Positions 1 to 64,000 of a DNA stretch of 64,000 bases are shown here, in pieces. Location: assembly GCF_002849595.1 (NCBI RefSeq), contig NZ_NRQR01000025.1:1-64000 (forward strand). The letters are read 5' to 3'. The first letter of the stretch is position 1. Each line of letters begins with the position of its first letter. The notes under the pieces were generated by a model that did not search any database, was not told where the DNA came from, and was given only the letters and a program-made list of their open reading frames with translations. The translations under genes and the position numbers were made by a program. This DNA comes from Luteimonas rhizosphaerae. GTDB lineage: Bacteria; Pseudomonadota; Gammaproteobacteria; Xanthomonadales; Xanthomonadaceae.

Positions 1-87
1 ACCGCGCGGCGGCCGCCGTCGTCCCCGATCCCGTCGCCCGTCGCGCCGCGCGCGCGGCGGCGATCGTCGCCCTCTCTCTTCCTGTCG

Positions 88-107
88 GCCCGCGTGAGAA
101 CGCGGGC
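88..107 (+). promoter_or_regulatory. stem-loop upstream of the glutamate dehydrogenase gene
   Basis: A perfect 7-bp stem GCCCGCG/CGCGGGC encloses a 6-base loop, 26 bases before the glutamate dehydrogenase start codon. No run of T follows, so it is not a clear terminator. It could end a transcript entering from the left or lie in the 5' untranslated region. Nothing else is recognisable in the first 133 bases. Confidence 0.3.
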
Positions 108-133
108 CTCATTGCATCGGACTTTCTGTCGCC

Positions 134-3100
134 ATGAGCACATCCCGCAAATCCGGATCGACTTCCTCCAACGCCAAGGCCGCTTCGAAACCCAAGGCGT
201 CCAAGGCGCCGGCGAAGGCCGCCAAGCGCACCTTGCCGGCCGCCGCCGCCGCGGGCCGCACGACCAGCACGCCGGTCGTCGCGTCGCCGGTCACGGTGTC
301 GCACGGCAGCGCCGCCGCGCTGCGCAAGGCCGCATCGAGCCTGCTGGATCCGATCTTCGCCGCGGTGCGCAAGCGCGCCGGCAAGGACGCGCACCAGGAC
401 GCCAACGCCTTCGCGCAGGCGTTCTACCGGCGCATGACCGAGGAAGAGCTGCCTCTGCACAGCGCCGACGGCTGGGCCGCGCTCGCCGCCGACCTGTTCG
501 CGTTCGCCGCGAAGCGCAAGCCCGGCACCGCCAACATCCGTCTCTTCAACCCGGTTCTCGCGACCCACGGCTGGGAGTCCCCGCACACGGTGCTGCAGAT
601 CGTCAATGACGACATGCCGTTCCTGGTCGACTCGGTGACGATGGCGCTGGCCGAGCAGGGCATCGGCGTTCACGTGCTGGGCCATCCGGTGGTGCAGATC
701 GCGCGCGACCGCAGCGGGCGCCTGACCCGCGTCGGCGAGGGCGAGACCGAGTCGGTGATGCACCTGGAGATCGACCGGCAGACGCCCGCCGACAACAGCC
801 GCATCGAGGCGATCGTGCGCAAGGTGCTCGACGACGTGCGCGGCATCGTCGCCGACTGGCCGGCGATGCGCGAGAAGATGCGCGAGGCCGCCGCCGACCT
901 GCTGTCGCGGCCGATGCCGATCCCCGATGCCAGCCGCCAGGAAGCGCAGGCGTTCCTGCAGTGGGCGGCGGACGACCATTTCACGTTCTTCGGCTATCGC
1001 GAATACCGGGTGCGCGGCAAGCGCGGCGCCGGCGTGCTGGAACCGGTCGCCGACAGCGGCCTCGGCCTGCTGCGCGCGCCGGGCCCGGTCAAGTCGCGAC
1101 CGCTCGAATCGCTGGCCGCGCACACGCTGCGCGCCGCGGGCGAGATCGATCCGCTGATCCTGACCAAGACCAGTGCACGCGCGACCGTGCACCGCCCCGG
1201 CTACATGGACTACATCGGCGTCATGCGCTACGACACCGACGGCAATGCGCTCAGCGAGCAGCGTTTCCTCGGCCTCTACACCTCGAGCGCCTACACACGC
1301 CGGCCGTGGGAGATCCCGCTGGTGCGCGACCGCTTCGAGCACGTGATGCGCGAATCCGGCCTGAAGCCGACCGGCCACAGCGGCAAGGCGCTCAAGCACA
1401 TCCTGGAGACACTGCCGCGCGACGAGCTGTTCCAGTCGACGGCCGACGAGCTCTACCGGCTCGGCACCGGCGTGCTGGGCCTGCAGGAGCGCGTGCGCAG
1501 CCGCATGTTCCTGCGCCGCGACCGGTACGGCCGCTTCTATTCGGTGCTGGTCTACATCCCGCGCGACCGTTTCAACACCGACGTGCGTCACCGCATCGAG
1601 CAGCTGCTGCGCGACGTCATGCATGCCGACCACGTCGATGCCAGCGTGGTGCTCGGCGAGTCGCCGCTGGCCCAGCTGCACCTGCTGGTGCGCCCGCGCG
1701 CGGGCGAGCAGTTCGAAGTCGACGAGGCGATGCTGGAATCGGAGCTGTCGTCGATCGTGCGCAACTGGCTCGACGACCTGCGCGACGAACTCGTGCGCCG
1801 CCACGGCGAGAGCGAGGGCCTGGCGCTGTCGAGCCGGTTCGGCCGCCTGCTGCCGGCGCCGTACATCGAGCAGGCGTCGCCGGCCGTGGCCGCGACCGAC
1901 GTCGAGAAGCTGGCGGCGGCCGAGACCTCGGACGCGCCGCAGCTGCATCTCTACACGCGCACCTTCGCCCGCAACAACGAGCCGACGCTGTGCTTCAAGC
2001 TCTACCAGCGCGGCACCCACATTCCGCTGTCCGACGTGCTGCCGGTCATGGAGAACATGGGCCTGCGTGTGATCGCCGAGCAGCCGCTGCGCATCGAGAT
2101 CGACGGCACGCCGCTGTACATCCAGGACTTCGTCGTCGAAGCGGTCGCCGGCGACATCGACGTCGAGCGCCAGGCCGCGCCGTTCACCGATGCCTTCGAC
2201 CGCATCTGGCGCGGCGACGCGGAGAACGACGGCTTCAACCGCCTGATCCTCGGCGCCGATCTCGACTGGCGCCAGGTCTCGATCCTGCGCGGCTACTGCA
2301 AGTACCTGCAGCAGGTCGGCGTGCCGTTCTCGCAGGCCTATGTCGAGGACACGCTCAACCGCTATCCGCTGCTCGCCCGCCTGCTGGTGGAGGTGTTCGA
2401 AGCGCGCTTCGACCCGGCGACCGGCCACGAGAGCAAGGCGCAGATCAGCGAAGGCGTCGCGACGTTCCAGCAGCAGCTGCAGACGCTGGCCGGCGACGAG
2501 GCGACGATGGCCGTGCTGGCGCCGGTGCTCGACGCGCGTCGCCAGGGCCGCAATGCCCAGTACGACCAGTCGCGCAAGGCGCTCAAGGCGCTGCTCGACC
2601 GCGTGTCGAGCCTCGACGAGGACCGCATCGTGCGCAGCTACCTCGGCGTCATCGACGCCACGCTGCGCACCAGCTACTACCAGCGCAGCGGCGACGGCGG
2701 CTATCGCGAGACGATCGCCTTCAAGTTCGATTCCGCGCGCGTGCCCGACCTGCCCAAGCCGCGTCCCTACCGCGAGATCTTCGTCTACGGGCCGCGAGTG
2801 GAAGGCATCCACCTGCGCTTCGGCCCGGTCGCGCGCGGCGGCCTGCGCTGGTCGGACCGCCGCGAGGACTTCCGCACCGAGGTGCTGGGCCTGGTCAAGG
2901 CGCAGATGGTCAAGAACACCGTCATCGTGCCGGTCGGCTCGAAGGGCGGCTTCATCGTCAAGCGGCCGCCGGCCGGCGGCGACCGCGATGCGCAGTTCGC
3001 CGAGGGCGTGGCCTGCTACAAGCTGTTCATCAACGGCCTGCTCGACATCACCGACAACATCGTCGACGGCGCGATCGTGCCGCCGCAGGACGTGGTGCGG

Positions 3101-5230
3101 CACGACGACAACGACCCCTATCTGGTCGTCGCCGCCGACAAGGGCACGGCGACGTTCTCCGACATCGCCAACGGCATCGCGCGCGAGCACGGGTTCTGGC
3201 TCGACGACGCCTTCGCCTCCGGCGGCTCGGTCGGTTACGACCACAAGGGCATGGGCATCACCGCGCGCGGCGCATGGGAGTCGGTCAAGCGTCATTTCCG
3301 CGCCATGGGCCGCAATTCGCAGACCGAGGACTTCACCTGCGTCGGCGTCGGCGACATGTCCGGCGACGTGTTCGGCAACGGCATGCTGCTGAGCGAGCAC
3401 ATCCGCCTGGTCGCGGCGTTCGACCACCGCCACATCTTCATCGATCCGGATCCCGATGCCGCGCGTTCGTTCGTCGAGCGCCAGCGCATGTTCGCGCTGC
3501 CGCGTTCGAGCTGGGAGGACTACGACACCGCGCTGATCGCCAGGGGCGGCGGCGTGTGGCCGCGCACGGCGAAGTCGATCCCGCTGTCGGCCGAGGCGCG
3601 CGCCGCCCTGGGCATCGAGGGCAACGTGACGGCGATGAGCCCGAACGAACTGATGTCGGCGATCCTGCGCGCCCCGGTGGACCTGCTGTGGAACGGCGGC
3701 ATCGGCACCTACGTCAAGTCCTCCAGCGAGCAGCACAGCGATGTCGGCGACCGCGCCAACAACGCGCTGCGCGTCGATGGCCGCGACCTGCGCTGCAAGG
3801 TGGTGGGCGAGGGCGGCAATCTCGGCTTGACCCAGCTCGGCCGCATCGAGGCCGCGCTGCACGGCGTACTGCTCAACACCGACTTCATCGACAACTCGGC
3901 GGGCGTGGACACGTCCGACCACGAGGTCAACATCAAGATCCTGCTCAATGCGCTTGTGCAGGACGGCCGCATGAAGCTGCCCGCGCGCAACAAGCTGCTG
4001 GCGTCGATGACCGACGAGGTCGCCGGCCTGGTGCTGTGGGACAACTACCGCCAGAACCAGGCGCTGAGCCTGATGGAGCGGATGAGCGTGTCGCGCCTCG
4101 GCTCCAAGCAGCATTTCATCCGCACCCTGGAATCGAAGGGCCTGCTCGACCGCCAGATCGAATACCTGCCCTCCGACGACGAGATCGCCGAGCGCAAGGC
4201 CAAGGGCATCGGCCTGACGCGTCCGGAACTGTCGGTGCTGCTGTCGTATTCCAAGCTGGTCGCGTTCGACCAGATGCTCGATTCCGACATTCCGGAAGAC
4301 CCGTATCTGTCGCGCGAGCTGCAGCGCTACTTCCCGGCGCCGCTGCAGAAGAAGTACGCCGAGCTGATGGAAGGCCACCGCCTGAAGCGCGAGATCATCG
4401 CGACCGCGGTCACCAATACGATGATCAACCGCATGGGCGCGACCTTCCTGCTGCGCATGCAGGAAGACAGCGGCCGGACGCCGGGCGAGGTCGCCAAGGC
4501 GTTCACGATCAGCCGCGAGACGATCGAGGCGCGGGCGCTGTGGGGCGAGATCGACGCACTCGACGGCCTGGTGCCGGAGTCGGTGCAGGTCGATGCGCTG
4601 CAGGTGATCTGGAACCTCCAGCGTGCGTTCACGCGCTGGCTGCTGGCACGTCCGGGCGCAATCCCGGACATCACCACCGCGGTCGACCGCTATCACGACG
4701 GCTTCCACGCGATCCGCAACGGCCGCCAGATCATCGCCGACAGCCAGCGTGCCGGCCACGACGCCAGCCTGCAGGCGTGGCGCGACAAGGGCGTGCCCGA
4801 AGCACTGGCCGAGCAGCTGGCGGCGCTGCCGTACCTCGAGCCGTGCTGCGACATCATCGAGGTCGCCAGCGAGCGCAAGCAGAAGCCGGTGGACGTGGCG
4901 CGCCTGCATTTCCGTCTCGGCGAGGCCTTGAACCTGCCGTGGCTGACCGAGCAGATCGACGCGTTGCAGGTCGACGGCCGCTGGCACGCCGTCGCACGCG
5001 GCGTGCTGCGCGAGGAACTCGGCGAGCAGCATCGGGCCCTGGTCGGTCAGGTGCTGGCGATGCCCGGCGCCACGCCCGGCGACAAGGTCCAGGCCTGGCT
5101 GCAGCGCGACGATTCCACGTTGCGCTTCACCCTGGCGATGCTGGGTGAACTGGCCGCGCAGAAGTCGCTGGATTACCCGACCGCGTCGGTCGCCGTGCAG
5201 CGCGTCTCGCAGCTGGTGCAGCGCAGCTGA
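134..5230 (+). CDS. gdhB: NAD-specific glutamate dehydrogenase, large (GDH-180) type
   Basis: The 1,698-residue protein oxidises L-glutamate to 2-oxoglutarate and ammonium with NAD+, a catabolic entry of glutamate into the TCA cycle in the cytoplasm. Its length and sequence match the ~180-kDa bacterial NAD-GDH family (Bac_GDH). The conserved core [12 protein letters not shown] begins near residue 902 and VPVGSKGGF follows, with the candidate substrate-binding lysine at 937. A long N-terminal regulatory region precedes it and a C-terminal helical region follows. The first ~60 residues are low-complexity and rich in Lys, Ala and Ser, unlike the rest. They may be a lineage-specific extension, or the true start may be later, but the ATG at 134 gives an uninterrupted frame. 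It stands alone, with no visible operon partner. Confidence 0.96.
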
Positions 5231-5489
5231 CGGCAGCGCAGGTCCACCGCGTTCGCGCGGTGGGCCTGGTGGCGGGGTTGTCCGGTCCGTCTGGACCATG
5301 CCGGCGGACACGGTCCCTGGCCTGCGTGCGAACCGGCGTTCCACGGACTGGTGACCCGGTCGGAGCGTCGGGTGCGACGCGTTCGTCGGCATCGCGCGGG
5401 CCAGCGCGGGAATGTCCGTGTCATGTCGCATCGCGCGCGCGCGGCTGGACGGGCATCCGTTTCCGCGACGGGGCCGGTACACGCATGCG

Positions 5490-5517
5490 TCTGCAGGAGC
5501 GCGCTCGCGCGCGATGC
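5490..5517. repeat. REP-like palindromic element in the gdhB-nadK gap
   Basis: The sequence GCAGGAGCGCGCTCGCGCGC followed by GATGC matches the short palindrome family (core GGAGCGCGCTnGCGCGCGAT) scattered between genes in Xanthomonadaceae and Pseudomonas, recalled from general knowledge. It lies in the 411-base gap 5231-5641. I see no convincing gene in that gap: the frames open there have no ribosome binding site and are ordinary high-GC open frames. Only one copy of the element is visible in this window. Confidence 0.5.
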
Positions 5518-5641
5518 GGTTGGCGTGGTTGCCGGCATCGGACAGGGTGCGCGTCCTCCCATGCGGGCTGGAACCGTCGACACCCGTGCCATCGCATGCC
5601 TGCGCTAAGCTGCGCCCACGTTTTCCCGCAGTGGCCCGACG

Positions 5642-6360
5642 ATGACCGCACCGCACCGCATCGCGTTTCTCGCCAGCCAGACCGACGAGGCCCAGGCCGC
5701 GTTGCACCGGCTGGAAGGCGCGCACGGCCATTACGAGCCCGACGCTGCGGACGCGGCCACCTCGGCAAACCCGTCTACGGCATGAAGCTCGGCAGCGTCG
5801 GCTTCCTGATGAACCAGCATCGTGGCGACGATCTGCACGCCCGCATCGCCGCGGCGGAACCCGCGATCCTGCGGCCGCTGGAGATGGTGGCGCAGACCGA
5901 ATCCGGCGCGACGATCGGGTCGCTGGCCTACAACGAGGTGTCGCTGCTGCGGCAGACGCGCCAGGCCGGCCACCTGCGGATCGATCTCAACGGGGTCACC
6001 CGGCTCGAGGAACTCGTCGGCGACGGCGTGATCCTGTCGACGCCCGCCGGCAGCACCGCCTACAACTTCTCCGCGCACGGCCCGATCCTGCCGCTGGGGT
6101 CGGGCGTGCTCGCGCTGACGCCGATCGCACCCTTCCGCCCCCGGCGCTGGCGTGGGGCGATCCTCAAGGCCGGGACCGAGGTGCGGTTCCGGGTGCTCGA
6201 TCCCTACAAGCGCCCGGTCAGCGTCACCGCCGATTCGCACGAGGTGCGCGATGTCGTCGAGGTGACGATCCGCGAATCCGAAGACCGCACGGTGACGCTG
6301 CTGTTCGACCCCGAGCACAACCTCGAGGAACGCATCCTCAGCGAGCAGTTCGTCGTCTGA
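5642..6360 (+). pseudogene. nadK: NAD kinase, frameshifted by an internal deletion that removes the GGDG loop
   Basis: An intact NAD kinase would phosphorylate NAD+ to NADP+ and is normally essential. The ATG at 5642 starts a normal Xanthomonad NadK N-terminus ([20 protein letters not shown]) that reads as far as about 5752. The next recognisable residues, [20 protein letters not shown], resume at 5755 in another frame and continue normally to the stop at 6360. The later conserved motif [16 protein letters not shown] is present. The expected ~18 residues between them, including the ATP-binding GGDG motif, are missing, so about 50 bases (a number not divisible by three) are gone. As written the first frame ends within 20 codons. 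A restart at the in-frame ATG 5782 would still lack GGDG. Either this is a real lesion compensated elsewhere, or a sequencing or assembly gap in a GC-rich stretch. Confidence 0.85.
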
Positions 6361-6366
6361 CGACGC

Positions 6367-7482
6367 TCAGTCGTCGAAGGCGACGCCGTCGCCCGCGGCC
6401 ACCGCCAGCGGGCGCACCTGGTCGACCAGCACCGAGAGCGTGCGTCCCGGCTGCTCGAGCGGCGCGAAGTGCGCGGAATGCTCGAACCACACGGCGCGCT
6501 TGGCCGGCGCCTCGACGGTGGCGATCCAGTCGGCCACCGGCTGCGACGGCGTCGTGTAGTCGTGGCGGCCGAGCAGCATCCACACCGGCGCATCGACCCG
6601 GCGCACGCTGCGGAAATCGACCTGCGGCCATTCGCCGAGGATGCGGTCCAGCGTGAGCGCGCTGCCGGCGGCGATCGCCCGGCGGTCGTCCGGCCCGTAG
6701 TCCGGCGACAGGCGCTGTGCGCGGAAGTAGTAATCCGAGTTGTCGCGATAGGCGCTGTGGCCACCGTAATGGATGACCCACTTGCGCTGCGCGTCGATGC
6801 GGCCGCCCCGCAGGTCGGTGCCGGGATACGGTGCCAGGGCCTCGAGTTCGGCGACGGCCTCGCGGTTGTCCTCGGCGCGTGCGCGCTCGAGCGCATAGCG
6901 GTAGCCGATGGCCTCGTCGCTGGCCGGGTGGATGATCTGGCCGATGCCGACGTAGGCGTGCAGCGCGTCCGGCCGGGCCATCAGCACGCGCATGCCGATC
7001 ACGCTGCCCCAGCTGTGGCCGACCAGCACGATCTTGCGCTTGCCGTAGGTCGCCCGCAGCCAGTCGACGAGTTCGATGGCGTCGGCCACGTAGCGATCGA
7101 TCGTGATCGTCGGCGCGACGGCGTTGGGCGCATTCGCGCGATAGGTGCGGCCCGCGGCGCGCTGGTCCCACTGGACGACGGTGAAATAGTCCTCCCAGGG
7201 TTTCTGGAACGTCCACGCCGCCGGCATCATCGGCGCGGCCGGGCCGCCGTGCAGGTAGAGCAGGATCGGATTGTCGCGGTCCATGCCGCGCACGGTGATC
7301 CACTGGTCGATCCCGCCGATGCGGACGCGGTGTTCCTCCTGCAGGCCCGTGGGCGCGACGATGCGCTGGGCCTCGCCGACGATGGTGCGGCCCTCGGCAT
7401 AAAGATCATCCCCCGGGGGCGCCGCGCCCGCGCACAGCGGCCACAGGAGCAGGGCGAGCAGGGACAGGCGGATCGGCAACAT
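6367..7482 (-). CDS. exported alpha/beta hydrolase, proline iminopeptidase-like
   Basis: The 371-residue protein begins with a hydrophobic signal peptide ending near AGAAPP (residues 1-18), so it is probably periplasmic. The alpha/beta hydrolase fold shows HGGPAAPMMP (oxyanion HGGP motif) and the nucleophile elbow GHSWG with Ser157. The Asp is probably in GRHDYTTP and the His in EHSAHFAP near the C-terminus. HGGP plus GHSWG is typical of the S33 prolyl aminopeptidase group, but the substrate cannot be read from sequence. I chose the ATG at 7482 because CGAGG lies just upstream and the signal peptide starts there; the open frame extends further upstream without support. It converges on the damaged nadK, ending 6 bases after it. 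Confidence 0.88.
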   Translation of the reverse strand: MLPIRLSLLALLLWPLCAGAAPPGDDLYAEGRTIVGEAQRIVAPTGLQEEHRVRIGGIDQWITVRGMDRDNPILLYLHGGPAAPMMPAAWTFQKPWEDYFTVVQWDQRAAGRTYRANAPNAVAPTITIDRYVADAIELVDWLRATYGKRKIVLVGHSWGSVIGMRVLMARPDALHAYVGIGQIIHPASDEAIGYRYALERARAEDNREAVAELEALAPYPGTDLRGGRIDAQRKWVIHYGGHSAYRDNSDYYFRAQRLSPDYGPDDRRAIAAGSALTLDRILGEWPQVDFRSVRRVDAPVWMLLGRHDYTTPSQPVADWIATVEAPAKRAVWFEHSAHFAPLEQPGRTLSVLVDQVRPLAVAAGDGVAFDD

Positions 7483-7670
7483 GGCGTGTACCTCGCGTCG
7501 CGGAGTGGAGTCCACGCTGCGCCCGCGGGCCACGACGGCCCAGTGCCGATGGTCAGGGGGCCCGCCTGCCCGGATCGCGCATAATCCGCGCAGGCCTGCT
7601 GCGGCCGCATCCGGTCTCCGCACCGTCGACGCGTCGCCGGCATCCTCATTCCCTCGTCCCGCGATCCGCC

Positions 7671-8576
7671 ATGCCCGATCTGTCCGTGCCCACGCTCACC
7701 GTCGCGATCTCCTCGCGCGCCCTGTTCGACCTCGAGGACAGCCACGCGCTGTTCGAACAGCAGGGCATCGACGCCTACGCCGAGCACCAGCGTGCGCACG
7801 AGGACGACATCCTCGAACCCGGCATCGCGTTTCCGCTGGTGCGCAAGCTGCTGGCACTGAACATCGACGCGCCGCCGGATGCGCCGCATGTCGAGGTCAT
7901 CCTGCTGTCGCGCAATTCCGCCGACACGGGGCTGCGGATCTTCAATTCGATCCAGCACCACAATCTCGGCATCAGCCGCGCGACGTTCACCTCCGGCGAG
8001 CCGACCTGGCCCTACATCAAGCCCTTCGGCACCCAGCTGTTCCTGTCGGCGAATCCCGAATCCGTGCGGCGTGCGCTGGAGAACGAGATCGCCGCGGCGA
8101 CGATCATCCCCGCGCGCGCGGCCGCGCACCGCTCCGACCAGCTGCGCATCGCCTTCGATGGCGACGCGGTGATCTTCGGCGACGAGGGCGAGCGGGTGTC
8201 GCAGGAAGGCGGGATCGAAGCCTTCCACAAGCACGAGCGCGAGCGGGCGCGCGAGGAGATGGTCGGTGGTCCGTTCCGCGGGTTCCTGTCCGCGCTGCAC
8301 GATCTGCAGGCGGCGTATCCGCCGGGCAAGGACGCGCCGATCCGCACCGCGCTGGTCACCGCCCGTTCCGCGCCGGCGCACGAGCGGGTGATCCGCACGC
8401 TGCGCGCCTGGGGCGTGCGCCTCGACGAAGCGCTGTTCCTCGGCGGCCGGCCGAAGGGCCCGTTCCTCGATGCGTTCGGCGCCGATATCTTCTTCGACGA
8501 TTCCCAGCACAACATCGACTCGGCCAGTCCGCACGTGGCGGCCGGCCATGTGCCGCACGGCTGGTCGAACCGCTGA
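7671..8576 (+). CDS. 5'-nucleotidase (NT5C1 / cytosolic 5'-nucleotidase I family)
   Basis: The 301-residue protein matches the bacterial 5'-nucleotidase family related to cytosolic 5'-nucleotidase I, which dephosphorylates nucleoside monophosphates to nucleosides. Family-typical stretches are visible: AISSRALFDLEDSHALFE near residues 12-29, the central FDGDAVIFGDEGE near 160, and the C-terminal LGGRPKGPFLDAFGADIFFD with a HAD-like acidic end. It has no signal peptide, so it is cytoplasmic. It begins at the first ATG of the frame after a 188-base gap, and the SpeE-like gene starts 10 bases downstream, so the two are probably co-transcribed. Confidence 0.88.
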   Translation: MPDLSVPTLTVAISSRALFDLEDSHALFEQQGIDAYAEHQRAHEDDILEPGIAFPLVRKLLALNIDAPPDAPHVEVILLSRNSADTGLRIFNSIQHHNLGISRATFTSGEPTWPYIKPFGTQLFLSANPESVRRALENEIAAATIIPARAAAHRSDQLRIAFDGDAVIFGDEGERVSQEGGIEAFHKHERERAREEMVGGPFRGFLSALHDLQAAYPPGKDAPIRTALVTARSAPAHERVIRTLRAWGVRLDEALFLGGRPKGPFLDAFGADIFFDDSQHNIDSASPHVAAGHVPHGWSNR

Positions 8577-8586
8577 GCCGCCCCGG

Positions 8587-9399
8587 ATGACGGACGCGTC
8601 CCAGGCGCCGGTGCGCACCGGCTGGCTGCGCCGGTGGCTCGCAAGGCTGCGCGGCGAAGCGGCCCCGCGTCTGCGCAAGCCCTATGTGCGCCACCACGAC
8701 GGATTCACCTCGCTGCAGTTCGTGCGCCGGCAGACCCAGAGCCGCATGGTGACGGGCGATCCGGACCGGCTGCTGATCGACTACACCCGCACGATGCTGG
8801 CGACGCTGCTGTTTCAGCCGGCGCCGCGCGTGCTGGGCATGGTCGGGCTCGGCGGCGGCTCGCAGACCAAGTTCTGCCATCGGCATCTGCCGACGACGCG
8901 GATCGAGGTCGTCGAGAACAATCCGCACGTCGTGGCCCTGCGCGACGCGTTCGGCATTCCCGCCGATGATGCGCGCCTGCGGGTCGTCGTCGACGATGGC
9001 GCGGCGTTCGTCGCGCGGCAGCCGGCGCACTTCGACGTGCTGCTGGTCGACGGGTACGACGAGACCGGAATTCCGCCCGTGCTGTCGACGCAGGCGTTCT
9101 ACGACGCCTGTCGCGATGCGCTGACTGCGCAGGGCGTGCTGGCCTGCAATCTGTACGTGCGCAATCCCGGCGTGCACATCGAACGGCTGCAGCAGGCCTT
9201 CGGCGCACGGCAGGTGCTCGTCGTCGACGAGCCGAAGATGAGCAACCGTGTCGCGTTCGCCTGGCGGGGGCCGTTGCCCGAACGGAGCGCGGACGCGTGG
9301 ATCGCGCGGGTGCCGTCCGCGGTACGCGAACCGCTCGCGGGCGAGCTGGCGCGACTGGCCGCGCGACTGGTGCGACACCGGACGCTGTCGGCGCGCTGA
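8587..9399 (+). CDS. spermidine synthase-like methyltransferase-fold protein
   Basis: The 270-residue protein has the Rossmann fold of the SpeE family. The nucleotide-binding loop MVGLGGGSQTKF is near residues 82-93, an acidic residue ends the second strand (IEVVENNP), and VLLVDGYDETG follows near 155. True spermidine synthases carry further decarboxy-SAM and putrescine residues that I cannot confirm, so 'spermidine synthase-like' is safer than an enzyme name. The ATG at 8587 follows the nucleotidase stop by 10 bases, suggesting co-transcription. Confidence 0.8.
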   Translation: MTDASQAPVRTGWLRRWLARLRGEAAPRLRKPYVRHHDGFTSLQFVRRQTQSRMVTGDPDRLLIDYTRTMLATLLFQPAPRVLGMVGLGGGSQTKFCHRHLPTTRIEVVENNPHVVALRDAFGIPADDARLRVVVDDGAAFVARQPAHFDVLLVDGYDETGIPPVLSTQAFYDACRDALTAQGVLACNLYVRNPGVHIERLQQAFGARQVLVVDEPKMSNRVAFAWRGPLPERSADAWIARVPSAVREPLAGELARLAARLVRHRTLSAR

Positions 9400-9490
9400 G
9401 CGGCCGCGCGCAGACCCGCGGGCCAGGCCCGCACATTGCGCGACCGCCGATTCCCCTGCAGAGTCCCGGGCTGTTTCCGTGGACGAGGGG

Positions 9491-11545
9491 ATGTCGATGC
9501 AACGATGGATCTGGGGACTCGTGTGTGCGCTGGGCCTGACGACGGGCGCGCACGCGGCGGGGATGACGCTGGAGGACATCGCCAGGACCCGCGCGGTCAC
9601 GCAATCGGCGGTGAGCCCGCGCGGCAGCGAGGTCGCCTACGTGCTGTCGGTGCCGCGGACACTGGGCGTCGATCCCGACGGACCGGCGCGCGCCGAGCTG
9701 CACGTCGTCGACGGCGCGGGCAACAGCCGCGGTTTCGTCACCGGCAAGGTCGACGTCGCGGCCCCGCAGTGGCTGCCCGACGGCAGCCGCATCGCCTATC
9801 TCGCCAAGCGCGAGGGCGACGAGACCCGCGGCCTCTACACCATCCCGCTCGCCGGCGGCGAATCGAGCCGGGTGGCGTCGCTGCGCAGCGATATCGGCAG
9901 CTTCAGTCTGGCGCCCGACGGGCGCCAGGTCGCGCTGACCGCGGTCCAGCGCGAGAGCGACGCGCGCAAGGCGCTGCGCGACAAGGGCTTCAGCCAGAAG
10001 GTCCACGAGGAGGACTGGCGTCCGGTCGAACTGTGGATCGCCGATCTCGGCGCCGCGTCGGGCAGCGAACCGCGCCGCGTCGACCTCGACGGCAGCGTGC
10101 AGGCGGTCAGGTGGAGCCCGGCCGGCGACCGCCTCGCCGTCGTCGTCGCACCGCGCCAGCTGACCGACGACACGATGGTCGATGCCCGCGTGCGGATCTA
10201 TTCGGTCGACGGTCGCGAACTGGGCCGCGTGGACAATCCCGGCAAGCTCGGTGACCTGGCCTGGAGTCCGGACGGTGCGCATCTGGCGATCATCTCCGCA
10301 GCCGACGTCAACGACCCGCGCGAAGGCCGGCTCACCGTCGTCGGCAACACCGGTGGTGTGCAGCGCGATCTGTTGCCGGATCTCGAGGGGCACGTGTGGA
10401 ACGTCGCCTGGCGCGATGCCGAGCATCTCGTTTTCATCAGCCAGGAAGGCGTGCAGAGCCGGGTCGCCGAGATCCGGGTCGACGGCAGCGGCCAGCGCAC
10501 ACTCGTGCCGGCGAGCGGTCCGGTCTTCACCGGATTGAGCGTCGCCGCGCAGGGCGGCGACATCGCGCTGGTCGGCAATGCGCCGACGCATCCGTCCGAC
10601 GTGTTCCACCTCGCCGCCGGCACGGCCGACCCGCGACGCCTGACCGACAGCAATCCGTGGCTGGCCGATGTCGAGCTGGCGCGGCAGGAGGTCGTGCGCT
10701 ACACCGCGCGCGACGGGCTCGAACTCGAGGGTGTGCTGGTGCATCCGCTGACGCGTCGCGGCGATGCGCGCGTGCCGCTGCTGCTGGTCGTCCACGGCGG
10801 CCCGGAAGCGCACAACGCGAACGGCTGGCTGACGTCGTACGCGCAGCCTGCCCAGGTCGCTGCCGCCCGCGGTTTCGCGTCGTTCTTCCCGAACTACCGC
10901 GCCAGCACCGGACGCGGCGTCGCGTTCTCCAAGCTCGACCATGGCCGCCCGGCGAAAGAGGAGTTCGACGATCTCGTCGATGGCGTCGACCATCTGATCG
11001 CCACCGGTCTGGTCGATCGCGACAAGGTCGGCATCACCGGGGGATCCTACGGCGGCTATGCCAGCGCCTGGGGTGCGACCTACTACAGCGAGCGCTTCGC
11101 CGCGTCGGTGATGTTCGTCGGCATCGCCGACCAGGCCAGCCTGGTCACCACCGGCGACATCCCGCGCGAGCAGTATCTGGTGCACATGCAGAGCTGGCCG
11201 TGGGAGAGCCCCGCGATGTATAGCGAGGCGAGCCCGATCACGCACGCGCAGAAGTCGAAGACGCCGACGCTGATCCTGCACGGCGAGGCCGACCCGCGCG
11301 TGCCGGTCATGCAGTCCTACATGATGTACCGCTATCTGCAGCTCGCCGGCGAGGCGCCGGTGCGCCTCGTGCTGTACCCGGGCGAGGGCCACGGCAACAG
11401 CCGCGGCGCATCGCGCTACGACTATTCGCTGCGCGCGATGCAGTGGATGGAGCACTACCTCACCGGCCCCGGTGGCGAGCCGCCGCCCTACGAGATCGCA
11501 TACGACCTGCCCGCGTCGCAGGCCGCCGAAGCGACGACGAAGTAA
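9491..11545 (+). CDS. exported S9 family peptidase (prolyl oligopeptidase / acylaminoacyl peptidase type)
   Basis: The 684-residue protein has an N-terminal signal peptide (cleavage probably after AHA near residue 21), then a beta-propeller of TolB/WD-like repeats with PDG and SPDG motifs, then an S9 alpha/beta hydrolase domain. The catalytic triad can be placed: Ser519 in GGSYGGYAS, Asp601 in HGEADPRVP and His634 in PGEGHGN. The family cleaves short peptides, often after proline or N-acyl residues; location is probably the periplasm. The ATG at 9491 follows GACGAGGGG closely, which sets the start. A strong terminator lies 24 bases past the stop. Confidence 0.93.
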   Translation: MSMQRWIWGLVCALGLTTGAHAAGMTLEDIARTRAVTQSAVSPRGSEVAYVLSVPRTLGVDPDGPARAELHVVDGAGNSRGFVTGKVDVAAPQWLPDGSRIAYLAKREGDETRGLYTIPLAGGESSRVASLRSDIGSFSLAPDGRQVALTAVQRESDARKALRDKGFSQKVHEEDWRPVELWIADLGAASGSEPRRVDLDGSVQAVRWSPAGDRLAVVVAPRQLTDDTMVDARVRIYSVDGRELGRVDNPGKLGDLAWSPDGAHLAIISAADVNDPREGRLTVVGNTGGVQRDLLPDLEGHVWNVAWRDAEHLVFISQEGVQSRVAEIRVDGSGQRTLVPASGPVFTGLSVAAQGGDIALVGNAPTHPSDVFHLAAGTADPRRLTDSNPWLADVELARQEVVRYTARDGLELEGVLVHPLTRRGDARVPLLLVVHGGPEAHNANGWLTSYAQPAQVAAARGFASFFPNYRASTGRGVAFSKLDHGRPAKEEFDDLVDGVDHLIATGLVDRDKVGITGGSYGGYASAWGATYYSERFAASVMFVGIADQASLVTTGDIPREQYLVHMQSWPWESPAMYSEASPITHAQKSKTPTLILHGEADPRVPVMQSYMMYRYLQLAGEAPVRLVLYPGEGHGNSRGASRYDYSLRAMQWMEHYLTGPGGEPPPYEIAYDLPASQAAEATTK

Positions 11546-11569
11546 CCCGCTCGAGACGTGTCGATCGAA

Positions 11570-11601
11570 CGCCGCGACCCCATGGGTCGCGGCGCTTTTC
11601 G
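11570..11601 (+). terminator. Rho-independent terminator after the S9 peptidase
   Basis: A perfect 11-bp stem CGCCGCGACCC/GGGTCGCGGCG with a 3-base loop is followed by CTTTTCGTT. It begins 24 bases after the peptidase stop. The rest of the 328-base gap up to 11873 holds no gene or clear promoter that I can support. Confidence 0.88.
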
Positions 11602-11873
11602 TTGCGCGTGACCATCGCGAGAAGACCGCGCAGTCAGCTACCCGCCGCGAGGCTGAACCGGATGCCGCGCGGCGCACTGCCGGGTCGCTGCACGTCGTTC
11701 CGCTCACGCGATCTTGCCCGGCGCGTCGCTAGTCTGGCCCCCGTCGATCCGAACGTTCCACCGCGTCATGCGCAGCCGCTTCACGTGCGCGACGGACGAT
11801 GCCGCGATCCAAGACCGGCTCTTTCAAGAGCGTCGTCATCCGACGGCGCCATCCCATTCCACGGAGATATCGA

Positions 11874-12326
11874 ATGTCCGACAACAAGACCACCCACACC
11901 CTCAACGACCTCATCTCGATCGCCCGCGACGGCAAGGACTTCTACGAAGAAGCCGCGCAGAAAGTCGAAGACACCGAGCTGCGCACGCTGTTCGCCCGCA
12001 TCGCGACCGTCAAGACCCGCATCGTCAGCGACCTGAGCGCCGCCGTGCAGGCCGCCGGTGGCACGCCGGAGACCTCGGGCACGATGGTCGGCAGCATGCA
12101 GCAGATGTACGGCAAGATCCGCGCGACTTTCGGCGACAAGGAATACGGTTATGTCGCCGAGCTCGAAGAGTCCGAGGACCGCCTGCTCGAGGCGTTCGAC
12201 GAAGCCGCGCGCGACAGCGACACCCCGCCGGCGGCCCGCGACGTCGTCGTCCGTCTGATGCCGGAAGTGCGCGAGTGTCACGACGTGATGCGCGCCCGCA
12301 AGCTCGCCATGAAGAACGCGTCCTGA
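11874..12326 (+). CDS. DUF2383 / PA2169-type four-helix-bundle protein
   Basis: This 150-residue, acidic, wholly helical protein resembles the ferritin-like PA2169 family (DUF2383), whose function is not established; members are often linked to stress. Conserved-looking acidic and helical segments are LNDLISIARDGKDFYEEAA near the N-terminus and ECHDVMRARKLAM at the end. I chose the ATG at 11874 because CGGAGAT lies 6-7 bases upstream and the helical domain begins directly after it. It is a single-gene unit bounded by two terminators. Confidence 0.85.
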   Translation: MSDNKTTHTLNDLISIARDGKDFYEEAAQKVEDTELRTLFARIATVKTRIVSDLSAAVQAAGGTPETSGTMVGSMQQMYGKIRATFGDKEYGYVAELEESEDRLLEAFDEAARDSDTPPAARDVVVRLMPEVRECHDVMRARKLAMKNAS

Positions 12327-12378
12327 CGTCGTCGCGGGCCCGGTCTCCCGGGTTCGCGCTCGACAGATGACGTGACAC

Positions 12379-12413
12379 GCCGGTCGGGGTTTCCCCGGCC
12401 GGCTTTCTTTTTT
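12379..12413 (+). terminator. Rho-independent terminator after the DUF2383 gene
   Basis: The 11-bp stem GCCGGTCGGGG/CCCCGGCCGGC (one G-T pair) has a 3-base loop and is followed by TTTCTTTTTT. It lies 53 bases past the stop. Confidence 0.9.
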
Positions 12414-12622
12414 GCGTCCCATGCAAGCGGGCCGACGGCGCGGTGCTGCGGCGGGACGGGCGATTCGCATCATGCAATGCGCGCGTCCACCGCATCGCAA
12501 CGGTCAGCCTGGACATCCGATGGGGTTACGACACGCGGCCCGGCACATGCCCGGTCATCGGCGGGGACCGGGCACGCAGTGACTCTGGCAGAATCGGCGC
12601 GAGTCCCGCGGCGCACCACACC

Positions 12623-13903
12623 ATGACCGGATCCGCGACACCGAGCCGCTCCAAGGCCCGCGTACTGTTTGCCAGCCTGATCGGCACGACGATCGAGTTC
12701 TTCGATTTCTACATCTACGCCACGGCGGCGGTGCTGGTCTTCCCGACGCTGTTCTTCCCGTCGGACGATCCGGCATCGGCGATGCTGCAGTCGCTGGCGA
12801 CGTTCGCGCTGGCGTTTTTCGCGCGGCCGATCGGCTCTGCGGTCTTCGGGCACTACGGCGACCGCATCGGCCGCAAGGCGACGCTGGTCGCGGCATTGCT
12901 GACGATGGGCATCTCGACGGTCGTGATCGGTCTGCTGCCCACGCATGCACAGATCGGCGTGTGGGCGCCGGTCCTGCTCGCCTTGTGCCGGTTCGGCCAG
13001 GGGCTGGGCCTCGGCGGCGAGTGGGGCGGGGCGGTGCTGCTGGCGACGGAGAACGCGCCACCTGGCAAGCGCGCCTGGTACGGCATGTTTCCGCAGCTCG
13101 GCGCGCCGATCGGGTTCTTTCTCGCGACCGGCGTGTTCCTGCTGCTGACGACACTGATGGACGACGCGGCGTTCTTCGCCTGGGGCTGGCGCGTGCCGTT
13201 CCTCGCGAGCGCGGTGCTGGTGCTGGTGGGCTTGTGGGTGCGGCTGCGCATCACCGAGACGCCGTCCTTCCAGCGGGTGCTCGACAGCCACGCGCGCGTG
13301 CGCCTGCCGATGCGCGAGGTGCTGCTCGGCCATCCGCGCGCGCTGCTGATCGGCACGCTGCTGGCGCTGGCGACCTTCGTGCTCTTCTACCTGATGACGG
13401 TGTTCGCGCTGAGCTGGGGCACGTCGCAGCTGGGTTACACGCGCGAGCGTTTCCTCGTGCTGCAGCTGGTCGGCGTGCTGTGCTTCGCCGCGACGATTCC
13501 GCTGGCCGCGCATTACGCCGACCGGTTCGGCCGGCGCCGCGCGATGCTGGTCGCCAATGCCGGCATCCTGGTGTTCGGCCTGTGCTTCGCGCCGCTGTTC
13601 GTGGCCGGCCACGACCTCGGCGTGCTCGCCTTCCTGATGCTCGGGCTGGCGCTGATGGGCCTGACCTACGGACCGGTCGGCACCATCCTGGCCGAACAGT
13701 TCCCGACCGCGGTGCGCTACACCGGGGCGTCGCTGGCGTTCAATCTGGCCGGCATCTTCGGCGCGTCGCTCGCGCCGTACGTCGCGACGGCGCTGGCGAC
13801 GCGATTCGGCCTGCACTACGTCGGGTTCTACCTGGCCGCCGCGGCCGCGCTGAGCCTGCTCGCGCTGCTGGCGTTGCGGCCGGACGACACGCACGCCGCA
13901 TGA
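12623..13903 (+). CDS. MFS transporter, metabolite:H+ symporter family
   Basis: The 426-residue protein has about 12 hydrophobic segments. It begins with the signature of the metabolite/H+ symporter branch of the major facilitator superfamily, GTTIEFFDFYIY (residues ~18-29). GDRIGRK after the second helix and the glycine-rich GQGLGLGGEWGG near residue 125 are typical of that branch (proline/betaine, shikimate, dicarboxylate carriers). The substrate is not predictable. The ATG at 12623 is the first in frame next to the conserved N-terminus; more upstream sequence is open but shows no start signal. Confidence 0.9.
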   Translation: MTGSATPSRSKARVLFASLIGTTIEFFDFYIYATAAVLVFPTLFFPSDDPASAMLQSLATFALAFFARPIGSAVFGHYGDRIGRKATLVAALLTMGISTVVIGLLPTHAQIGVWAPVLLALCRFGQGLGLGGEWGGAVLLATENAPPGKRAWYGMFPQLGAPIGFFLATGVFLLLTTLMDDAAFFAWGWRVPFLASAVLVLVGLWVRLRITETPSFQRVLDSHARVRLPMREVLLGHPRALLIGTLLALATFVLFYLMTVFALSWGTSQLGYTRERFLVLQLVGVLCFAATIPLAAHYADRFGRRRAMLVANAGILVFGLCFAPLFVAGHDLGVLAFLMLGLALMGLTYGPVGTILAEQFPTAVRYTGASLAFNLAGIFGASLAPYVATALATRFGLHYVGFYLAAAAALSLLALLALRPDDTHAA

Positions 13904-13958
13904 CGTCCACGGGCGGCGACGCCTTAGACTGCGGGCGGATGCAACGCAGGGAGTGGAC

Positions 13959-14420
13959 ATGAATGCCTGGCTCGGTCTGAGCGTCGTCACCGCCGCGCTG
14001 GTCGGCATGCTGCTGCCGCTGCAGGCGCTGCTCAATGCGCGGCTCGGGGCGATGACCCAGGGCGCCCTGTTCGCGTCGTTCGTTTCGTTCCTGGTCGGCA
14101 CCCTCGTGCTCGGCGCCGCGCTGCTGGCGTCGCGTCCGGTGTGGCCCGGTGGCCGCAGCCTGCTCGCATTGCCGCCGTGGCTGTGGCTCGGCGGGATCAT
14201 TGGCGCGGTATTCGTGTTCTGCGGCACGCTGCTGGTGCCGCGGCTGGGCGCGGCGGGCCTGATCTGCCTGATCGTGTTCGGCCAGCTGACGGGCTCGCTG
14301 CTGCTCGACCATTTCGGCGTGCTGGCGCAGGCGCGGCCCGTGGATGCCACGCGCCTCGCCGGCGCGGTGCTGGTGTGCATCGGCGCGCTGCTCGTCGTGC
14401 GTCCCTGGCAGGGCGGCTGA
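13959..14420 (+). CDS. DMT-superfamily membrane protein, YdcZ/DUF606 type
   Basis: The 153-residue protein has five predicted membrane segments and the YdcZ-like features of half-size drug/metabolite transporters: an N-terminal LNARLGAMTQGALFASF and a C-terminal LICLIVFGQLTGSLLLDHFG. Such proteins may work as dimers; no substrate is known. AGGGAG sits 6 bases before the ATG at 13959. A GTG two codons upstream overlaps that site and is less likely. The next gene starts 4 bases after its stop, which suggests an operon. Confidence 0.85.
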   Translation: MNAWLGLSVVTAALVGMLLPLQALLNARLGAMTQGALFASFVSFLVGTLVLGAALLASRPVWPGGRSLLALPPWLWLGGIIGAVFVFCGTLLVPRLGAAGLICLIVFGQLTGSLLLDHFGVLAQARPVDATRLAGAVLVCIGALLVVRPWQGG

Positions 14421-14423
14421 GCG

Positions 14424-15050
14424 ATGGTCTTGCCCGATGCACCGCCGGCGCTGCCCGCGCCGATGCGCGCCGCGCTGGAGGCCGCCTACGCCACGCCGCC
14501 GCGCGTCTACCACAACCTCGCGCACGTCGATGCGCTGCTGCAGGAATTCGCGGTCGTCGCGGCCGACACCGGCTGGACGCAACCGGTCGAGGTGACACTG
14601 GCGATCCTCTATCACGACGCGATCTACGACGCGCGCCGCCAGGACAACGAGGCGCGCTCGGCGCAGCTGGCGGCGGACGCGATCGCGCAGTGGATGCCGC
14701 AGGCCGGCGTCGACGTGGCGCGGGTCGTCGAACTGATCGCACTGACCGCGCGGCACGGCGCGCTGGCACCTGGCGATTTCGGTCGTACGCCACGCGACGA
14801 CGACACCCGGCGCTTCCTCGACTGCGACATGGCGATCCTCGGTGCGCCGGCTGCGGTCTTCGACGCCTACGATCGCGGTATCGCCGCGGAGTACCGGCAC
14901 GTGCCGCGTTGGCTGTTCACGCTCAACCGGCGGAAGTTCCTCAAGCAGTTGCTCGCGCGTGAGCGCATCTATCTCGACGACGGCTTCCATGCGCGCCTCG
15001 ATGCGCCGGCGCGGCACAACCTGCGGCGCGCGATCACCACCAAGCGCTGA
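14424..15050 (+). CDS. predicted HD-superfamily metal-dependent phosphohydrolase
   Basis: The 208-residue protein resembles the COG4339 group. YHNLAHV near residue 30 and the HD dyad in ILYHDAIYD near residue 66 are the metal-binding core. RRQDNEARSAQLA and RFLDCDMAILG follow, the latter with the downstream Asp typical of these proteins. The phosphomonoester substrate is unknown. It starts 4 bases after the YdcZ-like gene and is probably translated from the same message. Confidence 0.87.
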   Translation: MVLPDAPPALPAPMRAALEAAYATPPRVYHNLAHVDALLQEFAVVAADTGWTQPVEVTLAILYHDAIYDARRQDNEARSAQLAADAIAQWMPQAGVDVARVVELIALTARHGALAPGDFGRTPRDDDTRRFLDCDMAILGAPAAVFDAYDRGIAAEYRHVPRWLFTLNRRKFLKQLLARERIYLDDGFHARLDAPARHNLRRAITTKR

Positions 15051-15083
15051 AGCGGGCCACGGCGGCGCGGTATCATCCGCGCC

Positions 15084-15449
15084 ATGGCGAAACTGCTGCT
15101 CAACCTGCGCTACGTGCCCGAGGACGAGGCCGCCGACGTGCGCGCGTTTCTCGATGCGGCCGGCCTCGACTGGTACCAGACCAATCCCAGTCCGTTCGGG
15201 ATCTCGCACGGTGGCATCTGGCTGCGCAACAACGACGACCTGCCCGAGGCCAAGCGGCTGATGGCCGACTACCAGCGCGATCGCGAGGCGACCGCGCGCG
15301 CGGAACACGCGCAGGCGCAACGCGATGGCACCGCCGAGACCTTCGGCGACATCGTGCGTGCGAATCCGATGCGCGTGGTGCTGATCGTCGTCGCGATCGG
15401 CTTCCTGTTGGGCCTCATGGCATTGCCGGGTTGGCTGCTGTCGCGCTGA
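15084..15449 (+). CDS. DUF6164 family small membrane protein
   Basis: The 121-residue protein has an N-terminal soluble domain (MAKLLLNLRYVPEDEA, a DUF2007-like fold with a later GGIWLRNNDD) and one C-terminal membrane segment (residues ~96-117). It belongs to a small Xanthomonadaceae/Pseudomonadaceae family without a known role. It begins 33 bases after the HD-domain gene. Confidence 0.8.
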   Translation: MAKLLLNLRYVPEDEAADVRAFLDAAGLDWYQTNPSPFGISHGGIWLRNNDDLPEAKRLMADYQRDREATARAEHAQAQRDGTAETFGDIVRANPMRVVLIVVAIGFLLGLMALPGWLLSR

Positions 15450-15632
15450 GCGGCCGTCCGCGCCGGTGAATGCGCCCGCGCGCAACGCTGTGTCGCCACC
15501 CGTGGTGCGCTCCGCTCACTTCCGCGCAACGCATCGGCCACTAGCGTTGCCGTCCTGTCCGTTACCGCCGTACGCGCACTCCGGCGACGGCGGGGGCGGA
15601 CAACCAGACCGGATTCCTGTCGAGCATTGCCG

Positions 15633-15866
15633 ATGTCCGAACGACCGAGCCCGCCGCATGCCACGCGCGACACGCCACCGTGGAAGCGGAAGAATCCCAA
15701 GTCGAAATCCGCGCGCACGCCGTTGAGCGACGCGCAGAAGGCGGCCGCCAGGCAGCGCGCCGACGACGCGGGGCGTCGCTATCCCAACCTCGTCGACAAC
15801 ATGTGGGCCGCAAAGCACGTCGCAGCGGGCACGCCGTCGAAGACGGCGGCCGGATCCGACGACTGA
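15633..15866 (+). CDS. small basic hypothetical protein, Xanthomonadaceae type
   Basis: The 77-residue, hydrophilic protein contains PPWKRKNPKSK, an A/K-rich helix, and GRRYPNLVDNMWAA. I recall these motifs from a small uncharacterised protein found widely in Xanthomonadaceae, but I cannot name a function. The ATG at 15633 is chosen as the start of the recognisable N-terminus. It has no enzyme motif, signal peptide or membrane segment. Confidence 0.65.
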   Translation: MSERPSPPHATRDTPPWKRKNPKSKSARTPLSDAQKAAARQRADDAGRRYPNLVDNMWAAKHVAAGTPSKTAAGSDD

Positions 15867-16082
15867 CCGTCGACACCGATCGCGGGGCGGCGTGCCCGGC
15901 GTCGCCCATCGGGCGACCCGAGGCGTGGCTGGCGTCGTCCATCGGCGATCCGATACGCGCGCCCGGACCATGTGCCGCCACGCCGTGTGGTCGTCTCCGG
16001 CCGTGGCGCAACCCGGCCGCGAATTGTTAAGGTCCAACACCCGGCGCGACCTGCCGGGTCCGTTCGTCTGTCTGGAGACCGC

Positions 16083-17639
16083 ATGATCGCCACCCGTCCG
16101 CTGCAGCGCCTGCTGCTGGCTTCCGTCCTCGTCTGCGCCGTGTTGCCGGCCGCGGCCCAGCGTGAGATCCGCTTCGATGCCCTGCAGCCGCCGACCGGCG
16201 GCACGCTCGCCATCGCGGTGCGCGAAGGCGTCGAACGCGGGCCCGCGTTCGCGCAGGTCGACGCCGCCAGCAACGGAGCGCTGACCCGCGCCGCGACCGC
16301 CGCCGAATTCACCGGCAAGGCCGACAGCCAGCTCGATCTGCCGGGTGTCGGCACGTTCGACCGGGTGCTGCTGGTCGGCGTGGGCAGCGAAGCCCCGACG
16401 CCGCGCGTGCTCGAGGATGTCGGTGGCCGCATCGGCCAGTTCGCCGCCGGTAGCAAGGCGCCGCGCATCGACGTGCTGTGGGACGGCGCCGATACCGCGG
16501 CGGCCTCGCATCTGGCCTTCGGCGCGGCCATCGGCCAGTACCGGTTCCGCAAGTACCGAACGACCGGCGGCGACGCCGCGGCGACCGGCGAAGGCGAACT
16601 GGTGATCCGTACGCAGGCGGGCGCGTCCGCGGGCGATGCCTGGGACGCGGACTGGAAGCCGGTGGCCGACGCGGTGTGGTTCGCACGCGATCTCGTCACC
16701 GAGCCCGCGAACGCGGTCTGGCCGGAAGAATTCGTCGCGCGCACGCGCGCGGCGTTCGAGGGGATGCCCAACGTCAGCATCGAAGTGCTGGACGTGCCGG
16801 CGATGGAGCGCCTCGGCATGGGCAGCCTGCTCGCGGTGGGCCAGGGCAGCGCGCGTCCGCCGCGGCTCATGCTCGTGCGCTACAACGGCGGCACGCGCGG
16901 GGACGCGCCGGTCGCGTTCGTCGGCAAGGGCATCACCTTCGATACCGGTGGCATCTCGATCAAGCCCAGCGACGGCCTGTGGCGGATGAAGTACGACATG
17001 ACCGGCGCCGCGTCCGCCACCGGCGCGGTGCTCGCACTCGCCGGGCGCCGCGCGCCGGTCAACGCCGTCGCCGTCGCGGCGCTGGCGGAGAACATGCCCT
17101 CGGGCACGGCCGCGCGGCCGGGCGACGTCATCCGAACGGCATCGGGCAAGACCTACGAGATCCTGAGCACCGACGCCGAAGGCCGCATGGTCCTGGTCGA
17201 CGCGCTCTGGTACGTGCAGCGCCAGGACAAGCCGAAGGTCATCGTCGATATCGCCACACTGACCGGCGCCATCGTCACCGCGCTGGGCAACGATTTCGGC
17301 GGCCTGTTCACACGCGACGACGCCCTCGCCACGCAGTTGATCGCGGCCGGCACCGCCGCCGGCGAACCGGTCTGGCGCATGCCGATGCTGCCGGCCTACG
17401 GCAAGATGCTGGAGTCGCCGATCGCCGACATGCGCAACGGTGGCGGCCGGCCCGGGTCGGGCACTGCGGCACATTTCATCGGCGAATGGATCGAGCCCGG
17501 CCAGGCCTGGGCGCATCTCGACATCGCCGGCATGGCGTGGAACGAGTCGACCGGCACGGCGACCACGCCGTCGGGTGCGACCGGCTTCGGCGTGCGCCTG
17601 TTCGACCGCTTCGTCCGCGATTACCACGAGGCCGAATGA
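16083..17639 (+). CDS. exported leucyl aminopeptidase, M17 family
   Basis: The 518-residue protein has a clear signal peptide (MIATRPLQRLLLASVLVCAV, cleavage near AAAQ), an N-terminal macro-like domain, and the M17 catalytic domain. Metal and catalytic residues are visible: K282 and D287 in GKGITFDTGG, D364 and E366 with R368 in STDAEGRMVL. The canonical signature is NTDAEGRL; here Ser replaces the first Asn. The family removes N-terminal residues with a two-metal centre. Cytoplasmic PepA lacks a signal peptide, so this is probably a periplasmic paralogue for peptide scavenging. The ATG at 16083 is the start of the signal peptide. Confidence 0.92.
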   Translation: MIATRPLQRLLLASVLVCAVLPAAAQREIRFDALQPPTGGTLAIAVREGVERGPAFAQVDAASNGALTRAATAAEFTGKADSQLDLPGVGTFDRVLLVGVGSEAPTPRVLEDVGGRIGQFAAGSKAPRIDVLWDGADTAAASHLAFGAAIGQYRFRKYRTTGGDAAATGEGELVIRTQAGASAGDAWDADWKPVADAVWFARDLVTEPANAVWPEEFVARTRAAFEGMPNVSIEVLDVPAMERLGMGSLLAVGQGSARPPRLMLVRYNGGTRGDAPVAFVGKGITFDTGGISIKPSDGLWRMKYDMTGAASATGAVLALAGRRAPVNAVAVAALAENMPSGTAARPGDVIRTASGKTYEILSTDAEGRMVLVDALWYVQRQDKPKVIVDIATLTGAIVTALGNDFGGLFTRDDALATQLIAAGTAAGEPVWRMPMLPAYGKMLESPIADMRNGGGRPGSGTAAHFIGEWIEPGQAWAHLDIAGMAWNESTGTATTPSGATGFGVRLFDRFVRDYHEAE

Positions 17640-17807
17640 CGGCGTCGGACCGGCGGTCTCGCGCCGGTCCGCGTTGCGGCGGTGTCGCGATCGCGCGGAC
17701 AGGCCCGGGCCGGAGCGGTTGATCGCGGGGTTCGCCGTCGTCGCCTGGCGCTGGCCAGCGCGGCCGTTCAGCCGCGACCGCGCCGTGCACCGCGTAACAT
17801 GCGTCGC

Positions 17808-18566
17808 ATGATCGTCAACATCGCCGCCTACCACTTCGTCGCCATCGACGCGCCCGACGCGCTCGCCGACCGGCTGCGCGCGCGCGCCGGGGCCGACGGC
17901 CTGCGCGGCACGGTGCTGGTGGCGCCGGAAGGCCTCAACGTCTTCCTGGCCGGCGATGCGGACGCGATCGACGGGTTCGTCGCGATGCTGCGCGCCGATG
18001 CGCGTTTCGCGACCTTGCAGGTCAAGCGCAGCCGTAGCGCGGTGCAGCCGTTCGCACGCCTCAAGGTGAAGGTGAAGCCGGAGATCATCAGCTTCCGCCG
18101 TCACGAGGCGATGCCGCTGCAGGCGCCGGCGCGTGCGCCCGCGGTCGCGCCGGCGGACCTCGCGCGCTGGCTGCGACAGGGCCACGACGATGCCGGTCGG
18201 CGGCTGGTGCTGCTGGATACGCGCAACCGCGAGGAAGTCGGTTACGGCACCTTCGAAGGCGCGCTGACGCTGCCGATCGACAATTTCACCGAACTGCCCG
18301 ACGCGCTCGCGCCGCACCGCGAGGGCCTGCGCGACGCGACCGTCGTCAGCTTCTGCACCGGCGGCATCCGCTGCGAAAAGGCGGCGCTGTGGATGCGGGC
18401 CGACGGCATGGACAACGTGCTGCAACTCGACGGCGGCATCCTCGGCTACTTCGAGGCGGTCGGCGGCGCAGGCTACGACGGGCGCTGTTTCGTGTTCGAC
18501 GGACGCATCGCGCTGGACCCGGCCTTGCGCCCGCTGCACGACGCCGACACGGCGGATGCCGCATGA
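17808..18566 (+). CDS. trhO: tRNA uridine-34 hydroxylase (rhodanese family, UPF0176)
   Basis: The 252-residue protein is TrhO (formerly YceA), which hydroxylates uridine 34 in tRNA on the way to 5-methoxyuridine or cmo5U. It has an N-terminal acylphosphatase-like domain (NIAAYHFV start, GTVLVAPEGLNVFLAG) and a C-terminal rhodanese domain with the active-site loop CTGGIRCEKA, Cys183. The start could also be the ATG at 17799, three codons earlier; neither has a strong ribosome binding site. Its stop overlaps the next gene in an ATGA. Confidence 0.92.
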   Translation: MIVNIAAYHFVAIDAPDALADRLRARAGADGLRGTVLVAPEGLNVFLAGDADAIDGFVAMLRADARFATLQVKRSRSAVQPFARLKVKVKPEIISFRRHEAMPLQAPARAPAVAPADLARWLRQGHDDAGRRLVLLDTRNREEVGYGTFEGALTLPIDNFTELPDALAPHREGLRDATVVSFCTGGIRCEKAALWMRADGMDNVLQLDGGILGYFEAVGGAGYDGRCFVFDGRIALDPALRPLHDADTADAA

Positions 18567-18790
18567 GCTGGCTCGGCTTCGTCCTGGTGATCCTCGGCAT
18601 CTGGCTGGCGTTCAAGGTCGCCGGCGTCGTGCTGCGGCTGATCGTGACGGTGCTGATCGTCGTCGCCGCGTACTGGTGGCTGGCGCCGCATTTCGGCTGG
18701 CCGACACTCGGCGAGCTGTTCTACGTGCTGGGGCCGGACGTGCGCGTGCCCGAGGTGTCGCTCCCGGACATCGACCTACCGTCGCCGTGA
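18563..18790 (+). CDS. small membrane protein translationally coupled to trhO
   Basis: The 75-residue protein has two adjoining hydrophobic segments (residues ~2-40) and an acidic, proline-containing tail. No family is recognised. Its ATG overlaps the trhO stop (ATGA), so it is probably translated by coupling. It ends 13 bases before the convergent amidotransferase gene. Confidence 0.7.
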   Translation: MSWLGFVLVILGIWLAFKVAGVVLRLIVTVLIVVAAYWWLAPHFGWPTLGELFYVLGPDVRVPEVSLPDIDLPSP

Positions 18791-18803
18791 CCGCGCGGTC
18801 CGC

Positions 18804-19559
18804 TCAGACGAATTCCCGCGACGGCAGCACGTAGCGTTTTTCCGGACGCCCGACGAGATCGAGGAAGTTGTTGAAGACCCGGTCGGCCTGCGTCTGCATC
18901 GTCGCGATGTGGTCCCCGGTCTGGGCGCGGATCGCCGCCGCATCGTGCGGCAATCCGGCGCCGGCCAGTTCGTCGCGATAGGCGGGGTTGGCCAGCCAGC
19001 GCTCGATCAGCGGCGCGTCCATTTCCAGATGGAACTGGAAGCCGTAGGCGTTGTCGCCCCAGCGGAAGGCCTGCTGCTCGCACGCCTCGGTGCGGGCGAG
19101 ATGGACCGCGCTGTCGGGCACCTGGAAATGCCGGCCGTGCCACTGGAACACCCGCGCATCGTCGCCCAGCGGTGCGAGTACGGGATCCTCGCGCCCGGCC
19201 GGCGTCGTCTGCAGCCGGTACCAGCCGATCTCCGGCCGCTCGATGCGCCGCACCGGTGCACCGAGCACATGCGCGAGCAGCTGCGCGCCGAGACAGATGC
19301 CGAGCACCGGCTTGCCCTGCTGCAGCATCCGTTCGATCGCGCGCAGCTCGGTGCGCAGATGCGGCCGCGCATGCTGGTCCTCGACGTTCATCGGCCCGCC
19401 CAGCACGACCAGGCCGCGATAGCGGTCCACGCTGGGCTGCGCCTCGGGCTCGCGCTCGAAGTTGACGAAGCGGATGCGGTGGCCGCGCTGGCGGATCAAC
19501 GGATCGAGCGTGCCGAGCGGTTCGGCGGCGACATGCTGGAAGACGAGAAGGCGGGACAT
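18804..19559 (-). CDS. class I glutamine amidotransferase (GMP synthase-like)
   Basis: The 251-residue protein is a stand-alone class I GATase. VLGGPMNV, the nucleophile elbow PVLGICLGAQLLAH (Cys near residue 86) and the catalytic His and Glu in FQFHLEMD are visible, so the Cys-His-Glu triad is intact. Such proteins hydrolyse glutamine or gamma-glutamyl compounds; the partner or substrate is not shown. The start is the ATG at 19557-19559, where the family's N-terminus LLVFQHV begins. A 258-base gap separates it from the divergent pirin gene. Confidence 0.88.
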   Translation of the reverse strand: MSRLLVFQHVAAEPLGTLDPLIRQRGHRIRFVNFEREPEAQPSVDRYRGLVVLGGPMNVEDQHARPHLRTELRAIERMLQQGKPVLGICLGAQLLAHVLGAPVRRIERPEIGWYRLQTTPAGREDPVLAPLGDDARVFQWHGRHFQVPDSAVHLARTEACEQQAFRWGDNAYGFQFHLEMDAPLIERWLANPAYRDELAGAGLPHDAAAIRAQTGDHIATMQTQADRVFNNFLDLVGRPEKRYVLPSREFV

Positions 19560-19817
19560 GCGCCCGATTCTAGGACGCGGTGCGCGCCGTGGAACAGCGG
19601 ATACCGGCCATGGCGTCGCGTCGCCCGCGGTCTGCCGACGTGCAACCACAGGTCGCGCGCACGCGGGCACGGCAAGCGCGGGGCGGCGGCAACCAGCGCA
19701 TGGACGCCACCCCGATGCCGCACTGTCGCGCCGGCACAACCTTCCGTTCCGCCGGTCGGCTTGGCGAACCGGCGCGTGGGCCGCATGTTGCTGGGCATCC
19801 TGCAGCCGGAGTCCGAG

Positions 19818-20669
19818 ATGACCGCCCCGACCGAAGCCCGCGTCACCCGCACGATCCGCGGCATGCCCGCCAGCGACGGCGCGGGCGTCAAGCTGACCCG
19901 CGTCATCGGCACGCCGCAGCTGCCGGACCTGGATCCGTTCCTGATGCTCGACGAATTCGGCACCGACCGCGCCGAGGACTATCTCGCCGGCTTTCCCGAT
20001 CACCCGCATCGCGGCTTCGAGACCGTGACCTACATGCTCGACGGGCGCATGCGCCACCGCGACAACCACGGCAACGAAGGCCTGCTGGTGCCGGGCAGCG
20101 TGCAGTGGATGACCGCGGGCCGCGGGCTGGTGCATTCGGAAATGCCCGAACAGGAAGCGGGCCGCATGCGCGGCTTCCAGCTGTGGGTCAACCTGCCGGC
20201 GCGCGACAAGATGGGTGCGCCGAAGTACCAGGAGTTCGCGCCCGAGGCACTGCCGGTCGTGACGCCGGCGGCGGGCGTCTCGGTGAAGCTCATCGCCGGG
20301 CACGTGGACGGCGTGGCCGGGCCGATCGTGCAGCCCGCGACCGAGCCGCTGTATCTCGACATCGCGCTCGATGCCGACGCGCAGTGGACGCTGCCCCTGC
20401 CCGAGGGTCACAACGCGTTCGCCTACGTCTACGAGGGGGGCGTCACGGTCGGCGCCGGCGATGCCGCGCGGCCCGTGGCCACGCAGGAACTCGCGGTGCT
20501 CGGGGGCGGGCAGCGGCTGCAGCTGACCGCGGGCGAGGGCGGTGCGCGCCTGATCGTCGTCGCGGGGCGTCCGCTGCGCGAGCCGGTCGCGCGACACGGA
20601 CCGTTCGTCATGAACACGCGCGAGGAACTGCTGCAGGCCTTCGTGGATTTCCAGGAAGGCCGCTTCTGA
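19818..20669 (+). CDS. pirin family protein
   Basis: The 283-residue bicupin has the pirin metal-binding signature HPHRGFETVTYMLDG followed by RHRDNHGN and GRGLVHSE, giving the His-His-His-Glu iron site in the N-terminal cupin. Pirins are quercetin dioxygenases or redox-linked regulators; the exact role is unknown here. CCGGAG lies shortly before the ATG at 19818. A second, divergent pirin (21252-22112) lies 600 bases away, so the genome has at least two paralogues. Confidence 0.9.
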   Translation: MTAPTEARVTRTIRGMPASDGAGVKLTRVIGTPQLPDLDPFLMLDEFGTDRAEDYLAGFPDHPHRGFETVTYMLDGRMRHRDNHGNEGLLVPGSVQWMTAGRGLVHSEMPEQEAGRMRGFQLWVNLPARDKMGAPKYQEFAPEALPVVTPAAGVSVKLIAGHVDGVAGPIVQPATEPLYLDIALDADAQWTLPLPEGHNAFAYVYEGGVTVGAGDAARPVATQELAVLGGGQRLQLTAGEGGARLIVVAGRPLREPVARHGPFVMNTREELLQAFVDFQEGRF

Positions 20670-20715
20670 GTCCGGACGGCGCCGGACGCGCGGACCGCGT
20701 CCGGCGTTCGCGGTC

Positions 20716-21174
20716 TTACTTGGCGCCGAGCTGGGTGCCCGAGAACCGCAGGCCCTGCACGTCCTGCAACGTGTCGCCGAGCTGGGTCTCGTCGCTGGCG
20801 CGCACGATGATGTGCGCATGCGCGCCGGAATCGAGTTCCAGCAGCGTCTCGCGGATCAGCATGTCGGGCGAGAACGCCACGTCGCCTTCGTACCAGTAGA
20901 CCGCGTTGCCGTCGATCGAGACCTCGTTGCCGATCCGGTTGTTGCGACGCGGCTTGAACTGCGCATCGCGACCGATCGACACCGCGAAACGCTGCTGGCC
21001 GGTCGAAGAATCGACCGCGCGGCAGAACACGAAATCAGGCCCGTCGACGACGTGCCATTGCAGCCGGGTCCCCGCCGGCAGCGTCGGACATTGCGCGCTG
21101 GACTGGGCGGCCGCGGTGGCGCACAGGCACAGCAGCAGGACGCCGGAAGCCGGCAGCCATCGAGACAGTCGCAT
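20716..21174 (-). CDS. secreted hypothetical protein
   Basis: The 152-residue protein has a signal peptide (MRLSRWLPASGVLLLCLCAT, cleavage near AAAQS) and a small, mostly beta domain with three cysteines (CPTL, one in the signal region, FCRAV). I recognise no family. A strong AGGGGGA precedes the ATG at 21174. It sits between the two pirin genes and is convergent with the first. Confidence 0.7.
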   Translation of the reverse strand: MRLSRWLPASGVLLLCLCATAAAQSSAQCPTLPAGTRLQWHVVDGPDFVFCRAVDSSTGQQRFAVSIGRDAQFKPRRNNRIGNEVSIDGNAVYWYEGDVAFSPDMLIRETLLELDSGAHAHIIVRASDETQLGDTLQDVQGLRFSGTQLGAK

Positions 21175-21251
21175 TGCAGTTCCCCCTGTCGAACACGCTT
21201 CCGACCATACCGCAGAAACTTGCTGCAGTGCGCCAGCGACTGTGATCGACG

Positions 21252-22112
21252 TCACCGATCCGGGAGCGGAATGACGCTGTCTTCGCCCGGCACGCGGCCG
21301 AAGGCGCCGGCGCGCCAGTCCTGCTTGGCCTGTTCGATGCGCTCCTTCGACGAGGAGACGAAGTTCCACCACAGGTGCCGTGGCCCGTCGAGCGGCTCGC
21401 CGCCGAACAGCATCGCCTTCAGCGGCGTCCTGGCGCGCAGCACGGCGGGCGATCCCGGATCGAGCACCGCGAGGTGGCGCTCCGGAATGTCGGCGCCATC
21501 GAGCTGGGCCGCGCCCTCCAGCACGTAGAGCGCGCGCTCGGCGTGCGAAGGCGGCAGCGTGAGCGCGGCGTCGGGCACCAGATCCAGCGCGACGTTCAAG
21601 GTGTCGGCGAAGACACGCACCGGCGATTCCTCCCCGAACCCGCGCCCGGCGATCACGCGGATGCGCGCGCCAGCGCGTTCGAACTGCGGCAGCGTGCGCG
21701 CCGCATGGTGGTGGAATTCCGGCGCCGTTTCCTCGTGCGCCTTCGGCAACGCGACCCAGGTCTGCATGCCGTGCAGCGGATGCTCGCCTTCGCGCAACGC
21801 GAGTGGCGTGCGTTCCGAATGGGCGATGCCGCGCCCGGCGGTCATCCAGTTGACGTCGCCGGCGGTGATGTCCTGCTGCGAACCGAGCGAGTCGCGGTGG
21901 TGGATCGTGCCGGACCACAGGAACGTCACCGTCGCCAGCCCGATATGCGGATGCGGACGCACGTCGATGCCGTGGCCGCGTTCGAACACCGCCGGCCCCA
22001 TGTGGTCGACGAAGACGAAGGGTCCCACGCTGCGTGCCTGCAGGGTCGGCACCGCGCGGCGGACCTGGAAGCCGCCGAGATCGTGGACCCGGGGCGGGAT
22101 GAGCGTCGTCAT
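21252..22112 (-). CDS. pirin family protein (second paralogue)
   Basis: The 286-residue bicupin has the pirin motif as RPHPHIGLATVTFLWSG, then HHRDSLG and NWMTAGRGIAHSER, so the iron ligands are conserved. The C-terminal pirin_C region follows (LFGGEPLDGPRHLWWNFVSS). It belongs to a different pirin branch from the protein at 19818-20669. It is transcribed leftward, ahead of the secreted hypothetical protein. Confidence 0.9.
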   Translation of the reverse strand: MTTLIPPRVHDLGGFQVRRAVPTLQARSVGPFVFVDHMGPAVFERGHGIDVRPHPHIGLATVTFLWSGTIHHRDSLGSQQDITAGDVNWMTAGRGIAHSERTPLALREGEHPLHGMQTWVALPKAHEETAPEFHHHAARTLPQFERAGARIRVIAGRGFGEESPVRVFADTLNVALDLVPDAALTLPPSHAERALYVLEGAAQLDGADIPERHLAVLDPGSPAVLRARTPLKAMLFGGEPLDGPRHLWWNFVSSSKERIEQAKQDWRAGAFGRVPGEDSVIPLPDR

Positions 22113-22247
22113 GGCGGTGCGCCTCGCGAAGTCGGGCGGTCAGCATGCCACCGGTCCGCGCGTCGACGCGCCGTGCCGGCGGGACGAATCGTTGCGCGCG
22201 AGCGTGTCGGTCGCCGAGCGCGGCGGGGCGCGACGTCCGGGCGTGGA

Positions 22248-22757
22248 TCAGTCGAGATGGGGCGTGATCGCGGCCTGCCAGGCGTCGCGTTTCGCCGCCA
22301 GTCCGAGCGCCGCGTGCGCAGGGCTCGTCGACGGCAGGCGCACGCAGGTCGGCGGCGTCGCGAGCTGCGGCAACACGTGCCGGCGGAACAGCGTGTCCGC
22401 CGTCGCGCCGTTGCAGCAGACCAGGGTGATCGACGGATGCCGGGCGAGGAACGCCGGCAGCGGATTGAGCACGACGCTGCCTGCGCGGATGCGCGCATCC
22501 AGGCTGCCGGGACGCACGCATTCGGCGATCACGTCCCACAGCGCGATGCCCGCCTGCTGCAGGCGGGCGACGCGCATCCCGTAGGCATCCTCCGGCCCGG
22601 CGCCGGTCAGCGCGCCCAGAATCGGCCAGAACAGATTGCGCGGATGCGCGTAGTAACGACCGGCGGCCAGCGACGCCTCGCCCGGCATGCTGCCGAGGAT
22701 CAGCACGCGCGCACCGTCGGCGACGATCGGCGGAAAACTGCGGACGGCTGCGGGCAT
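22248..22757 (-). CDS. DNA-deoxyinosine glycosylase / mismatch-type uracil-DNA glycosylase
   Basis: The 169-residue protein has the uracil-DNA glycosylase fold with motif 1 as ILGSMPGEASL and motif 2 as LPSTSPAHA, the pattern of the hypoxanthine-DNA glycosylase branch (family 6). It also has YYAHPRNLFWPIL typical of that branch. It removes deaminated bases, chiefly hypoxanthine, to start base-excision repair. I chose the ATG at 22757; a longer open frame upstream has no homology-like sequence. It diverges from comEC across a 232-base gap. Confidence 0.88.
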   Translation of the reverse strand: MPAAVRSFPPIVADGARVLILGSMPGEASLAAGRYYAHPRNLFWPILGALTGAGPEDAYGMRVARLQQAGIALWDVIAECVRPGSLDARIRAGSVVLNPLPAFLARHPSITLVCCNGATADTLFRRHVLPQLATPPTCVRLPSTSPAHAALGLAAKRDAWQAAITPHLD

Positions 22758-22989
22758 GTGTCGGTCGACCGGGATAGGCGCGTGGGAAGCGCACGGGCGT
22801 GATGTGCGGGCTCCAGCGCAGGTATGGGCGTTCGCGCTGCAAGCCGGCCGGCAGTGTAGTGCCTGCGCGGCGTCGTCCTGTGCGCAGCCGCCGCTGCATC
22901 GGGCGACGCGCTGCCCGCGTCCCACCGCGGGGCAAGTTCCTACCCGCGCGGGTGGCGTGCGGCGATGCGTGCGGCGGCGGGTCGTCCCC

Positions 22990-25428
22990 ATGCTGCAGGG
23001 GCCTGGGACGCAGCGGACGATGCGTGCGATGACGCGAACGAAAGAAGCAACAGCGGCGCCCGTACCCGCAGCGGGCCTGGCGACCGCGGCTGCGCTGGTC
23101 GCGGGCGCGGCGGCGTGCCTGCGTCTGCCCGGGCTGTTGCCGCCGTTGGGGTCGGGTCTGCTCCTGCTGCTGGGCCTCGCGCTCTGGTGGCGACCGCGGT
23201 CGGCGGCGCGCGTCGTCGGCGCGGCGCTCGTGGGCCTGGCGCTGTGCGGTCTGCACGCCGCGCACGCCTTGTCCCTGCAGTTGCCGCCGTCCCTGCAGCG
23301 CGCCGATGTCGCGCTGCGCGGGCAGGTGGTCCAGCTGCCGCGACACGAGGCCCAGCAGACGCGTTTTATGTTCCGGGTCGACGGGGATGCGGCGAATCCC
23401 GCGCCCTTGCGCGGGCGCCTGTTGCGGCTGGCCTGGTACGACGGGCGCGAAGGCGTCGATCCGCGCCGCTTCGACCTGACCGCGGGCAGCCACTGGACGT
23501 TCACCGCGCGGGTGCGCGCGCCACGCGGCCTGCGCAACCCGGGGTGGTTCGACAGCGAAAAGCACGCGATGGCCCAGCGCATCGCCGCGGTCGGGTATCT
23601 GCGCAGCCACGAGGCGCTGGCGCGGACGGCGGCCGGCACCGGCATCGACGCCTGGCGCGACGTCATGGCGACGCGGATCGAGGCCAGCGTCGATCACGAG
23701 GCGGCGCGTTATGTGCGTGCGCTGGCGATCGGCGACACGCGGCAGCTGACCGACGAAGACTGGGAGGCGCTGCGTGCGACCGGCCTGACCCATCTGATCG
23801 CGATCTCGGGTTTCCACGTCGGCATCGTCGGCGCGTTCTTCGCTCTGGTGGCCTCGGCGCTGTGGTGGCTGCTGCCGGGGTTCGGGCGCCGCGTGCCCCG
23901 GCCGCAGGCCGCGGCGATCGTCGCGCTGCTCGGCGCCACCGGCTATGCCGCGGTCGCCGGCTGGGAACTGCCGACCGTACGCACGGTGCTGATGATCGCG
24001 GTCGTGGTGGTCATGCGCCTGGCGCGGCGACAGCTGCGGATCGCGGATTCGCTGGCGTACGCGGCGGTCGCGGTCGTGCTGGTCGATCCGATGTCGGTGC
24101 TGTCCGCCGGCTTCTGGCTGAGCTTCGCCGGCGTCGCCTGGCTGGTGTGGTGCCTGCCGGACGCGCACGGGCAGGCGTGGTGGCGCGGGCTGCTGGCCTC
24201 GCAGTGGGTCGCGACACTGGGGCTGCTGCCGCTGACGGTGGTGCTGTTCGGGCAGGCGTCGCTGGCGGGACCGGTCGCGAACCTGGTCGCGATCCCGTGG
24301 TGGAGCCTCGTGGTGGTGCCGCTGTCGCTGGTCGGCACCGGACTCGAGGCCGTCCACCGCGGCGCGGGCGCGTGGGCGTGGCAACTCGCGGCGCGGGCCT
24401 TCGACGCCAGCTGGCCGCTGTTCGAGTGGCTGGCCGCAAGCCCGTTCGCGCTGTGGTGGTTGCCAGAGCCGAGCTGGTTCGCGCTGCCGCTGGCCCTGCT
24501 GGCCGCGTTCTGGCTGCTGCTGCCGCGCGGCGTGCCCGGTCGCTGGCTGGCGGCCCTGCTGTGGTTGCCCCTGCTGTGGCCGGACCGGCAACTGCCGCGT
24601 GCGGGCGAGGTCGAACTGGTGGTGCTCGATGTCGGTCAGGGTCTGTCAGTGCTGGTGCGGACGGCACGACACGCGGTGCTCTACGACGCCGGGCCCGCGG
24701 TCCCGGATGGTTACGATGCCGGCGAACGCGTCGTCGTGCCCGCGCTGCATGCGCTGGGCGTGCGCCGGCTGGACGCCATCGTCATCAGCCATGCGGACGC
24801 CGATCACGTCGGCGGCTACGCGGCGGTGCAGCGGCGCTTCGCCGCCCCGGTGGTGTTCGCGCCGCGCCATGACGACGTGGCGGGCAGCGTGCCCTGTCTG
24901 CTCGGCGGGCACTGGCACGCGGACGGCGTGACCTTCCGCTTCCTGCACCCGGATCTGCATTTTCCGGCGTTCCGCAATCCGTCGAGCTGCGTGCTGCGGG
25001 TCGAGAGCGCGTCGGGCGTCGCCCTGCTGCCCGGCGACGTCGACGCCGTGGTCGAGCGGCTGCTGGTGCACCGCAACGCGCGGCGGCTGCGCGCCGATGT
25101 CGTCGTCGCCGCGCATCACGGCAGCGAAGGCTCGTCCGATCCGGCCTTCGTCGCGGCGGTGGACGCCGACCACGCGGTGATGTCGGCCGGCCACCAGAAC
25201 CGGTTCGGCCATCCCCAGGCCGGTGCCGTCACGCGCTGGCGCCGGGGCGGCGCCGAGGTGCCCGAGACCGCAGGGCAGGGCGCCTTGCGGATCCGGATCA
25301 CGCGCGATGGCGTCGTGGTCGAAGGCCGGCGCGACACCCATCGCCGGCTCTGGGATGCGGCCCGACGCACGCCGGCGCCGGCAGCTGAGATCGACGGGAA
25401 CGCTACGCTATCCTATCGGCCGGATTGA
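22990..25428 (+). CDS. comEC: DNA internalization-related competence protein ComEC/Rec2
   Basis: The 812-residue inner-membrane protein carries DNA across the membrane during natural transformation. It has an N-terminal DUF4131 region with membrane segments, the Competence domain (ISGFHVGIVGAFF onward), and a C-terminal metallo-beta-lactamase-like domain with SHADADHVGG and AAHHGS. In-frame ATGs at 23020 and 23029 are equally possible starts, as none has a strong ribosome binding site. It stands immediately before the exbB-exbD-msbA block, 26 bases upstream. Confidence 0.9.
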   Translation: MLQGPGTQRTMRAMTRTKEATAAPVPAAGLATAAALVAGAAACLRLPGLLPPLGSGLLLLLGLALWWRPRSAARVVGAALVGLALCGLHAAHALSLQLPPSLQRADVALRGQVVQLPRHEAQQTRFMFRVDGDAANPAPLRGRLLRLAWYDGREGVDPRRFDLTAGSHWTFTARVRAPRGLRNPGWFDSEKHAMAQRIAAVGYLRSHEALARTAAGTGIDAWRDVMATRIEASVDHEAARYVRALAIGDTRQLTDEDWEALRATGLTHLIAISGFHVGIVGAFFALVASALWWLLPGFGRRVPRPQAAAIVALLGATGYAAVAGWELPTVRTVLMIAVVVVMRLARRQLRIADSLAYAAVAVVLVDPMSVLSAGFWLSFAGVAWLVWCLPDAHGQAWWRGLLASQWVATLGLLPLTVVLFGQASLAGPVANLVAIPWWSLVVVPLSLVGTGLEAVHRGAGAWAWQLAARAFDASWPLFEWLAASPFALWWLPEPSWFALPLALLAAFWLLLPRGVPGRWLAALLWLPLLWPDRQLPRAGEVELVVLDVGQGLSVLVRTARHAVLYDAGPAVPDGYDAGERVVVPALHALGVRRLDAIVISHADADHVGGYAAVQRRFAAPVVFAPRHDDVAGSVPCLLGGHWHADGVTFRFLHPDLHFPAFRNPSSCVLRVESASGVALLPGDVDAVVERLLVHRNARRLRADVVVAAHHGSEGSSDPAFVAAVDADHAVMSAGHQNRFGHPQAGAVTRWRRGGAEVPETAGQGALRIRITRDGVVVEGRRDTHRRLWDAARRTPAPAAEIDGNATLSYRPD

Positions 25429-25454
25429 GACGGCCGCTGGCCCAAGGGGATTGC

Positions 25455-26090
25455 GTGTTCGAACTGGTGAAGGCCGGCGGCTGGCCGATGCTCCCGCTCC
25501 TGCTGCTGTCGGCGCTCGCGCTGGCGATCATCGTCGAACGCTTCTGGGCGCTGCGCCGCACCTCGGTGCTGCCGCCGGGCCTCGGCCCCGAGGTCCGCGC
25601 CTGGGCCGCGCGCGGCACGCTCGATCCGGCGCACATCGAATCGCTGCGCGGCACTTCGCCGCTGGGCGCCCTGCTGGCCGCCGCGCTCGACGTGCGGGGC
25701 CGGCCGCGCGAGGAAATCCGCGAGCGCGTCGAGGACGTCGGTCGCCACGTCGCCCATCGCATGGAACGCTACCTCAACGCGCTCGGCACGATCGCCGCGG
25801 CCGGTCCGCTGCTGGGCCTGTTCGGCACCGTGGTCGGCATGATCCAGATGTTCCTCGGCGTCATGGACCACGGCGTCGGCGACGTCAACCAGCTGGCCGG
25901 CGGCATCGGCAAGGCGCTGGTCTGCGCCGCGGCCGGCATGATCGTCGCGATCCCGGCACTGATGTTCCACCGCCATTTCAAGGCGCGCGTGGACGGCTAC
26001 ATCGTCGCGATGGAGCACGAGGCGATCGCGCTGATGGACGTGATCGATCCGCGCAACCGCCGCCCGGTCGCCGCGCCGGCGCAGGGCTGA
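25455..26090 (+). CDS. exbB: MotA/TolQ/ExbB proton channel family protein
   Basis: The 211-residue inner-membrane protein has three membrane segments and the ExbB/TolQ core (AAAGPLLGLFGTVVGMIQMF and GIGKALVCAAAGMIVAIPAL). With the ExbD-like neighbour it forms a proton-driven energy-transducing channel for TonB or Tol-type systems. I chose the GTG at 25455 because AAGGGGA lies 5 bases upstream and MFELVKAGG is the family's usual start. The exbB-exbD pair just upstream of msbA-lpxK is a known Xanthomonadales arrangement, so it may serve envelope transport rather than iron uptake. Confidence 0.9.
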   Translation: MFELVKAGGWPMLPLLLLSALALAIIVERFWALRRTSVLPPGLGPEVRAWAARGTLDPAHIESLRGTSPLGALLAAALDVRGRPREEIRERVEDVGRHVAHRMERYLNALGTIAAAGPLLGLFGTVVGMIQMFLGVMDHGVGDVNQLAGGIGKALVCAAAGMIVAIPALMFHRHFKARVDGYIVAMEHEAIALMDVIDPRNRRPVAAPAQG

Positions 26091-26092
26091 GC

Positions 26093-26545
26093 ATGCGCAT
26101 CCGCGACCGCCGGGCCGAGGACAACCCGGAGCTCAACCTGGTGCCGCTGATCGACGTGATCCTGGTGCTGATCATCTTCTTCGTCATCACCACGACCTTC
26201 GATGCGCGCTCGGTGCTGAAGCTGGAACTGCCGCAGGCCAACGGCGAGCCGCACGAGGCGCCCAACGGCACCCTGAGCCTGCTGATCAACGCCGACGGCC
26301 GCTATTTCGTCGACGACCGCGAAGCGCTGCGCACCGATGTGGAATCGCTGAAGCGCACGCTGGCCGAGGTCGCGGGCGACGACCGCGACCGCACCGTGCT
26401 GCTGCGCGCGGATGCGCGCACGCCGTGGCAGGCGGTCGTCACCGCCTACGATGCGCTGGGCCAGCTGGGCTTCACCCGCATCGCCAACGCCACCGCGCCG
26501 CAGACCGCCGCCACGCCCGCGACCGTGCCGGTGCCGGCGCCGTGA
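26093..26545 (+). CDS. exbD: ExbD/TolR family biopolymer transport protein
   Basis: The 150-residue protein has the classic ExbD/TolR layout: a short cytoplasmic start, one membrane helix with the key Asp (LVPLIDVILVLIIFFV, residues ~16-31), and a periplasmic domain. It starts 2 bases after the exbB stop and its own stop overlaps the msbA GTG start, so the three genes are translationally linked. Confidence 0.91.
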   Translation: MRIRDRRAEDNPELNLVPLIDVILVLIIFFVITTTFDARSVLKLELPQANGEPHEAPNGTLSLLINADGRYFVDDREALRTDVESLKRTLAEVAGDDRDRTVLLRADARTPWQAVVTAYDALGQLGFTRIANATAPQTAATPATVPVPAP

Positions 26546-28335
26546 GCGCAGCGCAGGACGCAGTCGCCGAACCCGGCAGCGGCGGTGCCTGGCCGATCTA
26601 CCGGCGCCTGCTGCAGTTCGCGCGCGGGTACCGGGGCCTGCTCGGCGTCGCCCTGGTCGGCATGCTGCTGGAGGCGGCCGCCGGCGGCCTGTTCACGGCG
26701 ATGATGCAGCCGATCATCGACCAGACCTTCGTCGTCGACGATGCCGGCGTCAGCCTGTGGATGCCGGCGGCGATCGTCGGCCTGTTCGTGCTGCGCGGCA
26801 TCGCCGGCTACCTCGCCGACTACAGCATGGCGAAATCCGGGCGCGGCATCGCGCGTGACCTGCGCGTGCGGGTACTGGGCAAGTACCTGCGCCTGCCGGG
26901 CATGCGTTTCGATGCCGAGCCGGTGCCGTCGATGCTTGTGCGGCTGGGGTCGGACAGCGACCAGGTGTCGCAGGCCGCGATCGACGCGGCGAAGGTGATG
27001 CTGCAGCAGTCTCTGCAGATCATCGCGTCGCTGATCGTGATGCTCTACCACAGCTGGCAGGTCACGCTGACGATCCTCGTCATCGCGCCGCCGCTGTCGT
27101 GGATCATGGGCAAGGTCGCGCGCCGCTACCGCCGCGTCAGCCATCACATCCAGGACAGCGCGGCGGCGCTGATGCAGACCGCCGACCAGTCGCTGAGCAA
27201 CCAGCAGGAAGTGAAGATCTACGGCGCCCAGGGCGCGGAACACGACCGTTACGCCGCGGTCGCCGACCGGCACATGCGCCTGAACCTCAAGGTCGAGGCG
27301 ACGCGCGCGATCTCCTCGGGCGTGGTCCAGCTGATGGGCGCGATCGGCCTGGCGCTGCTGCTGGTGATCGCCGGTTACGAATCCTCGCAGGGGCGCCTGA
27401 CCGTCGGCGGTTTCTTCTCGCTGATGCTGGCGATGATGGCGATCATTCCCGCGCTCAAGCAGCTGACCAACGTGCAGAACATGCTGCAGCGGGGCGTCGC
27501 CTCGGCCGAGCGTCTGTTCACGATCCTCGATGCGCCGGACGAGCGCGACACCGGCACGCGCGCCTTGACGCGCGCCCGCGGCGAGATCGAATTCCGTGGT
27601 GTCACCGCGCGCTACCCCGACCAGCCCACGCCGGCGCTGCAGGACATCAGCTTCGTCGCCCGGCCCGGCACGGTGACCGCGATCATCGGCCGCTCCGGCA
27701 GCGGCAAGTCGACGCTGATCAAGCTGATCCCGCGCTTCTACGACTACCAGAGCGGCGAGATCCTGCTCGACGGCCATTCGCTGCATGACTACCGCATCGC
27801 CGACGTGCGCCGGCAGATCGCGCTGGTGGGCCAGCAGGTGATGCTGTTCGACGACACCATCGCCGCCAACGTGGCCTACGGCGAGATGGCCGGCGCGTCG
27901 CCGGAGGCGCTGGACCACGCGATCCGCGGCGCCAATGCGATGGAGTTCGTCGAGAAGCTTCCCGACGGGCTCGACAGCGGCATCGGCAGCCGCGGCGGAC
28001 GCCTGTCGGGCGGCCAGCGCCAGCGCCTGGCGATCGCCCGCGCGATGCTCAAGGACGCGCCGATCCTGATCCTCGACGAGGCGACGGCCGCGCTGGATAC
28101 CGAATCGGAGCGTCTGGTGCAGGACGCACTCGAACATCTGATGCCGGACCGCACGACGCTGGTCATCGCCCATCGCCTGTCGACGATCGAACACGCCGAC
28201 CAGGTGCTGGTGCTCGACCAGGGCCGGCTCGTCGAACACGGCACCCATCAGGAACTGCTGGACCAGGACGGCCTGTACGCGCACCTGCACCGCATGCAGT
28301 TCCGCGACGGCGATGGCGGGGACCGCCCGGCGTGA
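26542..28335 (+). CDS. msbA: lipid A export ABC transporter MsbA
   Basis: The 597-residue half-transporter has six membrane helices followed by an ATP-binding domain with Walker [10 protein letters not shown] (near residue 383), signature [14 protein letters not shown] and Walker [13 protein letters not shown]. MsbA flips lipid A-core across the inner membrane as a homodimer. The GTG start at 26542 overlaps the exbD stop. lpxK follows with a 4-base overlap, the usual msbA-lpxK pairing. Confidence 0.95.
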
Positions 28336-29294
28336 AGCCGCCGGCCTACTGGTTCGACGGCCGCACGCCGCCGGCGCATGCGCGCGTGCTGGCTCGGGTC
28401 TACGGCGCCGCGACCCGGCTGCGCCTGAAATTCCTGCGACCGCGCAAGGTCGCCAGGCCGGTCGTCGTCGTCGGCAACCTGATCGCCGGTGGCAGCGGCA
28501 AGACGCCGTTGACGATCGCCATCGTCGAGCGCCTGCGCAGCGCCGGCTGGACACCGGGCGTCGCCAGCCGCGGCTATGGGCGCGACCAGGCCGGCACGCC
28601 GCGCTGGGTCGAGGCCGACACCGATCCGCAGCTCGGCGGCGACGAACCGGTGCTGATCGCCGTGCGCACCGGCGCGAAGGTGCGCGTGGACGCGGACCGG
28701 GTCGCGGCGGCCAATGCGCTGATCGCGGCCGGCTGCGACATCGTGGTCTGCGACGACGGCCTGCAGCACTACCGTCTGCGGCGCGATCTCGAGATCGAGG
28801 TCATCGACGGCAAGCGACGCTACGGCAATGGGCACCTGATCCCGGCCGGGCCGCTGCGCGAGCCGGCATCGCGCAGCGCGGCCTGCGATTTCCGCGTGCT
28901 CAACACCGGCACCGATGGCGGCCTGGAGGCCGGTTTCGGCGAATGGCCGATGCGCCTCGAGACCGGGCAGGTGCTGCCGCTGCTCGGCGGACGCCCGCTG
29001 CCGCTCGCCGCGTTCGCAGGCCAGCGGGTGCATGCCGTGGCGGGCATCGGCGATCCCGAGCGGTTCTTCTCGATGCTGCGCGCCGCCGGCATCGCCGTCG
29101 TGCCGCATGCGTTCGCCGATCACCACCGCTACACGGCCGACGACCTGCGCTTCGGCAGCGACCTGCCGGTGTTGATGACCGAGAAGGACGCGGTCAAGTG
29201 CATGGCGTTCGCCGACCGGCGCCACTACAGCGTGCCGATCACGGCGCAGCTGCCCGAAGCCTTCTGGATCGCGCTGATCGACCGCCTGCGTTGA
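28332..29294 (+). CDS. lpxK: tetraacyldisaccharide 4'-kinase
   Basis: The 320-residue enzyme phosphorylates the 4' position of the tetraacyldisaccharide lipid A precursor. Its P-loop [14 protein letters not shown] (residues ~49-62) and [14 protein letters not shown] are typical LpxK motifs. The N-terminal segment [12 protein letters not shown] is membrane-proximal. GTG start at 28332 overlaps the msbA end. Confidence 0.95.
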
Positions 29295-29360
29295 CCGGTC
29301 GGCGGCGGCGGGCGTGCCGCGCGAACGGCGCGCAACGCCCGGCATGCCAGAATCCACGGC

Positions 29361-30137
29361 ATGACCCACGCTTCCGATTTCGTCGTCGCCATCCCCGCGC
29401 GTTACGCGTCCACCCGCCTGCCCGGCAAGCCCTTGCAGCTGCTCGGCGGCGAACCGCTGGTGCTGCATGTCGCCCGGCGTGCGCTTGCGGCGGGCGCGCG
29501 CGAGGTCTGGGTCGCGACCGATGACGCCCGGGTCGAGGCGGCGCTCGCGCGCACCGACGTCCGGGTCGCGATGACGTCGCCGGCGCATCCCTCGGGCACC
29601 GACCGTTTGGCGGAATGCGCAGCGATCGCCGGCTGGGATGACGACACCGTCGTCGTCAATCTGCAGGGCGACGAACCCTTCGCGCCGATCGACGGCATCC
29701 AGGCGGTCGCCGCGCTGGTGCGGCAGCCGGGCGTCGCACTGGCGACGCTGGCGACCGCGATCGAGGAGGTCGAGACGCTGCTCGATCCCAATGCGGTGAA
29801 AGTGGTGCGCAACGCGACCGGCCATGCGCTGTATTTCAGCCGCGCGCCGGTGCCGTGGCCGCGCGACGCTTTCGCCATGGACCGCAGCAGGCTGCCGGCC
29901 GGGCAGTGGTGGCGGCACATCGGCATCTACGGCTACCGCACCGCGTTCCTCAAGGCCTTCGCCGCGATGCCGCCCGGCGCGCTGGAGCAGCTGGAACTGC
30001 TGGAACAGCTGCGCGTGCTCGAAGCCGGCCACGCCGTCGCGGTCGGCATCGCGCCGTCGCCGTTCCCGCCGGGCGTCGACACGCCCGAGGATCTGGCGCG
30101 GGCCGAAGCGCGGCTCGGCGCGGGGCCGGCGCGCTGA
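29361..30137 (+). CDS. kdsB: 3-deoxy-manno-octulosonate cytidylyltransferase
   Basis: The 258-residue enzyme makes CMP-Kdo for lipopolysaccharide inner core. It opens with the signature [15 protein letters not shown] (residues 11-25) and has VNLQGDEPF and the conserved HIGIYGYR later. It lies 66 bases after lpxK and its stop overlaps the next start (TGATG). Confidence 0.96.
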
Positions 30138-30616
30138 TGCGGCTGCTGGTGGTGTGCCTGGGCAACATCTGCCGCTCGCCGATGGCCGAAGGCGCATTGC
30201 GCGCGCGGATCGACGCGGCCGGCCTGCAACGCCGGATCGAGGTCGATTCCTGCGGCACCGGCGACTGGCACGTCGGCGATTCGGCGGACCCGCGTGCCAT
30301 CGCGACCGCGGCCGCGCATGGCGTCGACATCGGCGACCTGCGTGCCCGCACGCTGTGCGATGGCGATTTCGACGCGTTCGACGTCCTGTTGTGCGCCGAC
30401 GCGAGCACGCGCCGCATCGTCGAGTCGCGACGTCCGCCGTACGCGCCGGCGCAGGTGGCGTTGCTGCTGGACTGGGCCGGGCAGGGCGGCGGGGACGTGC
30501 CGGACCCCTATACCGGCGACCTTGCGGGCTTCGAACCGGTCTGGCAGCAGGTGGACCGGGCGGCCGCCGCGATCGTCGCCCGGGTGGGCGGCGCGGCGCC
30601 CCGCGATCCCGCATAA
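30137..30616 (+). CDS. low molecular weight protein-tyrosine phosphatase
   Basis: The 159-residue cytoplasmic enzyme has the P-loop CLGNICRSP (CX5R, Cys7) at its N-terminus and the general-acid loop DPYTGDLAGFE near residue 125. Such enzymes dephosphorylate tyrosine on proteins including exopolysaccharide kinases. Its ATG overlaps the kdsB stop, giving translational coupling. Confidence 0.92.
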   Translation: MRLLVVCLGNICRSPMAEGALRARIDAAGLQRRIEVDSCGTGDWHVGDSADPRAIATAAAHGVDIGDLRARTLCDGDFDAFDVLLCADASTRRIVESRRPPYAPAQVALLLDWAGQGGGDVPDPYTGDLAGFEPVWQQVDRAAAAIVARVGGAAPRDPA

Positions 30617-30623
30617 TCCGGCG

Positions 30624-32051
30624 ATGACCGACGCCGCGATCGCACCGGAGTTCCCGGCCAGCCTCGAATGGCTGAACCTGAGCGACCCGCTCCGCATGGC
30701 CCAGCTGCGCGGCAAAGTCTGCGCGCTCGCGTTCGTGAATCTCGGGTCGGCCTGGTCGCAGCAACGGCTCGCCGACCTGGGCTATCTGCGGGTCCGGCAC
30801 CGCGAGCGGCTCAACGTCGTCGCCATCCACGTGCCGCGGTTCGACGCCGATCGCGATGCCCGCCGCAGCGCCAAGCGCGCGCATCGCCAGCAGTACGAAT
30901 TCCCGGTCGCGCACGATGCCGACTGGACCTTGTGGCAGCAGTACGGCATCGAGGCCTGGCCGACGGTCGTGCTGCTCGACGGCCACGGCCACATCCGCGA
31001 GCGCATCGTCGGCGAGGGCGGCATCCGCGACCTGGACGCGCGCGTCGCCGCGCTCGCGGGCGAGCTGACGCCGCAGCTGATCAACACCGATCCGGTGCGC
31101 CTGCGCCGCAGCGGCGAGCCGCCGCTGCCGTTACGCTTCCCGGCCGGCCTGGCGCTGGCGGGCAACTTCCTCTACATCGCCGACAGCGGCCACCACCGGG
31201 TGCTGGAATGCGATGCCGGCGGGCGCGTATTGCGCCAGTTCGGCAGCGGCAGCCCCGGCTTCATCGACGGCCCGATGGAACTGGCGGCGCTGACGCGCCC
31301 GCACGGCCTGTACGTCGATCGCGATGTGCTCTATGTCGCCGATACCGGCAACCATGCGGTGCGACGCATCGAACTGCGCAGCGGCGACATCTCCACCGTC
31401 TGCGGCGCCGGTCGCCCGGGCGTCACCCAGGAAGGCCCGATCGCGGATCCGCGCAACATCGCGCTCGACCAGCCGCGATCGGTCGTGCTCGACGGCGACA
31501 AGCTCTTCATCGCGACCGCCGGCGACAACCGCATCTGGAAACTCGACCTCGGCAATTCGACGGTCTCGCTGCTGGCCGGCAACGGCACGCTCGGCGTCAA
31601 CGACGGGCCGGCGAACAGCGCCAGTTTCGCCGAGCCGGTCGCGCTCGCCTGCGTGCAGCAGACGGTCTACGTCTGCGACGCCGCGGGCTCGGCGATCCGC
31701 AGCGTGCACGCGCGCACGGGCCAGGTCTCGACCCTGCTGGGCGTCGACACCTGGCAGTTCGGCATGGTCGACGGCCCGCGCACCGAGGCGCGGTTGCAGC
31801 AGCCGCAGGCGATCGCGCTGGATCCGGCGTCGCCGGTGCTGTGGATCGCCGACAGCGGCAATGACGCCCTGCGGCGGTTGCGGCTCGGCGGCGGCGAAGT
31901 CACGACCTTCGAACTGTCGCAGCGGCTGCATGCGCCGGGTGGCCTGGCGGTGTCGGCCGATGCGGTGTGGATCGCCGATACCGACGCGCATGCGGTGCTG
32001 CGCCTCGACCCGGTCAGCGGTGTCGTGCGCCACGTCCCGATAGGCGAATGA
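30624..32051 (+). CDS. thioredoxin-like plus NHL-repeat protein (NHLRC2-like)
   Basis: The 475-residue protein joins an N-terminal thioredoxin-like domain (residues ~1-150, with the cis-proline-like AWPTVVLLDG near 112) to a six-bladed NHL beta-propeller with repeated FLYIADSGHHRV / LYVADTGNHAV motifs. In the related NHLRC2 proteins the thioredoxin domain has a Cys-rich active site. Here the matching stretch reads NLGSAWSQQRLADL without cysteines, so it is unlikely to be a disulfide oxidoreductase. There is no signal peptide. The downstream uvrC start overlaps its stop. Confidence 0.85.
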   Translation: MTDAAIAPEFPASLEWLNLSDPLRMAQLRGKVCALAFVNLGSAWSQQRLADLGYLRVRHRERLNVVAIHVPRFDADRDARRSAKRAHRQQYEFPVAHDADWTLWQQYGIEAWPTVVLLDGHGHIRERIVGEGGIRDLDARVAALAGELTPQLINTDPVRLRRSGEPPLPLRFPAGLALAGNFLYIADSGHHRVLECDAGGRVLRQFGSGSPGFIDGPMELAALTRPHGLYVDRDVLYVADTGNHAVRRIELRSGDISTVCGAGRPGVTQEGPIADPRNIALDQPRSVVLDGDKLFIATAGDNRIWKLDLGNSTVSLLAGNGTLGVNDGPANSASFAEPVALACVQQTVYVCDAAGSAIRSVHARTGQVSTLLGVDTWQFGMVDGPRTEARLQQPQAIALDPASPVLWIADSGNDALRRLRLGGGEVTTFELSQRLHAPGGLAVSADAVWIADTDAHAVLRLDPVSGVVRHVPIGE

Positions 32052-33916
32052 CCGGGACCCGACAGGTGGGCGGTCGCGGCACGGGATTCGATGGCAAGGC
32101 GTTCGTCAGCGGACTGAGCACCGCGCCGGGGGTCTACCGGATGCTGGCCGCCGACGACGCCGTGCTCTATGTCGGCAAGGCCGGCGATCTGCGCAAGCGC
32201 GTCGCCAGCTATTTCAACGCGACGCCCAAGGCGACGCGCACGATGGCGATGATCGCGCAGATCGCGCGGATGGAAGTCACCGTCACCCGCACCGAGGCCG
32301 AAGCGCTGCTGCTGGAAAACCAGCTCATCAAGTCGCTGAAGCCGCGCTACAACGTCTCGCTGCGCGACGACAAGAGTTATCCCTACGTGCTGGTGACCAG
32401 CGACACCTGGCCGCGGATCGCCGTGCATCGCGGGCCGCGCAACGTGCCGGGCCGCTACTTCGGGCCGTATCCCGGCGTGACCGCGGTGCGCGAGACGCTG
32501 AACCTGATGCAGAAGCTGTTCAAGCTGCGCAACTGCGAGGACAGCGTGTTCCGCAACCGCTCGCGGCCCTGCCTGCAGCACCAGATCGGCCGCTGCACGG
32601 CGCCGTGCGTCGGTCTGGTGTCGGCGCGCGACTACGGCGATGCGGTGCGTCGCGCTTCGATGTTCCTCGACGGCCGCAGCGACGCGCTGACCGACGAGGT
32701 CACGCGCGACATGGAAGCGGCGGCCGAACGCCTGGATTTCGAGGACGCCGCGCGCCTGCGCGACCTGCTCGGCAACATGCGCAGCATGCAGGCGCGGCAG
32801 TACGTCGACGGCAACGTCGCCGAACTCGACGTGCTGGCGTGCGCGATGCAGGGAACCCACGCCTGCGTGCTGCTGCTGGCGTTCCGCGACGGCCGCAACC
32901 TCGGCACGCGCGCCTTCCATCCGCGCACCAACGGCAGCGACGATCCGGCCGAAGTGCTGGCCGCGTTCGTGTCCCAGCATTACGCCGAGCAGACGCCGCC
33001 GCGCGAGATCGTGCTCGACCGCGCGATCGAGGACCTGGAACTGCTGGAACAGGCGTTCAGCGAATCCGCCGGCCGCCGCGTGCAGATCAAGACCAGCGTG
33101 CGCGGCGACCGGGCGCGCTACGTGGACCTGGCGCGGCGCAACGCCGAGATCTCGCTCGCGACCGAACTCGGCAGCCAGGCGGCGCAGACCGCGCGCGCTG
33201 AATCGCTGCGCGACCTGCTGAGCCTGGCCGCGGTCGCGCAGCGCATCGAGTGTTTCGACATCAGCCACACGATGGGCGAGGCGACGGTCGCCTCGTGCGT
33301 CGTGTTCGACGCGCAGGGCGCGGTGCGCGGCCAGTACCGCCGCTACAACATCGCCGGCATCGAGCCGGGCGACGACTACGCGGCGATGCACCAGGCGCTG
33401 ACCCGGCGTTTCCGCAAGGCCGTCGACGAGGATGGCGTGCTGCCGGACGTGCTGCTGATCGACGGCGGCGCGGGGCAGGTGAGCCAGGCGCGATCGGTGC
33501 TCGACACGCTGGGCATCACCGGCATCTGCCTGGTCGGCGTGGCCAAGGGCGAGGCCCGCAAGCCGGGCGACGAGACGCTGCTGCTGCCGGACGGGCGCGA
33601 ACTCAAGCCCGGGGCGGCGTCGCCGGGCCTGCAGCTGGTGCAGCAGGTGCGCGACGAGGCCCACCGCTTCGCGATCACCGGCCACCGCGGGCGCCGGCAG
33701 AAGGCCCGCAACACCAGCCGGCTCGAGGACATCCCCGGGATCGGGCCGCGGCGACGCGCCAGTCTGCTCAAGCATTTCGGCGGACTCGGCGGGCTGAAGG
33801 CTGCCGGCAGCGAACAGATCGCCCAGGTCGAGGGCATCAACGCGGCGCTGGCGCAACGCATCTATGCGACCCTACACGGGTTGGATGCGGGCGGTTCCGA
33901 CCGCCGACAGGATTGA
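32048..33916 (+). CDS. uvrC: excinuclease ABC subunit C
   Basis: The 622-residue nuclease makes both incisions in nucleotide-excision repair with UvrB. Domains in order: GIY-YIG (GVYRMLAADDAVLYVGKAG near residues 27-45), a Cys-rich region (CEDSVF..CLQHQIGRCTAPC), a UVR motif (near 205-240), the RNase H-like endonuclease (FDISHTMGE), and a tandem helix-hairpin-helix (LEDIPGIGPRRRASLLKHFG). The ATG at 32048 overlaps the previous stop. pgsA starts 7 bases after it, the common uvrC-pgsA pair. Confidence 0.96.
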   Translation: MTGTRQVGGRGTGFDGKAFVSGLSTAPGVYRMLAADDAVLYVGKAGDLRKRVASYFNATPKATRTMAMIAQIARMEVTVTRTEAEALLLENQLIKSLKPRYNVSLRDDKSYPYVLVTSDTWPRIAVHRGPRNVPGRYFGPYPGVTAVRETLNLMQKLFKLRNCEDSVFRNRSRPCLQHQIGRCTAPCVGLVSARDYGDAVRRASMFLDGRSDALTDEVTRDMEAAAERLDFEDAARLRDLLGNMRSMQARQYVDGNVAELDVLACAMQGTHACVLLLAFRDGRNLGTRAFHPRTNGSDDPAEVLAAFVSQHYAEQTPPREIVLDRAIEDLELLEQAFSESAGRRVQIKTSVRGDRARYVDLARRNAEISLATELGSQAAQTARAESLRDLLSLAAVAQRIECFDISHTMGEATVASCVVFDAQGAVRGQYRRYNIAGIEPGDDYAAMHQALTRRFRKAVDEDGVLPDVLLIDGGAGQVSQARSVLDTLGITGICLVGVAKGEARKPGDETLLLPDGRELKPGAASPGLQLVQQVRDEAHRFAITGHRGRRQKARNTSRLEDIPGIGPRRRASLLKHFGGLGGLKAAGSEQIAQVEGINAALAQRIYATLHGLDAGGSDRRQD

Positions 33917-33923
33917 TTCCCCC

Positions 33924-34568
33924 ATGAAGTTGACGATTCCCACCTGGCTGACGTTGCTGCGGATCCTGATGATCCCGGTGATGGTGCTGGTGTTCTACCT
34001 GCCGTTCCAATGGACCAATTTCGCGACCGCGTTCGTGTTCGGCTTCGCGTCGATCACCGACTGGCTGGATGGCTGGATCGCGCGCCGCTACAACCAGTAT
34101 TCCGCGTTCGGTGCCTTCCTCGATCCGGTCGCCGACAAGCTGATCGTCGCGGTCGCGCTGTTCCTGATCGTGCAGGGCCACCCGACGCCGTGGATGGCGT
34201 TCTGGGCATCGGTGATCGTGGGCCGCGAGATCGCGGTCTCGGCGCTGCGTGAGTGGATGGCCGAACTGGGCCAGCGGGCGACGGTGAAGGTCGCGGCGAT
34301 CGGCAAGTTCAAGACCATCGCGCAGATGGTCGCGCTGCTGTGCCTGCTGTACTCGGTGACCCCGGACCAGCCGCCGCGGCCGTTGCCGTGGCTGGGCCGG
34401 GAGATCTTCATCATCGGCGACTGGCTGCTCGCGATCGCCGCGCTGCTGACGCTGTGGTCGGGTCTCGCGTATCTGCACGCGGCGTGGCCGATCATGCGCG
34501 CAGCCGAGAAAACAAGTGTTGACACGCAGTCGGTGAAAGGTAAAATTCCGCCTCCCAAGCGGGAATAG
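33924..34568 (+). CDS. pgsA: CDP-diacylglycerol--glycerol-3-phosphate 3-phosphatidyltransferase
   Basis: The 214-residue membrane enzyme makes phosphatidylglycerol phosphate. The CDP-alcohol phosphotransferase motif is complete: DGWIARR, then GAFLDPVADK (DG-x2-AR-x8-G-x3-D-x3-D). It has about five membrane segments. Its last ten bases, including the TAG stop, lie inside the tRNA-Gly gene, and a sigma-70-like promoter for that tRNA is inside its 3' end, so the C-terminal tail (SVKGKIPPPKRE) is encoded by DNA under two constraints. Confidence 0.95.
   Translation: MKLTIPTWLTLLRILMIPVMVLVFYLPFQWTNFATAFVFGFASITDWLDGWIARRYNQYSAFGAFLDPVADKLIVAVALFLIVQGHPTPWMAFWASVIVGREIAVSALREWMAELGQRATVKVAAIGKFKTIAQMVALLCLLYSVTPDQPPRPLPWLGREIFIIGDWLLAIAALLTLWSGLAYLHAAWPIMRAAEKTSVDTQSVKGKIPPPKRE
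34519..34546 (+). promoter_or_regulatory. sigma-70-type promoter for tRNA-Gly, inside pgsA
   Basis: TTGACA (34519-34524), a 16-base spacer and TAAAAT (34541-34546) make a near-consensus promoter. It ends 12 bases before tRNA-Gly, so initiation would fall about 5-7 bases upstream of the mature tRNA. It is entirely within the pgsA coding region. Confidence 0.8.
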
Positions 34569-34634
34569 CTCAGTTGGTAGAGCGCAACCTTGCCAAGGTT
34601 GAGGTCGAGGGTTCGAGCCCCTTTTCCCGCTCCA
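34559..34634 (+). tRNA. tRNA-Gly (GCC anticodon)
   Basis: The 76-base gene folds as a full cloverleaf. The acceptor stem GCGGGAA/TTCCCGC is perfect, the T-loop has GGTTCGAGCC and the 3' CCA is encoded. The anticodon GCC is at 34592-34594 in loop TTGCCAA. It overlaps the end of pgsA. A weak hairpin GAACCC/GGGTTC at 34646-34664 follows. The 83-base gap before tRNA-Cys holds nothing else. Confidence 0.97.
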
Positions 34635-34717
34635 GATTCAGCCGCGAACCCATCCAGCGGGTTCTGCTTTGTCGGCAGGTCGATTCGACACGTCGATCGA
34701 ACGGCCGGAGCGTCACC

Positions 34718-34791
34718 GGCCTGGTGGCAGAGTGGTCATGCAGCGGATTGCAAATCCGCGTACGCCGGTTCGATTCCGACCCAGGCCTCCA
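34718..34791 (+). tRNA. tRNA-Cys (GCA anticodon), prophage integration target
   Basis: The 74-base gene has acceptor stem GGCCTGG/CCAGGCC, anticodon GCA at 34750-34752, T-arm CCGGTTCGATTCCGACC and an encoded CCA. A tyrosine integrase gene starts 145 bases downstream in the same orientation, the common arrangement when a phage has integrated into a tRNA 3' end. The tRNA remains intact. Confidence 0.96.
34741..34791 (+). other. inferred left attachment site (attL) in the tRNA-Cys 3' half
   Basis: Integrases of this class cross over in the anticodon or T-arm part of a tRNA gene, and the phage supplies an identical 3' end to restore it. The int gene immediately follows tRNA-Cys, so attL is placed here by inference. 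The matching direct repeat (attR) would lie beyond the window's right edge, so exact limits are unknown. Confidence 0.4.
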
Positions 34792-34808
34792 TTGGTTTCA
34801 AGCACATA

Positions 34809-34832
34809 GCCCGCGCAAGCGGGCTTTTGTTT
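34809..34832 (+). terminator. Rho-independent terminator after tRNA-Cys
   Basis: A perfect 6-bp stem GCCCGC/GCGGGC with loop GCAA is followed by TTTTGTTT. It separates the tRNA transcript from the integrase gene. It may belong to the phage end or to the original locus; the attachment core cannot be fixed without the right end. Confidence 0.8.
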
Positions 34833-34935
34833 GCCCGTCATCCACTGATTGCGGCACGATAAGCCCCGCCTGCCACCGGTTTTCGGGTGGCACACCACAA
34901 GGACACGCCACGGTTGGCCGTGTACGGGAGCGCGG

Positions 34936-36060
34936 ATGGCGACGAAACGGCAGCGAGGCAATGGCAACTGGGAGTTCCGGATCCGCAAGGCCGGCGTGCT
35001 GCCGCGGCCGCTGTATCTCACGTTCGACAGCGAGGCCGAGGGCGACGCGTACGTGCGGCGCGTCGAGCAGCTGCTCGAGCGGGGGATCGTGCCGGAGGAA
35101 CTGGCGCCGAAGGAAGCGAGGCGCGACGAGCGCGTGCGCACGCATCTGCAGGCCTATCTGTCGGATGCGCCAATCTCGCCGGCCGATGCGGGGTACATCC
35201 GCGTCGTGCGCGATCGCCTGCCGGCCGCGCTCGCGCTCAAGGAACTGGACTACGAGTGGGTGCGCGCCTGGGTGACGCGCCTCAAGCGCGAGGACAACTT
35301 GGCGCCGTCGACCATCCGCCATCACGTGGGCGCGTTCGCGCGCTTCCTCGATGACCTGGTGCGCCAGCAGCGGGTGCCGTTCAATCCGGTGCGGCAGCTG
35401 CCCCGCGGCTACGCGGAATACACCGCCGACGATGGCCGGTCGGTGGCCGCCACGGGCGGCGAGACCAAGGCGACCGAAGAGCGCGACCGGCGGCTGCAGG
35501 ACGGCGAGGAGCTGCGCATCCGGGCGCTGCTGGCCGGCGAGAAGCCCGAGGGCCGCCAGCGGCCGTTCGAGCTGCGGGAGGCCGGCGCGCTGCAGGTTCT
35601 GTTCGACCTGGCGCTGGAGAGCGCGATGCGCCTCAGCGAGATGTACACGCTCGAGGTCGGGCAGGTGGACTTCGGCAAGCGCACGGTGTTCCTCGATCGC
35701 ACGAAGAACGGCAGCAAGCGACAGGTGCCGTTGACCAGCGTGGCCGAGCGCGTGCTGCGCGCGCAGATCGGCAAGCGCAAGTCGGGGCTGGTGTTCCCGT
35801 GGTGGTCGGGCGAGCAGTCGGAGAAGGAGCGCCGGCGCACGACGTCGCTGCTGTCGCGGCAGTTCGGGCGGCTATTCGAGGCTGCGCAGTGCGAGGGCCT
35901 GCATTTCCACGACCTGCGCCACGAGGCCACCGCCCGGCTCTACGAGCGTACGACGCTGACGGACCTGCAGATCGCCAAGATCACGGGGCACAAGGATCTG
36001 CGGCAGCTGCAGCGCTACGCGAACCTGCGCGGCTCGGATCTGGCAGCGCGGCTGTGGTGA
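34936..36060 (+). CDS. int: tyrosine-type phage integrase
   Basis: The 374-residue recombinase integrates and excises the phage genome. An N-terminal arm-binding part precedes a SAM-like core-binding domain (residues ~65-140). The catalytic domain has Arg232 (ESAMRLSE), His325 and Arg328 (HDLRHE), His352 (TGHKDL) and nucleophile Tyr361 (LQRYANL); all key residues are present. The N-terminal GNGNWEFRIRKAGVLPRPLYL is typical of integrases acting next to tRNA genes. Start ATG 34936 follows GGGAGCG; an upstream extension has no ribosome binding site. Confidence 0.95.
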   Translation: MATKRQRGNGNWEFRIRKAGVLPRPLYLTFDSEAEGDAYVRRVEQLLERGIVPEELAPKEARRDERVRTHLQAYLSDAPISPADAGYIRVVRDRLPAALALKELDYEWVRAWVTRLKREDNLAPSTIRHHVGAFARFLDDLVRQQRVPFNPVRQLPRGYAEYTADDGRSVAATGGETKATEERDRRLQDGEELRIRALLAGEKPEGRQRPFELREAGALQVLFDLALESAMRLSEMYTLEVGQVDFGKRTVFLDRTKNGSKRQVPLTSVAERVLRAQIGKRKSGLVFPWWSGEQSEKERRRTTSLLSRQFGRLFEAAQCEGLHFHDLRHEATARLYERTTLTDLQIAKITGHKDLRQLQRYANLRGSDLAARLW

Positions 36061-36109
36061 GGCACCAGAATTGTGGCCTCATAGAGGTTGAGGACCGCTT
36101 GGAGTGAAC

Positions 36110-36799
36110 ATGGACGACGAATTTTACCCAGAGCGCGACATTCAGTACGCGGCACAGGCCGAGATCGACTTCAGCGTTATCACTATGAGGCTCCGGTCAC
36201 TCCCCATCTTTCGCGACGACCTGTGGTTGGGCATGCAGGCGATGAACGTTGGCATTGCCGATGCGATCATCACGCCGATGGAGTACGCGCTGGCGAAGGA
36301 GTTGTTCGATACTGAACGGACCCCGGGCGGGTCTGCCATGGCTGTGTCGGCTTTGTCTCAGATGTGGATATTCGGGCTCTACGAGGCGCTGCGTCTTTGG
36401 CGGGAGCGTCGGAAGGGTTTGAAGGTGCCATTCGAAAACGGTCGCATCGATCTAGAGCTCGCAGATCTGCCGAACGACGACGATCTGAATTTATCGCTCG
36501 ACTTCCAGCGGCGCATGCTAGAGCGCTATCGAGACGACGCGGTCTTCCGTGATGAAATTGAAGACGCGTGGGCCACATTGGAGCCGATCTTTATGATGGT
36601 GGTGCTGTTTCGCATGAACCTTGCAAAGCACAGCGCGCCAGGGAGGAAGCGATCGTTTCCGAGTGCTCCTGGTTATGGCCGCATCAACCGCTGGTGCGGC
36701 GCACTGGACTATGAATTGTTGGACCAAGACGGTCACTACTCCACCATGAACCGGCGCGACATCGCAGACGCCCTGCGCTCAACGCTTGCCGACACCTAA
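36110..36799 (+). CDS. prophage cargo protein of unknown function
   Basis: The 229-residue, mostly helical acidic protein has no motif I recognise. GGAG sits 5 bases before the ATG at 36110, so that start is preferred to the GTG at 36104. Base composition is visibly lower in GC than the neighbours, with many A/T-ending codons, a sign of separate acquisition. It sits between integrase and the convergent AlpA-like gene, which it overlaps by 4 bases at the stop. That is a usual place for lysogenic-conversion genes, including superinfection or defence genes, but nothing in the sequence shows such a role. Confidence 0.72.
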   Translation: MDDEFYPERDIQYAAQAEIDFSVITMRLRSLPIFRDDLWLGMQAMNVGIADAIITPMEYALAKELFDTERTPGGSAMAVSALSQMWIFGLYEALRLWRERRKGLKVPFENGRIDLELADLPNDDDLNLSLDFQRRMLERYRDDAVFRDEIEDAWATLEPIFMMVVLFRMNLAKHSAPGRKRSFPSAPGYGRINRWCGALDYELLDQDGHYSTMNRRDIADALRSTLADT

Positions 36800-37143
36800 T
36801 CCCGTCTTGTCTGTGCCGCCTCTCGCTTCGAGCCGGTTTCGTAGGCCGTAAGGTCGGGAAGACTGCGGCCGTGTCGCTTGGTGGGCGGAGCGGGGTCGTT
36901 GGCCGCTTCCATCCGTGCTCGGTGCGCGATCGCGCGTGCCTTGGTCTGCTCGGCCTCCATGCGCGCGAGGAACGTATCCAGCGCGGCGCGGCGGAACACC
37001 AGGTGCTTCTGGTTTAGCGACACGCCGGGCAGCGAGCCGGTGTCGAACAGCTGGCGTGTCGCGTCGCGGCCCAGGTGCAAGTACTCCGCGGCTTGCTCCA
37101 GGCTGAAGGTGTCGTCGTGGGGGAGGGCGTCGAGCGGCTTCAT
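36796..37143 (-). CDS. AlpA/excisionase-like helix-turn-helix protein
   Basis: The 115-residue protein has a MerR/AlpA-type winged helix at its N-terminus (DTFSLEQAAEYLHLGRDATRQ, then VSLNQKHLVFRRAALDTFL), the pattern of Xis and AlpA regulators that bind DNA for excision or integrase control. The C-terminal tail is charged. Its start overlaps the methyltransferase stop (ATGA), so it is the last gene of the leftward operon. Being next to int, it is the best excisionase candidate. Confidence 0.72.
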   Translation of the reverse strand: MKPLDALPHDDTFSLEQAAEYLHLGRDATRQLFDTGSLPGVSLNQKHLVFRRAALDTFLARMEAEQTKARAIAHRARMEAANDPAPPTKRHGRSLPDLTAYETGSKREAAQTRRD

Positions 37144-39455
37144 GCGGCGAGTGCCTCTTCGATCTGTTGCGGCGCGGTGTTCGCGAGTGCGATCGCGCGC
37201 AGCGGGGGCGGGCTGACGGAGTTGCCGACCATGCGCACGGCGGCCGTGGTGGTGATGGGCGTGCCGTCTGCGGTGCGGTCGATGATGTAGTCGGCGGGGA
37301 AGCCCTGCGCACGGTAGAGCTCGTGCGGGCGGAGCATGCGCAGGCCGATGTCGACGATGACGTAGGGCGTGCCGCGCACCATGACGGTCACCAGCGCCAA
37401 GCGATCGCGGGTCGTCACGGTGTCGAGCGGGTCGCGCAGGTCGACGCCCAGCGCGGTGCCGTAGTACTTCACGAGGAACGCGGCGACGCGCAGGGCGCTG
37501 GCTTCGTGCTCGGGCGAGAGCGTGCATTCGACGACGGCATGGTGCTCGCCGCCGGCGGACATCGTGCGCACTGGGTCGTTCGCCTCGGCGCCGATGTTGT
37601 CGCCGCGCATCGTCACCATGTTGGCCGTGACCAGGCGTTGCTGGCTGCCGGACTGCGTGATCGTGGACACCGGGTCGCGGGCGCTACGAGGAGGCGAGGT
37701 GTTGCTGTTGGGTCCGCCTGCTGCCTGCTCAAGGAACGCGGTGACGACAGCATGCTTCACGCCGTCGACGAGCGTTCCCACCGGCTTGTCCAGGTGCGGG
37801 ACGCGTGGCGCCTGGCCTTCGCGCTCGCCGTAGCCGGTTTGCACCAGCGTGGCGGCCGCAACGCCCATCGCATGCGCAGCGCCAGCGGGGCGCGCGGCAC
37901 CGGCGCCGCTGGTGATGGTCGGCATCGGGTCGTTCGCGGCCACGCCGCTGCTGTCGCCGCGGAACTTCACCAGGTGCGCGGCGGCAACCGCATGGCCGCC
38001 GCTCGCGGTCGCGGTGACCACGCCCAGCGGGTCGTCAGCGGCCTTGCAGCCGCTGCCCCAGCGCTGGACGCCGCCGGGCTTGCCTTCACCGTGTGCTGCT
38101 TGGATCAGCGTCGGCGCGATCAGCGCGAAATGCCCGCCCTTCACGTTCGCGCATTGGGTGCGCAGCGGCTCGTCAGCGCGCCACGTCGCCGAGCGCGAGG
38201 CGTTGGCGTGCTCGGTGATTAGGGCTCCAACTCCACGAAGACCGGGTGCGCTCGCAGCTGTAGGGCCTCTGCCAGTTCCTGGCGCGTCATCCCCTCGAGC
38301 ACATAGGTCACATGCATCGTCGACGGGTGCGTCAGAAAGCCCTCGTAATCGCCCGTCGTCGAGAACTTGTGGTACCGATGCACCGTTTCGTTCGCGACCA
38401 ACTTCTCGATGAGGTTGGGTGCGTCCGTGAGGATCTCGCTTCGCCCGTTCCAGATCCCGCCGATGTACGTGACGTGCTTCATTGGTCGCTCCGAGTGCCG
38501 AAGCCGGAACGATATACGGCTCTTCCGCATCCAGCACGAAGCGCTTGATGCCCCGCGCAATGCGGCGGTGGGTGTTGTCGGCGAGCGGCTTCTTGCGGGT
38601 GAAGATGGATGGGCAGGGCAGCGACCAGTCGATGCAGTCGGCAGCGGTCACCAAGGGCAGCAGGCCGGGCGCCTTGCCGTGCGAGGGCGCGGGCCACATG
38701 ACCGGCACGCCGTCGCGCCTGGCGACGAGGAAGAGCCGCTTGCGGCTGGTGCCAGCGCCGTGGTCGCTGGCGATTAGCTTGCGCCATTCCACGGTGTAGC
38801 CCAGGCCGCGCAGCGCGGCGACGAACTGGCGCCAGGTGCGTCCGGCGTGGCGGGTGTCGGGCGTGAGGAATTGGTTGCGCAGCGGCACCTGCTCGCCAAC
38901 GGCGGCCACGCGGTGCACCAGCTTGCCGGTAGCTGGGTCCGGAATTTTCTCCAGCGTGACCACGCGGCCGGTCGCCTTGTCGCGCTTGGCAACCAGAGGG
39001 CCCCACTTCAGGATCTGTTCCACGTTCTCCAGGCTGATGATGCGCGGCGCATTGCCGGCGCGCGCCAGCATGCCGGCCCACTTCAGGACCACCCACGACA
39101 GCGAGCGTGTGGCGCGATCGCGCGGCTGCCCGCCCTTGGCCTGGCTGAAGTGCGTGCAGTCCGGCGAGGCGTGGAACCAGCCGACCGGCCGGCCCCACGT
39201 CTCGATGCGCGGATCTGCCTGCCAGACGTCCTCGCGCAGGTGGCGCGTGAGCGGGTGGTTGGCGGCGTGCATGCCGATCGCCAGGCGGTCGTGGTTGATG
39301 GCGATGTCAGGGTCGCGGCCGAGAGCCTGCTTCAGTGCCTCGGACGCACCGCCGCCGCCGGCGAACAGGTCGACGATGATCTCGCCCGCCAGCAGCGCGG
39401 AGACCAGCGGGCGGCGCGGGATGTTGAACTCGATCTGGCGGGAGCCGTCAGCCAT
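37140..39455 (-). CDS. phage DNA (cytosine-5) methyltransferase, large modular type
   Basis: The 771-residue enzyme methylates C5 of cytosine in phage DNA, probably to escape host restriction. Motif I is IVDLFAGGGGASEAL (residues 27-41), motif IV is SPDCTHFSQAKGG with catalytic Cys100, motif VI is ISLENVEQI, motif VIII is RKRLFLVARRDG, and motifs IX-X end as ELYRAQGFP and VRMVGNSVSPP. The ~350 residues before motif IX contain at least seven degenerate modules around DxPhxTh (for example DEPLRTQ, NDPMPTIT, RDPVSTIT, NDPVRTMS, RDPLDTVT), presumably the target-recognition region. Residues ~319-412 look like an out-of-frame insert, because another gene with its own ribosome binding site is encoded there on the same strand. 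No restriction endonuclease is visible nearby. Start ATG 39455 overlaps the upstream gene. Confidence 0.9.
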   Translation of the reverse strand: MADGSRQIEFNIPRRPLVSALLAGEIIVDLFAGGGGASEALKQALGRDPDIAINHDRLAIGMHAANHPLTRHLREDVWQADPRIETWGRPVGWFHASPDCTHFSQAKGGQPRDRATRSLSWVVLKWAGMLARAGNAPRIISLENVEQILKWGPLVAKRDKATGRVVTLEKIPDPATGKLVHRVAAVGEQVPLRNQFLTPDTRHAGRTWRQFVAALRGLGYTVEWRKLIASDHGAGTSRKRLFLVARRDGVPVMWPAPSHGKAPGLLPLVTAADCIDWSLPCPSIFTRKKPLADNTHRRIARGIKRFVLDAEEPYIVPASALGATNEARHVHRRDLERAKRDPHGRTQPHREVGRERNGASVPQVLDDGRLRGLSDAPVDDACDLCARGDDAPGTGRGPTAASAPGLRGVGALITEHANASRSATWRADEPLRTQCANVKGGHFALIAPTLIQAAHGEGKPGGVQRWGSGCKAADDPLGVVTATASGGHAVAAAHLVKFRGDSSGVAANDPMPTITSGAGAARPAGAAHAMGVAAATLVQTGYGEREGQAPRVPHLDKPVGTLVDGVKHAVVTAFLEQAAGGPNSNTSPPRSARDPVSTITQSGSQQRLVTANMVTMRGDNIGAEANDPVRTMSAGGEHHAVVECTLSPEHEASALRVAAFLVKYYGTALGVDLRDPLDTVTTRDRLALVTVMVRGTPYVIVDIGLRMLRPHELYRAQGFPADYIIDRTADGTPITTTAAVRMVGNSVSPPPLRAIALANTAPQQIEEALAA
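38219..38482 (-). CDS. small unknown protein nested inside the methyltransferase gene
   Basis: This 87-residue frame lies within the methyltransferase gene on the same strand but in a different phase. Its protein (MKHVTYIGGIWNGRSEI..., ending AHPVFVELEP) has balanced composition with aromatic and hydrophobic residues, while the methyltransferase frame across the same DNA reads as Arg/Asp/Gly-rich shadow-like sequence. CGGAG lies 6-7 bases before the ATG at 38482. This suggests a small phage gene was inserted and the host frame happened to stay open. The family is not recognised; a lambdoid-type small regulator or anti-host factor is possible but unsupported. Confidence 0.68.
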   Translation of the reverse strand: MKHVTYIGGIWNGRSEILTDAPNLIEKLVANETVHRYHKFSTTGDYEGFLTHPSTMHVTYVLEGMTRQELAEALQLRAHPVFVELEP

Positions 39456-40146
39456 TGGTAGGACCCTCCGCGATACGGAAGCCGACGACCCAGACCCACG
39501 GATTCGCGGCCCAGTCGCAGCCGGTGCTGGTCCAGATGTGCTCGAAGTGCTCGCGCGGTGTGGCGTTGTAGGCGTAATTCGGGATGGCCCCGTGACCGCC
39601 GACCGCGCCTTCCGCGAGACAGTCGGCTGCGCTGATCGCCTGCAGTCGCTCGACGCGCACGTCGGTGACTTCCAGCACCAGACGGCTTGCCCAGCGCGGC
39701 ATGTGGATGCTCGGACGCAAAGGGGGCGGAGCGTCACCGTCGTCAGAGAATTCGCGGTCCCACTTCTCGGCCAGCTCATACGAAGGCGCCTGTACATTGC
39801 GTTCCGATTTGTCGGCGTTGTAGATGACCGACACCCTCGGCCCGCCTTCGTGGTCCGGGTCGTGGCTGTATCCCGGCAGCCAGTTCTCCCGCACCCATAG
39901 GCGATCACCAGGCTGACCGAGCGGGCAGGGCAGCACCTGGTCGACGCCGTCGCCGGCAGCGAGTGCCCACCACATGCCGTCTTCGTCTTCGCCGCCCCAG
40001 TTGGCAGGGTTATCCGAGGATTCGCCGCGACCGGCTGTGAAGTCGAACCCCTCGGGCAGCTTCACGACGCGGCGCGTTTGCGTCTTGCAGCCGTCGAGGA
40101 TGGCCCGCACCATCGGGGCTGAGAAAAGGATGGGGCGCTCACGCAT
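39448..40146 (-). CDS. conserved phage protein with ASCH-like features
   Basis: The 232-residue protein opens with RPILFSAPMVRAILDGCKTQTRR, a start I recall from conserved phage proteins with an ASCH/PUA-like fold that occur near replication or methylase genes. Later it has PGDRLWVRENW and RWASRLVLEVTDVRVERLQAI, typical of ASCH domains that bind nucleic acid. The precise function is unknown. It overlaps the methyltransferase start by 8 bases, and its own start codon shares a CATG with the divergent gene at 40145. Confidence 0.72.
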   Translation of the reverse strand: MRERPILFSAPMVRAILDGCKTQTRRVVKLPEGFDFTAGRGESSDNPANWGGEDEDGMWWALAAGDGVDQVLPCPLGQPGDRLWVRENWLPGYSHDPDHEGGPRVSVIYNADKSERNVQAPSYELAEKWDREFSDDGDAPPPLRPSIHMPRWASRLVLEVTDVRVERLQAISAADCLAEGAVGGHGAIPNYAYNATPREHFEHIWTSTGCDWAANPWVWVVGFRIAEGPTNG

Positions 40147-40774
40147 GGATCTGTGTCCTCTTGCCGTTGACTGGGGAAACGTCGCGGAATGGGCTGGGGT
40201 GGTGGTGGCTGGTGTCGTCGGCTTCCTCGTCTGGCGGCTGACTCGTGCAGCCAACCGCACGCAGAACGAGGTCGCGGAATTGCACATCGGCGCCGACGAG
40301 CGCGCGGGGAGACAGCAGGAAGTCGAGCGCTCGATGCTGCTGATCGAGCTGGCGCAGCCCGTCTCCATGGCCTATGCGTTGGCGACGGGGGTGGCGGCAG
40401 AACTCGATGCGTTCATCGAGGACGGAACCATTGCCCTTCGACTCACCAACAGCATCGAATCGCGCCAAGAATGGATCGCCCGAGTGGCAGCGCTTCAGCT
40501 TCCGGTCCGCGATTACGTCATCGATCGAATTCACCTGATCGGTAATCCGCTCGCGGCGCGCATCGTTAGAGCACGATCGTGGCCCATGTCGCTGAGTTCG
40601 CTGCTGGCCGTTGGCCGCACCACTACAGGCGATCGCGCAGTCAAGGATGCCAAGTTGGTGCTCGCCGGCTTGCGCATGCTCTGTCGAGAGTTGGAGGTCA
40701 TCAACGAGCAATGCCTGGCGGCAATGCGTGAGGCCGGGCTCAACATCCCGCCAGCGGAGTCCGTGACCGCGTAG
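40145..40774 (+). CDS. membrane-anchored hypothetical protein in reverse orientation within the leftward operon
   Basis: The 209-residue protein has one N-terminal membrane segment (residues ~14-30) followed by a cytoplasmic helical domain, with no family recognised. It runs rightward between two leftward genes, so it needs its own transcript. Its ATG at 40145-40147 shares two base pairs with the divergent start at 40146-40144. An upstream in-frame ATG at 40130 is possible. The isolated orientation suggests an inserted cargo gene. Confidence 0.62.
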   Translation: MDLCPLAVDWGNVAEWAGVVVAGVVGFLVWRLTRAANRTQNEVAELHIGADERAGRQQEVERSMLLIELAQPVSMAYALATGVAAELDAFIEDGTIALRLTNSIESRQEWIARVAALQLPVRDYVIDRIHLIGNPLAARIVRARSWPMSLSSLLAVGRTTTGDRAVKDAKLVLAGLRMLCRELEVINEQCLAAMREAGLNIPPAESVTA

Positions 40775-40845
40775 CGCGTTGCTCCCCGATTCGGAACAAG
40801 GGCGCAGCAAGCGGTGCAGACCGGTGCTGCCAAGGGAGGCATGCA

Positions 40846-41187
40846 TCAGTCGGCGTTCGGCAGGTGGGCGGCGCACGTGGCGCAGCGGCCATCTTCGTCG
40901 GTCGGCGCGGTCCAGCTGTGACAGTCGGTGCAGCCGGGGATGTCGTCGGTGCCGTGAGCGAGGCCGGCGGTCAACATCTTCGGGCGGGCGTGCGTCATCA
41001 GGTGGTCGACGTGGGTGCACAGGCGCCGCACGCGCACATCGGTGTAGTCGACATCCGACCAGCCCATCAGCAGGCCGAACGCCACCGGCTTGGCGGCGCG
41101 CGCCTCGCGAGCGAAGACCAGCACGGCGCCTTCGCTACGATCGCCAGCCCAGCCGATGTAGGGATGCATGGTCGGGGCGTCACGCAT
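40846..41187 (-). CDS. phage hypothetical protein with C-terminal zinc-ribbon-like motif
   Basis: The 113-residue protein ends with CTDCHSW followed by CATCAAH, a CxxC...CxxC pattern that could hold zinc. The central part (VAFGLLMGWSDVDYTDV) is not recognised. The start at 41187 overlaps the end of the preceding gene by 8 bases. Confidence 0.65.
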   Translation of the reverse strand: MRDAPTMHPYIGWAGDRSEGAVLVFAREARAAKPVAFGLLMGWSDVDYTDVRVRRLCTHVDHLMTHARPKMLTAGLAHGTDDIPGCTDCHSWTAPTDEDGRCATCAAHLPNAD

Positions 41188-41803
41188 GGTTCAACGCCCG
41201 GCTTGGATCTGGATACGACAGCTCGCCTGCCAGCACCTCCAGCGCCTGCTTGGTGATCGCGCTGATCTCGTCGGCGGTGGCTGCTCGCGGTTCGGCGCTG
41301 ACCCAGTCCTGGCCGTGCGGCCAGAAGACACGCGCCGACTCATCCTGTGTGGGCCGCTTCTGCATCAGAGTCACCGTGCCGGGCATCGGCACCGACTCGT
41401 GGATGACCGACGGCTCTTGGCTGTATCGCTCGCCGGCCGTGTACTCGCGGCGGGATGCGAGTTTCAGGCTGGTGTCGAAACGCTCGGACTTGAACGCGGT
41501 GCCCACGCCTGGCTTCAGCACGACGCCATGCATCCGACGCGAATCCATCGCGCCGTCGTGCCACTCGCGGAAGATGCGGTTCTCGACGTTGCCGCAGATC
41601 ACCAGCGAAGTCAGGCCCCACTGGAGGTGGTCGTGGATCGTGCTGACGTTCGGCACCGCGTGGTCCGGCGACCGCGCGTGCAGGCGCATGTCGCATCCCA
41701 TGTGGAGGCGCAGCATGCCGAAGCCCTGCAGCGTCCAGCGGTGGCCGTGTGGCGCGGCGAGGATCTCGGCGATCACAATGCGCAGGGTGTCGAAGTCAGT
41801 CAC
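41180..41803 (-). CDS. phage hypothetical protein, possible cupin
   Basis: The 207-residue protein contains STIHDHLQWGLTSLVICG with a later EPSVIHESVPMPGTVTLMQ, resembling the paired strands and His ligands of a cupin; phage proteins with an HxHPWDF-type motif are common. This is a fold guess, not a function. It starts at a GTG (41803) that overlaps the preceding gene by 8 bases, so it is translated from the leftward operon. Confidence 0.65.
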   Translation of the reverse strand: MTDFDTLRIVIAEILAAPHGHRWTLQGFGMLRLHMGCDMRLHARSPDHAVPNVSTIHDHLQWGLTSLVICGNVENRIFREWHDGAMDSRRMHGVVLKPGVGTAFKSERFDTSLKLASRREYTAGERYSQEPSVIHESVPMPGTVTLMQKRPTQDESARVFWPHGQDWVSAEPRAATADEISAITKQALEVLAGELSYPDPSRALNHA

Positions 41804-42857
41804 GGCGCACCTCCCGCTCCTCGGCCGGCATCGGCGCGGCGGCGTATCCGGTGGCTGCCGCTGTTGCTCGGTGGCGCTTGCAGAGCGTGTCGCCCGGCAT
41901 CGCATTGAAAGAGCATTTCCGCGGACCCGTCCAGTCGGTGACGACGATCTGATCGCACTGCACAGCATCTGGCACACCCCTAGCCGCACCAGCCTGCGAT
42001 GCGCCGTCTTGCGCGCGGGCGGCGTCCGCGTAAGCCCGCATCTGCTCCGCGCTGTAGACCTCTTGCGCGCTGGTATAGCGGGGATCGTGGACATCGAAAC
42101 GCTCGGTCCCGTTGACGCGCAGTAGCCAGTAGCCATCGGAACAGACCCGCGCGAACGAATCAGGCAGCGGCAGCGCGGCCACAGCATCACCGGCCACCGG
42201 GGCGCGCGCGGCGACCTTCTGCCCGATTCGCTCGCACATGGCGAGGTAGTCGGAAATCTGCTGCGGGGTCGGAATGGGCGCGGCAGGGGCGGCGGACAGG
42301 GCGGCGCGATGCATCCATGCGGCGCGGGCGAAGGACCACATACCGTCGTACTCCTTGCCTTGCTCGCTCCGGAACCACGCATCGAACGCGGCCGACTCAT
42401 CCCCGGCGACTGCAGCAGGCTTCGTCGCGGCGAGGTAATCGTCGTAGCGCACCAGCAGCTGGTCGGGCAGAAGGCGGGACGCGGGCTGGGCAACGATCAC
42501 GTGCACGCCGTCGATCATGCGTGCGCGGACGATGCGGGCCGTCGACGAGGCCGGGCCGATGTAGCGCGTCCACCACACGATGGCTTCGCCGTCCTCGTTG
42601 TCGTGGATGCTGACCAGCCGCCAGTCGTCACCTTCTGGCGGCTCCGGCGTCACCCACGAGAGGTCGACGCCGTCGTGATCGTCTTCTGGCCATTCGTGCG
42701 CGACAGAGCGAAGCTCCAGCCCCGCGCCGTTGAAGAACGGGGCGACGTCGACCTCGTCTTCGACGAACACCACCAGGCGGATATCCGGGTGCGTCAGTCG
42801 GCCGTCTTCGTCGCGAGCGGGAAGGCGCGCTGGGTCGAACAGGTCGCATGCGTTCAT
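41796..42857 (-). CDS. phage hypothetical protein, two-part
   Basis: The 353-residue protein has an N-terminal beta-rich half (VFVEDEVDVAPFF, LVSIHDNEDGEAIVWWTRYI) and a C-terminal half with a run of cysteines (CDQIVVTDWTGPRKCSFNAM, then TLCKRH) that may bind a metal. No family is recognised. It overlaps both neighbours, as expected for the tightly packed leftward operon. Confidence 0.68.
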   Translation of the reverse strand: MNACDLFDPARLPARDEDGRLTHPDIRLVVFVEDEVDVAPFFNGAGLELRSVAHEWPEDDHDGVDLSWVTPEPPEGDDWRLVSIHDNEDGEAIVWWTRYIGPASSTARIVRARMIDGVHVIVAQPASRLLPDQLLVRYDDYLAATKPAAVAGDESAAFDAWFRSEQGKEYDGMWSFARAAWMHRAALSAAPAAPIPTPQQISDYLAMCERIGQKVAARAPVAGDAVAALPLPDSFARVCSDGYWLLRVNGTERFDVHDPRYTSAQEVYSAEQMRAYADAARAQDGASQAGAARGVPDAVQCDQIVVTDWTGPRKCSFNAMPGDTLCKRHRATAAATGYAAAPMPAEEREVRRD

Positions 42858-43051
42858 CGTGCGGCTCCGGTGTTTTTGTCCTCGTTGACGCAGTTCGCGC
42901 AGTTGGCCGGCTGCTCGAGCTTCGTCAGCGGCACGTGCAAGCCCATGAACCTGCCGAGCGCAACGATTCCCTGTGCGTGTTCGTCGCATGCCGGTGTCGG
43001 ACCATTGGCCCAGTGCGCGTTGCACGTGGCGGGGTGCGTGATCGTTTCCAT
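42854..43051 (-). CDS. small Cys/His-rich phage protein
   Basis: The 65-residue protein has a possible zinc site, with CNAHW and ACDEHA near the start and CANCVNED near the end. AGGAG lies 7 bases before the ATG at 43051, which is strong support for expression. Its stop overlaps the next start in an ATGA. Confidence 0.72.
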   Translation of the reverse strand: METITHPATCNAHWANGPTPACDEHAQGIVALGRFMGLHVPLTKLEQPANCANCVNEDKNTGAAR

Positions 43052-43077
43052 GAGTTGCTCCTGTGCGGGGCGCGCGG

Positions 43078-43296
43078 TTACGCGGCCAGTGCTGCGGAGG
43101 CTTTCCGCAGCCGCTGATCGAGGGCGGTGTTCTCGGCTTCCAGCTCGGCGATCCGGCGCTGGTCGGCAGCCCACTGCAGGGCGCGCTCGCGGTAGTGCGC
43201 GGCGTTGATGTGGTGGCCGGTCGTCGATTCGGCGTCAGCGAGCTGGTCCAGCAGCTCGGGGCCGCTGATCGTGTTCAGTGCGGTGATGTCAGTCAT
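43078..43296 (-). CDS. small coiled-coil phage protein
   Basis: The 72-residue protein is almost wholly helical; residues ~35-70 form a likely coiled coil (AADQRRIAELEAENTALDQR). The start overlaps the preceding gene's stop by 8 bases. Function unknown. Confidence 0.65.
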   Translation of the reverse strand: MTDITALNTISGPELLDQLADAESTTGHHINAAHYRERALQWAADQRRIAELEAENTALDQRLRKASAALAA

Positions 43297-43783
43297 TGGC
43301 GGCTCGGGATTGGCGGAACAGTTGGGTGACGCCCAGGCGCTGGATGCGGCCGCCGCGGGCTTCGAATGCAGCGATATCCGCTGCGATGCGGGCGCTGTTG
43401 GCGACGTTGGCCTCGGGGATGGACGTGGCGGCTGGCGCCAGCTGGAAGTTGGTGCGCAGCGGCTTGGGCGGCGTGGTATCCAGGCGTTGCGATGCCGGTA
43501 CGGCGGGCGCGGTGACGTGCGTCGCCTCGTGCTTGGCGCCGGGCAACGCCACTGCGCCCAGGCGATAGCGGACGTTGCCCTTGCCGTGTCCGATCTTGTC
43601 GACGTAGCCGCATTTCGACATGCGGATGAGGGCGGTGTTGGTGGGATCGATCGCGCCTTCGGGATCGATGGCGTTGCAGATCTCGCGCACGGTGAGCGGC
43701 TCGGCGGACTGGCGCAGGTACGCGTGGATGCGCGCGGTGCGGCCGTTGCGGATGCCGGGCTTGCCGGTGGGTTTCGTCCTCAT
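43289..43783 (-). CDS. phage winged-helix-like protein
   Basis: The 164-residue protein contains a likely winged helix (ARIHAYLRQSAEPLTVREIC, then NTALIRMSKCGYVDKIGHGK) in its first half and a low-complexity, then helical second half. It may be a DNA-binding accessory regulator. The start at 43783 overlaps the previous gene in an ATGA. Confidence 0.65.
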   Translation of the reverse strand: MRTKPTGKPGIRNGRTARIHAYLRQSAEPLTVREICNAIDPEGAIDPTNTALIRMSKCGYVDKIGHGKGNVRYRLGAVALPGAKHEATHVTAPAVPASQRLDTTPPKPLRTNFQLAPAATSIPEANVANSARIAADIAAFEARGGRIQRLGVTQLFRQSRAAND

Positions 43784-44073
43784 GCCGCACCCGCCTGCGC
43801 GGCCAGCTGCTCGGCGGCCTCGATGCCTTCGCGGGTGAGGATGACGCTGGTGGCGAACTCGGTGCCGTCGTCGAACTGCAGCAGGCCGTCGCGCTGCAGG
43901 CGGAGCACGGTGCGGCGTGTCACGACGGTGACCTGGGCGGTTCCGCCCGTGCGCACGTTGGCAGAGGGCGGCGCGACGAAGCCGCCCTTGCAGCGGCGCA
44001 GGCGATGGGTGGGCGACGCCGCGGCAGCGAGCAGTGCGGCGCGGATCTGCGGGGTGAACTCCGAGCGGGGCAT
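43780..44073 (-). CDS. small phage protein, possible winged helix
   Basis: The 97-residue protein has a helical N-terminus and VTRRTVLRLQRDGLLQFDD followed by a wing-like VILTREG, suggesting another small winged-helix protein. AGGAG precedes the ATG at 44073. Confidence 0.65.
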   Translation of the reverse strand: MPRSEFTPQIRAALLAAAASPTHRLRRCKGGFVAPPSANVRTGGTAQVTVVTRRTVLRLQRDGLLQFDDGTEFATSVILTREGIEAAEQLAAQAGAA

Positions 44074-44116
44074 CGGGATGTCTCCTGCCGGCACGCGCCG
44101 GCATGTGGGTGTGAGG

Positions 44117-44275
44117 TCAGAGGCGCGTGGCGGCGAGCAGGACGAGAAGCGCGATCGCGATCGCCATGCGGGCCATGCCCGCGGCACGCCGGCGCTGTCG
44201 ATACGTGCGCGTGCCGGTCGTCTCTCGCACGTGCGCCTGCAACTGCTGCTGGGCGGTGCGGTTGGTCGCTGTCAT
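44117..44275 (-). CDS. 52-residue tail-anchored membrane peptide
   Basis: A basic, glutamine-rich N-terminus is followed by one C-terminal hydrophobic segment (residues ~34-50). The start is within a 4-base ATGA overlap with the preceding gene, which is the main support. Function unknown. Confidence 0.55.
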   Translation of the reverse strand: MTATNRTAQQQLQAHVRETTGTRTYRQRRRAAGMARMAIAIALLVLLAATRL

Positions 44276-44460
44276 GCGTGGGCGCCCGTTGCATGCCGCG
44301 GCGTGGGCGGCGGGTACTGGTGGAAGCCATCGCGCGTGTCGGCGATGACGCGTGCGATCACGCGCTCGCGGGGCTCGTCGCGGCCCTGGTGCTGGTTGGC
44401 CCACAGCGCCAGGCGCACGCTGTCGAGGCGGATGACCAGGCCGGTCTGCTGCTCAGCCAC
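44272..44460 (-). CDS. small phage hypothetical protein
   Basis: The 62-residue protein starts with GTG at 44460, overlapping the previous gene by 8 bases. LDSVRLALWANQHQGRD is its only distinctive stretch; no domain is recognised. Confidence 0.55.
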   Translation of the reverse strand: MAEQQTGLVIRLDSVRLALWANQHQGRDEPRERVIARVIADTRDGFHQYPPPTPRHATGAHA

Positions 44461-44740
44461 GGTGCGCCGCCTCCCGCGCTTCCATCGCGCGGACGTGGGT
44501 GTCGTGTTCGGGCTGAGGGAGGTCGGCGTTGGCCTTGAGGATCTCGGGCGTCGCGTCCTCGAAGGCCGCTGCGACGTCGGCGCGGCTCGCGGTGATGCAC
44601 TCCACGCGCGCCATCGGCAGGCAGCGGTGCTGCGCGGCTTCGACCTCGGCCAGCAGCTTGTCCAGGCCGTCGCCGTCGAAGCGGCCGGTGGCGACGCTGG
44701 CGATGTAGTGCGAGCGCAGGGCGTCGGTGAGGGCGGTCAT
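44453..44740 (-). CDS. small helical phage protein
   Basis: The 95-residue, acidic helical protein (TALTDALRSHYIASVATGRF start) is not recognised. Its start overlaps the preceding stop in an ATGA. Confidence 0.62.
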   Translation of the reverse strand: MTALTDALRSHYIASVATGRFDGDGLDKLLAEVEAAQHRCLPMARVECITASRADVAAAFEDATPEILKANADLPQPEHDTHVRAMEAREAAHRG

Positions 44741-44970
44741 CGCGGCGCGCTCCGCAGGTCGGCGCGGGCGCTGCGGGTGTGGTCGTTGTGGCCCCACGGC
44801 TGCGGTGCGGGGGCGGGCATAGCCGGCGCGATGTAGCTGCCGGTGGTGCCGGTGTGGCGGCTGTTCTCGATGCGCTCGAGCGCGTAGGCCAGCACCAGCA
44901 GCAGGAACGCGGCCAGCAGGCCGGCGAACGCGCCGATCCAGAAGCTGCCGGAGTTGAGGATGTCGAACAT
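44737..44970 (-). CDS. single-pass membrane protein, first gene of the leftward operon
   Basis: The 77-residue protein has one membrane segment (residues ~9-31) and a proline-rich cytoplasmic or periplasmic tail. I chose the ATG at 44970 rather than 44982 because TGGAGG lies 6 bases before 44970 while nothing lies before 44982. It is the first gene behind the candidate leftward promoter. Confidence 0.66.
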   Translation of the reverse strand: MFDILNSGSFWIGAFAGLLAAFLLLVLAYALERIENSRHTGTTGSYIAPAMPAPAPQPWGHNDHTRSARADLRSAPR

Positions 44971-45095
44971 GCACGCCTCCATCGGTGAGATGAAAGCGGC
45001 GGGCGGATCGCCGGGGAGGGGTGGCCCCGTGTTGCCGGTCAGGGGAGGGACCGGCAGGCGACCCGCCGGCCGCTGTCCCGTGATGGGACGATGCG

Positions 45096-45124
45096 GACTT
45101 TAGCAAGCTAAAGAACGAAGTCAA
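45096..45124 (-). promoter_or_regulatory. candidate leftward early promoter with repressor operator
   Basis: On the minus strand TTGACT (45124-45119), a 16-base spacer and TAAAGT (45102-45097) form a plausible promoter for the leftward operon. Its spacer and -10 contain the inverted repeat CTTTAGC-AA-GCTAAAG (45098-45113). The same pattern, GACTTTAG-N4-CTWAAG-AWC, occurs at 46616-46636 in the immunity region, so a shared repressor site is likely. The 127-base interval to 44971 otherwise holds G-rich non-coding sequence. Confidence 0.55.
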
Positions 45125-45181
45125 GCGTGATGAAGTTTATTTGTCGGACAATGGTGCGACGACCACACACAGGGGTGACGC

Positions 45182-45733
45182 ATGGACGCAACGCGAGTGG
45201 CAATCGGGCTGGTGCTGGCAGGGCTAGCCGCTGGCTTCGCGCAGGACGCCGCGGCTCAGGTCTACAAGTGCAAGGCGGCGGATGGTTCGACCGTGTACGC
45301 GCAGCAGCCCTGCGGCGCCAACGCGACGGAAGTGCAGGTACGCGCGGGCCCGACCGCGGCTCCGGCCGGTTCGGAGAGCAGCAACTACGCCGCGATCGCG
45401 CGCTCGACCGCCCTATCCGGTGCAGCGATTCGCGAGCGCAACTGCGTCGCACGTCAGGAGGCAGACATCTACCGGCCATTCCAGGCGCGGAAGGCATCGC
45501 AGGAGCAGCAGATCGCCGGCTTGAACGCCAACCTGGCACGCGCGAACAACAACCTGGCCGGTGCGACGTGGAGCACCGGCTTGCGCAACCAGATCAGCGC
45601 GCTGCGCGAGTCGATCTCGCGTGACCAGCTTGCGGCCGATTCGCAGATGGCGTCGGCGCGTCAGCAGTGCGCTGCCGAACGACAGCGCGCTGAGGAAGAG
45701 ATTCGCCGTCAGGCGGAACAGCCGGCCGAGTAG
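45182..45733 (+). CDS. exported DUF4124-domain protein
   Basis: The 183-residue protein has a signal peptide (cleavage near DAAAQ), then the DUF4124 start VYKCKAADGSTVYAQQPCG with two cysteines, then a long coiled coil. DUF4124 proteins are common chromosomal periplasmic proteins of unknown role in Xanthomonadales. Its presence in the immunity region, in opposite orientation to both neighbours, suggests a lysogenic-conversion cargo gene. AGGGG precedes the ATG at 45182. It ends one base before the convergent gene. Confidence 0.8.
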   Translation: MDATRVAIGLVLAGLAAGFAQDAAAQVYKCKAADGSTVYAQQPCGANATEVQVRAGPTAAPAGSESSNYAAIARSTALSGAAIRERNCVARQEADIYRPFQARKASQEQQIAGLNANLARANNNLAGATWSTGLRNQISALRESISRDQLAADSQMASARQQCAAERQRAEEEIRRQAEQPAE

Positions 45734-45734
45734 G

Positions 45735-46115
45735 TCAGCGTGCGGCGGGTGCGTCCGGTGAGTCGCACCCGTGCTGGGCGCAATCCTCGAGCGTGGTCAT
45801 GCGCTCGTGCAGCTCTTGCAGCTGCGTCTCGTCGAGCGCGCTCAGGCTGCTGACGCGCTCGCGGTCCAGAAACCGCTGTATTTCCCGTGTCCAACCGTAG
45901 CTGATCGCAATGCGGTTGATCTCGCGCATGGCGATTGCGCCCTCGCTGATGTCGCTGCAGGGCAGGGGGTCGTTCTGCACGAAGGCGTTGAAGCGCTTCC
46001 AGGCGTCTGATTCGTCGACCGGCATCGCCGGCAATGTGTCCGCCGGCCTGTCGCTGGCGTCCTTGATCAGCTCTCGTAGCCTGCTGACTCGTTGCTGCAA
46101 CGCGTTCTCGCGCAT
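45735..46115 (-). CDS. hypothetical protein downstream of the repressor
   Basis: The 126-residue, helical protein is not recognised. AGGGGGTGG precedes the ATG at 46115. It follows the CI-like repressor by 19 bases and is probably expressed with it in the lysogen, so an immunity or exclusion role is possible but unproven. Confidence 0.66.
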   Translation of the reverse strand: MRENALQQRVSRLRELIKDASDRPADTLPAMPVDESDAWKRFNAFVQNDPLPCSDISEGAIAMREINRIAISYGWTREIQRFLDRERVSSLSALDETQLQELHERMTTLEDCAQHGCDSPDAPAAR

Positions 46116-46134
46116 GGTGCCACCCCCTGAATGA

Positions 46135-46572
46135 TCAGGCGACGGCGCGTGCCAGTCTCAGCACCGTTGCCCTGGGTAATCCCTCGACGAGGAGTTCGTG
46201 GCAGATCTGCACCATCTCGGCCCTCTTCTCGGGAGTCTGGGTGCGCCCTTGCAGCGCTTCCTCGACCAACTGGAAGGCGAGTGTCAGAACGTCGCGTTGC
46301 AAATCCTGCGACGGGGCGTAGCCGGCTTTGCTCTCGTGCAGGTGGGTGACCTTCGCCGGCTCGCCCAGCAGCAGCTCGAAGGGCTCGATCTGCGCGGCCT
46401 GGGCGATCTTCCACAGCATCTTCGCCTTGACGTGCTCGACGACGACCTTGTCGTTGATCCAGTTGTGGATGGTGGCTTCGGTCGTGCCCGCGGCTCGGGC
46501 GACGTCCACGGGCTTGCGCCCGGCGCGCTCGAGCGCCGCTTTCAGCCGAGTACCGAGGGATCCGGAAGTCAT
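46135..46572 (-). CDS. CI-like phage repressor (short, HTH_3)
   Basis: The 145-residue protein has an N-terminal Xre-type helix-turn-helix (LGTRLKAALERAGRKPVDVA, then AAGTTEATIHNWINDK) and a helical C-terminal part likely to dimerise. It lacks the LexA-type self-cleavage domain, so induction would not be by classical autoproteolysis. It diverges from the Cro-like gene over a 73-base operator region. There is no good ribosome binding site before the ATG at 46572, as in other lambdoid repressor messages that are leaderless or weak. Confidence 0.82.
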   Translation of the reverse strand: MTSGSLGTRLKAALERAGRKPVDVARAAGTTEATIHNWINDKVVVEHVKAKMLWKIAQAAQIEPFELLLGEPAKVTHLHESKAGYAPSQDLQRDVLTLAFQLVEEALQGRTQTPEKRAEMVQICHELLVEGLPRATVLRLARAVA

Positions 46573-46579
46573 AAGGCAG

Positions 46580-46636
46580 CTTAAGCGCCGCCGACTTGAG
46601 GGGGGTTTACTTTGAGACTTTAGAGGACTTAAGATC
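46580..46636 (+). promoter_or_regulatory. immunity operator region and rightward early promoter
   Basis: TTGAGG (46596-46601), 17 bases, and TTTAGA (46619-46624) form a candidate promoter for the Cro-like gene. CTTNAG-type hexamers recur at 46580 (CTTAAG), 46595 (CTTGAG), 46618 (CTTTAG) and 46628 (CTTAAG), plus CTTTGAG at 46610. The segment 46616-46636 matches the operator at 45096-45116 in its outer bases. It is the expected site of repressor and Cro binding. Confidence 0.6.
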
Positions 46637-46645
46637 GGCGCCACC

Positions 46646-47032
46646 ATGATCAAGCTCACAAAGACAGTGCTCCGCTCAGGGCTCGCCGACGAGACGGGCC
46701 GGCCGGCAACCGATGCCGCGATTGCCCGGTTCTTCGGCATCAGCCAGTCGGCGGTCCACCAGTGGGGCAGCGACGATGCGCGCATCCCCGAATTCCGCGA
46801 GATGCAGGCGGCGTTGAAGCGGCCTGACCTGTTCGGTTCGATTGCCACGCCCGCCGCCAACGACGACGTCGGTCCGGGCAGTGAAGAACACGGCGACCGG
46901 CGCGCCGATGCCGGTGCGGATGTCGAAGTGGCGCAGGGCGCTGAATCGGATGTCCATAGCCGGCCATCGTCCGGCAGCGCGGGTACCGTCGCCACGCTGA
47001 TCCGCGGCACCGATCAGGGTGGCGCGCGATGA
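46646..47032 (+). CDS. Cro-like regulator
   Basis: The 128-residue protein has a short helix-turn-helix (TDAAIARFFGISQSAVHQWG, residues ~22-41) like Cro/YdaS antirepressors, then a low-complexity acidic tail. It is divergent from the CI-like repressor and first in the rightward early operon. Its stop overlaps the CII-like start (ATGA). Confidence 0.8.
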   Translation: MIKLTKTVLRSGLADETGRPATDAAIARFFGISQSAVHQWGSDDARIPEFREMQAALKRPDLFGSIATPAANDDVGPGSEEHGDRRADAGADVEVAQGAESDVHSRPSSGSAGTVATLIRGTDQGGAR

Positions 47033-47559
47033 CGTGCCGCTACTCGGACATCGACTGGCGGGATGCGCTGTACAACGCCGTGCGCAACACGCCGGGTGGC
47101 CTGAAGGATGCGGCCGGGTATCTGACCGCGCGTCGCGGCAAGGCGATCGCCACCGAGTCGCTGCGCAAGAAGCTGCGCGGCCTGGAAGGCGAGTCGCTGT
47201 CGATGGAAATGGCGGAACTGCTGACCGAGTGGATGCAGGAGCGGGCAGGGACGGACGGGTTTGCGACCGACTGGATCCAGGCATTGGCGGTTCGGTTCGG
47301 TGGCGCAGTGGATTTCACGCCGCCCGCGCCGGAGAACGGCTGGGCCTGCGAGCTGACGGCCATGCGCGACAAGGTGCTGAGCATCAGCCAGCTGGCCGGC
47401 AATCTGTCGGGCACCACGCTGGGTGCATTGATGGACGGCAAGGTCTCGCCGGACGAGGCCAATGCATTGGCGAAGGAGCTGCGTGCGCTGCGCAAGACTG
47501 CCCATCGCATGGAGCGCAACGTGTTGCGCGTGGCGCGGCAGGTGCTGGCGCATGACTGA
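47029..47559 (+). CDS. CII-like phage regulatory protein
   Basis: The 176-residue protein follows the Cro-like gene and resembles the phage CII_2 family: the N-terminal part (DWRDALYNAVRNTPGGLKDA), a central KLRGLEGESLSMEMAELL helix pair, and a helical C-terminus. Such proteins act in the lysis-lysogeny decision. The assignment rests on position and recalled family pattern. Confidence 0.68.
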   Translation: MTCRYSDIDWRDALYNAVRNTPGGLKDAAGYLTARRGKAIATESLRKKLRGLEGESLSMEMAELLTEWMQERAGTDGFATDWIQALAVRFGGAVDFTPPAPENGWACELTAMRDKVLSISQLAGNLSGTTLGALMDGKVSPDEANALAKELRALRKTAHRMERNVLRVARQVLAHD

Positions 47560-47695
47560 CCCGCAGCCCTACGACACGGGCGAGGAAGGCTATCTGGCCT
47601 TCGTGATGACAGGCGTGCGGCGCAATGCCGATGCGCAGAACCAGCCCGACGCCAAGCGCGTGGGCGAGCAGGGGGACGATACCGATGGCCGATGA
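47552..47695 (+). CDS. small acidic phage peptide
   Basis: The 47-residue frame overlaps the CII-like stop by 8 bases and the next start by 11. It has no recognised motif. It is kept because overlapping starts of this sort are the rule in this operon. Confidence 0.45.
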   Translation: MTDPQPYDTGEEGYLAFVMTGVRRNADAQNQPDAKRVGEQGDDTDGR

Positions 47696-47921
47696 CGCCG
47701 ACCGCGTGCAGGACATGACCGAACGCCAGATGGCGAACGCGCTGGAGCATCGCGCGCGTGTGCAGGCGAACGGGCGACCGGGCCTCACGCATTGCGAACA
47801 GCTGGACTGCGGCATGCCGATCTCGGCCTTGCGCACGCAGATGGGCGCGCGGCTGTGCGTGCCGTGTGCGAACGACGAGGAAGCCCGTGGCGTGCACCAG
47901 GCCGCATGGAGGCGCAGGTGA
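47685..47921 (+). CDS. TraR/DksA-type C4 zinc finger protein
   Basis: The 78-residue protein has the layout of phage TraR/YbiI proteins: an N-terminal helical region (DRVQDMTERQMANALEH) and a C-terminal CEQLDCG...LCVPCAND four-cysteine site. In TraR this fold binds RNA polymerase and mimics ppGpp-DksA. A phage TraR homologue could shift host transcription during early growth. The start at 47685 lies inside the preceding frame. Confidence 0.75.
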   Translation: MADDADRVQDMTERQMANALEHRARVQANGRPGLTHCEQLDCGMPISALRTQMGARLCVPCANDEEARGVHQAAWRRR

Positions 47922-47924
47922 GCC

Positions 47925-48134
47925 ATGGGACTGCCACGCGGCCATCGGGAATCCGCGACACACCGGCCACCGAATGCGGCCTCGATGCGCTGCTTGCAGG
48001 AGGCGATGGAAGCACTGACGGCACCGCCGATCGGGCGCACGTCGGACGAGATGCTGGCGGAGCTGGAGCAGCGGCGTATCGAGGCGACGCGTGCACGGCA
48101 GATGCCACTGTTGCCCGGCACCTGCAGCGACTGA
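47925..48134 (+). CDS. small helical phage protein
   Basis: The 69-residue protein starts 3 bases after the zinc-finger gene. Its second half (TSDEMLAELEQRRIEATRAR) is a confident helix; the first 25 residues are less certain, and a start at a later Met is possible. Function unknown. Confidence 0.5.
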   Translation: MGLPRGHRESATHRPPNAASMRCLQEAMEALTAPPIGRTSDEMLAELEQRRIEATRARQMPLLPGTCSD

Positions 48135-48136
48135 CC

Positions 48137-48292
48137 GTGCCCAACTTGGTCGAGGCATACCGCGGCCTGCCTGATGCAGTGCTGCGGAAGGAAATCAAGC
48201 GGCTCGCCTACGAGGCGCGCATCGCCCAGCGCCGCCATGTCGCGGCGCTTCGTGCGCTCAAGCAACAGCGGCGGGCGGCCGCGCGCGCGTGA
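48137..48292 (+). CDS. small basic helical phage peptide
   Basis: The 51-residue frame starts with GTG two bases after the previous stop. Residues 1-45 form a basic helix (LRKEIKRLAYEARIAQRRHV) that could bind nucleic acid. The 180-base gap to the primase start shows no gene or clear promoter. Confidence 0.48.
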   Translation: MPNLVEAYRGLPDAVLRKEIKRLAYEARIAQRRHVAALRALKQQRRAAARA

Positions 48293-48472
48293 TCCGCTCC
48301 CCGCACCCCTTGGTGGTGGAGATCGACCGCGTTTTCGCGACCCCCTTCGCGCGTTCTCACGACGCTGAACGAATTGTTAAGAGAGCCGGGCGCGGGTCCT
48401 CCTGGGCCGCCTTCGACGCGGGTAATCAGACGCGCGAAAGCCGCGTAGTCAGTGGGGTCGAGAGTTACTGAA

Positions 48473-50878
48473 ATGGCCTCGAACCTCGATGTTGTCCTGA
48501 ACCAACTGCGCTCGGCGGGTCTGCTGGTCGAGCGCCTCGAAATCGGTACCCCGCGCCCCATCCGGTGCCTCGTCGAGGGCGGCGGGCGCGAGCGCCGCGG
48601 CTGGTACCGGCTGTACGAAATGCCGACCAGCACCGGCGACATGCTCATCGTCGGCAGCTACGGCATCTGGCTGGGCAACGAGAACAACGCGCAGAAGGTC
48701 ACGCTGTCGAAGGGCGCGGCGCTGAGCGACGAGCAGCGCGAGACACTGCGGAAGCGTCTGGCCGACGACCGCCGGAAGCTCGAGCAGGAGCGCAAGCGCC
48801 AGGCCGAACGCGCCGCCCATCGCGCCACCGCGGCCTGGGCCCGCCTGCTGCCCGATGCCGACTCGGACTACCTGGCAGGGAAGGGTGTCCGCGGCCACGG
48901 CCTGCGCTACACGCCCAACGGCACGGCCGTCGTGCCGCTGCTCGATACCGGTGGGCGCCTGCACGGACTGCAGTTCCTTCGGAGCGCGAAACAGGCCGAG
49001 GCCAGCGGCCGGCACGCGAAGGAGTTCTGGCCGGCCGGCCTGATCAAGAAAGGGCACTTCCACCTGGTCGGCACGCCCGACTGGATCGTTCTGGTGGCCG
49101 AGGGCTACGCCACTGCCGCGACGCTGCACGAGGCCACCGGCTATCCCGTCGCGATCGCGTTCGATGCCGGCAATCTGGAGCCTGTCGCCACCGCACTGCG
49201 CAAGCGCTACAAGCGCGCCAAGATCCTGATCTGCGCCGACGACGACGTCCTGGCGAAGTGCCAGAACCGCGAGTGCCGCGGCCGCATCGTGCTCACCGAA
49301 GACCCGGTCACGTGTCCGCACTGCCACGAGGCGCACAGCGCGACCAACGCCGGCATCACCAGCGGCACCAACGCGGCGATCGCGGTCGACGGCGCGTGGG
49401 TCGCGCCGATCTTCGCCGATGAAGCCGAGCGCGCGGACCGCTACCGCAAGACCGGCCGCAAGATCTCCGACTTCAACGACCTGCACGCCACCGAAGGGCT
49501 GCATGTCGTGCGCACGCAGGTCGAGGCCCGCATCCTGGCGCTGTCGTGGCGTGCCCCGAGCGCCGCGCCTTCTTCCTCCAACCCGGGGGGCGGGGACGGC
49601 CGAAAGCTGCGCCCCATCCAAGACCTCGGCGAGCTGCTGCCGCGGTTCTCGCTGGTCTACGCCGCCGGCGGCGCGGTGTTCGATCGCAAGGAACACTGCC
49701 TGCTGCCGATCACCGACATGCGGAACATCTGCATCCGCGCCGATCTGCACAAGGCGTGGATGGAGCATCCCGAGCGCGACATCGTCCGCCAGGAGGAAGT
49801 CGGCTTCGATCCGGCCGAGACCGACCCCGCGATCACCTGCAACCTGTGGAGCGGCTGGCCCACCGCGCCGCGCGCCGGCAACTGCGAGCGCCTGCTGGAC
49901 CTGCTGCGGTTTCTCTGCAGCGACGAGCGCAACCGCTCCGACGAGCTGTTCAACTGGGTGCTGCGCTGGGTGGCCTATCCCATCCAGCACCCCGGCGCGA
50001 AGATGAAGACCACCATCGTCGTGCACGGCGGGCAGGGCGCCGGCAAGAATCTGTTCTTCGAATGCGTGATGGGCATCTACGGCAAGTACGGCCGCATCCT
50101 CGATCAGGACGCCCTCGTCGACAAACACAACGACTGGGCCAGCCGGAAGCTGTTCCTCATCGCCGACGAGGTCGTCGCCCAGGCCCACCGATTCGAGTTG
50201 AAGAACAAGCTCAAGACGCTGATCACCGGCACCCAGATCCGCATCAACCCGAAGCACATTGCGGCCTACGACGAGGCCAACCACTGCAATCTGGTCTTTC
50301 TCTCCAACGAGGACATGCCAGCCGTCCTCGAGGAAGACGACCGGCGCCACTGCGTGATCTGGACGCCCTCGGAGCAGAAGCCGGACTACTACGCCGCCAT
50401 CCGCGCAGAGATCGCCGCCGGCGGCATCGAAGCACTGCACGAGCATCTACTGCACCTCGACCTAGGCGACTTCCACGCCGGCACCCGCCCGCCTGAAACG
50501 CTCGCCAAACGCACGCTGGTGGGCCTGGCGCGCGACACGCCGCTGGTGTTCGCCGATGCCCTGATCACCGGTGACATCGGCAAGCTGCAGCCCGTGCCGG
50601 GCCTCACGGTGGACTGGTACGCCATCTACCAACGCTGGTGCAGCACCATCGGTGAGAAACCCGCGCCGATGAAGCGCTTCCTCAACACGCTCGAGCGAAA
50701 ACGGGGCTACGCGACCGAGCGCAAGCGTTACCTCGACGGCCAGACCGTCGTGCATCCGAAGTCGGTGCTGACCTTCGGCATCCGCCCGCCCGAAGGCATC
50801 GCCGAGACCGAATGGCTGGGCGATCAGATCCTCACGATGAAGAACGCCATGGCCGACTTCCGCGGGGGCCTGGCGTGA
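48473..50878 (+). CDS. phage replicative primase-helicase (TOPRIM plus superfamily 3, DUF5906)
   Basis: The 801-residue protein is a primase fused to a helicase, of the P4-alpha / DUF5906 type. In order: an N-terminal helical region, a TOPRIM-like primase domain (LVAEGYATAATLHEATG, then AKILICADDD, ~205-260), an inserted four-cysteine zinc site C263-X4-C268-X12-C281-X2-C284, a linker, and a superfamily-3 helicase with Walker A HGGQGAGKN (Lys525) and Walker B LFLIADEV (Asp565, Glu566). The zinc site inside the TOPRIM-like domain is notable. It would start and unwind at the phage origin, which probably lies just downstream. Start ATG 48473 is preferred; a GTG 21 bases earlier is possible. Confidence 0.9.
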   Translation: MASNLDVVLNQLRSAGLLVERLEIGTPRPIRCLVEGGGRERRGWYRLYEMPTSTGDMLIVGSYGIWLGNENNAQKVTLSKGAALSDEQRETLRKRLADDRRKLEQERKRQAERAAHRATAAWARLLPDADSDYLAGKGVRGHGLRYTPNGTAVVPLLDTGGRLHGLQFLRSAKQAEASGRHAKEFWPAGLIKKGHFHLVGTPDWIVLVAEGYATAATLHEATGYPVAIAFDAGNLEPVATALRKRYKRAKILICADDDVLAKCQNRECRGRIVLTEDPVTCPHCHEAHSATNAGITSGTNAAIAVDGAWVAPIFADEAERADRYRKTGRKISDFNDLHATEGLHVVRTQVEARILALSWRAPSAAPSSSNPGGGDGRKLRPIQDLGELLPRFSLVYAAGGAVFDRKEHCLLPITDMRNICIRADLHKAWMEHPERDIVRQEEVGFDPAETDPAITCNLWSGWPTAPRAGNCERLLDLLRFLCSDERNRSDELFNWVLRWVAYPIQHPGAKMKTTIVVHGGQGAGKNLFFECVMGIYGKYGRILDQDALVDKHNDWASRKLFLIADEVVAQAHRFELKNKLKTLITGTQIRINPKHIAAYDEANHCNLVFLSNEDMPAVLEEDDRRHCVIWTPSEQKPDYYAAIRAEIAAGGIEALHEHLLHLDLGDFHAGTRPPETLAKRTLVGLARDTPLVFADALITGDIGKLQPVPGLTVDWYAIYQRWCSTIGEKPAPMKRFLNTLERKRGYATERKRYLDGQTVVHPKSVLTFGIRPPEGIAETEWLGDQILTMKNAMADFRGGLA

Positions 50879-50891
50879 TCGCGCCCGTCGC

Positions 50892-51142
50892 TGTGCGGCC
50901 TGTGCGGGCAGCCGTGCGGGCACCTGTGCGGGCAGAAACCGCGCAACCACGCGGGTTGTGCGGCCTGTGCGGGCAAATCCACCGCGCCCGTGTAGGCGTA
51001 TGCGCACACCTGCGCCCATGCGTACACCCGCGCGTGCACGTGGGTGCATGCCCGCACAGGCCGCACACGCCGCACAGCCGCGACGTGGCGCGGGTTCGCG
51101 GGCCTCGCTCCCCGCACAGGTGGCCGCACGCCCCGCCGCACA
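50892..51142. repeat. candidate phage replication origin: direct and inverted repeats
   Basis: The 19-base block TGTGCGGCCTGTGCGGGCA occurs exactly at 50892-50910 and 50957-50975, and as its exact reverse complement at 51049-51067. Extra partial copies GTGCGGGCA lie at 50914 and 50926, and CCCGCACAGG at 51111-51120 with more CCGCACA units to 51142. A stretch of alternating purine-pyrimidine sequence lies at ~51000-51050. It fills the 332-base gap between the primase-helicase and the next gene. Iterons beside a P4-type primase-helicase are a known origin layout (as in P4), so I read this as the origin; the binding protein is inferred. Confidence 0.6.
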
Positions 51143-51210
51143 GCCGTGTCGCCTCGCGCGCGTCCCTTCCCACCCTCGTTGCTCGAAAGAAAATGGATGG
51201 AGACCCCTCG

Positions 51211-51396
51211 ATGCAGTCGGACGGTCGGCAGCTGGATCTGGTGCGGCACAGCGACGCAGCGGTTGCGGCGGCGCACCGCCTGGCGGCCCAGACCGCGCTG
51301 CTGAATCCCTACGAGTCCCGCGAGGCGTGCGAACGCCGCGCTGCCCATCACCTGGCCGAGGCCGCGCGCCTGTCCCGCTCGGAGCCCGCCGCGTGA
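51211..51396 (+). CDS. small phage protein before terminase
   Basis: The 61-residue, helical protein (VRHSDAAVAAAHRLAAQTAL core) precedes the terminase genes and overlaps the small-subunit GTG start. ATGGAGA lies shortly before the ATG at 51211, so that start is preferred to 51193. Function unknown. Confidence 0.6.
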   Translation: MQSDGRQLDLVRHSDAAVAAAHRLAAQTALLNPYESREACERRAAHHLAEAARLSRSEPAA

Positions 51397-51995
51397 CCGC
51401 CGCCGAGACCGCCGCCGAGACCATGGGCTTCCGCGAGTTCGCGGACCACCTGCGCGTCAAGGCCGGCTACGTCACCGAGTTGCGCAAGGCTGGGCGGCTG
51501 GTGCTGACCGACGACGGCAAGCGCGTGCGTGTGGCCGAGAGCCTGCAGCTCATCGCCGACTCCCGCGATCCCAGCCGCGCCGGCGTCGTCGCGCGCCACG
51601 CGGAAGCGCGCGGCGCCGAGGTCACCGCCCCCGCGGCGGACAGTGGCGAAGACGAGGACGACGACACGCAGACCGGCGGCATCACTGGCAGCCACGGCTG
51701 GCGCCGCGCCAAGGCCCAGGCCGACAAGGAAGAGGCCCTCGCCCGCAAGGCCCTGCGCGACGAGCAGATCGAACTCGGCACGCTGCTCGTCATCGATGAG
51801 GTCGTCGCGTCGCTGGCCACCACCATCACCACGCTGCGCACCGGGCTACAGAACCTCCGCTCCACCCTGGCGCCTTCGCTCGCCGCCGCACAGACCGAGG
51901 AACAGGTCGGCGCGCTGCTGGGCGAAGCGATCGAAAGCGCCCTCGACGAATGCGCCCGCGAGCTTCACTCCATCGCGAAGGGGAAGGCGGCATGA
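51393..51995 (+). CDS. terminase small subunit, Nu1-like
   Basis: The 200-residue protein has an N-terminal MerR/Nu1-like winged helix (MGFREFADHLRVKAGYVTEL) that recognises the packaging site, then a charged linker and a helical oligomerisation domain that would contact the large subunit. The GTG at 51393 overlaps the previous stop; the large-subunit start overlaps its own stop. Confidence 0.84.
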   Translation: MTAAETAAETMGFREFADHLRVKAGYVTELRKAGRLVLTDDGKRVRVAESLQLIADSRDPSRAGVVARHAEARGAEVTAPAADSGEDEDDDTQTGGITGSHGWRRAKAQADKEEALARKALRDEQIELGTLLVIDEVVASLATTITTLRTGLQNLRSTLAPSLAAAQTEEQVGALLGEAIESALDECARELHSIAKGKAA

Positions 51996-53932
51996 CCGCC
52001 GCTGCCCTCTACCAGGCCGCCGCCCGCGCCATCGCGCCGCGCAAGCCCATGCGCGTCAGCGAGTGGGCAGACCGCAATCGCGTGCTGTCGCAGAAGGGCA
52101 GCGCGATCGGCGGCCAGTGGCGCAGCAGCCGCAACCCGCTGCAGATCGAGATCATGGATTGCTTCAGCGCCCGCAGCCCGGTGCGCGATGTCGTCGCCAT
52201 CCTGCCCATCCAGTTCGGCAAGAGCGAGATCGAGACCAACATCCTCGGCTACACGATGTGCGAAGACCCGGGCCCGGTGATGGTCGCCTTCCCGGGCGAA
52301 GTGTCGATGAACAAGTGGATCGACCAGAAGCTCAGCCCGCTGATCGAATCCACGCCCGCCGTTTCGCGCGTGCTCACCAGCATCGCCAGTCGCGAGTCCA
52401 GCAACCGCCGGCACTTCAAGGATTTTCAGGGCGGCCAGCTGTATATCGAGCACGCCGGCAACCCGGTGCGCCTCAAGTCGACATCGGTCAAAGTCACGCT
52501 GGGCGACGAGTTCTCCAGCTTCGCCAACCTGCTGCGCGGCGGCGACGATCCCGAAGCGCTGCTCGACGGCCGCAACTCGGCATTCCCGACGACTTACAAG
52601 CGTCTGAAGGTCGGCACGCCCGAGCTGATGGGCTTGTGCCGATTGACCATGCTGTGGGAGAAGTCCGACAAGCGACTGTTCCACGTGAACTGTCCGGACT
52701 GCGGGCACGCGCAGCCGCTGGAATGGCCGGGCCTGCACTGGACGCCCGACGCTTCGCGCTGCTGGTACGTCTGCCGCGAGTGCGGCGTGGTGATCGAGGA
52801 ACACCAGAAGGCGCAGCTGCTCGCCGCCGGGCAGTGGATCCCGACCGGCGACGTGCACGCGCGCATCCGTGGCTACCAGGCGAACTGCCTGTACTACCCG
52901 CTCGGCCTCGGCCCGCGCTGGCTCGACCTTGTGCACATGTGGCGCGACGCACAGGTCGACCCGGGCAAGCTGAAGACCTTCATCAACGACCGGCTGGCGG
53001 AGGCGTGGGAAGACCCTGCGATGCGCGCGGTCAAGCACAACGTCATCGCCGATCGCGTCGAGCCCTACAAGCTGCGCGTCGCGCCGGCCGGCGCCCTGGT
53101 GCTGACCGCGGGCGTCGACACGCAGGACAACCGCCTGGCCGTGCAGATCATCGGGTGGGGCAGGGGCATGACCTGCTGGATCCTCGATTACGTCGAGCTC
53201 GACGGCGACCCCGCCAACCCGGAGGTCTGGGCGAAGCTGACCGATCTGCTCAACAAGCCCATCGAGCACGAGCGTGGCGGCGTGGTCCGCGTGCAGGCCA
53301 CCGCGCTCGACGCCGGTGGCCACCGCACCGAGGCCGTCAAGCACTTCGTCCGCGAGCGCCGAATCGCGCGGCCGCTGTGCATCTTCGGCGCCGTGCCCAA
53401 CAACGCACCGGTGCTATCGAAAGCGAAGCTGCAGGACGTGAACTGGCGGGGCCAGCTGGACAAGCGCGGCGTGCATATCCAGCACGTCGGCACAGTGGGC
53501 ATCAAGCATCTGCTCTACAGCCGCCTGTCGGCCGATGCCGACAAGCCCGTCGACGCGCGCATGGTCCACCTGTCCGATGAGCTGGAACAGTCCTACCTCG
53601 GCGGCCTGGTGTCGGAAACCTACAACCCCGCGAAGAACCGGTTCGAGAAAAAGCGCGGCGCGCCGCGTAACGAACCGCTCGACACCTGGGTCTACGCCTA
53701 CGCCGCCACGCATCACCAGGAGCTGCGCTTGCACCGGTTCACCAAGGCCGACTGGGACGCCGTCGAGCTGCGCATCTGCGCCACGCCCAACGCCCCGTCG
53801 GCGAATGATTCCCGTGAAACATCGTCTGTTCGGCATCAACAAGTGCCCGCGAGTGCGATCGAGGATTCCCGTGGAACACAACAAAAGCGGCGCGCAAAGG
53901 GAGGCGTAGTCGATGGCGACTGGAATTTCTGA
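51992..53932 (+). CDS. terminase large subunit, GpA family
   Basis: The 646-residue packaging motor and nuclease is of the lambda GpA type. The ATPase P-loop-like LPIQFGKSEIETN has Lys77, and LGDEFSSF is the acidic Walker B region. A CPDCGH...CRECGV zinc-like pair follows near residue 232. The nuclease domain has GVDTQDNRLAV with Asp376 and later GHRTEAV. All expected regions are present. GGGGAAGG lies before the ATG at 51992. The GpA type usually implies cos-end packaging. Confidence 0.93.
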   Translation: MTAAALYQAAARAIAPRKPMRVSEWADRNRVLSQKGSAIGGQWRSSRNPLQIEIMDCFSARSPVRDVVAILPIQFGKSEIETNILGYTMCEDPGPVMVAFPGEVSMNKWIDQKLSPLIESTPAVSRVLTSIASRESSNRRHFKDFQGGQLYIEHAGNPVRLKSTSVKVTLGDEFSSFANLLRGGDDPEALLDGRNSAFPTTYKRLKVGTPELMGLCRLTMLWEKSDKRLFHVNCPDCGHAQPLEWPGLHWTPDASRCWYVCRECGVVIEEHQKAQLLAAGQWIPTGDVHARIRGYQANCLYYPLGLGPRWLDLVHMWRDAQVDPGKLKTFINDRLAEAWEDPAMRAVKHNVIADRVEPYKLRVAPAGALVLTAGVDTQDNRLAVQIIGWGRGMTCWILDYVELDGDPANPEVWAKLTDLLNKPIEHERGGVVRVQATALDAGGHRTEAVKHFVRERRIARPLCIFGAVPNNAPVLSKAKLQDVNWRGQLDKRGVHIQHVGTVGIKHLLYSRLSADADKPVDARMVHLSDELEQSYLGGLVSETYNPAKNRFEKKRGAPRNEPLDTWVYAYAATHHQELRLHRFTKADWDAVELRICATPNAPSANDSRETSSVRHQQVPASAIEDSRGTQQKRRAKGGVVDGDWNF

Positions 53933-54245
53933 CGTTGATCGGGATAACGACCTCACCGAGCGAATGCGCCGTGACATCCTGCGCGCCATCATCGATGGCA
54001 CCGGCGTGCAGGAGCAGGTCGCATTGCCGTTCGCCAACTCGGTGCTGGCATGGCTGCAGGCCGAGCACCCAGGGCAACGCTTCTATGTGCCCGCCCCTAC
54101 GAGGCAGTACGACCTGCTACAGATCGATGCCGCATTGCGTGCAGGCGAGGCGCCGCGCGCCGTCTGCCGGCAGCACCGGATCTCTGCCAGAACATTGCAG
54201 CGCCTCTTCCCCGGCGGTCTTCCGAAAGCACAAAAATCAGGTTGA
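53913..54245 (+). CDS. Mor/C-type transcription activator family protein
   Basis: The 110-residue protein resembles the Mor activator family of phage Mu: an N-terminal helical dimerisation part (MRRDILRAIIDGTG) and a C-terminal helix-turn-helix (AVCRQHRISARTLQRLFPG). Mor and C bind dyad sites to switch on middle and late genes. AGGGAGG lies 6-7 bases before the ATG at 53913. It overlaps the terminase stop by 20 bases and is followed by a terminator and a long dyad, so it is a candidate activator of the capsid operon. Confidence 0.72.
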   Translation: MATGISDVDRDNDLTERMRRDILRAIIDGTGVQEQVALPFANSVLAWLQAEHPGQRFYVPAPTRQYDLLQIDAALRAGEAPRAVCRQHRISARTLQRLFPGGLPKAQKSG

Positions 54246-54284
54246 AAAGACGGCGCGCGCCAACCTTTGACAGAACTTGGCGCA

Positions 54285-54305
54285 GGCGCATTTTTTGCGC
54301 CTTTT
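54285..54305 (+). terminator. terminator between the Mor-like gene and the capsid operon
   Basis: The stem GGCGCA/TGCGCC with a T5 loop is followed by TTTT. It would stop or attenuate read-through from the terminase genes, so the portal and capsid genes probably need a promoter of their own or antitermination. Confidence 0.65.
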
Positions 54306-54326
54306 GAATCAGTAGTTTGCAAAACA

Positions 54327-54359
54327 GCCGCGCCAAGTTTTGCCAAGACTTGGCGCGGC
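54327..54359. promoter_or_regulatory. perfect 12-bp dyad before the gpW-like gene
   Basis: GCCGCGCCAAGT (54327-54338) and ACTTGGCGCGGC (54348-54359) are exact inverted repeats with a 9-base spacer. A half-site ACTTGGCGC also lies at 54275-54283. No T run follows, so it is not a terminator. It lies 23 bases before the gpW-like start, a position suited to an activator or operator for the capsid operon; the adjacent Mor-like protein is the obvious candidate binder. Confidence 0.55.
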
Positions 54360-54381
54360 CCGATGCCCAGCATATGTCCCC

Positions 54382-54606
54382 ATGCCCAGCATCAATGCGC
54401 AACGCCTGCAGCTGTACCGTGACGCCGAAGCGCAGATTCTGCGCGGGCAGTCGGTGCGCATCGGCGACCGGATGCTGCAGCGGGCGGACCTGGAACAGGT
54501 GCGCACGGCCATCTCCGAATTGCAGGCGGCCGTCGATCGCGAGACCGCGTTCGCCACTGGCCGCGGCGGCCGGTTTTCGCAGGCAGACTTCGGTGGGCGC
54601 GCATGA
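54382..54606 (+). CDS. gpW-like head-tail joining protein (DUF6148 type)
   Basis: The 74-residue helical protein matches small phage proteins between terminase and portal (QRLQLYRDAEAQILRGQSVR, then RADLEQVRTAI). In lambda, gpW joins head and tail. Its stop overlaps the portal start. Confidence 0.78.
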   Translation: MPSINAQRLQLYRDAEAQILRGQSVRIGDRMLQRADLEQVRTAISELQAAVDRETAFATGRGGRFSQADFGGRA

Positions 54607-56198
54607 CTGCCACCGTCGCGCGTCAGCGCCTCGCCATCGTCGACAACGACCGCGCGGCGCGCGTCCAGGCCGCGCAAGCGGAAGCGGTCATCGCAAAGAA
54701 GGATCAGCAGATCCGTGTGCTGTCGTCGGTGCACGAGGCGACGCGCCCGTCGCGTAACCGTAAGCGCGCGTCCGACTGGGGCAGCGCCAACAGCATCGTC
54801 GGTCAGGACGCGCGCCAGCTGCGCACCGAGGCGCGCCGTCTGGAGCGCGACCACGATATCGCGCGCAACGCCCTCAACATCCTGCAGCAGAACACGGTCG
54901 GCAGCGGCATCGATGTCATCCCCGCGCCGCGAAAAGCGGGCGGCGAGATCGACCGCGACCTGGCGGCGAAGCTCAAGACGCTCTGGGATGCGTGGTGGGA
55001 CCGGCCGGAAGTCACCAAGCGCCACGACTGGGGCAAGTGCCAGCAGCTGCTGGCCCGCAGCTTGTACCGCGATGGCGAGGTGTTCTACCAGCCGCTGATC
55101 GGGCCGGTGCCCTTCCTGCGCCACGGCACCGGCATTCCGTTCTCGATCGAGATGCTCGAGGCGGACATGGTGCCGCTGGACATGCACGACCTGGAGCGCC
55201 GCATCCGGCAGGGCGTGGAAACCAACGCCTGGGGCGAGCCCGTCGCTTACCACGTGTACAAGTCGCATCCGGGCGACGGCTTCGCCACGTTGATCGCAGA
55301 GACCAAGCGCGTCTCCGCCGACCAGCTGCGGCACGTCGCGCTGACCGACCGCATCCACCAGCTGCGTGGCCTGTCCATCTTCGCCAGCGTGATCACGCGT
55401 CTGGCCGACATCAAGGAATACGAGGACAGCGAGCGCATCGCCGCGAAGGTGGCGGCCTCGCTGTCGGCGCAGATCAAGAAAGGCGACGCGGCGGCTTACA
55501 CCGGCGGTGCTTCGGCCGGCGACATGAACATCGTGGGCCAGACCGTGCTGCCGTCGGGCGATCGCGAGTACCGCGCCCTGACCATGCGCCCCGGCATGAT
55601 CGCCGACGACCTGCTGCCCGGCGAAAGCATCGAGCTGATCGACAGCAAGCGGCCGAACCCCAACACCGAGCTGTTCCGCTCCGGCCAGCTGCGCGCCGCA
55701 TCAGGCGGTCTGCTCGTCAGCTACAGCGGCCTCTCCCGCGATTACAGCAGCGGCACGTATTCCTCGCAGCGGCAGGAGCTGGTGGAGCAGTGGGGCGTCT
55801 ACCAGACGCTCGGCGAGTTCCACATCGCAACGATCAACCGCCCGGTCTGGCGTGACTTCGTCGTCGCGTGCGTGCTGTCCAACCAGGTGCGCATGCCCGC
55901 CGGCTGGACGCTCGACGAGCTGTGCGCTGCGACCTACGTGCGTCCGGTCATGCCGTGGATCGACCCGATGAAGGAATCGCTCGCCATGGGTGAGGCCGAG
56001 GACCGCGGCTGGGTCGCGCCGCAGCAGAACATCCTGCTGCGCGGCAACGACCCGGACGAAGTCCTGCGCCAGCGGCGCGACTGGCAGCAGCAGCTCACAG
56101 ACACCGGCAACGTCCCGCCGGCCCCGACCCTCGATCCCGAAGCCCGCGCACGCCTTCGTCGCGACGTGGTGTCGGCTGTCGTCACGGAGAACACCTGA
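54603..56198 (+). CDS. portal protein, lambda GpB family
   Basis: The 531-residue protein forms the dodecameric portal through which DNA enters. Family features include the N-terminal RRLERDHDIARNALNI, the central SRDGEVF-like SLYRDGEVFY, GVETNAWGEPVAYHVYKSHP, and C-terminal LLVSYSGLSRDYSSGTYSSQ. It overlaps the gpW-like gene upstream and ends one base into the protease-capsid start. Confidence 0.92.
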   Translation: MTATVARQRLAIVDNDRAARVQAAQAEAVIAKKDQQIRVLSSVHEATRPSRNRKRASDWGSANSIVGQDARQLRTEARRLERDHDIARNALNILQQNTVGSGIDVIPAPRKAGGEIDRDLAAKLKTLWDAWWDRPEVTKRHDWGKCQQLLARSLYRDGEVFYQPLIGPVPFLRHGTGIPFSIEMLEADMVPLDMHDLERRIRQGVETNAWGEPVAYHVYKSHPGDGFATLIAETKRVSADQLRHVALTDRIHQLRGLSIFASVITRLADIKEYEDSERIAAKVAASLSAQIKKGDAAAYTGGASAGDMNIVGQTVLPSGDREYRALTMRPGMIADDLLPGESIELIDSKRPNPNTELFRSGQLRAASGGLLVSYSGLSRDYSSGTYSSQRQELVEQWGVYQTLGEFHIATINRPVWRDFVVACVLSNQVRMPAGWTLDELCAATYVRPVMPWIDPMKESLAMGEAEDRGWVAPQQNILLRGNDPDEVLRQRRDWQQQLTDTGNVPPAPTLDPEARARLRRDVVSAVVTENT

Positions 56199-58402
56199 TG
56201 CCCGACCTGACCATCAAGCCCATTTCCTCGCGCCTGCGCGAGGCCCTTGCGTCGGCGTCCACGAAAGCGCCGGCGCCCGTCGCGTCCAAGCCCGGCAGCA
56301 TGCGCGTGCTCGCCGCTGCGGCAGGCGTCGTCGAGGTGATGATCTACGGCGACATCGGCAGCAGCTGGTGGGACGACGAGTCCGTCACCGCGCGCTCGGT
56401 CGTGGACACGCTGCGCGACAGCGGCGCGACAACCATTGAAGTGCGTATCAACAGCTACGGCGGCAGCGTCAGCGACGGCGTCGCCATCCATAACGAGTTG
56501 CGCCGCCAGGCGCGCGAAGGCGTCACGGTCAATGTCACCGTCGACGGCGTGGCCTGCTCCATCGCCTCGCTGATCGCCGCGGCCGGCGACCAGCATGCGC
56601 CGTGGGGCTCGCTCTACATCGACGGCAACGCCCGCGAGATCCGCGAGCTGTCCGAAGAGTTCGCCAGCACGCTCGATGTCTTCGGCAAGGCTATGTCCGG
56701 CAGCTATGCCCGCAAGACCGGGCGCCCGGCCAGCGAGTTCGATGCCATGTGGGATGCCGGAAAGGACTACTGGTACACGGCCGAAGACGCGCTGGCCGCG
56801 GGCCTGTGCGACGAGCTGATCGACACCAACGACGCGCCCGCCGAGGAAGACACCCTCGCCGCGAACGCGCTGCTCGAAGGCCTGGTCGCGCGTGCACCCG
56901 GTCTGGCGAGGCAGATCACCGCCGCGCTGCGCGCGCCGGTCCCCGGTTCCCCAACGGCGACGGCCACGGCAGCAGCCACGGCGTCGCCCCCCCATTCGCC
57001 GGCGCCTGCCGGTGCACAGGCGGCAACGGCCGTCACCACCACCGGAGATACATCCATGCCCCAGAACAACCCGACCGGTGCGCCGACGCCGGACCAGATC
57101 AGCGCCGCGGTCCGCGATTCGATCGCGGCCATGCAGACGCGCAACGCCGAGATCAAGGCGAGCGCGGAGCCGCATTTCGGCAACGCCGAAGTCCGCGCGC
57201 TCTACGACAACGTCGTCGCTGCGGCGGATCCCACCATCACCACGGCCGATGTCAACGCGCAGATCCTGACGATCCTCGCCAAGGGCCGCGGTCCGCTGGG
57301 CGGCAACGCGGGTGAAGGCGTGGTCGTCGACGACGGCGAGAACCGCCGCGCCGGCATGGCCGAAGCCATCCAGGCGCGCATGGGCCACGGCGACGCCAAG
57401 GCGGCGGGCAACCACTTCCGCGGCCTGTCGCTCTACGACATGGCCCGCGAGTGCGCCGCCGCGGCCGGCGTCAACGTCCGCGGTATGGATCAGCTGGACG
57501 TGGTCAAGGCCGCGATCACGCACACGTCCAGCGACTTTCCGCAGCTGACCGGCGATGTCGTCAACCGCAGCGTCATGCGCGGCTACGAAAGCGTGCCGGA
57601 AGTGTTCGAGCGGTTCGTGCAGGACGTCAGCGTGCCTGACTTCCGCAAGCAGACGCTGGTCGGCCTGGGCCACTTCGTCGGTATCAAGGAAGTGCCGGAG
57701 GGCGGCGAGTACGAGTACGGCACGTTCGCCACCATGGGTCAGGAAGTCCAGCTGAAGAAGCTGGGCGGCATGTTCTCGATCACCGACGAGGCGATCATCA
57801 ACGACGACCTCGGCCTGTTCAACACCGTGCCGTTCAAGATGGGCGCGGCGGTGCACACCGCCCTGGGCGATCGCGTGTTCCACCTGATCACCAGCAACCC
57901 GGTCCTCGCCGACGGCATCGCGCTGTTCCACGCCGACCATCGCAACCTGCTGACCGCCGAAGCGCCGACCACCGCCGTCATCGACAAGATGATCCGCGCG
58001 ATGGCGCTGCAGAAGGACACCACCGGCGCCCGCGTTCGCGCGCGCCTGAAGTACGTCCTGGCGCCGGTCGGTCTGGGCGGCACGATCAGCACCATCCTCA
58101 ACAGCGAGTACGAAGTCGGCACCACGGCGCGCAACAACACCACGCCGAACCTGGTGCGCGGCCGCTTCGAAGTGGTCGAGGATCCGCGCCTCGACGATCA
58201 CAGCGCCACCGCGTTCTACGGCGTTGCCGATCCGGCATCGGCCGGCGGCATCGTCATCGCCTACCGCAACGGCGTGAAGGTCCCGCGCGTCACGCAGAAG
58301 GAAGGCTGGAACGTCGACGGCATCGAATTCAAGGTGCGCCTCGACGCCAACCCCGCCATCGGCGACTTCATCGGCCTCAACAAGAACCCCGGCGCGGCCT
58401 GA
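56198..58402 (+). CDS. ClpP-like prohead protease fused to major capsid protein
   Basis: The 734-residue protein has two parts. Residues ~40-230 are a ClpP/S49-like prohead protease (INSYGGSVSDGVAIHNEL, nucleophile Ser121 in DGVACSIASL). Residues ~287-734 are a scaffold-like helical stretch and the major capsid protein (VPEVFERFVQDVSVPDFRKQ, ALFHADHRNLL). The usual ClpP catalytic His motif (MIHNP) appears here as YIDGN with Asp142, so activity is uncertain. An internal in-frame ATG at 57056 has its own GGAG, so the capsid part may also be made alone. Fusions of this type occur in some phages. Confidence 0.88.
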   Translation: MPDLTIKPISSRLREALASASTKAPAPVASKPGSMRVLAAAAGVVEVMIYGDIGSSWWDDESVTARSVVDTLRDSGATTIEVRINSYGGSVSDGVAIHNELRRQAREGVTVNVTVDGVACSIASLIAAAGDQHAPWGSLYIDGNAREIRELSEEFASTLDVFGKAMSGSYARKTGRPASEFDAMWDAGKDYWYTAEDALAAGLCDELIDTNDAPAEEDTLAANALLEGLVARAPGLARQITAALRAPVPGSPTATATAAATASPPHSPAPAGAQAATAVTTTGDTSMPQNNPTGAPTPDQISAAVRDSIAAMQTRNAEIKASAEPHFGNAEVRALYDNVVAAADPTITTADVNAQILTILAKGRGPLGGNAGEGVVVDDGENRRAGMAEAIQARMGHGDAKAAGNHFRGLSLYDMARECAAAAGVNVRGMDQLDVVKAAITHTSSDFPQLTGDVVNRSVMRGYESVPEVFERFVQDVSVPDFRKQTLVGLGHFVGIKEVPEGGEYEYGTFATMGQEVQLKKLGGMFSITDEAIINDDLGLFNTVPFKMGAAVHTALGDRVFHLITSNPVLADGIALFHADHRNLLTAEAPTTAVIDKMIRAMALQKDTTGARVRARLKYVLAPVGLGGTISTILNSEYEVGTTARNNTTPNLVRGRFEVVEDPRLDDHSATAFYGVADPASAGGIVIAYRNGVKVPRVTQKEGWNVDGIEFKVRLDANPAIGDFIGLNKNPGAA
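57044..57058 (+). promoter_or_regulatory. internal ribosome binding site and start for the capsid portion
   Basis: GGAG at 57044-57047 is 8 bases before the in-frame ATG at 57056. It follows a Pro/Ala/Thr-rich linker in the fusion protein. Initiation here would give a 448-residue product starting MPQNNPTGAP that contains the scaffold-like stretch and capsid protein, as with lambda C and Nu3. Confidence 0.6.
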
Positions 58403-58409
58403 CGCAAGG

Positions 58410-58434
58410 CCGGGCGGTCGCCCTGACCGCCCGG
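58410..58434 (+). promoter_or_regulatory. strong hairpin after the capsid gene
   Basis: CCGGGCGGTC/GACCGCCCGG is a perfect 10-bp stem with a 5-base loop, 7 bases after the capsid stop. There is no T run. It may protect the capsid message or partly terminate it, a common device where capsid is needed in excess. Confidence 0.5.
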
Positions 58435-58483
58435 TACCGCGCACCTCGTCCTTCGCATCAGTCCGCCTCTCCCGGAGCACCCC

Positions 58484-58807
58484 ATGAAGAACTTCAAGCG
58501 TCACGGCGAAACCATCGCCTTCACCGCCGCGGCAGACACGCCCAGCGGCCAGCTCGTGCTGGTCGGCGGCGTCGCGGCCATCGCCCTCAACAACGTGCTG
58601 TCCGGCCAGGTCGGCGAGGCCCGCGCCGAGGGTGTGTACGAGCTGCCGAAGCAGACCGCCACCACCGCCGCCGTTGGCCTGGATGCCTACGTCACGGCTG
58701 GCGGCAACGTCACCGGCACCGCAAGCGGCAACACCCGTATCGGCCGCTTCTGGGCCGCTGCGGTGGCGGACACGGTCACCGCGCTCGTGAAAATCAACAC
58801 CCCGTAA
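58484..58807 (+). CDS. DUF2190 family capsid-associated protein
   Basis: The 107-residue, mostly beta protein matches DUF2190 phage proteins that lie just after the capsid gene and are thought to decorate or stabilise the head (GETIAFTAAADTPSGQLVLV start, GRFWAAAVADTVTALVKIN end). CCCGGAG precedes its ATG. Confidence 0.85.
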   Translation: MKNFKRHGETIAFTAAADTPSGQLVLVGGVAAIALNNVLSGQVGEARAEGVYELPKQTATTAAVGLDAYVTAGGNVTGTASGNTRIGRFWAAAVADTVTALVKINTP

Positions 58808-58885
58808 CACCTCTCTCCACCCGCGCACGCGTGCCCCGTCAGGCGCGTGCGCGGGTTGGACCTGACCACGAGTGCCGAGGCGACC

Positions 58886-59410
58886 ATGAGCCGAGCGTTG
58901 TTCGACAAGATGATCGATCGCGTGCTGTCCCACGAGGGCGGCTTCAGCGAGGACCGCACGGACCCGGGCAACTGGACCGGCGGCCGCGTCGGTGCCGGCA
59001 AGCTGCTGGGCACCAAGTTTGGGATCGCTGCCAACACCTATCCGACGCTCGACATCCGCAACCTCACGCGGAAACAGGCGGTCGAGATCTACCACCGCGA
59101 CTTCTGGCTCGCGTCGAAGGCGGATCGCCTCCCGGCCGCCGTCGCGTTCAGCGCGCTGGATGGCGCGATCAACAGCGGTGCGCGCCGCAGCATCCAGTGG
59201 CTGCAGCAGGCGGCAGGCGTCGCCGATGACGGCTTGTTCGGCCCGCGCACCGCGGCGGCCGTCGCAAAGGCGGACCCCAACGATCTGCTGCTGCGCTACA
59301 ACGCAGCGCGCCTGGACTTCATGACGCGCCTCGGCAGCTGGAAGAGCCACGGCGCCGGCTGGGCGCGGCGGATCGCGCAGAATCTGCTCCATGGCGCGGC
59401 GGACAACTGA
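58886..59410 (+). CDS. endolysin, GH108 N-acetylmuramidase
   Basis: The 174-residue lysozyme of glycoside hydrolase family 108 has the catalytic Glu17 in RVLSHEGGF, TDPGNWTGG and KFGIAANTY, and a C-terminal peptidoglycan-binding region (QWLQQAAGVADDGLFGPRTA). It cuts the wall at lysis. No signal peptide is present, so release needs the holin-like neighbour. The ATG at 58886 is where the domain begins. It overlaps the next start (TGATG). Confidence 0.9.
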   Translation: MSRALFDKMIDRVLSHEGGFSEDRTDPGNWTGGRVGAGKLLGTKFGIAANTYPTLDIRNLTRKQAVEIYHRDFWLASKADRLPAAVAFSALDGAINSGARRSIQWLQQAAGVADDGLFGPRTAAAVAKADPNDLLLRYNAARLDFMTRLGSWKSHGAGWARRIAQNLLHGAADN

Positions 59411-59889
59411 TGCGCGCCGGTGCAGGGACGCGACTGGGCTTGGGCGCCGCCGGCGGCGCGGCCGTGTGGGCGTGGCTGTCGGACCCGGTGGAATCCCGTC
59501 GTTCGATCGAATGGGCGTGGACCTTCCTGCTGACGCTCATCGAGGAAGGCCCGATCTCGCTGTGGGCCGTCGTGCTGGCGGTACTGGCCGGCTGGCTGGT
59601 GACGCTGCGCGTGGGCATGCTGCCGATGCGGTGCCTGTCGCCATCCGCACATGCGGTGGTCGCGCAGCTGGCCGGCGCGGTCGCGTCGTTCACCGTGGTG
59701 TTCCTGCTGTGGCGGGAACCCATCGGCCTGATCATCGGCGCGCTGGTGGGCTTGTCGGCGCCGTACACCTGGACGCTGATTCTCATCCTGCTGGAGCTGT
59801 GCCCGGCCGCGTGGGCCAGCCGCTGGGCGGTGGAGCTGCGCGGCGAAGGGCGCCAGTTGGAACTGCCGATGAGGCGCCGTCGCCGATGA
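59410..59889 (+). CDS. multi-pass membrane protein, putative holin
   Basis: The 159-residue protein has about four membrane segments and a basic C-terminal tail, and overlaps the endolysin stop. Position and topology suggest a holin or lysis regulator, but no holin family is clearly recognised and it is longer than most. Confidence 0.6.
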   Translation: MRAGAGTRLGLGAAGGAAVWAWLSDPVESRRSIEWAWTFLLTLIEEGPISLWAVVLAVLAGWLVTLRVGMLPMRCLSPSAHAVVAQLAGAVASFTVVFLLWREPIGLIIGALVGLSAPYTWTLILILLELCPAAWASRWAVELRGEGRQLELPMRRRRR

Positions 59890-60380
59890 ACGATCAGGCG
59901 AGCTTCGGTCATTACGTCGTCGAGGACGAGAGCCTGCGCAATGCGGTCTCCCTCGTCGAGCGCTTCGAAACCTTCCACGCGTTTCCCCATGAATCGAAGG
60001 ATGGCGTCGTGATCGGATTCCTGCGACGCCTGGGCCGCCGCGGTATCTCGCTGGGGGAGGCGCGCACCATGCTGCGCGCGGACCTGACCGGGCACCTGTC
60101 AGCGCTGCGCAGTCTCATCTTCGCGCAGGGCGCCGATCGCCTTGGCTCGCCTCGCGTCGCCGTGCTGCTGCATCTGGCGCAGGTGATGGGCGTCGAGCGC
60201 GTCGTCGGCTGGCGCGACCTGTGGGACGACCTGCGGCGTGGCGATTTCGAGTCCGCCGCCAACCACCTGCTGCTCAGCGAGTGGCCCAGCCTGATCGGCG
60301 AAACGCTCAGCGAGCGCATGCGCGCTGTGGCCCTGCAGCAGATCCTGCGCACCGGGCAGATGCCGGAGCGCAAGGCGTGA
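59886..60380 (+). CDS. degenerate lysozyme-fold (GH24-like) protein
   Basis: The 164-residue protein follows the GH24 phage-lysozyme pattern along its length: ERFETFHAFPHESKDGVVIG near residues 25-44, GISLGEARTMLRADL, a RVAVLLHLAQVMGV helix, and GDFESAANHLLLSEW with a C-terminal ILRTG. Glu28 fits the catalytic Glu, but the usual Thr in TIGYG reads Val, so it is probably inactive or altered. It overlaps both neighbours in the lysis cassette. It could be a regulator or a structural glycosidase; this is inference. Confidence 0.5.
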   Translation: MNDQASFGHYVVEDESLRNAVSLVERFETFHAFPHESKDGVVIGFLRRLGRRGISLGEARTMLRADLTGHLSALRSLIFAQGADRLGSPRVAVLLHLAQVMGVERVVGWRDLWDDLRRGDFESAANHLLLSEWPSLIGETLSERMRAVALQQILRTGQMPERKA

Positions 60381-60937
60381 TCGGTTTCGTCGCCGGCAAC
60401 GTGTGGTGGCTGCTGCCGCTCGTGGTGATCGCGGTCGCCGTCGTCGCGCCGGCCGCCGTGTGGCGCCTGCGTTGGCCGCTGGCGCTGGCCCTCGTCGCCA
60501 TTGCGGCCGCGGTGTTCTGGCTGGACGCCAATTCCCTGCGCCAGGTGCTGGCCGAGCGCGATCGCGCCGAAGCCGTCGCCGGCTTCAAGACCGTCATCGA
60601 CGTGCGCGCCACCGAGCAGGCCGGGGCGGAATCCGTTTCCCAGATCGGAGTGGCCCATGAGCAAGACCGCCTCGCTGCAGAGGATGTACCCGACGCTGTG
60701 GCTGCTGCTGTGCACGCTGGCGATCTCCGCCTGCGCCAGCAGTGGGCCGGTTGCGAGACGCGACTTCTGTCCGCAACTGCCGCCGCCGCCGCCAGCGGTG
60801 ATGCGTCCGCCGCAAGCGGAGCAGAAGCTGCGGGCCGAGTTGTTCGAATCGGACGCGACGCCGACGACCAGCTCCAGGCCTGCCAGGCCACGCTGATCGA
60901 ATACCGCGCCATCGCGAACGGCGAGTTGCAGCCGTGA
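60377..60937 (+). CDS. i-spanin (Rz/LysB-like)
   Basis: The 186-residue protein starts with GTG overlapping the previous stop. Two N-terminal hydrophobic segments (~9-25, 31-49) are followed by a long helical, coiled-coil periplasmic part, the i-spanin design that with the o-spanin fuses inner and outer membranes at lysis. The o-spanin gene is nested in it. Confidence 0.75.
   Translation: MIGFVAGNVWWLLPLVVIAVAVVAPAAVWRLRWPLALALVAIAAAVFWLDANSLRQVLAERDRAEAVAGFKTVIDVRATEQAGAESVSQIGVAHEQDRLAAEDVPDAVAAAVHAGDLRLRQQWAGCETRLLSATAAAAASGDASAASGAEAAGRVVRIGRDADDQLQACQATLIEYRAIANGELQP
60657..60896 (+). CDS. o-spanin lipoprotein (Rz1-like), nested in the i-spanin gene
   Basis: The 79-residue frame lies wholly inside the i-spanin gene in a different phase. 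It has a lipoprotein signal (LWLLLCTLAISACASS) with the lipobox cysteine, then a proline run (LPPPPPAV), the hallmarks of Rz1. GGAG lies 7 bases before the ATG at 60657. Nested Rz1 in Rz is well known in lambda-like phages. Confidence 0.85.
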   Translation: MSKTASLQRMYPTLWLLLCTLAISACASSGPVARRDFCPQLPPPPPAVMRPPQAEQKLRAELFESDATPTTSSRPARPR

Positions 60938-61272
60938 GTCAGCGTGCCGCCCTTGCCGAGATTGACTTCGAGTTGCATGCCGCGTTCGTCGATGCCGGAC
61001 TTGCGGACCTCGGCGTCTACTGGCCGCCGAATTCCCCACCGGAGGCCGTGCCGTTCGACGCGCACGTCTACGTCGACCGCGACATCCAGACGCTGGGCGA
61101 CGTGCGGCAGGCGGTCGCCGGCCGCGTCGAGGTGGCCTACGTGCTCAGCCCGCTGTTCAAGCCGGAGCAGGGCGGCGTGCTGGTGGTCGACGGCGATCGC
61201 TACGAGAACGCGGCCGCGATCTCGGACGACGGCTCGCTCAGTCGCTGGATGGTGCGTCGTGCCCGCGCCTGA
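60934..61272 (+). CDS. head-tail joining protein, putative
   Basis: The 112-residue beta-rich protein follows the lysis cassette and precedes the tail genes, a position and size that fit a lambda FII/ATP-binding-sugar-type connector (FDAHVYVDRDIQTLGDVRQA). GTG start overlaps the i-spanin end by 4 bases. Confidence 0.62.
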   Translation: MSQRAALAEIDFELHAAFVDAGLADLGVYWPPNSPPEAVPFDAHVYVDRDIQTLGDVRQAVAGRVEVAYVLSPLFKPEQGGVLVVDGDRYENAAAISDDGSLSRWMVRRARA

Positions 61273-61750
61273 GCTGGAGCCCATCACCTGGCGCGCACTC
61301 GAGGCGCTGGCCGATGTCGTGCGCGGCATCACGACAGCCGCCGGATATCGCACGGAGCTGGGAGCCGGGAACGTGGTGCTGGACGACGAGGACGTCGACG
61401 GCGACGACTCCGACGAGGCCTGCATCTTCATCGACGCCACTGACATCGACCCCGCCGCCGGCGGCAAGCGCTTCGACAGTCCGACGATGGAGATCACGAT
61501 CGAGTTCGTCGTGCCGCGCCGCACGGGCGTCAACGCCAAGCTGCTGGCGCACCGCGGCTGTGCCGATCTGGTGCGCGCGCTCAACTTCAAGACGACAGGC
61601 CGCGACACCAACCTGCCGCAGGGATTCGCCACGTTCGAACTCACCGGTGCGCGCTTGCGCGGCTACACCGATGAGGAAGCCAGCGCCTCGTTCGTCATCG
61701 CTCAGGTCACCGCGCGGGCGGGCCTGACGGAACTGCATTCGCCCGCTTAA
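61259..61750 (+). CDS. tail completion/terminator-like protein
   Basis: The 163-residue protein lies before the tail tube gene, the usual site for a tail-terminator or minor tail protein (lambda Z/U position). It has EITIEFVVPRRTGVNAKLLA and a beta-rich C-terminal half. GTG start at 61259 overlaps the previous gene by 14 bases. Confidence 0.6.
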   Translation: MPAPELEPITWRALEALADVVRGITTAAGYRTELGAGNVVLDDEDVDGDDSDEACIFIDATDIDPAAGGKRFDSPTMEITIEFVVPRRTGVNAKLLAHRGCADLVRALNFKTTGRDTNLPQGFATFELTGARLRGYTDEEASASFVIAQVTARAGLTELHSPA

Positions 61751-61769
61751 CCGCCCACGGAGAACACCC

Positions 61770-62558
61770 ATGGCACAACCCAAAGTCCGACAGTTCGCCG
61801 GCGACTTCCGCATGTGGCGGTTGGCACCGGATCGCAGCCTGATCCCGGTGATTCCGGAACCCACCGACCCCTACGGCAACCAGCCGATCGAAACCAACCT
61901 GTTCCAGTTCGGCTACGAAGCTGGCGACGAGGTGACGATCAACTCCAAGCGTCGTGGTGGCCGCTACAACCAGCCGATCCACAGCGACCAGCTGCCCGGC
62001 ACGACCAGCCTGTCGATCCAGCTGCAGGAGCTGCCCACCGCCATCCTCGCGCGCATCTTGCGTGGCGCGGCGGCGGATGCTGCTGTCACGGCGGGTGCTG
62101 TCACCGACGAGGAATTCACCGTCGCCAGCGTCAGCCACCCGATCCAGCTGGAGCACGTCTACGTCAGCGACGTGGTGGTCTCCAAGGCCGGCACGCCGCT
62201 GGTGGTGGACACCGACTACACCGCGGACCTGCGTCGCGGCCAGGTGCTGCCGGTCGAAGGCGGCGGCATCGCAGCCGCGGACGAGCTGACCATCAGCTAC
62301 AGCTATGCCGCCGTCAACGGCACGCTGATCCAGGGCGGTGCAACGCCGCTCGAGTCGTTCTACATCACCGGTGACCTGGAAGACCGCATCAGCGGTGAAG
62401 ACGGCGAGCTGACGGTGTACGAGGCCCGCCTGGGCGTCGACGACGACATCGACTGGCTCGCCACCGAGCCGCTGTCGCCCACGTTGACCGGCCAGCTGCT
62501 GGTGCCGGCCGGCGCCCCCGCGCCGTACACGTTCCGCGTGTACGCGCAGGCCGCCTGA
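61770..62558 (+). CDS. major tail tube protein
   Basis: The 262-residue beta-rich protein has a conserved tail-tube look: ETNLFQFGYEAGDEVTINSK near the N-terminus and a later YITGDLEDRISGEDGELTVY. An Ig-like region follows near the end. It forms the hollow tail tube of a long-tailed phage. ACGGAG precedes the ATG at 61770. Confidence 0.83.
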   Translation: MAQPKVRQFAGDFRMWRLAPDRSLIPVIPEPTDPYGNQPIETNLFQFGYEAGDEVTINSKRRGGRYNQPIHSDQLPGTTSLSIQLQELPTAILARILRGAAADAAVTAGAVTDEEFTVASVSHPIQLEHVYVSDVVVSKAGTPLVVDTDYTADLRRGQVLPVEGGGIAAADELTISYSYAAVNGTLIQGGATPLESFYITGDLEDRISGEDGELTVYEARLGVDDDIDWLATEPLSPTLTGQLLVPAGAPAPYTFRVYAQAA

Positions 62559-62559
62559 C

Positions 62560-62760
62560 GTGGCCCGTCGCCCCCGCAATGGCGGCGACACCGACCTGCC
62601 GGCTGCGAATGCGCAGCCGGCAGTGCCGGCGGTCGAGCCCGTCGTCATCCGCGCCGGTCACCGGCACAAGGGCGTGACCTATGCCACCGACACGCCGTAT
62701 TCCGCCACGCCGGCCGAGGCCGCCCGTCTGCGCCGCTACGGCGCGCTGGTGACCGGCTGA
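62560..62760 (+). CDS. small tail-region protein
   Basis: The 66-residue protein (RAGHRHKGVTYATDTPYSAT core) starts with GTG one base after the tail-tube stop. Small proteins of this type lie between tube and tape measure, often as tail chaperones; the role is not shown. Confidence 0.6.
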   Translation: MARRPRNGGDTDLPAANAQPAVPAVEPVVIRAGHRHKGVTYATDTPYSATPAEAARLRRYGALVTG

Positions 62761-62761
62761 C

Positions 62762-63421
62762 ATGGCACCCCGCATCCGCAACCGCAACAGCGCGCTCAAG
62801 TTCTATCTCAACGGTCGGCGCGCGCGCGACCTGCACGGCCTGACCGATCTGGCCGGCGGCTTGCTGGATGCCTATGACATCTCCGTGGTCCGCGCGACCA
62901 CGGGTCTGGTGCGCCGTGCCGAACCGGCCGCCAAGCGCAACATCCGCGCGGTCTACAACGTGCGCGCCGGCACCTTGTCCGGCAAGTTCCGAATCGACGA
63001 AGGCGCCAAGGGCCGCGCGGGCGATCGCGACGACCTGATCTCCATCTGGGCCAGCACCCGCGACCTGCCGCTGATGGAGTTCGGCGGGCGTTGGCGTGGC
63101 CCCGCGCGGCGCAAGAGCGGCGCACTCGCGCCAGGCGCCACGGCGGAGATCGTCCGCGGCCAGCGCAAGGTCTACGACTCCGCGTTCGTCGCCACCATCC
63201 AAGGGCGACGCGCCATCCGCGTGCGCAGCTACGACAGCGGCCGCGGTCGCCGCCACGGGCGCGGCCCGGTGCGCATGCTCCGCGGCCCCAGCCCGTTCGG
63301 CATGTTGTCCGGCATCGATTACGAGCCCGCGCGCCAGGTGCGCGACGCCACGCTGAGCGAACTCACCACCTTCTACTTCGCCGAGCTGAAGCGTCAGTTC
63401 CGCATGAATCGGAGTGCCTGA
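62762..63421 (+). CDS. minor tail protein, GPZ-like
   Basis: The 219-residue basic protein matches the phage minor tail Z-like pattern (AAKRNIRAVYNVRAGTLSGK, PLMEFGGRWRG). It starts one base after the previous stop and the tape measure follows at once. Confidence 0.65.
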   Translation: MAPRIRNRNSALKFYLNGRRARDLHGLTDLAGGLLDAYDISVVRATTGLVRRAEPAAKRNIRAVYNVRAGTLSGKFRIDEGAKGRAGDRDDLISIWASTRDLPLMEFGGRWRGPARRKSGALAPGATAEIVRGQRKVYDSAFVATIQGRRAIRVRSYDSGRGRRHGRGPVRMLRGPSPFGMLSGIDYEPARQVRDATLSELTTFYFAELKRQFRMNRSA

Positions 63422-63424
63422 CGC

Positions 63425-64000
63425 ATGGCGACCCGCGGCAACGCGACGATGGAGGAAGCGATCCGGCTGGTGCTGGAGACGCAGGGGCGCGAAGGCGTCG
63501 ACGCGCTGCGCGATGCCCTGTCGCAGGTGGGCGACGTCTCCGTCGAGACGCAGCAGGAAACCGCCGGCCTCATCGACAACCTGGTGGAGCTCAACGAGAC
63601 CGCCGCCAAGGCCGCGCGCTACGGCGAGCTGACCGCCGAGCTCGAACGCAGCCAGATCGCGCTGGACCAGGCCAGCCAGTCCGCCTACCAGCTGACGCTG
63701 GAACTGGGCAACGCGGAGAAGCCCAGCCGCGAGCTGGTGCGTGCGCAGAAGGCCGCGCGGGACGAAGTGGACCGCCTCGAAGGCGCGGTCACCAAGCAAT
63801 GGCAGGCGTTGGAACGCGCCGATACCGAACTCGGCAGCCTGGGCGTCAACACCGCCGACTACGCCCGCGCGCAGGAAGATCTGCGCAACAACATCGGCCG
63901 CACCACCGCCGCCGTGGCGGACCAGGTCGCCGTGGTGCAGAAGCAATCCACGGCGCAGCGGCAGTTGCGCGAGCGCCTGGAAGAGGGCGACGACAAGTTC
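63425..64000 (+). CDS. tail tape-measure protein, N-terminal part (cut by window edge)
   Basis: The first 192 residues are helical and coiled-coil, with repeated Glu/Arg/Gln-rich heptads (AELERSQIALDQASQSAYQL), typical of tape-measure proteins, and the gene continues past the window. It starts 3 bases after the minor tail gene. The full length and hence tail length cannot be judged. Confidence 0.82.
   Translation, partial: MATRGNATMEEAIRLVLETQGREGVDALRDALSQVGDVSVETQQETAGLIDNLVELNETAAKAARYGELTAELERSQIALDQASQSAYQLTLELGNAEKPSRELVRAQKAARDEVDRLEGAVTKQWQALERADTELGSLGVNTADYARAQEDLRNNIGRTTAAVADQVAVVQKQSTAQRQLRERLEEGDDKF

Follow-up and report, generated by a model that had tools for sequence, protein, structure and literature searches.

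In SaPI/PICI elements and in the SCCmec Cch2 system, the replication origin is reported to be located directly 3′ of the gene for the helicase and to be bound by C-terminal domains (PMC6092414, PMC7581432). PICI origins are described there as two iteron sets around an AT-rich region, with a rep-ori plasmid that replicates (PMC6092414), and SaPI/PICI Rep, by these accounts, seems to bind in the form of two hexamers (PMC6092414, PMC7581432). For SCCmec, the isolated C-terminal domain of Cch2 is reported to bind a putative origin downstream of the helicase gene (PMC7581432). P4 alpha is described as combining a Toprim primase, a helicase and a winged helix, the last of which binds the repeats of the origin (PMC4234260). 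Two further proteins are relevant for their mode of DNA recognition: RFX1 places its wing in the major groove (PMC4333399), and TcpK uses its wing to recognise a 9-nt sequence that occurs in tandem copies (PMC6137059).

The working principle of such origins is thus already known from P4 and SaPI/PICI. Here we describe a repeat array in a tailed prophage that is very probably its replication origin, with twelve units to which the phage primase-helicase would bind through a C-terminal winged helix.

Gene context and layout of the array

The element sits in a 224-kb contig of the assembly, and the window is the 64-kb stretch of DNA that was analysed. CII-like and DksA-like genes lie upstream of the primase-helicase gene, and the features around the array are as follows.

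48452–50878, plus strand: primase-helicase gene, 808 aa (phrog_2249, E 4.5e-147; Toprim_4, DUF5906; AF2 models), the proposed origin-binding initiator
50714–50770, plus strand: wing hairpin codons, aa 755–773 (T755, R757, R759, S771), from model secondary structure and covariation
50892–50972, plus strand: left arm, TGTGCGG units at 50892, 50901, 50913 (one mismatch), 50925, 50957 and 50966
50976–51048, no strand: centre, 73 bp of alternating purine-pyrimidine sequence, GC 0.685, the putative opening site
51052–51142, minus strand: right arm, TGTGCGG units at 51052, 51061, 51070, 51112, 51124 (one mismatch) and 51136
51211–51396, plus strand: small ORF, 61 aa (phrog_29330, E 0.0008; no Pfam match)
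51393–51995, plus strand: terminase small subunit-like gene, named by its position before the large subunit, as gp3 in phage S1 (no Pfam match)
51950–53932, plus strand: GpA-type terminase large subunit (PF05876, PF20454)

The preliminary description of this DNA had reported a 19-base repeat, TGTGCGGCCTGTGCGGGCA, present twice directly and once as an exact reverse complement, and the exact coordinates bear this out (50892–50910 and 50957–50975 on the plus strand, 51049–51067 on the minus strand). The repeat is not common elsewhere in the host: the 3.64 Mb assembly (34 contigs) contains no further match with at most two mismatches, and the pattern read backwards, used as a control, gave 0 forward and 2 reverse matches in the same assembly. 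The 19-mer copies are exact, but the real unit is a 7-mer, and the 19-mer consists of two neighbouring units plus adjacent bases. Twelve TGTGCGG-type units (at most one mismatch), six forward and six reverse, occupy the gap between the primase-helicase gene and the small ORF, with spacings of 9-12-12-32-9 in the left arm and 9-9-42-12-12 in the right. Two extra one-mismatch minus-strand matches to TGTGCGG fall at 50939 (left arm) and 51002 (centre).

Other parts of that description also hold at this resolution. The strand switch gives the array its mirror layout, with six plus units followed by six minus units, and its strand-switch word score of 24 compares with a maximum of 13 among 630 other 310-bp pieces of the window. 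The array directly follows the primase-helicase, as had been claimed; its first unit lies 14 bases past the stop codon, immediately 3′ of the proposed initiator gene. The centre, described earlier as purine-pyrimidine-alternating, is the most strongly alternating stretch of the window (6 of 9133 73-mers reach its level, all 6 overlapping it). With the arms at 0.738 and 0.802 GC and the whole window at 0.696, the centre, at 0.685, is not AT-rich.

The Toprim_4 domain of the primase-helicase scores above the cut-off (E 2.9e-7), and the protein contains EGYATA, a motif known from P4 alpha. The full-length AF2 model is middling (pLDDT 76.6, pTM 0.45). Modelled alone, the C-terminal domain (aa 683–808) is predicted as a winged helix (pLDDT 89.2, pTM 0.82) in which helices are followed by wing strands 755–762 and 765–773. 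Residues 755, 757 and 759 alternate along one wing strand of this model and 771 lies on the partner strand, an arrangement that would fit one face of the hairpin meeting DNA. Structural comparison of the C-terminal model (VIA-align) placed the RFX1–DNA complex in row 1 (Z 5.4, rmsd 2.6, 68 aligned) and the P4 origin-binding domain (1ka8) in row 7 (Z 4.8, rmsd 3.7, 77 aligned); these Z values are modest and tied with those of unrelated winged helices. Foldseek with the same model returned nothing at E <= 0.001, and the alignment of the C-terminal domain matched no PDB sequence significantly (best E 0.12). The whole protein matched two PDB sequences named ‘Primase’, presumably those of phage NrS-1, through the helicase core, and P4 was not among these sequence matches.

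Conservation of the array after related helicases

Relatives were collected by scans that used the helicase itself, individual relatives or an alignment as query (one scan giving the best 80 of 589 confirmed matches, another the best 80 of 128) and by whole-genome searches, which found a match in 12 of 101, in 42 of 397 and in 4 of 369 genomes (the last at E <= 1e-60). Removal of 69 duplicates and 12 partial sequences from 235 helicase sources left 154 distinct loci, the present prophage being L022. The preliminary description had pointed to homologous helicases as the place to look for the same layout, and it was found there: the 340 bp after the helicase score at least 12 in 143/154 loci and at least 15 in 132/154, against a 99th percentile of 10.6 among 575 random pieces, 3 of which reach 15. 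Among the 143 loci, arms of 6+6 units are commonest (31), followed by 6+5 (22) and 5+5 (17), and 111 have no wrong-way match of the chosen word.

Eleven loci score below 12 (L025, L028, L035, L041, L052, L053, L120, L219, L223, L234 and L262). By eye, no array follows the helicase in L219, L223 or L262, and the others mostly hold degenerate arrays. In L219 and L223, a gene with a P-loop-like motif appears by eye to take the place of the array. An earlier statistic based on exact 6-mers did not exceed every control in 8 of 37 regions (L025, L028, L035, L036, L041, L052, L053 and L054), which by eye mostly contain degenerate TTGCGG-like arrays.

The units could be placed in a T1G2T3G4C5G6G7 register in 132 loci; the 22 left out comprise 11 low-scoring and 11 unregistrable loci. 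The commonest spacings in the registered loci are 9 and 12 in both arms, followed by 32 in the left arm and 43 in the right, and 1648 units have the expected orientation vs 97 the opposite one. When the spacings of the present array are taken as a slot model (9-12-12-32-9 / 9-9-42-12-12), at least five of six slots are filled on both sides in 87/132 loci, compared with 0/132 after shuffling; the last of the six slots on the right is occupied in just 43/132. The words used in place of TGTGCGG include TGTGCAG, TGTGAGG, TCTGCGG, TGTCGAC and CGCTACGG. Bases 2–7 read GTGCGG in 73 registered loci, GTGCAG in 20, CTGCGG in 9, GTGAGG in 7, GTGCCG in 6 and GTGCGC in 5, with rarer others, and the unregistrable loci use words such as CACTACGG, AACCACGC, CGCTACGG, GAACAGCA, ACCGAACA and TTACCCGA. 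Seven named phages were also examined. In PG1, LPPA36, Turba, PS3 and Mcat4, an array built from other words (scores 11–14) is found where the primase gene ends or close to that point, one ORF intervening in LPPA36; the array of H4907 is weak (8.0), and M29 has none.

Alternation recurs at the centre, exceeding that of 95% of other places in 120/154 loci and of all other places in 87/154. An AT-rich centre was considered as a general feature and rejected: over 75 loci the centre is on average not AT-richer than the arms (mean GC 0.637 vs 0.629 and 0.643) and lies below both arms in 32. In the AT-rich relative L045, the two arms enclose a centre (about 2705–2785) that contains a long inverted repeat, AGAACATATTTT...AAATATGTTCT. 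Outside the array of the present prophage, an A-rich tract, CGAAAGAAAATGGATGG, was noted at 51179–51200, within the lowest-GC 20-mer of the gap (starting at 51179, 35% GC), which lies past the array and overlaps the leader of the small ORF. In 72/154 loci, the corresponding position also holds an A-run; the tract may be merely a ribosome-binding leader, or a melting aid.

The array region might instead encode a protein, as in the record of phage S1 (NC_011589), where it is annotated as hypothetical protein gp2 (L057:2454–2804). Six-frame translation of 114 arrays found no open frame in 3, all six open in 1 and one to five open in the rest, so open frames by themselves cannot rule out coding. 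The unit words, however, are wholly replaced among relatives at similar spacing and orientation, which makes a conserved protein through the array unlikely, and this candidate, raised beforehand as a possible objection to an origin, was rejected. In L065 and L140, the helicase frame seems to extend into the left arm, and the units there would be coding as well.

Covariation between the helicase wing and the repeat unit

In the 132 registered loci (effective number 68), each of 750 variable helicase columns was scored and ranked against the unit bases by weighted mutual information, normalised to the square root of the column's entropy. Base 2 had column 759 at the top of its ranking, base 5 had 757, base 6 had 771, base 8 had 755 and base 9 had 741. 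Residues 755, 757, 759 and 771, associated with bases 8, 5, 2 and 6, all fall within the wing hairpin of the C-terminal winged helix. Base 7 showed no wing association, its best wing column ranking fifth of the 750 by mutual information. Columns 757 and 759 were first spotted by eye, and 755, 741 and 771 came from the column scan.

Co-change was also scored for 730 columns on a 131-tip tree, for which residues 93–690 were used so that nearly all of the C-terminal domain was left out. Column 757 ranked first for base 5 (4/8 base changes) and 771 first for base 6 (8/11); 759 was second to 243 for base 2 (3/5), and 755 second to 328 for base 8 (10/22). Column 745 was first for base 9. For base 7, 649 was first and no wing column ranked above sixth (757).

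At the level of single residues, G2 occurs with R759 in 119/121 loci and T/C2 with G or C759 in 11/11, and C5 occurs with R757 in 116/118, A5 with P/S/V757 in 9/10 and G5 with Q/H757 in 3/3. Exceptions include L045 (W759) and L007 (P757, register ambiguous), and L124 was misregistered. In 47 loci fetched after the rules had been noted, 757 agrees in 45 (39 with C5 and R, 6 with neither) and 759 in 46. Restricting this set to the 27 loci whose C-terminal domain is <80% identical to any earlier one leaves 25 agreements for 757 and 26 for 759. Three of the 27 depart from the 757 majority, of which L261 (A5, P757) agrees with the rule and L206 (G757) and L201 (A5, R757) disagree; the sole departure from the 759 majority, L206 (K759), disagrees. 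L206 has an insertion beside columns 757/759, and the register of L201 is uncertain. As nearly all 27 loci carry the majority state, this out-of-sample test adds little beyond the column scan and the tree test.

Second copies of the C-terminal domain were observed in two settings. In L068:6324–7256 (also in L007/L018/L139, genome G001), a separate frame past the array encodes such a copy with no helicase core. Its wing reads R757 and G759 by eye, for which the residue–base rules predict T or C as base 2, a prediction that its own array (TGCAACGC) does not follow; it may be left over from an exchange of modules, or may block the origin of another phage. The small 61-aa ORF of the present prophage shows no similarity to this extra protein. 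In L124, an ORF from 8421 encodes a separate 387-aa protein that has this domain at its end (E 1.4e-17), with R757/R759 by eye, matching its own array word.

Alternative functions of the array

Among functions other than replication, the one that survives best, though it is improbable, is that of an operator, at which the helicase or another phage regulator would bind to control terminase transcription. The array does lie between early and late genes, and some initiators autoregulate through iteron binding. Twelve oriented mirror units with an alternating centre would nevertheless exceed the usual operator, the distance to the terminase varies and the array stays at the helicase, and the comparable SaPI/PICI arrangement replicates plasmids.

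In lambda, the small terminase gene is immediately preceded by the cosB R-sites, and the present array likewise precedes a terminase small subunit-like gene and the GpA terminase. A role as packaging (cos/pac) site, with the terminase small subunit (TerS) as the binding protein, is nonetheless very unlikely. Among the best 80 of 84 confirmed matches of a TerS-anchored scan, and with loci such as L302, in which just the first part of the helicase is matched, left out of the count, nine distinct loci have a helicase of this family ending at least 1.2 kb before TerS (L281, L284, L287, L290, L293, L294, L295, L299 and L306). In all nine, the array is beside the helicase (scores 12.5–27.5) and the 400 bp before TerS score only 5.5–7.0, so that the linkage to the small subunit gene typical of a lambda-type cos/cosB site is lacking in 9/9. 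The nine represent about four independent arrangements, since a single spacing (1273 bp) recurs in six of them. In 14 further loci, a divergent, partly matching helicase lies 1.5–3.3 kb upstream; the best window starts 27–334 bp past the match in 13 (scores 8.0–16.5, 8 of them at least 12) and none was found in L329, whereas the stretch before TerS scores 5.0–7.0 in all 14. By eye, other genes follow the array in L046 and L055 (ParB-like) and in L056 (tail-like), and the unit bases covary with helicase residues. The array thus stays with the helicase where the terminase lies apart, and ownership of it by cos/TerS was rejected on the basis of the TerS-anchored scan.

Iteron arrays serve as centromeres too, and the ParB-like gene that seems by eye to come after the array in L046 and L055 would suit a partition or incompatibility site of a plasmid-like prophage. 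We regard this as highly implausible, given that the covarying protein is the helicase and that in the present assembly the element lies within the 224-kb contig. A hairpin in RNA or DNA (attenuator or processing signal), formed by pairing of the inverted arms in one strand, can practically be dismissed: the arms do hold inverted matches (e.g. 25 nt at 92%), but the units are direct repeats inside each arm, so that arm pairing can be a by-product, and their base changes track protein residues.

Proposed mechanism

Replication from an origin bound by a P4-type primase-helicase, as the preliminary description proposed, is supported by the combination of Toprim, DUF5906 and a predicted winged helix, parts reported for P4 alpha. 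It gains further support from the position of the array just 3′ of the helicase (143/154 loci), the covariation with the wing and the fact that the array remains beside the helicase in loci with a distant terminase. The best reading, made by analogy, is a self-loading helicase origin that would work like the P4 and SaPI/PICI satellite origins, with six sites per hexamer.

The C-terminal winged helix would be the part of the primase-helicase that binds the twelve units. Judging from the covariation of unit bases with wing residues, a unit of 7–9 bp would be read mainly by the wing hairpin. By analogy with PICI origins, six units per hexamer, in opposite polarity, would let two head-to-head hexamers form, each subunit with a site of its own, and face the alternating centre. 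The hexamers would then open the centre, which we propose as the opening site, load and unwind in both directions, and the Toprim domain would prime synthesis. Phage lineages carry different origin words, as is seen in the sequences, and initiator and origin would co-change because they are neighbours. This may make origins exclusive between phage lineages.

A stricter version of this scheme is tentative and, on balance, doubtful. In it, residues 755, 757, 759 and 771 would each set one base of the origin word, the rigid 6+6 arrangement would serve two hexamers, and the duplex would open at a GC-rich alternating (Z-prone) centre. With one hairpin residue per base, origin specificity could shift through single changes with the 6+6 geometry kept. 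If such a wing code is true, stand-alone domains like those of L068 and L124 could block a rival phage’s origin.

Comparison with known origins

New here are the layout in tailed prophages, the residue-to-base code and an alternating instead of an AT-rich centre; the accessible portion of the open-licence literature yielded no description of an array across tailed prophages, of its 6+6 slot pattern, of the alternating centre or of the residue-to-base code. The satellite-type helicase origin would thereby extend to tailed phages and prophages of Luteimonas, Stenotrophomonas, Pseudomonas, Moraxella, Marinobacter and others. These supply dozens of natural initiator/origin pairs with differing words, and the residue-to-base code can be tested directly on a winged helix that seems to use its wing for reading DNA. 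A centre that is not AT-rich also bears on how origins open.

Compared with RFX1 and TcpK, which are neither initiators nor helicases, the wing-first mode proposed here derives from covariation. The SCCmec Cch2 system differs in having only three 5-nt iterons in its origin and a separate protein pair as primase. The closest record in the phage collection searched is Stenotrophomonas phage S1 (NC_011589), whose primase is 55.7% identical and is followed by a similar array with TGTGCGGG, a region that there bears the gp2 annotation. P4 alpha shares the Toprim primase, the unwinding activity and the winged helix; the present protein has the Toprim domain and, by AF2 prediction, the C-terminal winged helix, and its repeat binding is suggested by covariation. 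The structural match to the P4 winged helix is modest (Z 4.8), and the P4 origin has other repeats and a second element, crr. The likeness to SaPI/PICI extends to an initiator helicase with a C-terminal DNA-binding domain, an origin immediately 3′ of its gene and two iteron sets (here 6+6) flanking a centre. Unlike those elements, the locus described here belongs to a prophage with its own terminase, and its centre is a run of alternating purines and pyrimidines rather than an AT-rich region.
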